From positions 1 to 27,019 of IMG/VR virus record IMGVR_UViG_3300006052_000026: a DNA stretch of 27,019 bases; one strand, 5' to 3'. Under the pieces are notes generated by a model. It searched no databases. It was not told the DNA's origin and saw only the letters and a list, made by a program, of their open reading frames with translations. A program made the position numbers and the translations under genes. The number at the start of each line of letters is the position of its first letter. Positions within the stretch are counted from its first letter, which is position 1. This document shows positions 1 to 27,019 of the stretch, piece after piece. This DNA comes from a virus.

Positions 1-87
1 ATCTAAACGTTTGCCATCTTTGGAGTTTTTATCGGCATAAAAAGCTGTTAATGGCTTTTCAATTTTACATTTTTTGCAAGTTTTCAT
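1..87 (-). CDS. HNH-type endonuclease, N-terminal fragment (runs off left edge)
   Basis: Reading leftward from an ATG at 87, 29 codons are open to the window edge. The product begins MKTCKKCKIEKPLTAFYADK and continues with SKDGKRL. A Cys-x-x-Cys pair (C4, C7) followed by K-P-L-x-x-F-Y and a basic K-D-G-K-R stretch is the usual opening of small phage HNH nucleases with a zinc-ribbon N-terminus; this is family knowledge, and the HNH core itself lies outside the window. The gene sits just beyond the capsid gene's terminator, so it probably needs its own promoter (see 94-122). No Shine-Dalgarno sequence precedes the ATG. It could instead be another small zinc-finger protein. Confidence 0.6.
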   Translation of the reverse strand, partial: MKTCKKCKIEKPLTAFYADKNSKDGKRLD

Positions 88-93
88 ATGGTT

Positions 94-122
94 ATTATTT
101 CATAGTAACCATAATAAAGCAA
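94..122 (-). promoter_or_regulatory. Candidate promoter for the left-edge HNH gene
   Basis: On the minus strand a -35-like TTGCTT (122-117) is followed by a 17-base spacer and a -10-like AATAAT (99-94, 5 of 6 matches to TATAAT). The -10 ends six bases before the ATG at 87, so a transcript would begin at or next to the start codon. The region also holds a 7-bp inverted repeat, ATGGTTA/TAACCAT (88-94 and 106-112), which could be an operator. Inferred from spacing and consensus only. Confidence 0.35.
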
Positions 123-123
123 T

Positions 124-153
124 AAAAAAGCCAAGGTTTTTACACCTTGGCTT
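124..153 (-). terminator. Intrinsic terminator after the capsid gene
   Basis: A perfect 9-bp inverted repeat AAGCCAAGG/CCTTGGCTT (128-136 and 145-153) with an 8-base loop is followed, on the minus strand, by a run of T residues (129-124). It lies about 35 bases downstream of the capsid stop codon. This is a classic rho-independent terminator for the leftward head operon. The opposite strand lacks a U-run, so it should act leftward only. Confidence 0.85.
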
Positions 154-186
154 AAAGTAATACGTTTTAAGTATTAATAAATACTA

Positions 187-1485
187 TTAAGCGCTAAGTT
201 GAACAACGCAGTTCCAACCTGGAGCACTACAGATCAAATTCCCGTAGTAACCAATGCGGATTTCTAAAGCGTCCGCATTGCCAACGCGCAAACCTTCTAA
301 TCCTTCCATGCCATACGTGAGGATATGCGGCACTTTTCCAAGCGAGCGCAGTTTCCAAGTAGCCATGGTGAGGAGGTAGGCGGTTTGCGGAGGGCAGCTG
401 CGGTCAGCGAGAACCGTAACGCGTCCATAAGCGCTCTGGAAGGTGATACCTTCGAAAGCAACTTCAACCTCGTCGTGGTTGACTTGAACGTACTGAACTT
501 TAGCACCCAAAGCGTTAACCAATGCAGCATAAGACGCGAAATCCATGATGCAAAGATCGGGCTTGCCACCTTCACGATTCAAGAATGCCAATGCGTTGGT
601 CATGCCTTCTTCGATGGTGTAGCTTTGTGCATTGTAGCGGAGACCGGCTAAGCGGGTAGGATCTGCAGAGCGATTAACTCCCCAGAAGTTATCCGAAATC
701 GACGGTGAAGCGGTAGGAATCCAAGCGGCCAATCCAGACAATGCTTGATAAGAAGCAGTGCTAGATGCGCCAGTGGACGGCAAATCGCCAGACACAGTCA
801 AGAAAGCCGAACCCGTTCCGATAGCCCAGTTAGCGCTCAGAGTAGCTGCGGAAGCGGTACCAGACACTACGCCAGTTGCACGGTTAACAGAAGTGATCTG
901 CACGGTGTCAGTCGAGGGAGCGCCGCCGTCAGTAGCCGAAGCAACCAACAACATACCAACTTCGAAAGCAACGATTTGTTGAGCGTTAGAGAGGGGGAGA
1001 ACCGTTCCACCAACAGTTACACCAGCTTGAGTCGATGCTGCAGTCGTAGAACCGCGAGTAGCCGTACCAGAACCGAACAGTTCAAAAGCAATGTTGTTAG
1101 TTAAGTTACGGAAACCACCGTCCATTTGCAGTTTAGCTGCGTCAACGAAGGCGCCAGCATTCGACTTAGTTTGTTCCATCAACAAGTTAGTGATAGTAAC
1201 CAACTGATAGTCTTCGATAACATACACGAAAAAGCTGACAAGTGCCGTAGCGGTTTGTTGGCTTTGTGCGTTAGCGAAGCTATGCGAACGGCCTTGGGGC
1301 GTTCCATACTCGAGGGGGACCGGGATGTATTTACCAGCAAATCCGTCCGGGCTTTCGTTCTTCGGCACAAGTGCCAAAAACGGGTTTTCTTTGTAGACGA
1401 GGTCTTTCATGTACTCTTTATCGTCTGTGTACAATTCTTTCAGCGCTGCAATTTGATTGGCGCTATCAGCATATACTGCTGCCAT
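187..1485 (-). CDS. Major capsid protein
   Basis: This 432-aa protein forms the phage head shell. It is recognised by its sequence type (N-terminal helix with KENPFLALVPK, then GKYIPVPLEYGTPQGRS, a central NNIAFELFGSG and a C-terminal domain ending GYYGNLICSAPGWN) and by its position as the last gene of a terminase, portal, scaffold and capsid series. HK97-type fold is inferred, not shown. Residues about 141-234 are a Gly/Ser/Thr-rich, probably beta-rich insert absent from minimal capsid proteins. The ATG at 1485 has AAAGGA upstream. The gene has its own 103-base leader with two hairpins and is followed by a terminator, which suits a heavily expressed late gene. Confidence 0.88.
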   Translation of the reverse strand: MAAVYADSANQIAALKELYTDDKEYMKDLVYKENPFLALVPKNESPDGFAGKYIPVPLEYGTPQGRSHSFANAQSQQTATALVSFFVYVIEDYQLVTITNLLMEQTKSNAGAFVDAAKLQMDGGFRNLTNNIAFELFGSGTATRGSTTAASTQAGVTVGGTVLPLSNAQQIVAFEVGMLLVASATDGGAPSTDTVQITSVNRATGVVSGTASAATLSANWAIGTGSAFLTVSGDLPSTGASSTASYQALSGLAAWIPTASPSISDNFWGVNRSADPTRLAGLRYNAQSYTIEEGMTNALAFLNREGGKPDLCIMDFASYAALVNALGAKVQYVQVNHDEVEVAFEGITFQSAYGRVTVLADRSCPPQTAYLLTMATWKLRSLGKVPHILTYGMEGLEGLRVGNADALEIRIGYYGNLICSAPGWNCVVQLSA

Positions 1486-1516
1486 TTTAAAATTCCTTTA
1501 AAAATTAAGTTAATTT

Positions 1517-1541
1517 AGATACTTAGACCATCTAAGTATCT
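1517..1541 (-). repeat. Perfect hairpin in the capsid gene leader
   Basis: An 11-bp perfect inverted repeat (1517-1527 and 1531-1541, core GATACTTAGA/TCTAAGTATC) with a 3-base loop lies 32 bases upstream of the capsid ATG. No U-run follows it directly, so it is unlikely to be a terminator. In the transcript it would be a stable stem-loop just ahead of the Shine-Dalgarno sequence, a plausible mRNA stabiliser or processing site, or in DNA a protein-binding palindrome. Confidence 0.6.
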
Positions 1542-1549
1542 GATTGGTT

Positions 1550-1574
1550 ATTACCTGTTTGACTATGTGGTAAT
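1550..1574 (-). repeat. Second, weaker inverted repeat in the capsid leader
   Basis: A 6-bp inverted repeat ATTACC/GGTAAT (1550-1555 and 1569-1574) with a 13-base loop lies between the scaffold stop codon and the stronger hairpin at 1517-1541. It may be part of the same leader structure, or it may be chance. Confidence 0.3.
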
Positions 1575-1588
1575 CGCTTGGTGACGTT

Positions 1589-2611
1589 TTAAGCCTTCAG
1601 CTGTCCTTTAAACGCGAGAATTGCACGTTCCTTTGCGCTAAGCTGCCGCGTGGAAGAGGTGGCGTTGGTCAGGGTCTTCATAGGTTGTTGCTGCTGATTA
1701 GGTCTTGCTGGTGTCTGCGCTTGGGCTGTCTTTTCCTGGCCGGGAATGTTCAACCGTCTTTTGACCTTCTCAATACGTGTTAATTTGTCGATTTCACCCA
1801 TCAAATGGTCTTCTACGAGGGTTGCGGCTTCCTCTACGGTGAGGAGTTTGCCTTCTTCCTTATAGGTGAGCTCAATTAGCTCTACTACGTCCTTAACCGA
1901 TCCTGTAGCACGAATAGCGTCAAATGCCGGGTCAGACTTCACTAATGAGCGTACATCTGTCTCGATTTGTTGCACAGCGGCTTTATAGGCTTGATTTTGT
2001 TGCTCAATAACGCCTTTTTTACCAGTCTCAAGCTCCGACTCAAGTTTGGCAATCTTAGCCTCCATACGAGCCATAAGGGACTCGGTGCGGGGGTCTAAAG
2101 GCACTTGGTTGTTAATAATCTGCTGGGTGAGTTCATCATAGGAGACCTCAGCGTCTTGCAGGGCTTTCCAGGTGTTGCGCTTTAGCTCATCCTTAGAGAT
2201 ATAGCCAGACAGGTCTTGGGGTGCAGACTTAGTTGACAGTTCAGCTTCTTTAAGTCTTAGGGCTTCTTCACGAGCTTTATAGGCCTGCTCTTGCTGCTGG
2301 GCCTTAGCGCGTAAAGCCTTCTCACGGCGGGCTAATAGGGCGTATTGGCTAGAGAGCGGGTCTTCGGCTTTTTGAACAGGTTCGGAGATATTCTCCGATT
2401 CCACCGATTCTACTTCAGATTGAGCAGGTTCGTTTTGAGGTTGTTGGGTAGCACTACGGATAGCGCCAACTTCTTCAGGGCTAATGTTATTGGGGTCAGC
2501 AACTGGTGTGCTTTGAGTCATACGAGCAATGGCGCGTGAACGAGCGTCTTGTTGACCTTGAGACTGGCCTGTGGCTTGCTGGGGTTGTCCAGCTAATGGG
2601 GAGACTTTCAT
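1589..2611 (-). CDS. Capsid assembly scaffolding-like protein
   Basis: This 340-aa protein is rich in Gln, Ala, Glu and Lys. It has a low-complexity Gln/Pro/Ser N-terminus (residues 1-80), a long charged helical stretch likely to form a coiled coil (about 85-135 and 175-260), and a basic C-terminal tail (SAKERAILAFKGQLKA). Low complexity, coiled coil and placement directly between portal and major capsid protein are the usual marks of a phage scaffolding protein, which fills the procapsid and leaves on maturation. No protease domain is fused to it. It starts three bases after the portal stop codon, so translation is probably coupled. The assignment rests on context and composition. Confidence 0.7.
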   Translation of the reverse strand: MKVSPLAGQPQQATGQSQGQQDARSRAIARMTQSTPVADPNNISPEEVGAIRSATQQPQNEPAQSEVESVESENISEPVQKAEDPLSSQYALLARREKALRAKAQQQEQAYKAREEALRLKEAELSTKSAPQDLSGYISKDELKRNTWKALQDAEVSYDELTQQIINNQVPLDPRTESLMARMEAKIAKLESELETGKKGVIEQQNQAYKAAVQQIETDVRSLVKSDPAFDAIRATGSVKDVVELIELTYKEEGKLLTVEEAATLVEDHLMGEIDKLTRIEKVKRRLNIPGQEKTAQAQTPARPNQQQQPMKTLTNATSSTRQLSAKERAILAFKGQLKA

Positions 2612-2614
2612 TGT

Positions 2615-4510
2615 TTATCCTTGGTTGGGTGAATTAGGGATTAAAGGTGATGTAGGAGCGGGTTGGGGGTTAGCTTGAGGAGCCATGGCAGGTCCTGCAG
2701 GCATAGGTGGTGGTTGGGCAGCTGCAACAATAGCTTGCACCTGGGTGTGAAAATCGCGTAGAAGTTGGGCTTTAGATTCTTCAAGCTTAGCTTGGCTATA
2801 TAAGTTGATATACTGCACAGTTAGCTCATTGGCCTTCTGGAGGTCCATAAAGGGGTCTGGCGGAGTGTATTTACCAGACTCGACGATATCGTCTAAGATT
2901 TGGAATATGCGTTCTTCTGAGGCATTGGCCAAAGTCTCAATCTGTTCTAAGTCTGGGTAGTCCAATAGGCGACGACCGTCTTGGACAGATATCATACCAG
3001 CTTGGATCATTTCAGTTATCTTAGCTAAGCGACCTGCAGGGTCTTTAGGTAGACTAGATTGGCTATAGCATTGGATAACGAATGCATCCTCAACTAAAGC
3101 AGCTTTGGGCAGATCAATCTCTTTAATGCCATTTTTATTAGGATAAACAGTAGCGTATTTACCATCACGAACTGCGATATCTTTAGCTAAATCGACAATT
3201 TGGAATGCCAAATCAATAAAGAAATTATCGTAGCAACGTGACAAAACCGCAAAACGATCTGTAGAAATGTCGTCATACGTTCTAATCGCTTCTCCAGAAT
3301 CAAGACCTTGTGGCTTTTGGCTGGATGCTTGGAGTGCCGAAACTCCGGATTGCTGGTAGCCATATTGTATTAGCTTATCCCTTTCCGCATAGAGTTCAGG
3401 AGCATTACAGGGCGCTACCTCATAGGAGGGTTTAACACCACGGTACTTAACGATAACGCCGACTTCATTGTTATGGTGAGCAGATACGACTTTAGAGCCG
3501 TCTTCCTGGAACACCCGTGGGACGCCTACGAGTTTAATGGCTCGGGCGATAGTGTATAGGATGCTGTTTAATTCAATTTGAGTGCCAGTTAACTGCTCAG
3601 CGACGCCTTGTGACCAGAAACCTAGTTGGCGTGGCGAGTAGTGGATAAAAGAGAAAGGAAAACGGTCTTTGTCGTATTCTTCGTCTAATAAACTACCGGA
3701 TGAGCAAGCCAGCATATGGCGGCCATCTTTCATACCTTTACCTGAGGGCAAAGACCATCCTTCTACGACCATCACTAGGTCTGAGACGCTCTTAGAGCTA
3801 TCTTGACCTGAGTCTGGATAGGCTTTAGCGGCCGTCTCAATCTCTGTGCGGAACTTAGGGAAGTTGGCTAATAGAACTTCACGATCAACCAGCTTAACGC
3901 GGTGTAGGCGTCTGGGTTCTCCATACATAGCCTCATTAGGGTCTATAAGGAGTTCTGTAAGGAGTACGCGCTCTAGGCCTACACGTTGGTCAGGTGTCTC
4001 AAATACATGCATACACCCGGTGCCTTGGATTAGAGCGTCTCTAAGGACTGTAGTGGCACGCTCATATGCTTTAGTGGAATAGAACTCGCCTAGGATGAAG
4101 TTATTAAGCTTCTTAGATAAGTTACGTTGCTTATAGTCGCTATTGTCGGTAAGGAACACTGGTTGGGGACGGCTTTGGCTAATGCGGCTTACCAGGGTGT
4201 CGGTAACTGATTGCACCAGGTTAAAGGTGGGGCGCTCTTGAGGTAGGCCTTGGGCTTGATCAATCTTATTGAGGTTTTGACCTGCAAAACTATAAAGGCT
4301 TTGGTTGCCGTATAGGCGTGCATATATGGCAGCTTGACGGTAGCGATAGCCTTGGGACTCTTTAAGGTACACCGCTGTGGCTACCATGGCCTGAGCGGCT
4401 TTGTCTTCGTCCTTAACATCCCACCACTTTTGAAGGGTTAAACCCTCTTGGTCTGGGCGAGTCTTGAACTTAACATTAGACTTATTCTCAGGTGCCTTAG
4501 AAATCTTCAT
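2615..4510 (-). CDS. Portal protein
   Basis: This 631-aa protein should form the dodecameric ring at one head vertex through which DNA enters and leaves. Its sequence type fits large phage portals: an N-terminal helical part with YRYRQAAIYARLYGNQ, a central beta-rich clip/stem region containing LLTELLIDPNEAMYG and HYSPRQLGFWSQGVAEQL, a region with SGVSALQASSQKPQGLDSGE, and a disordered Pro/Ala/Gln-rich tail (about 600-631). Its length is normal for podovirus- or myovirus-like portals. It lies between terminase and scaffold genes. The start at 4510 overlaps the stop codon of the preceding 78-aa gene (TAATG), so the two are probably coupled. Confidence 0.85.
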   Translation of the reverse strand: MKISKAPENKSNVKFKTRPDQEGLTLQKWWDVKDEDKAAQAMVATAVYLKESQGYRYRQAAIYARLYGNQSLYSFAGQNLNKIDQAQGLPQERPTFNLVQSVTDTLVSRISQSRPQPVFLTDNSDYKQRNLSKKLNNFILGEFYSTKAYERATTVLRDALIQGTGCMHVFETPDQRVGLERVLLTELLIDPNEAMYGEPRRLHRVKLVDREVLLANFPKFRTEIETAAKAYPDSGQDSSKSVSDLVMVVEGWSLPSGKGMKDGRHMLACSSGSLLDEEYDKDRFPFSFIHYSPRQLGFWSQGVAEQLTGTQIELNSILYTIARAIKLVGVPRVFQEDGSKVVSAHHNNEVGVIVKYRGVKPSYEVAPCNAPELYAERDKLIQYGYQQSGVSALQASSQKPQGLDSGEAIRTYDDISTDRFAVLSRCYDNFFIDLAFQIVDLAKDIAVRDGKYATVYPNKNGIKEIDLPKAALVEDAFVIQCYSQSSLPKDPAGRLAKITEMIQAGMISVQDGRRLLDYPDLEQIETLANASEERIFQILDDIVESGKYTPPDPFMDLQKANELTVQYINLYSQAKLEESKAQLLRDFHTQVQAIVAAAQPPPMPAGPAMAPQANPQPAPTSPLIPNSPNQG

Positions 4511-4746
4511 TATTGTTGCTCAGCAATCTGTCCAGTAGCACTGTAAAATAACAAATCTTCATCTGAGAGACCGCTAGTTTCGATTTGAGCCGTCTCTTTA
4601 GCTGACAAAGTGCGTACTGAGCGCTTAGCAGTTACAGGCGCTTGACCTAATACTAGCTCAATACCGTCTACTTTAATCACATCAACACCCTGCTTGCGAC
4701 AGAGTGCGATAAGCTTACTAAGCTGTTGTAATGACTCGATTTTCAA
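4510..4746 (-). CDS. Small conserved-position protein upstream of the portal
   Basis: This 78-aa protein is not recognised. Its N-terminal half looks like a small alpha/beta unit (LSKLIALCRKQGVDVIKVDGIELVLGQ) and the C-terminal half is polar. The stop codon overlaps the portal ATG by one base, and the gene starts nine bases after the preceding gene's stop. Position suggests a small head or packaging accessory, but no function can be assigned. Confidence 0.65.
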   Translation of the reverse strand: MKIESLQQLSKLIALCRKQGVDVIKVDGIELVLGQAPVTAKRSVRTLSAKETAQIETSGLSDEDLLFYSATGQIAEQQ

Positions 4747-4755
4747 ACTATCCGC

Positions 4756-6018
4756 CTATTTGATTAGGGCCGATTTAATTCTCATTTTGCGACGAATAGA
4801 GCCAACAACAGATCTGTCGTGCTCATTTTCATTCTCATCTTCGCGGTCGTCGCCATGCTCATTAGAGTCTTCTGGTTGGTCTACACCTTCCATATCCTCG
4901 TTATAGTTCTCTTTAAGGGCTGCGCCATTACGGGGCGGGTAGAAGTTGGGCTTTTCCTTATTGTTCTTCATAATGTCGAACATTGAGTCAGATTTACCCA
5001 TTACTTCGCCGCCTTCGGCCATACGCTCAGCTTTATCTTCGTCTTCAGAGCCGCTGTCAAGCATTGCAGCAGCTTTGAGTTTGGACATAATAGCCGATGC
5101 GATTGAGGCCAACATACCCTCATGTTCTTCGTGCTTAGGTTGGTCGTCAAACTCATGCTCAACAGATCCGCCTTCAGCTAGCAATTCCATATGGTCAGAC
5201 ATAATCTCTTGATCAGAAGGCTTTTCTTGGTCGTCGTCATGCTCAAGTCCAGCAGGGCTTTGTTGCATGTCTTCCTCAGCACCATCACCGTATTCGTGGT
5301 CAACAGACATATTATGGATGTCGTCGTCATGGTCTGGATCGTCCATATGGATGCGTCCGCCTTCAGCCATTTTCTTCATCTTAAGGCTAGAGGTAGACGG
5401 TCCTTGGCGATCTGCGCCCATTTCGTCGTCAGCTTGCTCAGGTTGAGCTTTATCAGACTCAGGAGCGTCTGACATCTCAAGGTCGTGTTCTTCTTTATCA
5501 AGACGGCGGCCTAAAGCGTCTACAGGGCTAGCTTTAATGATAGACGACATAGCCATTTTAGGGCCTTTAAGAGCCTGCATACGGGTAGGATGGTCGGTCA
5601 TCTTATCACCGGTGTTAGGCTTGCGGCGGCTATTACGTTCGTCCATGGCCGCGTCGTCATATTGGTTATCTGGCATAGGACGACGCTCATTTTTAGCATT
5701 AATTTCGCCGCCATCGGCAAATTTAGGTCTTTTATCCCAATTAGGGTTAGCTTTACGATAAGCTTCTGCGCGTTTATCTGCTTTTGCGTTTTGTTCTTTA
5801 GTGGGTCTTTTATGATCTTCAAAAATCTGGTTGCCGACCGCCTCTAAATCTTTATCTACTTTACCGCCCTCAGCCATTTTCTTCTTAGCTGCTTGCTTTT
5901 TGACGCTATAAGCAATAGCAAGGTTTTGAGCACGTTTAGCCGGGCTAGGATTGGCGCGCATCTCAGCAGCTACATTATGTTCGAAGGCTTTTTTACTGGT
6001 TTTTTTGATCAAAGGCAT
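4756..6018 (-). CDS. Acidic repeat protein with five xAxGGxx motifs
   Basis: This 420-aa protein is very hydrophilic. A basic N-terminus (1-50: KKTSKKAFEHN, then NPSPAKRAQNLAIAYSVKKQ) resembles a short motif seen in many small phage head-region proteins. The rest is rich in Asp, Glu, His and Met and carries five copies of a heptad: MAEGGKV (48-54), FADGGEI (100-106), MAEGGRI (217-223), LAEGGSV (280-286) and MAEGGEV (333-339). The C-terminus is basic again (RRKMRIKSALIK). It lies between terminase and portal. The composition suggests a largely disordered, modular protein, perhaps an internal head or scaffold-like factor. Function is unknown. Confidence 0.75.
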   Translation of the reverse strand: MPLIKKTSKKAFEHNVAAEMRANPSPAKRAQNLAIAYSVKKQAAKKKMAEGGKVDKDLEAVGNQIFEDHKRPTKEQNAKADKRAEAYRKANPNWDKRPKFADGGEINAKNERRPMPDNQYDDAAMDERNSRRKPNTGDKMTDHPTRMQALKGPKMAMSSIIKASPVDALGRRLDKEEHDLEMSDAPESDKAQPEQADDEMGADRQGPSTSSLKMKKMAEGGRIHMDDPDHDDDIHNMSVDHEYGDGAEEDMQQSPAGLEHDDDQEKPSDQEIMSDHMELLAEGGSVEHEFDDQPKHEEHEGMLASIASAIMSKLKAAAMLDSGSEDEDKAERMAEGGEVMGKSDSMFDIMKNNKEKPNFYPPRNGAALKENYNEDMEGVDQPEDSNEHGDDREDENENEHDRSVVGSIRRKMRIKSALIK

Positions 6019-6023
6019 TTTAA

Positions 6024-6320
6024 TTATTCCTGTCTGGCTTTTAGGTTCTGGGCTGAGTAACTGTGGGGCTCTGCTTCGCTAGTATGTTCGCCCTCTTCGT
6101 GAGGCATCGAGTCGCATATTTCAAACAAAGCTTTTAGGGCTTTCCCTAATGATTTCTTATCTTTAGACTCAATAGCACTAAGGATGTCTGATGCACAGGC
6201 TTCAATGCCTTGGTCATCACCATCGTCTTGAGCATCATCTAATTTACCTGCGGGCTCGTCTGCTGAACGGCTTTTAACGATAACTCCAGCAGATTGCGGT
6301 TTCTTCATAAAAGGGAGCAA
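6024..6320 (-). CDS. Small acidic protein of unknown function (TTG start)
   Basis: This protein has about 98 residues. Its core QGIEACASDILSAIESKDKK followed by LGKALKALFEICD is an amphipathic helical unit of a type found in small phage genes near terminase and portal. The first half is Asp-rich and disordered. An upstream GTG (6332) lacks a Shine-Dalgarno sequence, whereas the in-frame TTG at 6320 has GGAGG five bases before it, so TTG is preferred; an ATG at 6308 is also possible. It lies five bases upstream of the repeat protein gene and was probably cotranscribed from terminase. Confidence 0.65.
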   Translation of the reverse strand: MLPFMKKPQSAGVIVKSRSADEPAGKLDDAQDDGDDQGIEACASDILSAIESKDKKSLGKALKALFEICDSMPHEEGEHTSEAEPHSYSAQNLKARQE

Positions 6321-6358
6321 TGAGACCTCCACGGTTCAATAGATGTTAATTTGTCGGA

Positions 6359-7792
6359 TTACTCACCTAAAGTACGCTTAATCTCAGCTAAATAGTCGTT
6401 TTCTGCTGTTAAACCGGCTAATTCTGCCTCAAACATACTATTACGGTTGGCTTCTGCCCATTCCTTAGAGCCATAGGCAGGCTTTACTGGTTCAGGCTTG
6501 TGGGTATAGGCGTAGGTGTCGCGGAAGGCATAGAGGACGGCGTCAATGATATCTGAGTGGAAAGTCTTTCGTAATTGAATTCGATTAGGTGTAGACTTAT
6601 CCCAGTCGATTTGCACCATATATGAGTCTTGAGCAAATTGTGAGCCGCTTTTGGCTTTAAATAGACCTAAACGCAGAGAATCATTCAATAATTCTACGTT
6701 ATCTTGTTTACGAGCTTTATCAGCAGGTTCGATAGGGCAATTAAACCTAGCTCTTAAGTCTTCACCAATCTTTTTACCCAAACCGCCTTCGTCCATAACA
6801 ATTTTATAAGCATTGTATTTCTTTTGAAGTTCGTCTATTTGCTTGGTGAGGTCAGATATACCCTGCTTACGGGTGATTAGCTCCTCGACTAGATAAGTCT
6901 CTTTACAGGTCTCAGACCAAGCTAGCACTGCAATAGCGTCTGCGTCTTTAAAGCCGATATCGACACCTAGCATATGGTTCCATTTATGATTAGGCGGAAG
7001 TTCTTGGAAATGGTTGATTTTATCACTATATCTAATCCAAAGGGCCTGAACATCTAATACCCATTGGTTAAGCCACTCACGCTTTAGTGTAGGATTTTCA
7101 TCCGTCCACTCTTTACGCTTTTTTAAGTCCTCAACAAGGTCACGAGGGTTGGGCATGTTGGGGTTATCATATAAAGTCCACTTATGGAGACTAAAACCAT
7201 ATTTATTATGGCAGGTAATGTCAAAGAATAGTCCTTGAGGTACTGGGCCAGGGGTGCCGGTTACTGCCAACCAACCATCCTCATAGTCGGCAATGGCGGG
7301 TGTTAACACGTCATCAATAAGACTTTCTAAGTGACTCGAAAAGTCTTGAGCCTCATCTATTGCTACGCCTGGGAACTTGCGACCGCGTAACCTCTTGATA
7401 TAATTCGGCATATCGGCACCTAGCAAATGTAGCACCGCTCCATTAGGATGTTTCATAGTGAGCTTAGACTCTGTGAATATACACCCAAGACCGTATTTGT
7501 CGTTAATTTCTTGGAGCACGGGCCACATAGCGCCTTTAGCTGAATCCCGAGTGAGACCGAGATAAATACACTGGCTCTTAGGGTATTTCTCCATAGCCTT
7601 GAAAAACCTATAGGCTAAGCCATTGGTTTTACCGGCGCGGCGAGAGCACTGCGCTGCCATATACCTAGAGGTATCATTAATAAAGGCGTTCTGCATAGGG
7701 AAGTTGGCATCTAATGTAATGGGCTTTGCAATAGGTTTAGATTGTCGCTGTAGAGCTTCCTTAACAATGCCTTGTCTACTCGTTAGCGCCAT
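6359..7792 (-). CDS. terL: Terminase large subunit
   Basis: This 477-aa protein is the DNA-packaging motor and nuclease. The ATPase half has Walker A CSRRAGKT (49-56), Walker B VAIDEAQDF with D146-E147, and coupling motif TGT (178-180). The RNase H-like nuclease half has acidic residues in MLGVDIGF (D278), IVMDEGGLG (D334) and HSDIIDAVLYAF (D414, D417). Length and motif order are normal. The ATG at 7792 overlaps the preceding 105-aa gene by 17 bases and has AAGGTG upstream. The portal gene follows after three small genes, a standard packaging order. Confidence 0.95.
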   Translation of the reverse strand: MALTSRQGIVKEALQRQSKPIAKPITLDANFPMQNAFINDTSRYMAAQCSRRAGKTNGLAYRFFKAMEKYPKSQCIYLGLTRDSAKGAMWPVLQEINDKYGLGCIFTESKLTMKHPNGAVLHLLGADMPNYIKRLRGRKFPGVAIDEAQDFSSHLESLIDDVLTPAIADYEDGWLAVTGTPGPVPQGLFFDITCHNKYGFSLHKWTLYDNPNMPNPRDLVEDLKKRKEWTDENPTLKREWLNQWVLDVQALWIRYSDKINHFQELPPNHKWNHMLGVDIGFKDADAIAVLAWSETCKETYLVEELITRKQGISDLTKQIDELQKKYNAYKIVMDEGGLGKKIGEDLRARFNCPIEPADKARKQDNVELLNDSLRLGLFKAKSGSQFAQDSYMVQIDWDKSTPNRIQLRKTFHSDIIDAVLYAFRDTYAYTHKPEPVKPAYGSKEWAEANRNSMFEAELAGLTAENDYLAEIKRTLGE

Positions 7793-8093
7793 TTTGCACC
7801 TTATTTAACATCTTCTTTAGGTCTTCCTCACTTAGTGATCTGAGCATGTCGGCCTCGCGGTCTTTAATCTCAAATAGCAATTTAACGTGGTCCCTAAGGT
7901 CTCGAGCACTGGCAACGTCTAGTTTACCTTTGGATGATAGGGCCAATAACTGCTTTATTTCACGATATAGAGCTAATAAACCATCGTTAATGAGACTATC
8001 TATTGATATTTCAGATATAACCGGATCGGGTACTACTACCTTCTCATCCGGCCAATTCATCATTACTGGTGGTTTAGTAGGGTACCGTTTCAT
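7776..8093 (-). CDS. Small protein upstream of terminase; possible small terminase subunit
   Basis: This 105-aa, mostly helical protein has a Pro-rich N-terminus (1-25) and a charged helical body (LLALYREIKQLLALSSK, then ARDLRDHVKLLFEIKDREAD). It overlaps the large terminase gene by 17 bases and starts within the stop codon of the gene before it (TAATG). Immediate linkage to terL and a helical, oligomerisation-prone sequence fit a small terminase subunit, but no DNA-binding motif is evident. The HTH protein at 8998-9399 is a competing candidate. Confidence 0.65.
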   Translation of the reverse strand: MKRYPTKPPVMMNWPDEKVVVPDPVISEISIDSLINDGLLALYREIKQLLALSSKGKLDVASARDLRDHVKLLFEIKDREADMLRSLSEEDLKKMLNKVQNGANE

Positions 8094-8338
8094 TAGGGCT
8101 TAGGACTTTCGCTAAACACTGCTACGACCACGTTAGCAAAAGGAATAAGGGCTTCTGCAGCAAGCTTTTTACCGATTGTAAAGGTCACAAATATACCCAG
8201 TTCACAAAGAGCATACTCAAGCAGGCCGCCATTTTGAACACCGGGGGTGGTGTCTGTGCCAATTTGGCCATAGCCGGGCACATGAGTGGCTTGATGAAGA
8301 CGCAACTTAGTGACTTTACGTCCATTTAGACTAGACAT
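8093..8338 (-). CDS. Small protein with a hydrophobic C-terminal half, unknown function
   Basis: This protein has about 81 residues. The start is placed at the ATG at 8338, which has AGGAGG eight bases upstream and overlaps the previous gene's stop by eight bases; an upstream in-frame ATG at 8392 would lengthen the overlap and lacks this site. The N-terminus is basic (NGRKVTKLRLHQATHVPGYG). A hydrophobic segment, YALCELGIFVTFTIG then ALIPFANVVVAVF, could be one or two membrane segments. No family is recognised. Confidence 0.6.
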   Translation of the reverse strand: MSSLNGRKVTKLRLHQATHVPGYGQIGTDTTPGVQNGGLLEYALCELGIFVTFTIGKKLAAEALIPFANVVVAVFSESPKP

Positions 8339-8573
8339 TTGTAGCCTCCTGGGCTTTTTTAGCGGCGTCGTCCAACTCAATGCGTTTGGCACCTTCTTGA
8401 TTCAGTTCTTTAGCGCGACGGGAAAAGCGCTGAACGTCTTCGGTATAGACAGATACTTGGTACTGAGCATTGCCGATTTGAACTAGCACTTCGCCCAACT
8501 CTTTCTTGATATCGTCGAGACTGCGGGGTTGAGCAGGCAATTCGACCTTTTTACCTTTAAAAATACGTTTCAT
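8331..8573 (-). CDS. Small coiled-coil protein, unknown function
   Basis: This 80-aa, highly charged protein has a basic start (MKRIFKGKKVELPAQPRS) followed by a predicted helical stretch (LDDIKKELGEVLVQIGNAQY, later DVQRFSRRAKELNQEGAKRI) typical of a short coiled coil. AGGAGACAACAAA precedes the ATG. It belongs to the chain of small genes ahead of the terminase. No function is recognised; a small virion or packaging accessory is a contextual guess. Confidence 0.65.
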   Translation of the reverse strand: MKRIFKGKKVELPAQPRSLDDIKKELGEVLVQIGNAQYQVSVYTEDVQRFSRRAKELNQEGAKRIELDDAAKKAQEATNV

Positions 8574-8594
8574 TTTGTTGTCTCCTTAAGTTAA

Positions 8595-9005
8595 TTAACC
8601 GACCAAAAACGGATCAAAAATACAGCCTGGTAACTTTGGCATAAGTTGCCGACCCAACTCAGATAAGTGGGTGACAGCTTTGGGTTTATCAGGCAATAGA
8701 GAACGCCCAATGCCTTGTTTACGCCACACGCTCTTAACAAATACCCAATTTACCACGTCACCGTCTTGGAGGATGCTATAGCCTAAGATAACGTCTTCGT
8801 CGTCTTTAAGGCAAGCTACTTTTACATGCACCTTGGGGTTGGCTAGTAGGGCCGCTGCGACGCGCTTATAGTTATCCATAAAGACATCTTTGGGCATTTC
8901 GCTAAACCAGCTATCACCGTAATAGAGGCCCCTAAGGAATGTGGCCATAATAAACGAAGTGTCCTCAAACTTAAAATCTCTAATGGCGTATAAGCGGCTA
9001 CTCAT
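8595..9005 (-). CDS. GNAT-family acetyltransferase-like protein
   Basis: This 136-aa protein has a compact GNAT-type layout: an N-terminal strand and helix (LYAIRDFKFEDTSFIMATFL), central strands (VHVKVACLKDDEDVILGYSI), and motif A, WVFVKSVWRKQGIGRSLL (87-104), with the acetyl-CoA-binding R-x-Q-G-I-G turn (R95 to G100). It is short for GNAT proteins and the last beta strands are abbreviated. Such genes occur in phage packaging regions, where they may modify a host or virion protein; the substrate is unknown. The ATG at 9005 lies within the 3' end of the HTH gene, an overlap of eight bases, so the genes are cotranscribed. Confidence 0.75.
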   Translation of the reverse strand: MSSRLYAIRDFKFEDTSFIMATFLRGLYYGDSWFSEMPKDVFMDNYKRVAAALLANPKVHVKVACLKDDEDVILGYSILQDGDVVNWVFVKSVWRKQGIGRSLLPDKPKAVTHLSELGRQLMPKLPGCIFDPFLVG

Positions 9006-9399
9006 GATAGTCTTCTTTTGGCTCCATATACATGCAATACATTTTAACCTTCAACTTATTGATTACATTAGCAATTATGTCGTGCCTAGTCTTTTGAGTA
9101 CGCAACTTATTTAAAGTCTTAGCAATCTCACGAGTTGACAAGCCATTAGCGTGATATTCCCAAATGATCTGCTCACGCTTTGTCGCAAACTTATACTCTT
9201 CCAAGAATGATGATGCCATTTGGTAATAAGTAGCTTTGGCTTCCCAGTTAAGAGGCTCCCCATGGAACCTATTACTACCACTAGACCATTTCTTAAGCTT
9301 ATTCTCGTCTTGTTCAACATCGTCAAACCCATCGTCTTTAAGCTTTTGATACCACTCATCTTTGAGTAGATCAAACTCAGTTTTTGGGTGCTTCGACAT
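8998..9399 (-). CDS. Helix-turn-helix protein, possible small terminase subunit or regulator
   Basis: This 133-aa protein has a charged N-terminal half (DEWYQKLKDDGFDDVEQDEN). The C-terminal half looks like a sigma-region-4 or LuxR-like helix-turn-helix: KREQIIWEYHANGLSTREIA (about 78-97), followed by an extension with RHDIIANVINKLK. GGAAG precedes the ATG at 9399. It overlaps the preceding gene by 23 bases. DNA binding is well supported by the motif, but its role is not: small terminase subunits carry similar HTH units, and a late-gene regulator is equally possible. Confidence 0.7.
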   Translation of the reverse strand: MSKHPKTEFDLLKDEWYQKLKDDGFDDVEQDENKLKKWSSGSNRFHGEPLNWEAKATYYQMASSFLEEYKFATKREQIIWEYHANGLSTREIAKTLNKLRTQKTRHDIIANVINKLKVKMYCMYMEPKEDYHE

Positions 9400-9757
9400 T
9401 GGCTACTTCCGGTATGGTAGTAGCTTCTTGAGGACCCGGTTGAGCAGCTGCAAGCTCCGCAGCTTTGGCAGCCTCTTGCTGCTTAATCTTGATATCCATA
9501 AAGATTTGGCCAGCAACTTGGCTAGCGGCGGCTTTACGCAAAAGGCGCACAAAGTGACGCTTTTGGACTGACGATTGGGTAGCGCCTAAGTGCTGAATGG
9601 CAGATGCCAAAACATAGCGCTTGTCGTCTTTGGGCACGTTTTCAAAGCCGGGGCCTAATAGCTCAATAACTGAGTCGGCCCAGGTATCAAAAGCGGCCAT
9701 GCCAGTGGGGAGCGGTGTCGGTACATATGATGCAAGATTCTTAAGCAGTAACTTCAT
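9377..9757 (-). CDS. Unknown protein, packaging-region type
   Basis: This 126-aa protein has a mostly helical body (TGMAAFDTWADSVIELLG, then DKRYVLASAIQHLGATQSSV and KRHFVRLLRKAAASQVAGQI), then an Ala/Gln/Pro-rich disordered tail from about residue 92. AGGAGGTAAC precedes the ATG, a strong ribosome site. It is the first gene after the HNH-AP2 insertion, so transcription must read through that gene or restart in the 9758-9799 gap. No function is recognised. Confidence 0.65.
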   Translation of the reverse strand: MKLLLKNLASYVPTPLPTGMAAFDTWADSVIELLGPGFENVPKDDKRYVLASAIQHLGATQSSVQKRHFVRLLRKAAASQVAGQIFMDIKIKQQEAAKAAELAAAQPGPQEATTIPEVANVEAPKN

Positions 9758-9799
9758 GTTACCTCCTTAATACAAGATTGACACATGTTTATTAATGGG

Positions 9800-10264
9800 T
9801 CAAGAGTTTATTTTATTAAGTTTGCCAAATTCCCCATGGTGAGCTAAAGATGCGATATTATAGGCTTTTGCTGCATCTTCTTTAAAAAGATAAAGGCCTA
9901 AGTAAATTCTAATCCCATCTGACATTAAATGCGCCTGCCATTTTTTAGCTTTTTTATGCCAACTGACGCCTTTGTAACCACTTTTAGATCGCCTGCTTAA
10001 TGTCATGTTTTTTTGATTATGTTTACGGCTAACCAACCGCAAATTGCTTTTTCTATTATCTAAAGTGTCACCATTGATGTGGTCTACTTCTAAGTTTTGT
10101 GGAGCATTCATAATTAATCTATGAAGGAATAAACCTGTATTGCTTTTAACGCGCCCGTAGTGTTTATTAGCTTTGGTAAATGTCCATTTATATAGCGCTA
10201 TTTTTTCAAAATCTTCTTTATCGATAAACGCAAACATATTATTAGTTAGTAGCAATTTAATCAT
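9800..10264 (-). CDS. HNH homing-type endonuclease with AP2 domain
   Basis: This 154-aa protein has an HNH nuclease core with FLHRLIMNAP (H48), EVDHINGDTLDNRKSNLR (D61, H62, N64, N70, N74) and a C-terminal AP2-like DNA-binding domain, KSGYKGVSWHKKAKKWQAHL to AYNIASLAHHGEFGKLN (about 94-149). This combination is typical of free-standing phage homing endonucleases. Its ATG overlaps the DNA polymerase stop codon (ATGA), a frequent location because such genes insert beside conserved replication genes. It splits the replication genes from the packaging genes. All expected nuclease residues are present, so it is probably active. Confidence 0.9.
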   Translation of the reverse strand: MIKLLLTNNMFAFIDKEDFEKIALYKWTFTKANKHYGRVKSNTGLFLHRLIMNAPQNLEVDHINGDTLDNRKSNLRLVSRKHNQKNMTLSRRSKSGYKGVSWHKKAKKWQAHLMSDGIRIYLGLYLFKEDAAKAYNIASLAHHGEFGKLNKINS

Positions 10265-12351
10265 TTTGAAAAATTCCTTGTGATTCTGGGAATAGCTTCT
10301 AACGGCACCCCAGGCAATATTGTCGCTGTTTCCATAGCGTTTTGCAATAAAACGCTAATATTTTCCGCGTCTTCTTCATTACATTCGACTATTAATTCAT
10401 CATGAATCTGCGCCACAATAGAAACTGATATGCCCACTTCTTTGCAGTCATTATAAAACTTAATAGTGGCTCTATTAACTATACTTGCTGCAGTAGATTG
10501 AACACGATGATTTGTGGATAAGTTTAATAAACTGCGAGCCTCATAAGGAAGTTCTGAGTGTGTGATGTTTCCATATAAGCGTTCAATTTTAGCCGCGTCA
10601 GGTATGCGCCTGGGTCGGCCAAATAGGTTTACAACTCGACCATTCTTTTTTGCAAATTTATGGCTTTCAATCATAAAATTGGCGACTCCTTGAAATTCCT
10701 CAAAATATGCGTCAATATCCGATTGAGTATCTTCAATGCTTTTTCCTGTAGTCTGCATTAATTGATGTGCCGTTGCTCCGTATACAGACGCCAATGCTAT
10801 TACTTTTGCTAAATCCCTAAGTTTTTTATATTTAACTCCAAAAGCATCTGGACTTCCTTCTTTTTTAAGGGTGCAATCTGTTTTATTATAGACTTTAGCA
10901 CCAATAATAGAATAAAAGTCATCGGAACCATTAAATGCCGCCATAAGATTTGTGTCTTGGCTTAAATAGCTAAATACTCTAGGTTCGAGTTGGCTATAGT
11001 CTGCTCCTACAAAAACTTTACCCGGTCTTGATACAATGCATTCTTTGATACGTTTATCGTCACGAGGGAGGTTTTGCCAGTTGGGTGATCGACTTGAGTA
11101 CCGTCCGCTAGTCGTACCTGTTTGCAAGAAAGAAGGTCTAATGATTCCATATTGGATTTTATCCTCAATGCCTTTTACATAGGTGGTTAGTAGCTTCTTT
11201 TTGCGGGTATATTCAAGGAGTCGTTCTACCCATTTAAGCTTGGGCGCTATCTTAGCTAAGGTCTTTTTGTCAACTTGAATATAGGCCCATGGCTCTTTAA
11301 TAGCGGTAGCATTCTTCTTTTTACCGTTAACTATAGCTGCAGGTTGGAGAACTGCGCCATAAGCTTGGTGGCAGGCAAAAATGAAGTTACGTTTTTCAGT
11401 CTTGGAATAGTGCTTTACCCCTAGGTGTTTAGCAACTATTTTGCCGCCGGAGGTCAACTTGCTGAATTCTAGTTCATATATGCCGAACAATAGCCAAGCC
11501 AGTTGTTGGTTTGAACTGATATTAAAAGTGTCTTTTTTGGACTTACCGGGGTATTTGGCGCTAATTTTGGACCTAATCTCAGCATAAATAAAGTCTCTGG
11601 CCTCTAAGCATTCGGCCTCTAAAGTCTTTTTAAGAGTCGTTAGGGCCTGTTGGTCAACTTTAAGGCCTGTAGTGTTAAGCTGATAGGTTGCTGTGCGAAG
11701 GAGTGGCATTGACTCATCTATGTAAAAGAAGTCTTCAAGGCCTTGGTCATATAGCTCACCAACTAAGACTCCAAAGAGCCTATAGGTTAATAGGGCGTCT
11801 TTTGCGCCATATAAGGCCATTAGCTGACTATCGGCTTTGTACATCTCATAACAGTTTTTGGTGAGTTTACCGCCGTTGGCAATAACTGAGGCCTTCATAG
11901 CAGCGGCTTCTTTATCGGCATCTTGACCAAAGTATTCTTTGCCTAACTCTTTAAGGCCTATACGACGGTTCTCATTAAGAAGGTGGGCCAGTACCATGGT
12001 GTCTGTATGAAGGTCGTCAATAAGGCTAATCTTAAAATAACTCTCAACTATTGAGCAATCAAACACGCCATTGTGCATTACAAGGGACTTGCCCTTAAGA
12101 GAGTTAACTAAATCTAGGATTAAAGCGTCTTTACCTAAAATAGATACTAATCCATCAGCTAGAGTATATTTATGTAATATCACATAAAAGGCTTTATCGT
12201 CTTCGGCACAAAAACTCATACCAATAATCTCAGAAGTGGATAACACTCCTGTAGTTTCAGTGTCAAATGCTATATATTCTTTATCAGCTAAGTAGCTTAT
12301 AAGGTCTTTAATGCCTTGTAGACTGTCTATCACTATCAGATTTGACGACAA
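10261..12351 (-). CDS. polA: DNA polymerase, family A, with 3'-5' exonuclease (TTG start)
   Basis: This 696-aa replicative polymerase has an exonuclease domain with AFDTETTG (Exo I), LVMHNGVFDCS (Exo II) and YGAKD (Exo III). The polymerase domain has TGTTSGRYSSRSPNWQNLP, motif A GADYSQLEPRV, motif B RDLAKVIALASVYG and motif C QIHDELIVE. The motif B residue equivalent to E. coli Phe762 is Leu (codon at 10792-10794). There is no 5' nuclease domain, normal for phage enzymes. An in-frame ATG at 12369 has no ribosome site; the TTG at 12351 has GGAGGTG six bases upstream and is preferred. The 5' end overlaps the primase-helicase gene by 44 bases. Confidence 0.95.
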   Translation of the reverse strand: MSSNLIVIDSLQGIKDLISYLADKEYIAFDTETTGVLSTSEIIGMSFCAEDDKAFYVILHKYTLADGLVSILGKDALILDLVNSLKGKSLVMHNGVFDCSIVESYFKISLIDDLHTDTMVLAHLLNENRRIGLKELGKEYFGQDADKEAAAMKASVIANGGKLTKNCYEMYKADSQLMALYGAKDALLTYRLFGVLVGELYDQGLEDFFYIDESMPLLRTATYQLNTTGLKVDQQALTTLKKTLEAECLEARDFIYAEIRSKISAKYPGKSKKDTFNISSNQQLAWLLFGIYELEFSKLTSGGKIVAKHLGVKHYSKTEKRNFIFACHQAYGAVLQPAAIVNGKKKNATAIKEPWAYIQVDKKTLAKIAPKLKWVERLLEYTRKKKLLTTYVKGIEDKIQYGIIRPSFLQTGTTSGRYSSRSPNWQNLPRDDKRIKECIVSRPGKVFVGADYSQLEPRVFSYLSQDTNLMAAFNGSDDFYSIIGAKVYNKTDCTLKKEGSPDAFGVKYKKLRDLAKVIALASVYGATAHQLMQTTGKSIEDTQSDIDAYFEEFQGVANFMIESHKFAKKNGRVVNLFGRPRRIPDAAKIERLYGNITHSELPYEARSLLNLSTNHRVQSTAASIVNRATIKFYNDCKEVGISVSIVAQIHDELIVECNEEDAENISVLLQNAMETATILPGVPLEAIPRITRNFSK

Positions 12352-14179
12352 TTGGCACCTCCGGCACATCAGTTGACTGATAAGTTACTAAGTCTGTCTT
12401 TCGGTCTTTTTTACGTAAAGCTAAAGCCTGATTAGCAAAATAATTAAAAGAATCTCGCTCATCCTGGGTTATAGGCCTTAGCGTTTCAGTATCTTGGTCA
12501 AATATGAGACGATAGCACTGGTCTTCAATAAGGCGGTCACCTTTGGATTTAGCGCGCACTTTGGCATACTTATAGGCCGTCACCCGTGGGCATGCAGGAT
12601 TGTCATAGCAGCGTTTAAGAGGCTGCCAGGCAACCAACATATAGTCCACATAGGACTCAAAGTTTTGTGTACCATAAGCCGCATCTTTGTGTAGCTCGAG
12701 GTCTCCAATACCCGCTTTTTCACGGTTAGTTTGAGATTGCATGATTAGTAAGGTTTGAGTGACGACAGCAAAAGATTTCATTTGGGCACATACTTCCCTA
12801 AGCCCCTGGTGCTCGCCTGAAGCATCTTTTTGCTTTAATACGCCGATATGGTCAATACAAATACATCCAAGCTTAAGGCCCGTATCTTTTTGGAACTGGA
12901 GCACATAGGTTTGAATCTCAGCTAAGGACAAGTTGCGATAGGAACCATCCTCATTATAGTTAGATAGTATATGGACTTTGGAATGCAAGTTGGTGTTTTT
13001 ACCGCACATTTTAGACCATCTGTGGGCAATTTCACGACCGGGTTGTTCTAAGGATACAAACATGTGCACGTAGTCAGGATTGTGCTCCACAAAACCTTTA
13101 AAGATGTTTAATGCGATAGCCGTTTTACCTACCCCAACACCTGCGCAAAGCCCTAACACCTGGGTGAGGCGAAACCCACCTTCAGAGCCGTCAAAGAACT
13201 CATAACAGGGGAAGCGTTGGCCTTTAAGGTATTCTTGGTCTCCCCGGGACAAAATGTCTAAAACGCTCTCTGAGAGGTTCGTAGCAGCTTTAGGGCCTGC
13301 TTCCTCATAGGTCCAAATCTTATCGGTGATGTTTTCAGCATAGGTTACACGGTGGATAGGGGCGCGGTTAAGGGCCTTAGCGCTGTTGACCAAGACGCTC
13401 ATAGCCTCATCTTTGGTAAAGTCATTAGCATACATAAGGTGCCCTAATCGGTAGTCATCCTTAGAGCGGTCTTCACTAGGGTTGGCCCAAATAGCTTTGG
13501 CCTCCGCGTTGTTTCTAAGCAGCTTACCAAACTTAGCGGGTAAAGTATCGTTAACATTGGTGTTTATGGCGTATGTACGATATGTTTTATCGTAGTGTTG
13601 TTGGCAATATTGCTCATCTGCTGAGGTGAGGGCAGGAAGTAGGCGGTCTAGCTCCTCACAGGTATATTTGGTATCGGTTTCAAAGAGTACTTCACAAGGG
13701 CGTGGATTGTCTTTAAGTTTAGTGTTTAAAGTGTCTGGAGCACGCATAAGCTGAAAGATTTGGCCCACTGCCTCGTCGGTCTTTAAGAGGCGCATTAGGC
13801 GTCTGGTGAGGCGCAGATAGCTTTTGGCGTCTAGGTCTGTAACGGCCCAGTAAACATGCACACCGCCGCCAGAATCGACTATACGGGTGGGTGGGATATT
13901 GATGTCACCAACTGCGGCTATAAAAGCTTCCTTAGAAGGGTAACCACCGCTTTTAAGGTCAAAGTCAACAAAACAAAAATTAAAAGTATCAATCTGAGAG
14001 CCATCTGCTGTAGTGCCCATTTGGTATTGGCTCGGATAGTTTGGAAGATAATAACAGTTGTACCCTTTGGCATTGTACTCCTTTAGCTGTTTGGGAGAAA
14101 ACCGGCCCTCTAGCACCCTACGCGTTGTTGGCTCTAATTCCATAAGCCAGTCAGGGGCGATAAGTCTATAGAGTGTCAA
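12308..14179 (-). CDS. Primase-helicase: AEP/RepB-type primase fused to DnaB-type helicase
   Basis: This 623-aa protein primes and unwinds at the fork. The N-terminal half looks like an archaeo-eukaryotic (PrimPol/RepB-type) primase: catalytic Asp pair in CFVDFDLKSGG (D72, D74), RIVDSGGGVHVYWAV with H108, and FQLMRAPDTLNTK (142-154). The C-terminal half is a RecA-fold DnaB/Twinkle-like helicase: Walker A AGVGVGKTA (346-354), MFVSLEQPGREIA, Walker B LGCICIDHIGVL (D443) and TLLIMQSQTNREK. There is no zinc-binding TOPRIM primase as in T7 gp4. The start is a TTG with GGGAGG four bases upstream. The gene is just upstream of the polymerase, which it overlaps. Confidence 0.88.
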   Translation of the reverse strand: MTLYRLIAPDWLMELEPTTRRVLEGRFSPKQLKEYNAKGYNCYYLPNYPSQYQMGTTADGSQIDTFNFCFVDFDLKSGGYPSKEAFIAAVGDINIPPTRIVDSGGGVHVYWAVTDLDAKSYLRLTRRLMRLLKTDEAVGQIFQLMRAPDTLNTKLKDNPRPCEVLFETDTKYTCEELDRLLPALTSADEQYCQQHYDKTYRTYAINTNVNDTLPAKFGKLLRNNAEAKAIWANPSEDRSKDDYRLGHLMYANDFTKDEAMSVLVNSAKALNRAPIHRVTYAENITDKIWTYEEAGPKAATNLSESVLDILSRGDQEYLKGQRFPCYEFFDGSEGGFRLTQVLGLCAGVGVGKTAIALNIFKGFVEHNPDYVHMFVSLEQPGREIAHRWSKMCGKNTNLHSKVHILSNYNEDGSYRNLSLAEIQTYVLQFQKDTGLKLGCICIDHIGVLKQKDASGEHQGLREVCAQMKSFAVVTQTLLIMQSQTNREKAGIGDLELHKDAAYGTQNFESYVDYMLVAWQPLKRCYDNPACPRVTAYKYAKVRAKSKGDRLIEDQCYRLIFDQDTETLRPITQDERDSFNYFANQALALRKKDRKTDLVTYQSTDVPEVPIVVKSDSDRQSTRH

Positions 14180-14205
14180 AGGGCCTCCCAGATAACAATT
14201 AAAAA

Positions 14206-14796
14206 CTAATTCTTCTTACTCTTGCTCAACAAAGCTTGCATCTTAGCTTGTTGGGCTTTGCGCTTAGCAGTTGCAGCAGCTTCTAAAGCCGCTAATTCTG
14301 CCTCTTGGTCGTCATCTTCAGAGCTTGTAGACACTTGACCTTGAGTGTCGTCAGCATAAAGACTGTCAGCATCCTCATTGTCGTCCAACCCAGCGTCCAA
14401 CTTAATGATAGAGGCAGTGGGCATCGTATCGTCAGCGTCAAATTGCACGGTAAAGGTTTTCATCGTGTTGCCAGTAGCTTTGATAGTAGCAATGCCTGTG
14501 CACTCAATGCGGAGATTAGCGTACTGAGCGGTGCGGCCTTCTTGACTAAGGAAATTAGCCTCCTCGCTTTTCATCTTATTGATAAGATTGGCGTTTCCTT
14601 TGACTTGGACAACTTCTTTGCCAACTTGCAGCATAAGATTAGTCTCATCTTTGCCGGGGTTAAACTTACTGGGGCGAGTCTCGGCTCCCAAGTAGTAACC
14701 AGTCACAGAGTCGGGATTTTTTTCGCCCTTTTTGTTAGTGCCGCCTACCGTGATATAACGGTCAGGTTGTTTATTTGCGTATGATTTAAATGCCAT
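14206..14796 (-). CDS. Acidic-tailed protein, candidate single-stranded DNA-binding protein
   Basis: This 196-aa protein has a beta-rich N-terminal part (about 1-130: RYITVGGTNKKGEK, VTGYYLGAETRPSKF, TNLMLQVGKEVVQVKGN), then an Asp/Glu-rich linker (about 135-165) and an Ala/Lys helical tail. A beta-barrel-sized domain with an acidic tail next to the primase-helicase and polymerase fits a phage SSB, but no OB-fold signature is clear and the very end is basic (KSKKN). AGGAGA precedes the ATG. An alternative is a replication accessory with no DNA binding. Confidence 0.6.
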   Translation of the reverse strand: MAFKSYANKQPDRYITVGGTNKKGEKNPDSVTGYYLGAETRPSKFNPGKDETNLMLQVGKEVVQVKGNANLINKMKSEEANFLSQEGRTAQYANLRIECTGIATIKATGNTMKTFTVQFDADDTMPTASIIKLDAGLDDNEDADSLYADDTQGQVSTSSEDDDQEAELAALEAAATAKRKAQQAKMQALLSKSKKN

Positions 14797-14837
14797 TGTT
14801 TTATTCTCCTAGTTTTAGTTGCGTTATTGTTAATATA

Positions 14838-15206
14838 CTACTGTCCGTAGCTGTCGTCAATACCTAAATAAATTCTTTCGCCCATAAATTCCTCAGCTTT
14901 TTTATCGTCTACGTAGGCATGTGGCTTACTCATAATAAGGTCTACGTGCTGCGTTAGGTCTAAAGCCTTAACTACTGCTTCGGCCCAGGCAAAGCCTCCT
15001 GCTGACCACACCGTGATAAAAGAGCCTCTAGACTTGCGGTCTTTGAGGATTTTAATGTGGCCTTTATGGGGTCTAAGGTAGTATTGCTCTCCAGAATGAG
15101 GACACGTAATTGCTACGACTTTGTGTTTCTTTTTGATTTTACCCCAAAGGACTAAGGTTTGATCCACATCAAAAAAGATGGTTGACTCCGTAGTTATAGT
15201 TTTCAT
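14838..15206 (-). CDS. HAD-superfamily phosphatase
   Basis: This 122-aa, cap-less HAD hydrolase has motif I FFDVDQTLV (D13, D15), motif II TVWSAGG (S68), a motif III lysine in MSKPHAYVDDKK (K94) and motif IV GIDDSYG (D117, D118). Likely substrates are nucleotides or 3'/5' phosphates on nucleic acid, as for similar small phage HAD proteins. The ATG at 15206 is chosen because it overlaps the upstream stop codon (ATGA) and has AGGTG upstream; an in-frame extension to 15275 would run through the neighbouring gene. Confidence 0.82.
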   Translation of the reverse strand: MKTITTESTIFFDVDQTLVLWGKIKKKHKVVAITCPHSGEQYYLRPHKGHIKILKDRKSRGSFITVWSAGGFAWAEAVVKALDLTQHVDLIMSKPHAYVDDKKAEEFMGERIYLGIDDSYGQ

Positions 15207-15559
15207 TTGGCACCTGGCGCTAAAGGAGCACCAAATTTCTCGTGCAGTTCTTGAGACAAAGCCAATGCGCGCCAAGCCATTTGACTAACTTCATTTAAAA
15301 CTTCTTCGGGGGTAGTTTTCCCTCCTCGGTTAAGGTCCGCCAGAAGGTCTTCAACGTCCATTAGATGCCTAATGATACAGTCACCATGATCAACAGATTT
15401 GCCTCTAGCGTGGTGCATGTCTTCGCCAGGATTATGTTTATCATTGCCTGCTTTTGAGATTCTAGCGATACCTGCCAAAGCTGCGGGGAAGTAGCGTAAT
15501 AGCCCTCTAAACAAAGGATAATTTTTACGCTCTGCAGAATCTATAGGTAAAGTCATCAT
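15203..15559 (-). CDS. DUF5664-type dATP/dGTP diphosphohydrolase-like protein
   Basis: This 118-aa protein has the conserved block of the DUF5664 family, annotated as the N-terminal domain of dATP/dGTP diphosphohydrolases: RKNYPLFRGLLRYFPAALAG, then KHNPGEDMHHARGKSVDHGD and IIRHLMDVEDLLAD. All these blocks are present and in order (about 11-80). Such proteins remove pyrophosphate from dNTPs, shaping pools. The ATG at 15559 is chosen: GAGG lies seven bases upstream and it overlaps the previous stop (ATGA). It is coupled to the HAD phosphatase by another ATGA overlap, so the two may act on the same pool. Confidence 0.78.
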   Translation of the reverse strand: MMTLPIDSAERKNYPLFRGLLRYFPAALAGIARISKAGNDKHNPGEDMHHARGKSVDHGDCIIRHLMDVEDLLADLNRGGKTTPEEVLNEVSQMAWRALALSQELHEKFGAPLAPGAK

Positions 15560-15753
15560 TTGGTAACCTCGCAATCATTAGTGTCAATATCTACATGGCA
15601 AATGTTGCCTACCAACTTAAGGACATAGCACATATCCTTAATTTTAGCCTTAAGAATAGCCACTTTACAGCCATTGACAATAACAAAGGTAACTCTATTA
15701 TCGTCAACAGAATCAATAATTTGAATGTCTAGAGTCTGGCTAGCTACCAACAT
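15556..15753 (-). CDS. Small protein of unknown function
   Basis: This 65-aa, mainly beta-strand sequence (LDIQIIDSVDDNRVTFVIVN, then CKVAILKAKIKDMCYVLKLV) has four cysteines and no recognised family. AAGGTAAAGTAA precedes the ATG, and the 3' end overlaps the nucleotide hydrolase start (ATGA). It is probably cotranscribed with the two enzymes that follow. Confidence 0.6.
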   Translation of the reverse strand: MLVASQTLDIQIIDSVDDNRVTFVIVNGCKVAILKAKIKDMCYVLKLVGNICHVDIDTNDCEVTK

Positions 15754-15825
15754 TTACTTTACCTTGCCAAGTAACGGTTGATTGCCAATAGGTAACAAAA
15801 CACTAGTTTCTTTAATTGTCCGCAT
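15754..15825 (-). CDS. Candidate 23-aa microprotein
   Basis: The ATG at 15825 opens a 23-codon ORF (MRTIKETSVLLPIGN, then QPLLGKVK) ending TAA immediately before the ATG at 15753. GGGAG stands seven bases upstream of its ATG, and it overlaps the transglycosylase 3' end by 14 bases. The good ribosome site and exact fit between neighbours support translation; it may act mainly to couple translation to the next gene. Confidence 0.45.
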   Translation of the reverse strand: MRTIKETSVLLPIGNQPLLGKVK

Positions 15826-16216
15826 AAACAGTCTCCCTTTGTGATTGCCATTGTTTAAACACTTTACTGCTATAACTCGTAACTGTCAAGCGCCCTGCGT
15901 GGCCTCTATTATAGGCTATAACGCCTTTTGTGATGTCGCCATGGTATCGGGCGATTTGATGACTGAGGTACTTAGCAGCATAATAGATATTGGTCTGAGG
16001 GTTCATAAGCTGCTCAGGAGTGCCGTTAAAGCCTAAATCGTGAGCGGTAGTCCATTTGACCTGACATACTCCTAAAGAGTCTGAAGTCCCATCGTCTTTA
16101 TGGATTTTGGTAATATCGTGCTTAGATTCTACATAACAAAGGGAGTCGATAAGGCCAACCGGCAAGTTGAAGGTATGTGTGGCGGCCATAAAATAAAAAG
16201 CTATTGCTAATATCAT
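15812..16216 (-). CDS. Lytic transglycosylase (SLT-type), probable endolysin
   Basis: This 134-aa protein would cleave peptidoglycan. The lysozyme-like fold is indicated by SLCYVESKHDITKIHKDD with catalytic Glu30, SLGVCQVKWTTAHDLGF (47-63), NIYYAAKYLSHQIARY (76-91) and VIAYNRGHAG (99-108), the normal motif order of soluble lytic transglycosylases. The N-terminal hydrophobic MILAIAFYFMAATHTF could be a signal or anchor sequence, allowing export without a holin. No Shine-Dalgarno site precedes the ATG, but a promoter-like pair ends six bases before it. It is the only obvious wall hydrolase here; a virion-associated role is also possible. Confidence 0.85.
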   Translation of the reverse strand: MILAIAFYFMAATHTFNLPVGLIDSLCYVESKHDITKIHKDDGTSDSLGVCQVKWTTAHDLGFNGTPEQLMNPQTNIYYAAKYLSHQIARYHGDITKGVIAYNRGHAGRLTVTSYSSKVFKQWQSQRETVYADN

Positions 16217-16222
16217 AGGTTA

Positions 16223-16251
16223 ACAATAGCAGTGTTTTAAGGGTTGGTCAA
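16223..16251 (-). promoter_or_regulatory. Candidate internal promoter for the transglycosylase
   Basis: On the minus strand TTGACC (16251-16246, 5 of 6 matches to TTGACA), a 17-base spacer and TATTGT (16228-16223, 4 of 6 to TATAAT) lie in the 54-base gap before the transglycosylase. A start point would fall at or next to its ATG, giving a leaderless message. Consensus match only. Confidence 0.35.
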
Positions 16252-16270
16252 CTATAGAGTTTACGGCGTA

Positions 16271-16978
16271 TTAAAGTGAGCCAGTCCATCTGCCAGAGCG
16301 ATCAAGTCGCATAGGCAGGAGCCTAGGCTCTGAATCAATAATGATACCTGTGCCTAGTACCGGGCGTGTCAGATTGAGCTTATCATAAGCAAAAGCTAAG
16401 GACTTTTTATCGATAAGACATCCCACTTGCATGGACCACAATAAATTCGCTGGGTTAGATACGTAGTCAATTCTAAACTCAGTATGGTAATGGCCCATAA
16501 CGACATTAACTGCCCGCTGAGCAGCTAGCTTTTTACCGTCCTTAGCGATGCCGTGGACAAAATAACAGACTTGGCCATTAGGCAGTTTTAAATACAGGTC
16601 ATTTACCCATTGCCATTTATCAGACACGCCATAAATCTGCTGTTGCGTGGCCAAGAACTTAAGCGGGATGCCATGGTGCTTTAGCTTGCGGACTGCTAAA
16701 GAGCCGTGGTTTGAGTCTACTAAGATCATAGAAGGAAATAGTTTCTCCATTTGTTTAATCTTTTTAGTAGCATTCTTTAGCTCGTCGCCAGCTGATTGCA
16801 AGTCCTGGTCGCTGTCGTGAAAACTAAGATTATGTGAATCGACCTCATCGCCAATATTAACGACTAGAGTGGGCTTATATTTCTTTTTAATAGCAGCAAG
16901 GAACTTAAACATATCAGGGTGCTCAAACGGCATGTGTTGGTCAGAAAGAACTAGGATGGTCTTAGTGTTCGATTTCAT
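16271..16978 (-). CDS. Calcineurin-like metallophosphoesterase
   Basis: This 235-aa protein has the two-metal phosphoesterase motifs: LSDQHMPF (D13, H15), NIGDEVDSH (D44, D47), VDSNHGSLAVRK (the GNHD block, here SNHG), FVHG and MGHYHTEF. The Asp of GNHD is replaced by Gly, a variant found in some phage members. It could be a DNA or RNA phosphatase or nuclease; the substrate is unknown. It is distinct from SbcD encoded 2 kb upstream. Its ATG overlaps the HNH gene's stop (ATGA). Confidence 0.85.
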   Translation of the reverse strand: MKSNTKTILVLSDQHMPFEHPDMFKFLAAIKKKYKPTLVVNIGDEVDSHNLSFHDSDQDLQSAGDELKNATKKIKQMEKLFPSMILVDSNHGSLAVRKLKHHGIPLKFLATQQQIYGVSDKWQWVNDLYLKLPNGQVCYFVHGIAKDGKKLAAQRAVNVVMGHYHTEFRIDYVSNPANLLWSMQVGCLIDKKSLAFAYDKLNLTRPVLGTGIIIDSEPRLLPMRLDRSGRWTGSL

Positions 16979-17355
16979 TTTACCCTCTTCTTATTGTTAA
17001 GCCGTCGTAATTTATTCTCTTCTTGACTTTTGATTTTGTGGCATCGCTTGCAGAGCGCCATTAGATTGGTCACATCGCACCATAGGCGCTCTACTACTTG
17101 GTCCCAAGTGAGATCCTCGAGTTTCTCGGTTATACCTACTAATGGTATAACATGGTCAACTTCCATAAGATAAGTGGGCGTAAACTCATTGCAATTTGGA
17201 CATTTAGACCATTTAGTCACTCTAGGGCGAGTGCTGTCTGTGTGTTGCACCCGGCTAGCGTCTAAGGCCTGCCGACGTAGCTCGGAGCGACTAAAAACGC
17301 GGCGTATCGCTCCTTTAATGAGTCCACGTTCTTTAGCATTATCAGGTTTCTTCAA
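16975..17355 (-). CDS. HNH endonuclease (zinc-ribbon type, TTG start)
   Basis: This 126-aa protein has a basic N-terminus, a zinc ribbon formed by CPNC (52-55) and CKRC (102-105), and an HNH core of MEVDHVIPLVG (D67, H68), CDVTNLMALC (N97) and H106. This compact layout is usual for phage HNH nucleases of the kind acting near packaging or as homing enzymes. The start is a TTG with GGGGAG seven bases upstream. It is nested between SbcC (14-base overlap) and the metallophosphoesterase (ATGA overlap). With intact catalytic residues it is probably active. Confidence 0.88.
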   Translation of the reverse strand: MKKPDNAKERGLIKGAIRRVFSRSELRRQALDASRVQHTDSTRPRVTKWSKCPNCNEFTPTYLMEVDHVIPLVGITEKLEDLTWDQVVERLWCDVTNLMALCKRCHKIKSQEENKLRRLNNKKRVK

Positions 17356-19024
17356 GTACCGACTCCCCGTTAACCAGTGTGACGTCTATTCTGTTATTGA
17401 ATCGTACCTTAAGTTCACTGCTGTGGTCAATAACAAATACGTTTTCATATTTTAAAGCTAAGGTCTCAAAAAATGATATTGCTTTAAGTTTTAGGGCCTC
17501 ACTCATACCGTCCATAGATTCATCAAAAAACACTGAGTTAAAGGATATGGCTTGATGCGTGGCTATAGAGTCCATAACTGCGGCTCCAAAGCATAGCTTA
17601 AGGAGGCCTCTTTGGCCTTTGGATAACTGGGTATATGAGGCCTCGTTGCCGTCTTTGGTTATGGTGACTTCTAGCTTATCGGCATTCTCTGCAGAAAAAG
17701 CAACTCTAATCTCAGCGTCAAAATGGTCGTTTAGCAGCTTATTGGTCGTATTCTCGAGGCGGGTGATTGTGTTCTTTAAACAAGTAGCCCGAAAGGAGTC
17801 GGTAACGTCGGCTAATAGCTCTAGGTCTGCCAATTGAGTGGAATATCCTGCGTATTGCAGTTCTAAGCCCGATAGTTCTTTAATGGTGGCATTTACCGAG
17901 GTTATTAAAGGTTTACTATCATAAGGATTTACTTCGGCTTTAAGGGCTTCTAATTGCTCAGCATAGGTGTTGGGCCGGTCGGCTTCTTTTTGAAGACTGA
18001 AGGCTAAGTTTGCAGTTGCGGCCTTAATACGGTTATTAAGCTGAACAATAGCGTTTTTAGTGTTGTTATTGGCATTTTGCTCGAGTTGGTTATTATACAC
18101 CTGCTTTTGGATTAGCATACGTTGTTGGGTGTGACTAGGAGCTCCGCAATGCTCACAATTAGCAGTTCCTAATGCTGCTAAACTGGCATTCAATTTTAAA
18201 GTTTTTTGTTCAAAATGCTCATCTGGTAGTAAAGAAGCTTTTATTTGCTCTAGATCATAGTAAAGTACGGTTGTCTTAGAAGCATGTTCAATTTTTAAAT
18301 CTTCTAGTGCTCTTTCTTTTCTTTCATCAAAAGTTGTGTAATTAATTTTAGCCGTATGTACTTTGTGCTGTTGATTAATATCCCAATCTGCCTTTTGAGT
18401 TTGTTCTCTGCGGATAGCCACATTCATTTGGTCAATGGTAGCTTGTTTTAGGTCTTTTTGGCGTTCTGCTGTCTCTTTAAGTTTCTTAATGGCTTTGCGT
18501 CGCTCTGCTGAAGTTTCAGTTAATAATGTGGCTAAAGATAGGTCTACTAATTGCTCGGTTATAGAACGGCGGATTTTAGCCGTCGTGGCAAAGAATTGGG
18601 CGGTTTGGCTAAACTCATGATAATAAGCACCGGCTAAATACATATCGGCGTCCATACCAAGTAGCTGGTTTATTAGGCGCTGGGTGTCTGGGATGTCTTT
18701 ACCACGATACGCGCCGCCGTCTTCCCAAATAATAAGGTCATTACCTTTGGTGCCGTGGCGAGTGCGGCCTATTTGAACTAATTTACCGTTTAATTCTAAA
18801 TTAAGAGTGCCGGTGGTTGGTTCGCTGGCATTCCAGCTGTGCACTTCGTCGGCTTTACCGCCCTTAGCGGTCACACCGAACAATACCCACGAAACAATGT
18901 CCATAAAGGTGCTTTTGCCAGCGCCAGTAGGGCCGCTAATAAGCGTTAGCCCTTTGCCAGTAAAGTCAAACTCTAAAGCCTTATAGCTACCAAAGTTTTG
19001 GACTGAGGCGGAAAGGATGCGCAT
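17342..19024 (-). CDS. sbcC: SbcC/Rad50-like ATPase of the recombination nuclease
   Basis: This 560-aa ABC-type ATPase works with SbcD to process DNA ends (T4 gp46 equivalent). Walker A is GPTGAGKST (31-39). Two coiled-coil arms (about 175-280 and 300-400) flank a zinc hook, CEHCGAP (C290, C293). The signature motif is LSKGQRG (467-473), Walker B is SVFFDESMDG (D501, E502), and the switch histidine is in VIDHSSELK (H534). The arms are short compared with cellular SbcC but normal for phage. It starts two bases after the SbcD stop codon. Confidence 0.93.
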   Translation of the reverse strand: MRILSASVQNFGSYKALEFDFTGKGLTLISGPTGAGKSTFMDIVSWVLFGVTAKGGKADEVHSWNASEPTTGTLNLELNGKLVQIGRTRHGTKGNDLIIWEDGGAYRGKDIPDTQRLINQLLGMDADMYLAGAYYHEFSQTAQFFATTAKIRRSITEQLVDLSLATLLTETSAERRKAIKKLKETAERQKDLKQATIDQMNVAIRREQTQKADWDINQQHKVHTAKINYTTFDERKERALEDLKIEHASKTTVLYYDLEQIKASLLPDEHFEQKTLKLNASLAALGTANCEHCGAPSHTQQRMLIQKQVYNNQLEQNANNNTKNAIVQLNNRIKAATANLAFSLQKEADRPNTYAEQLEALKAEVNPYDSKPLITSVNATIKELSGLELQYAGYSTQLADLELLADVTDSFRATCLKNTITRLENTTNKLLNDHFDAEIRVAFSAENADKLEVTITKDGNEASYTQLSKGQRGLLKLCFGAAVMDSIATHQAISFNSVFFDESMDGMSEALKLKAISFFETLALKYENVFVIDHSSELKVRFNNRIDVTLVNGESVLEET

Positions 19025-19026
19025 AA

Positions 19027-20037
19027 CTACTCCTTAGCAACTAGGGTCTTCCATAAGTCTTTGAGTCTAAGTTTACGCTCATCGGTGGTGTTTGTCAAAG
19101 AGTCAATTAAACCGTCTAATAATGCATCTTGTGGTAAATCTTGAGGCGCCTCAACTTGAGTCGTAGTGTCTGTTGGAATAAGGTCTAGACGAAAATTATC
19201 ATGGTTAATTCCTTTTTGTATGAGGGCTTTTGTCCATCCCATAAGCTGTTCAGCAGTGCCTTTAACTTTAACCCATACCAAGTCTTCTTTTTTTATAGAA
19301 AAAAGTCCTTCAGCTAAAAATACTCCGCCTGAAACGTCTGCATTAAGAACAATATGTTTTCTAAGGTTAATTGGTACAAACTCAAGGCTACCGTCGTCAA
19401 AAAGGATTTGAAAGCCTTTAGGAGGGTCGTTAGCCTCACCGAAGTTAACCGTATAGGGGTTACCAACGTAGTCCCAAGTCCCACCGTCTGGCAGGGCTAT
19501 AGTTTGACGAGTGTGGTAATGACCAGAAATCACCCTGAACCCAGCTACATCTTTGGGGTTAATGGCTGATTTATCTTGAATATACTCGCCAGATGCGGTA
19601 CCGGTTAATCCTTGATGCATTATAAGTGTCGCACCTTTGGGCAATAATTTTAAATAGGCCCTAAGTTCGTCAGAGTTGTGGTAATAAGGAATAAAATAAG
19701 TATTTTTAAGTAATACGCTTTTAAATGGAATGCTTAAAACAAAAGCATATTTACTAAGAAAATTAAGACTATGGTCAGCAGATTTTTCGTTAATTTTGTC
19801 ATGATTGCCTACTAACACTATTGGTGTCAAATTGCAGGCCATAAAGGTGCTAATCATGGCATTAACACACTCAGCGCGCATATTGGCCTTGGTCTCATGA
19901 ATATCTCCAGCAACAATCAAAGGTACTTTTAGCTCATTAGCCTTAGCAATCGCTAGCCTCATGGCTTTATCCGCTACCTCGAGGGTGGGCAATGAATAGT
20001 GTACGTCGCTACACAGTACGGCTATAGGCTTACTCAT
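19027..20037 (-). CDS. sbcD: SbcD/Mre11-like exonuclease subunit
   Basis: This 336-aa manganese-dependent nuclease subunit (T4 gp47 equivalent) carries the phosphoesterase motifs VLCSDVHYSLP, VAGDIHETKANM, VLVGNHDKINEK, LIMHQGLTG and ISGHYHTRQTI in order, followed by a capping and C-terminal region that would contact SbcC. The ATG at 20037 is chosen because the protein then starts directly at the first strand (MSKPIAVLCSD); a TTG at 20061 is possible but lacks a ribosome site. The 5' end overlaps the RecA-like gene by eight bases. Confidence 0.9.
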   Translation of the reverse strand: MSKPIAVLCSDVHYSLPTLEVADKAMRLAIAKANELKVPLIVAGDIHETKANMRAECVNAMISTFMACNLTPIVLVGNHDKINEKSADHSLNFLSKYAFVLSIPFKSVLLKNTYFIPYYHNSDELRAYLKLLPKGATLIMHQGLTGTASGEYIQDKSAINPKDVAGFRVISGHYHTRQTIALPDGGTWDYVGNPYTVNFGEANDPPKGFQILFDDGSLEFVPINLRKHIVLNADVSGGVFLAEGLFSIKKEDLVWVKVKGTAEQLMGWTKALIQKGINHDNFRLDLIPTDTTTQVEAPQDLPQDALLDGLIDSLTNTTDERKLRLKDLWKTLVAKE

Positions 20038-20884
20038 CGGCAAACTCATCTGATGCGCCAACTAGAGCTATTCCATCAGATGTAATGTCTAGTTCAATAA
20101 CTTTAGGACCAGGATTAGCACGGTCAATATGGTTTTTAAACAGTTTCCATTGCACTCTAGCGCCTTTACGGATTTTCTTACCGGCGACAGTGCGCTCAAT
20201 CCAAGATTTACGGCTAGTTTGGTAACATAAGCAGTTATAAAAATTAACCGCTTTACCGCCAGCATTAGTTTTTCCGGGACTACCGAGGTTATCGTATGTA
20301 TAGGTAATAACCACTAAAGCAATATCTTGTTGAGTGCGCAGAGCAATAAGGCTATTTAAACCTTCACGGTTGGCTTTTCCTTTGCCTCCGGGCTTAGCGT
20401 GAGTAGTGGCCAAATCTCGCTCAGAGTCATGTTTAGACAATACGTTGCCCAAGGAATCAATAATAACCAAAAACTTTTTGTCTTTGTGCCCACGTAAAAA
20501 AGTTATAACCCTGGAATAAATATCCTCAGCAATAGAATCAGAAGTAAAGTAAATTTTGGAAGGATCGACACCCCAAGATACGAAGTCTTCTTTTGTCGTT
20601 TTTCCTTCAGTTTCAACATAAAGGACGCTTACGCCCTGCTCTACTGCCTGCTTAATGGCGTCGATAGAAAAAGAAGTTTTGCCGCTATCACTATCGCCAG
20701 CGATAACTACGATTTTTCTAAAAGGCAATCCTTTTGTATTTGTGCCCTTTTGCCACCACTCAGGCATTTCAACATACTCCATTTGTGAGCTATCAGGCAT
20801 CTCAGAACCTAGAGTAATTTCAGGACTTTTACGTTTATTAAAAAGCTTATTATTCTTATCTGCGATGTTTTTAGGAGTGCTCAT
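20030..20884 (-). CDS. RecA/UvsX-like recombinase
   Basis: This 284-aa RecA-fold strand-exchange ATPase has Walker A GDSDSGKT (63-70), a catalytic-Glu region YVETEGKTT (E91), Walker B FLVIIDSLG (D143) and a loop-2-like SPGKTNAGGKAVNFYN (202-217). It lacks the C-terminal domain of bacterial RecA and is shorter, like phage recombinases. It starts inside the stop codon of the preceding gene (TAATG) and is followed by SbcD and SbcC, forming one recombination operon. A RadA/DnaB-like role is less likely given the lack of a fused domain. Confidence 0.85.
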   Translation of the reverse strand: MSTPKNIADKNNKLFNKRKSPEITLGSEMPDSSQMEYVEMPEWWQKGTNTKGLPFRKIVVIAGDSDSGKTSFSIDAIKQAVEQGVSVLYVETEGKTTKEDFVSWGVDPSKIYFTSDSIAEDIYSRVITFLRGHKDKKFLVIIDSLGNVLSKHDSERDLATTHAKPGGKGKANREGLNSLIALRTQQDIALVVITYTYDNLGSPGKTNAGGKAVNFYNCLCYQTSRKSWIERTVAGKKIRKGARVQWKLFKNHIDRANPGPKVIELDITSDGIALVGASDEFADE

Positions 20885-21288
20885 TACTCAAACCGCCCTT
20901 TTGCAATCGTGCGAAAGTGCACATGGCCATCTTTAAAGATGTTAAAAAACCGCTCTAGCTCATCGCAAGTCACTTCAGCTTTATCTAGCTCGTTTTGCTC
21001 ACTTTGAACAACCTCATGGGTGTCAATAACTGCTGCAACTCCGGCCTCAGTCAGTTTAGCCGAAGTATCAGACTTAGCGGTGGTGTAAATAGCGGCCCTA
21101 ACGGCTTTAAGGCCGGACTTACGCATACGACTATCTAGGTCGGCTTTGCGCAATTCATTAGATACCTGGATTTGGGCGTAAAGGAATTTGGAGGCCAGTT
21201 TCTCTGCCTCCTCCATACTAACGCCCTCCTCATAGGACTTTTGAATAGCAGTTTCAAGGTCAGTGCAAAGTGCTTTAAAATTACTCAT
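20884..21288 (-). CDS. Unknown protein coupled to the recombinase gene
   Basis: This 134-aa helical, charged protein contains RKSGLKAVRAAIYTTAKSDT followed by KLTEAGVAAVIDTHEVVQSE (about 56-95), a type of sequence often found in phages next to RecA-like or Erf-like genes. Its stop overlaps the recombinase start (TAATG), suggesting matched expression. A recombinase partner or loader is plausible but is inference from context; no catalytic motif is seen. Confidence 0.65.
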   Translation of the reverse strand: MSNFKALCTDLETAIQKSYEEGVSMEEAEKLASKFLYAQIQVSNELRKADLDSRMRKSGLKAVRAAIYTTAKSDTSAKLTEAGVAAVIDTHEVVQSEQNELDKAEVTCDELERFFNIFKDGHVHFRTIAKGRFE

Positions 21289-21418
21289 TCGTCACCTTTT
21301 TGGGTTGAAGAAATAACATTGCAACAATAACTACTAAATTAACTACGTTGCCTGTTAACACGAAAAAGCCAATATTAGCGCCTAAAACCCCATAATAAAA
21401 CTTATGTGTAAATGTCAT
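21281..21418 (-). CDS. 45-aa membrane protein (possible holin or small membrane factor)
   Basis: Found by reading the gap: an ATG at 21418 opens 45 codons. The sequence MTFTHKFYYGVLGANIGFFV, then NVVNLVVIVAMLFLQPKKV, has one or two hydrophobic segments with a basic tail. GGGGGA lies just upstream of the ATG. It overlaps the preceding 51-aa gene by ATGA and the following gene by eight bases (ATGAGTAA), a strong sign of translation. Size and topology suit a holin or pinholin, but the endolysin candidate is 5 kb away. Confidence 0.65.
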   Translation of the reverse strand: MTFTHKFYYGVLGANIGFFVLTGNVVNLVVIVAMLFLQPKKVTNE

Positions 21419-21570
21419 GCGTCCCCCAAGATTAGTGCGTTAATACAAAACATCGCCAAAGCAAAGAAAATAGCCGCCCAAATAAAATACGGTGTTTTTT
21501 GAGTTTTAAACCCCGCGTATAGGTTAAGGCAGCAGGCTACGATATCTAGGATAAAAGCTAATAGTAACAC
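21415..21570 (-). CDS. 51-aa two-segment membrane protein (GTG start)
   Basis: Found by reading the gap: a GTG at 21570 with AGGAG seven bases upstream opens 51 codons. Two hydrophobic segments, LLLAFILDIVACCLNLYAG and PYFIWAAIFFALAMFCINAL, are joined by a short polar turn (FKTQKT), a hairpin membrane topology. It starts nine bases after the preceding stop and couples to the next gene by ATGA. The design resembles class II holins, but this is topology-based inference. Confidence 0.65.
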   Translation of the reverse strand: MLLLAFILDIVACCLNLYAGFKTQKTPYFIWAAIFFALAMFCINALILGDA

Positions 21571-21579
21571 AAAGTCTCC

Positions 21580-22026
21580 TTAGAAGTTAATACCTACACT
21601 AACCCCAAAAGTACCATTTGTCAAACCCCAAATACCGCCAGTAATAGGCCCAATGAACTGTTTTGACACGCTGAGGCCGTATAAAGGAGTCAAACCATCT
21701 ACAGGATTAATACCGACTAGTGCCGATAAATTAAGTGTATTGGTCTTAGGCGGAATGACCGTTGCAGATTGGTGCGACACCTGGTCTTTTTGCTGGTCTA
21801 CAACGGTTACCGCCTCTTCGGTTGTTACGGTCGTGACTTCGCCGTCGGGCTTTTTTGTTTCAGTAATAGTCTTTTTAACATCCTTGTTAACCTTTGTATC
21901 AGTATCGGTTTTAACGTCGGTAATGGTCTTAACAGCAGACTGTTGGGAGGTAGCCGAATACCGACCTACCCCGAACGCCACAATCAATGCCACCAAGGCG
22001 CCAATCACTTTATATTGTAGACTCAT
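21580..22026 (-). CDS. Membrane-anchored protein with charged stalk and beta-rich C-terminus
   Basis: This 148-aa protein has an N-terminal membrane segment (VIGALVALIVAFGVGRY, 7-23), then a polar Thr/Lys/Asp/Val-rich stalk (about 30-85), then a Gly-rich beta region (95-148) ending GTFGVSVGINF. A terminal Phe after alternating hydrophobic residues resembles outer-membrane strand signals. It could span the periplasm, and its position just ahead of two small membrane proteins suggests a possible lysis or envelope role. Start and stop overlap neighbours (ATGA with the protease). Confidence 0.6.
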   Translation of the reverse strand: MSLQYKVIGALVALIVAFGVGRYSATSQQSAVKTITDVKTDTDTKVNKDVKKTITETKKPDGEVTTVTTEEAVTVVDQQKDQVSHQSATVIPPKTNTLNLSALVGINPVDGLTPLYGLSVSKQFIGPITGGIWGLTNGTFGVSVGINF

Positions 22027-22511
22027 ATAACCTCATCAATCACACCCATTGCCAGGCACTCATTTGCCGTGAGATAGGTGGTTTCTTTGTGTAATTTAGC
22101 CCAAGTCTTAGCATCTACACGGCTATAGTGCGCCAGAGCACGGTCTGCCTGGTCTTCTAAACGACGCATTTGCTTAGTCTCAATCTCAATCAGGCTGGTG
22201 TTACCGTCAACGCCGCCATTTTCCTCGTGCACCATAAGCCAAGACTCCTCGGTCATAGCCCTACGGTCACCGCATGCCAGGATCAATACCGCAGCGCTGG
22301 CCACGTAGCCATTGCCAACTACTTTAATAAAGCAGGGGCTTTTGCGGATCCTAGCCACATACGCCAAACTGACATACGCATCCCCACCCTCGGAAGTGAG
22401 CTCAATGGTGATGGCCTCTGAAGACTCATCTTCTAAAGCTGATAACTCTTCGGTAAAAGAACCAAAGTTTTTATAGGAAATCTCGCCGATAATATATAGT
22501 TTACGTTTCAC
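22023..22511 (-). CDS. ClpP-like serine protease
   Basis: This 162-aa ClpP/SppA-fold protease has the ClpP triad in order: Ser72 in NGYVASAAVLILACGDRR, His95 in SWLMVHEENGG and Asp159 in GVIDEV, plus the oxyanion-side SEGGDAYVSLAYVARI (40-55). The length is close to a bare ClpP protomer (about 190 residues), slightly short. Phage ClpP-type enzymes usually mature the head and sit beside the capsid gene; this one is in the early-type block 20 kb away. The start is GTG overlapping the previous stop (GTGA). Confidence 0.88.
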   Translation of the reverse strand: MKRKLYIIGEISYKNFGSFTEELSALEDESSEAITIELTSEGGDAYVSLAYVARIRKSPCFIKVVGNGYVASAAVLILACGDRRAMTEESWLMVHEENGGVDGNTSLIEIETKQMRRLEDQADRALAHYSRVDAKTWAKLHKETTYLTANECLAMGVIDEVI

Positions 22512-22675
22512 AACGAACCTACCAATTCAAACATGTGATTAAGTCCGGACAAAGGAAAATCTTTAGCCATAACAAATGAATCAGCCCAAGTTTCTTCTCC
22601 CTCAACCCAAAACTCAACTTTCGTACCTGTAACAATGTAAAGTGTACCCCAATATGCCAAATACAATTTAACCAT
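22508..22675 (-). CDS. 55-aa protein downstream of the structured leader
   Basis: Found by reading the gap: an ATG at 22675 with AGGGAGG four bases upstream opens 55 codons. The sequence begins MVKLYLAYWGTLYIVTGTKV and continues with EFWVEGEETWADSFVMAKDF; it is aromatic-rich and probably a small beta sheet. It overlaps the protease start by four bases. The family is not recognised. Its ribosome site is exactly complementary over eight bases to the loop of the upstream hairpin (22691-22767), so its translation may be controlled. Confidence 0.75.
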   Translation of the reverse strand: MVKLYLAYWGTLYIVTGTKVEFWVEGEETWADSFVMAKDFPLSGLNHMFELVGSL

Positions 22676-22690
22676 AAAACCTCCCTGTTA

Positions 22691-22767
22691 GACGTTAAAA
22701 AGAGGCTCTTAGTACTGAACTGGTGCGGAGGGAGGTGCCAGCGTACTAAGAGCCCAGGTGTAACGTC
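22691..22767 (-). ncRNA. Nested hairpin leader element with anti-Shine-Dalgarno loop
   Basis: Three nested perfect inverted repeats are seen: GACGTTA/TAACGTC (22691-22697 with 22761-22767); a 12-bp GGCTCTTAGTAC/GTACTAAGAGCC (22704-22715 with 22743-22754); and CTGG/CCAG (22720-22723 with 22738-22741). A symmetric 6 by 6 internal loop separates the outer two. In the leftward transcript the 14-base apical loop contains ACCTCCCT (22736-22729), exactly complementary to the AGGGAGGT ribosome site (22686-22679) of the 55-aa gene. No U-run follows, so it is not an intrinsic terminator. It is likely a cis-regulatory RNA; a DNA-level role such as an origin or operator is possible. Confidence 0.65.
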
Positions 22768-22803
22768 AATGTTGCCAATGGAACCCTTAAATCAATCGTC
22801 TCA

Positions 22804-23253
22804 TTAATAGTTATCTTTGTCAACTGAATATAAAGGACAATAATCACTATGTTTTAAACTACCAACTGCACTACACCCACACTCGCATTTCTTAGCAATC
22901 CAGTTGCCAGGAGATTCAGCTTCGAACATATCGCCGTGAATGGAGGCGTAGAGCTCCTCAGCCGTTGGTGGGACATAAGTACCTTGTGCACTAATCGTGC
23001 CAATCCCAGTAGATCCATACCCAATAGATGCTGGCACTCCGGAAGGTAAAGCGGGGACAAAATAAAAACTTAATAGTGGCACGGGCAGTGTAACAGGGTC
23101 GGCGCCAGGTAAAATAATGCTAATGTCTCCGTTGCTAAAAATTTGGTCAACCGTAGTACTTTTTGAAAAACCTATAGACTGCACAATACCGGCTGGGTCC
23201 AGATAATAATAAGTTCGCACACAAAGCAAAATATCGCCAACTTTAATACTCAT
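22804..23253 (-). CDS. Unknown protein with C-terminal Cys-rich motif
   Basis: This 149-aa protein has a beta-rich N-terminal part with a KOW/SH3-like look (SIKVGDILLCVRTYYYLDPA, later GDISIILPG), a Gly/Pro/Ser linker (about 70-100) and a C-terminal KKCECGCSAVGSLKHSDYCP. The C-x-C-G to H-S-x-x-C-P pattern is a likely zinc-binding unit recurrent in small phage proteins. The function is unknown. It starts eight bases after the preceding stop and lies at the head of the leftward block. Confidence 0.65.
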   Translation of the reverse strand: MSIKVGDILLCVRTYYYLDPAGIVQSIGFSKSTTVDQIFSNGDISIILPGADPVTLPVPLLSFYFVPALPSGVPASIGYGSTGIGTISAQGTYVPPTAEELYASIHGDMFEAESPGNWIAKKCECGCSAVGSLKHSDYCPLYSVDKDNY

Positions 23254-23261
23254 AACATCGC

Positions 23262-23480
23262 CTATTCTGGAAAAAAAGTTGTTACTAAATCATTTCGCTC
23301 TAAATAATCACATATAGCGACAATCTCGTCATTGCCTGCATCTGAAGCCATATTACGAACCGCCTCAAGTTTATTCTCAGAAGAAAGATATTCTTCTTCA
23401 AGCGTAGAAATATAAGGGCCACAAAAATCCTTTAGTAATATGCTAACAATCATTAAATTAGGAAACTCCGTTCTTTGCAT
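23262..23480 (-). CDS. Small unknown protein, first gene of the leftward block
   Basis: This 72-aa, mostly helical acidic protein (FPNLMIVSILLKDFCGPYIS, then AVRNMASDAGNDEIVAICDY) has AGAGGTGA upstream of its ATG, a strong ribosome site. It is the promoter-proximal gene of the leftward block and is therefore likely to be expressed early. No family is recognised. Confidence 0.65.
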   Translation of the reverse strand: MQRTEFPNLMIVSILLKDFCGPYISTLEEEYLSSENKLEAVRNMASDAGNDEIVAICDYLERNDLVTTFFPE

Positions 23481-23575
23481 AAAATCACCTCTTGCATAAC
23501 TTATCGGATCTAATAATATAAACTTTAGCCTAAAACCACTTGAAAAGCAATAAATATCCTGATAGTATTATATAG
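23481..23575. promoter_or_regulatory. Divergent intergenic region between leftward and rightward blocks
   Basis: This 95-base AT-rich gap separates the two transcription directions and so should hold both promoters. Rightward, TTGAAA (23540-23545), a 17-base spacer and TAGTAT (23563-23568) form a fair sigma70-type pair. Leftward, TATATTAT-like sequence near 23510-23520 is a possible -10 without a convincing -35. No terminator or tRNA is seen. Confidence 0.55.
23540..23568 (+). promoter_or_regulatory. Candidate rightward promoter
   Basis: TTGAAA (5 of 6 matches to TTGACA) and TAGTAT (4 of 6 to TATAAT) are separated by 17 bases. The -10 ends seven bases before the ATG at 23576, so the first rightward gene would have no leader, consistent with its lack of a Shine-Dalgarno site. 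Confidence 0.45.
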
Positions 23576-23761
23576 ATGAAACTCAAAAACGGTTATAAGA
23601 CCTTAAGTTCTAATACTCTTCTAAAGCCCTATAAGACCTTTAACCTAATAGGCATAGTGTTTGTTGATTTTAAAAGAAAACCGAAAAAAGAAAAAGAAGA
23701 CAAAACAATTGTACCAACTTTAAAAATGCTTGTCAACCTTTATTTAAAGAAAGATTTATAA
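23576..23761 (+). CDS. Small basic protein, first gene of the rightward block
   Basis: This 61-aa, Lys-rich protein (KPYKTFNLIGIVFVDFKRKP, then KKEKEDKT) matches no recognised family. There is no ribosome site; the ATG lies at the expected transcription start of the promoter at 23540-23568. The stop codon overlaps the HNH ATG (TAATG). It could be a small nucleic-acid-binding or host-takeover protein, or simply a translated leader. Base composition is clearly AT-richer than in the genes around it. Confidence 0.5.
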   Translation: MKLKNGYKTLSSNTLLKPYKTFNLIGIVFVDFKRKPKKEKEDKTIVPTLKMLVNLYLKKDL

Positions 23762-24192
23762 TGAACGCCAAGTCTAGACTACTGCCTATGTGCGCCGCTT
23801 GGGACGATCCTATGCTGAAATGCCGTGTTTGTAGGAAGCTAAAGCCTGCAATATGTTTTTCCGGTATAAAAAGATTTTATGTCACTTGTATCTCCTGCAC
23901 ACCCCAGCCTTCTGACAGCAGTCGGGCTGCCCGGAACGCAAGGGTGATGGCCCGGTATGTAGGAAGGCTGCGCCGCACTCCTAAATGGTTAGACGTCAAA
24001 CACAAGCAGATTATTATTGATCTTTATGCTTTTGCGCTTCGTATGACTAAAGTCTCAGGTGTAGCGCATGAGGTAGACCACATTATCCCGTTGCAGGGTA
24101 AACTAGTGTCGGGGTTACACGTCCCTTGGAATTTAAGAGTCATCACAAGAACAGAAAACCGTAAAAAGAATAATAAACTTATATGTTTATAA
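23761..24192 (+). CDS. HNH endonuclease with N-terminal zinc motif
   Basis: This 143-aa protein has an N-terminal zinc ribbon CRVC (21-24) with CISC (43-46), then a basic linker (RAARNARVMARYVGRLRR) and a C-terminal HNH core, AHEVDHIIPLQGKLVSGLHV (H103, D106, H107), PWNLRVITRTENRKKNNK (N124, N133, N138). This is the layout of phage HNH nucleases of the restriction or homing type. It overlaps the following helicase gene by 10 bases. Catalytic residues are intact. Together with the helicase it may form a processing pair, but homing is the simpler explanation. Confidence 0.85.
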   Translation: MNAKSRLLPMCAAWDDPMLKCRVCRKLKPAICFSGIKRFYVTCISCTPQPSDSSRAARNARVMARYVGRLRRTPKWLDVKHKQIIIDLYAFALRMTKVSGVAHEVDHIIPLQGKLVSGLHVPWNLRVITRTENRKKNNKLICL

Positions 24193-25457
24193 TTATTGAA
24201 ATAGGCAATAGTTACTCTCAAGTCAAAGGTATGACACCTGAGGTCTATAGTGGCTTAAGGAAACTATTGTCCTATAGCCCTAACGCCAGTACAGCCCATT
24301 ATACTGGTGGGTTTGTTAGGATCAAATACCTTATCGATAAGCAGGGTTTCTTCCCTACAGGCCTATTGGCTCGCGTAAAAGCCCACCTAAAGGTCTTTAC
24401 CACCAAAGACCTCCGTGTCCTGCCTATGCGCCACCCTTTCCACCCTAGCGACTCTGCCTACCCATGGCAAAATGCCGCCACTAAGACCGGCCTGGAGTTA
24501 ACCCGAGGTATTATATCGGCGGTTACAGGCTCCGGTAAGTCTAGAGTAATCAGGATGTTAGCTGAGATTTCAGGCCTTAGAACGCTTGTTGTGGTACCTT
24601 CCGTAGAGATTAAATACCAGCTGAGAGATGCTCTGAAAGGCTTAACTAATGTCACAATTCAGAATATCGACTCTCCACTGCTTAAAAAGCCGGGTAACTT
24701 TGACTGTCTAATTTTAGATGAGGCCCATCATAGTGCCTCAAAAACCTACCAAGACCTTAATAAGAAGGCTTGGAAGGATATTTACTACAGATACTTCATC
24801 ACCGCCACCCCATTTAGGAACCAGCAGGATGAGCAATTACTGTTTGAAGGTATTGCTGGACAGGTGATTTACCAACTAGACTACCCAACCGCTGTCTCAA
24901 AAGGTTATATATGCCCTATTGAGGCTTATTACTACGATTTGCCAAAGTTGCCAGTTAATGGGACTACCTGGAATAGTGTCTACAATGAGTTAGTGGTCCA
25001 TAACGAATACCGTAATAACCTCATTAGCGCCCTGCTGTTGCGTTTAAACTCCGCAGGCCAAGCCACGCTATGCCTAGTCAAGGAAGTAGCCCATGGTGAG
25101 GCTTTGGCTAAGTTAACCGGCCTACCCTTTACCCATGGCCAAGATGAAGAGTCTAGGGATTATATCCGCCAGTTTAAGAGCGGTGAGATTAAAGCCCTTA
25201 TAGGCACTGAGGGCGTACTTGGCGAAGGTATTGATTTAAAGCCCTGTGAATACGTGGTGATAGCCGGATTAGGTAAAGCAAAAAGTAGTTTAATGCAAAA
25301 GATTGGGCGAGTTATTAGGACTTATCCGGGCAAAGAATCTGGCAAAGTCATCTTATTTCGAGATAAATCTCATAAGTGGACTTTAGCACATTTTAATGCT
25401 CAAAAGAAAATATGCCTTGACGAATACCAAGTTTTACCTATAAAGTTAGAAATATGA
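24183..25457 (+). CDS. SF2 DNA helicase (UvsW/Res-subunit type)
   Basis: This 424-aa helicase has an N-terminal accessory region (1-90), then motif I AVTGSGKSR (113-121), motif Ia VVVPSVEIKYQL, motif II LILDEAHHSA (D179-E180-A181-H182), motif III ITATPFRNQ, a second RecA domain with IGTEGVLGEGIDLKPC, and motif VI QKIGRVIRTYPGK (R376, R379). It lacks a nuclease domain, so a T4 UvsW-like role in fork and recombination-intermediate remodelling fits best. It is the only clear recombination enzyme on the plus strand. The stop codon overlaps the next small ORF (ATGA). Confidence 0.9.
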   Translation: MFIIIEIGNSYSQVKGMTPEVYSGLRKLLSYSPNASTAHYTGGFVRIKYLIDKQGFFPTGLLARVKAHLKVFTTKDLRVLPMRHPFHPSDSAYPWQNAATKTGLELTRGIISAVTGSGKSRVIRMLAEISGLRTLVVVPSVEIKYQLRDALKGLTNVTIQNIDSPLLKKPGNFDCLILDEAHHSASKTYQDLNKKAWKDIYYRYFITATPFRNQQDEQLLFEGIAGQVIYQLDYPTAVSKGYICPIEAYYYDLPKLPVNGTTWNSVYNELVVHNEYRNNLISALLLRLNSAGQATLCLVKEVAHGEALAKLTGLPFTHGQDEESRDYIRQFKSGEIKALIGTEGVLGEGIDLKPCEYVVIAGLGKAKSSLMQKIGRVIRTYPGKESGKVILFRDKSHKWTLAHFNAQKKICLDEYQVLPIKLEI

Positions 25458-25528
25458 AAACTACTAAAAATTTAAATACCTATTTAACTGAATGCCGCAA
25501 AAGGCTTGTGGCAGATGAAACAAAATAA
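25454..25528 (+). CDS. Candidate 24-aa microprotein
   Basis: The ATG at 25454 overlaps the helicase stop (ATGA) and opens 24 codons (MKTTKNLNTYLTECRKRLVA, then DETK). It overlaps the next gene's ATG (25515) by 14 bases, filling the gap exactly. The ribosome site is weak. It is plausibly a coupling peptide that carries ribosomes from the helicase gene to the next gene. Confidence 0.4.
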   Translation: MKTTKNLNTYLTECRKRLVADETK

Positions 25529-25904
25529 ATTTTTTGAGGATCTTAAAGAGGGCTTGAGCGCCGCAATTGAGCTCGAGCGCGATCAGGATCAGGCTGACCC
25601 AGACAATTCGCAGTTAATATCTGAGCGGGCGCAGCGGAATCAACCAAGTCAAAATGAATTGGACCGTGAAGCCGCAAAAAAATATGCAAGTGGGGCCTAC
25701 GGTACCCTGCTCGGTGAAGGCAGTCTTGCCGAAGCCTTTGAAGATGGAATCCAGCACGAGCGTGAGCGCATGGCAGAGGTTGTCAAGGCTTTGGAAAAAG
25801 TAGCGGCACTTAATAGCGCCAGTGGCTATATTTCAGCAGAGGTGTCTTATCTAAGTACTCTTTGTAAAGAAATCTTAATTAAATTTAAAGGAGAAACAAA
25901 ATGA
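25515..25904 (+). CDS. Acidic helical protein, unknown function
   Basis: This protein has about 129 residues and is rich in Glu, Asp, Gln and Ala. The N-terminal half is polar (KEGLSAAIELERDQDQADPD) and the C-terminal half is helical (HERERMAEVVKALEKVAALN). The ATG at 25515 is preferred over an in-frame TTG at 25506, which lies too close to the AAAGG site. The stop overlaps the next gene (ATGA). The sequence around 25560-25790 is more GC-rich than its neighbours. No family is recognised. Confidence 0.6.
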   Translation: MKQNKFFEDLKEGLSAAIELERDQDQADPDNSQLISERAQRNQPSQNELDREAAKKYASGAYGTLLGEGSLAEAFEDGIQHERERMAEVVKALEKVAALNSASGYISAEVSYLSTLCKEILIKFKGETK

Positions 25905-26038
25905 ACCACATTAAACGCCTTCAAAAGTATCTTGAATTAGTGACTAATAATATCCAATCCACCACAGGGCCTTTACAGGAGTTTTGGCAACGCGAGGCTA
26001 AAAAGACCTCAGCTAAAATTGCGAGTCTTCAGAAATGA
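25901..26038 (+). CDS. 45-aa helical protein
   Basis: Found by reading the gap: an ATG at 25901 with AAAGGAG upstream opens 45 codons (MNHIKRLQKYLELVTNNIQS, later LQEFWQREAKKTSAKI), a basic helical protein. Both ends overlap neighbours by ATGA, and the ribosome site is strong, so translation is likely. The function is unknown. Confidence 0.65.
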   Translation: MNHIKRLQKYLELVTNNIQSTTGPLQEFWQREAKKTSAKIASLQK

Positions 26039-26220
26039 GATTCCTGGCCTTTTGCCTAATTCTCACCGGTTGTGCAACAGGTGCAGTTTCTAACGAGACT
26101 CGCATCTATAACCATGAGGATCGACAAGACCCTAAATGTTGGCGGTCATATGGCGCTGAATGGGGCTATTGTGCAATGAGCAATGCTGAATATGAGTCTG
26201 TACGCGGAAAGGGCTATTAA
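26035..26220 (+). CDS. Small lipoprotein
   Basis: This 61-aa protein begins with a signal peptide and lipobox: MRFLAFCLILTGCATG, with cleavage expected before Cys13 (L-T-G-C). The mature part has about 49 residues, two further cysteines and the sequence DPKCWRSYGAEWGYCAMSNA. Phage lipoproteins this small are often outer spanins or superinfection-exclusion factors; neither is proven. An inner-spanin partner is not recognised next to it. Translation is probably coupled to the preceding gene (ATGA). Confidence 0.7.
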   Translation: MRFLAFCLILTGCATGAVSNETRIYNHEDRQDPKCWRSYGAEWGYCAMSNAEYESVRGKGY

Positions 26221-26430
26221 ATGAAATACCGGGTAACAACTAATGGGAACCTGTTTAAAGTACAGTGGCGACCAAAATATTGGCCTTTTTGGTCAGATGC
26301 TAGTAAAGAGCATTATGCACTTGGAACAATGCCAGCGCTTTATTTAACTCTTGATGATGCTAATAATTATATTTACAATCTTATCTGTGACGACAACTTA
26401 GCTGAGGCTACTTGGAAGGCGGTCCGATGA
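26221..26430 (+). CDS. Small unknown protein
   Basis: This 69-aa, aromatic-rich protein (YRVTTNGNLFKVQWRPKYWP, then LYLTLDDANNYIYNLICDDN) is probably a small alpha/beta fold. AAAGGG lies seven bases before the ATG, which directly follows the lipoprotein stop. The stop overlaps the next gene (ATGA). The family is not recognised. Confidence 0.6.
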   Translation: MKYRVTTNGNLFKVQWRPKYWPFWSDASKEHYALGTMPALYLTLDDANNYIYNLICDDNLAEATWKAVR

Positions 26431-26627
26431 AAATCACCAACAAAGACCTAAATGCTTTATTCTCGATGGCTAAGGATGAGCAGATTAAGGACAATAAACG
26501 AGGCCTAGACAACCATGAAGCTTTAGCCAAATCATGGCTTTTGGCCGTCAGTATGTTTCTCAATGTTAAGACTGAGTTCAAGTTTCCAAATGATCGACAA
26601 ATACCTGTGCCGGACGACGAGGGTTAG
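26427..26627 (+). CDS. Small unknown protein
   Basis: This 66-aa protein (KITNKDLNALFSMAKDEQIK, then LAKSWLLAVSMFLNVKTEFK) is largely helical. The ATG at 26427 is chosen over an upstream in-frame TTG at 26412 because it overlaps the previous stop (ATGA). The function is unknown. Confidence 0.6.
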   Translation: MKITNKDLNALFSMAKDEQIKDNKRGLDNHEALAKSWLLAVSMFLNVKTEFKFPNDRQIPVPDDEG

Positions 26628-27019
26628 GTGACAATAAAAGACGGTCGGACTAAACATGGTATGCATAAAAGTCCAGAACACGGTGCGTGGACGGATATGA
26701 AGGGCCGCTGTTTAAATATTAAAAATAAACGCTATAAAGATTATGGTGGACGGGGCATTACAATTTATACGCCCTGGTTAAAATTTGAAAATTTCTTTGC
26801 GGATATGGGAGCTAGACCAGGAAAAGGGTATTCATTAGATCGTATAGATAATAACGGCAATTATGAGCCGGGCAATTGCCGCTGGGCAACTTGGGCCGTG
26901 CAATTTGCTAATAGACGCACTAGCAAATTAAATGAAAACAAAGTACGTGAAATTAGACGTTTAGCGGCAAATGGAATGAATAATACTGCGATTGGAAAAT
27001 TATTTGGTGTGTCTCAACC
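26628..27019 (+). CDS. YGGRGI/SLDRIDNNG-type phage nuclease-like protein (runs off right edge)
   Basis: A GTG at 26628, directly after the previous stop and with GAGGG upstream, opens at least 130 codons to the window edge. The product has HGAWTDMKGRCLNIKNKRYK, DYGGRGITIYTPWLKFENFF, GKGYSLDRIDNNGNYEPGNC and RWATWAVQFANRR, a pattern common in HNH-related phage proteins thought to be homing-type nucleases. The last part, VREIRRLAANGMNNTAIGKL, looks like a helix-turn-helix or NUMOD-type DNA-binding segment. The ATG at 26661 is an alternative start. Confidence 0.8.
   Translation, partial: MTIKDGRTKHGMHKSPEHGAWTDMKGRCLNIKNKRYKDYGGRGITIYTPWLKFENFFADMGARPGKGYSLDRIDNNGNYEPGNCRWATWAVQFANRRTSKLNENKVREIRRLAANGMNNTAIGKLFGVSQ

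Follow-up and report, generated by a model that had tools for sequence, protein, structure and literature searches.

A probable short RNA gene with anti-Shine-Dalgarno seeds at the head of a DNA-repair operon in an uncultured phage lineage

Small RNAs with an anti-Shine-Dalgarno (anti-SD) sequence are known as stress and nutrient regulators of bacteria. The αr14 RNA NfeR1 is transcribed from its own sigma70 promoter and blocks ribosome sites through redundant CCUCCUCCC seeds, which lie unpaired in hairpins with highly differing stems; RNAs of this family are chromosomal and alphaproteobacterial, and their three hairpins carry the identical CCUCCUCCC motif (PMC10746234). CcsR1-4 are related anti-SD RNAs, four homologues co-transcribed with a DUF1127 gene (PMC10253847). 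The αR8 RNAs SisA-D of Caulobacter contain a 10-mer with an anti-SD signature and are thought to repress many targets (PMC12559287). Among phage regulatory RNAs, OOP, DicF, VpdS, AsxR, AgvB and c4 are described in the available parts of two accounts (PMC12197685; PMC12559287) as short, some of them terminator-like, and as acting by specific antisense, chaperone competition or sponging; unlike the element reported here, they are not described in those parts with a conserved anti-SD motif. A literature search, mostly of openly accessible papers, turned up no anti-SD RNA from a phage.

The DNA analysed (the window, 27,019 nt) is a 27-kb IMG/VR virus record from a phage of an uncultured lineage. 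It carries genes for a P22-like portal, an SU10-like capsid, a family A DNA polymerase and a DnaB-like helicase, and also encodes UvsX/SbcC/SbcD-like genes. On its minus strand a hairpin element lies between a 149-aa ORF and a 55-aa ORF. The latter (22508-22675, minus strand, start at 22675) has no family match and overlaps the ORF of a ClpP-like protease of the head-maturation type (22023-22511, minus strand; Pfam CLP_protease, 7e-22; PHROG head maturation protease, 5e-26). No relatives of the window were found among phage records at the DNA level, and none through the ClpP-like or the 55-aa protein alone. About 30 related uncultured phage contigs were gathered by protein alignments of UvsX-like, ClpP, helicase and SbcD sequences. 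These have in common, in part or whole, the gene order helicase (divergent), clpP, small ORFs, a spanin-like ORF, g134, uvsX, sbcD and sbcC.

The hairpin is the strongest inverted repeat of the window. Read on the minus strand, to which all coordinates of the element refer, its layout is GACGTTA-cacctg-GGCTCTTAGTAC-g-CTGG-CACCTCCCTCCGCA-CCAG-ttca-GTACTAAGAGCC-TCTTTTT-AACGTC, then TAACAGGGAGGTTTTATG. The main stem of 12 bp is formed by the 5' arm GGCTCTTAGTAC (22743-22754) and the 3' arm GTACTAAGAGCC (22704-22715). Inside it, an inner 4-bp stem, CTGG/CCAG, seen in the fold (22720-22741; arms 22738-22741 and 22720-22723) closes the apical loop CACCTCCCTCCGCA (22724-22737), which contains two overlapping anti-SD cores (CCTCC). 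Outer 7-bp arms, GACGTTA (22761-22767) and TAACGTC (22691-22697), extend the structure to 22691-22767. The nested inverted repeats of 7, 12 and 4 bp upstream of the 55-aa gene are exactly those of the original prediction, and the loop does resemble the 16S anti-SD, as it stated. Its statement that the hairpin has no U-run and is no terminator was wrong, as TCTTTTT (22697-22703) directly adjoins the 12-bp stem; with UCUUUUU in this position, the window hairpin is built like an intrinsic terminator. The final T of this tail also belongs to the outer 7-bp stem, which would form only in read-through RNA. The relatives likewise have a G+C-rich stem directly followed by a U-rich tail, and several of their tails are weak (ATCTTTA, GTTCTTG, TTTCTAGG), so that termination may be inefficient. 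The predicted fold of 22640-22810 has an energy of -46.7 kcal/mol (z -1.7 against shuffles); with thermodynamics alone this weak, the significance of the element rests on comparative evidence.

Within the loop, the 8-mer ACCTCCCT (22729-22736) is the exact complement of AGGGAGGT (22679-22686), the SD of the 55-aa ORF, 42 nt downstream. The original prediction had noted this perfect match to a ribosome site about 40 bases on, correctly, and had proposed from it a loop-to-SD pseudoknot that blocks translation of the 55-aa gene and ClpP. SAM-II and preQ1 riboswitches are SD-sequestering pseudoknot leaders of this kind, in which an upstream loop pairs with the SD; at the present locus the pairing with the own SD is not conserved. 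In a swap test on 13 loci, the longest complements between each loop and its own SD summed to 61 against 60.8 expected (P 0.53; energy, P 0.37), and within the loop group P was 0.50 for complement length and 0.22 for energy. Since pairing with the own SD is no better than between swapped genomes, with no sign that the loop co-varies with it, the pseudoknot is not the conserved function. When the loop and the 45 nt downstream of it were shuffled with their composition kept, only 0.035% of the shuffles gave an 8-nt complement. Loops and SDs of other phages, paired by swapping, also reach 8-9 nt, and the window loop matches the SD of L002 with 8 nt; the match in the window is unremarkable, because a long anti-SD (the CCTCC loop) here meets a good SD. 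Perfect matches (8 nt in the window, 7 nt in L003 and L007, 6 nt in L002) favour a cis pseudoknot, as does the window's 17-nt linker, which could allow pairing if the outer stem opens. Against it, L006, L009 and L011 keep the stem and the CCTCC loop but have poorly matching SDs downstream (AAGGCGG, TTGGAG and AAAGGATG). In L003 the stem of 15-16 bp is joined to the SD by a linker of 4 nt (UUUC), by its geometry too short for the SD to reach the apical loop, and L014, L018, L050 and L053 combine a second promoter-like match (see below) with a loop that lacks CCTCC. Blocking of the next gene through its SD is decidedly unlikely as an account of the element, and the pseudoknot could still form in the window phage alone.

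The relatives' long hairpins have no sequence kinship to that of the window, and because stems and loops are too variable to be aligned by sequence, hairpins were scanned for directly in place of a covariance model. As nine elements had first been spotted with a loop filter for CTCC/CCTC, the scan was made blind: every hairpin that exceeded a fixed score and had a T-rich tail was collected on both strands and in four dinucleotide shuffles, and CCTCC was scored in the loop or the 5' 25 nt. On the operon strand of 27 loci (357.5 kb), 27 terminator-like hairpins were obtained. Fourteen of them had CCTCC, and 14/14 were the leader element, in the corresponding position in 14 loci of uncultured related phages. 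Among 20 hairpins on the other strand, the only one with CCTCC was the reverse complement of the L003 element, and the four shuffles together gave 25, again one with CCTCC. When 16 contigs (645 kb) were scanned, 19 of 132 hairpins had CCTCC: 14 leader elements (one each in 14 genomes), one reverse complement and four others. The same scan was applied to more distant loci fetched after the first set, whose UvsX match is only 25-29% identical or lacking. CCTCC with a terminator hairpin was present at the same place in three of the eight covering the region (L138, L144, L152), and two more of the eight (L147, L157) have a hairpin with a C-rich loop there. The blind scan and these later loci are the cleaner tests of the element; the P values for CCTCC enrichment and for promoters are flattering, because the loop filter was used and the promoter consensus was learned from the elements.

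CCTCC is kept in the loop or the 5' tail of 14 of the 17 elements examined, where less than one was expected, and the anti-SD core is unpaired in minimum-energy folds; a single-stranded anti-SD seed is thus conserved beyond chance. At the outer 11 stem positions, 10-11 Watson-Crick pairs are found in 16/17 elements. As this pairing persists while the arms average 29% identity, the stem is kept by compensatory change. Elements such as GGCCGAGGGTAGTAGG-TCCCTCCTCCTG-CCTACTACCCTCGGCC-TTCTTCT (L002), TAGGCTCCTGGCTAG-ACTCCTCCCTCCTAC-CTAGCCAGGAGCCTA-TTTCT (L003), GGCCCCTACAC-loop containing CCTCCTCCTCC-GTGTAGGGGCC-TTCTTTTTT (L007) and AAGCTGTTAGTAGTA-GGACCTCCCCTCCGATCATA-TACTACTAACAGCTT-ATCTTTA (L011) also illustrate the U/C-rich tail, which is kept in the relatives. 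Other elements have their CCTCC just ahead of the stem, in the 5' tail (CTCCCACCTCCC in L014, TCCCTCCTCTC in L050 and L053, CACCCCTCCAC in L016), and L018 likewise carries it in the 5' tail. The motif varies between CCUCCCUCC, CCCUCCUCC, CCCCUCC and CCUCCC, and a C-rich sequence other than CCTCC is found in L017, L044, L073, L147 and L157. The element is absent from six of the loci examined (L004, L010, L032, L143, L153, L154) and so is not essential in every relative. What stands of the candidate new phage riboregulator first proposed is a real, conserved and apparently undescribed phage RNA element, and what falls is the pseudoknot mechanism, which is not conserved.

The hairpin might act only as a leader attenuator or terminator that tunes transcription of the downstream operon, the C-rich loop having no base-pairing role. 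Hairpin and U-tail do lie just upstream of the first ORF in the group in which clpP comes first, the weak tails fit partial termination, and in L044 and L157 the hairpin persists with a loop that is C-rich but lacks CCTCC. However, CCTCC occurs in 0/13 of the other operon-strand terminator-like hairpins of the 27-loci scan and in 4 of about 117 others in the 16 contigs. It moves between loop and 5' tail and yet is kept, unpaired, and termination alone needs neither. The leaders also have no conserved ORF (0-4 ATGs per leader). Attenuation alone is therefore considered rather unlikely.

Promoter-like matches precede most of the elements. In the window the candidate promoter TTGACA-17-GACGAT (22795-22823, minus strand) has a weak -10 and is equalled in score by 53-60% of random windows. 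Far better promoters are seen in the relatives: they have the form TTGAC(A/T) or TTGCAT, a 17-nt spacer and a -10 often ending in CT, and in most elements the -10 ends 19-32 nt before the stem. A median of 3% of random windows were as good (combined P ~3e-13, with a scoring consensus partly learned from these same elements). Judged by sequence, most relatives thus have an own promoter and terminator around the element, and the predicted RNA is mostly 60-100 nt long (range 44-126). The proposed small-RNA gene or leader RNA of the window extends over 22697-22788 (minus strand, ~92 nt); its approximate 5' end is placed from the weak promoter match and its 3' end from the U-tail. Since the own promoter is weak, the window RNA may arise by upstream read-through and processing. 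A strong promoter-like match, TTGACA-17-TACAAT, its -10 preceded by TG, is located at 23708-23736 (minus strand), ahead of the 72-aa and 149-aa ORFs, and may also drive read-through into the element.

Eight relatives (L014, L016, L018, L050, L053, L073, L147, L152) have a second promoter-like match that begins 4-12 nt past the stem. The hairpin would therefore close a separate short transcription unit in these phages, and the mRNA could have its start beyond the element. Transcripts beginning downstream had been named at the outset as evidence against the pseudoknot, and the matches after the hairpin in L014, L016, L018, L050 and L053 would allow such starts. The second match is very close to the ORF start in L050 (4306-4348), L053 (4303-4345) and L018 (~2649-2685), and by its nearness the mRNA may be leaderless in these three. 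Within the second-promoter group, a transcription regulator of the Rrf2 family (Pfam PF02082, E 1e-15 and 3e-13) is encoded a few hundred bases past the element (L050:4804-5241, L016:6162-6596, and by sequence L014:855-1292 and L053:4801-5238). In the group with clpP first, the hairpin is followed by the next SD after a few to ~40 nt and no second promoter was seen, so that the RNA would there double as the leader of the mRNA, through partial termination or an upstream start. The phages without a second promoter are the window, L002, L003, L006, L009 and L011.

The element is single-copy in a genome and sits close to the recombination genes and the boundary of divergent transcription. This placement would suit an element that acts at the DNA level, such as a replication origin or primase site, its RNA features being incidental. 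Such a role is most improbable, as the order of promoter, hairpin and U-tail is strand-directional, CCTCC may fall outside the palindrome, and no DNA sequence is held in common beyond the short core. A short RNA gene probably stands at the head of the DNA-repair operon (clpP-uvsX-sbcDC) in this uncultured phage lineage.

Conserved position, compensatory stems, the anti-SD core, the tail and, in most relatives, promoter-like matches were computed; from these we infer transcription, termination, action in trans and targets of the RNA. The reading that we favour, with some reserve, is that of a phage small-RNA gene with anti-SD seeds and its own terminator, which would act in trans and in some phages serve as a leaky operon leader. 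A host-type promoter would start a short transcript of ~60-100 nt, consisting of a 5' tail and a long G+C-rich hairpin and ending at the U/C-rich tail as an intrinsic terminator. Unpaired CCUCC/CCCUCC seeds would be displayed in the apical loop in the window's group and in the 5' tail in others. By analogy with NfeR1, the terminated RNA would pair in trans with GGAGG-type ribosome-binding sites and block initiation. In the window, L002, L003, L006, L009 and L011, which are without the second promoter, some polymerase would read through or start upstream, and the same RNA would then also be the leader of the clpP-uvsX-sbcDC mRNA. The RNA could instead imitate the 16S rRNA 3' end as a decoy, titrating a factor or an SD-bearing RNA (e.g. 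sponging of host small RNAs) rather than silencing mRNAs. The loop and tail resemble the anti-SD, and phages are known to make RNA sponges, among them AsxR and AgvB (cited in PMC12559287), but the motifs extend to CCCUCC/CCUCCC, beyond the 16S tail. Though the present evidence does not separate decoy from silencer, a decoy is given very little credence.

When phage genes were ranked for pairing with the RNA, replication genes were high and the capsid gene lowest. The genes differ still more in their generic pairing with 16S rRNA, so that SD strength explains at least part of the ranking and targeting of replication genes is only a lead. No target gene convincingly common to the phages was found. 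In the window the best predicted pairing site of the RNA is the DNA polymerase start, with a 10-nt perfect complement, UGGCACCUCC/GGAGGUGCCA (-19.9 kcal/mol); its conservation as a target is unsupported. The DNA polymerase ORF (10261-12369) probably starts at TTG 12351 (SD GGAGGTG) and not at ATG 12369, and it is the TTG 12351 site that has the 10-nt complementarity to the RNA loop. The SD of the major capsid gene (window 187-1485, compared with orthologues in G002, G005, G007, G008, G009, G012 and G013) is mostly of the AAAGGA type, not GGAGG, and has the weakest predicted pairing with the RNA among shared genes. AAAGGA-type capsid sites would pair with 16S rRNA and poorly with the RNA. An infection-stage switch can be imagined, in which the RNA silences GGAGG-type sites of host mRNAs and of the phage's replication genes, AAAGGA-type capsid sites are spared and the gene after the RNA, leaderless-looking in some phages, is immune there; we regard it as quite unlikely.

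Rfam gave no match at the gathering threshold for the window and none up to E 2 for L039-L043; the only match for L001, to mir-601, was below threshold and did not lie on the element. The element resembles the αr14 or 'cuckoo' RNAs in its anti-SD seed, unpaired in hairpins with divergent stems, and in its candidate sigma70-type promoter. In place of an ultraconserved CCUCCUCCC it has a variable C/U motif, and in place of three motif-bearing hairpins one hairpin and a 5' tail. Whereas αr14 and CcsR RNAs are chromosomal, it belongs to phage genomes, heads a recombination operon and in some phages, unlike these RNAs, adjoins the SD of the next gene. SisA-D are chromosomal small-RNA siblings, to which the likeness is the anti-SD signature, by description only. 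Because there is no Rfam match, the motif and layout differ from αr14 and the sequence features of an anti-SD RNA are present, the element is called a phage-lineage anti-SD RNA, sometimes an operon leader; by analogy, it would work like the cuckoo/αr14 RNAs and is not a member. It is probably a phage-made translation regulator comparable to the bacterial anti-SD small RNAs. If so, phages carry their own general-purpose ribosome-site blockers, kept in place across a diverse lineage despite stem turnover, and it becomes testable whether phages use RNA, and not only proteins, to reprogram translation.

In a search for the host, the nearest isolate proteins were <30% identical or absent. One relative was found in a bacterial assembly: L090 (PLNN01000002.1), a phage-like contig binned in a Candidatus Omnitrophota fen MAG, gives a weak host hint only. 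Another contig opens with AGCAGTGGTATCAACGCAGAGTAC (L005:1-25), which we take to be a SMART-type template-switch primer, and by this resemblance that contig end is probably a library artefact.
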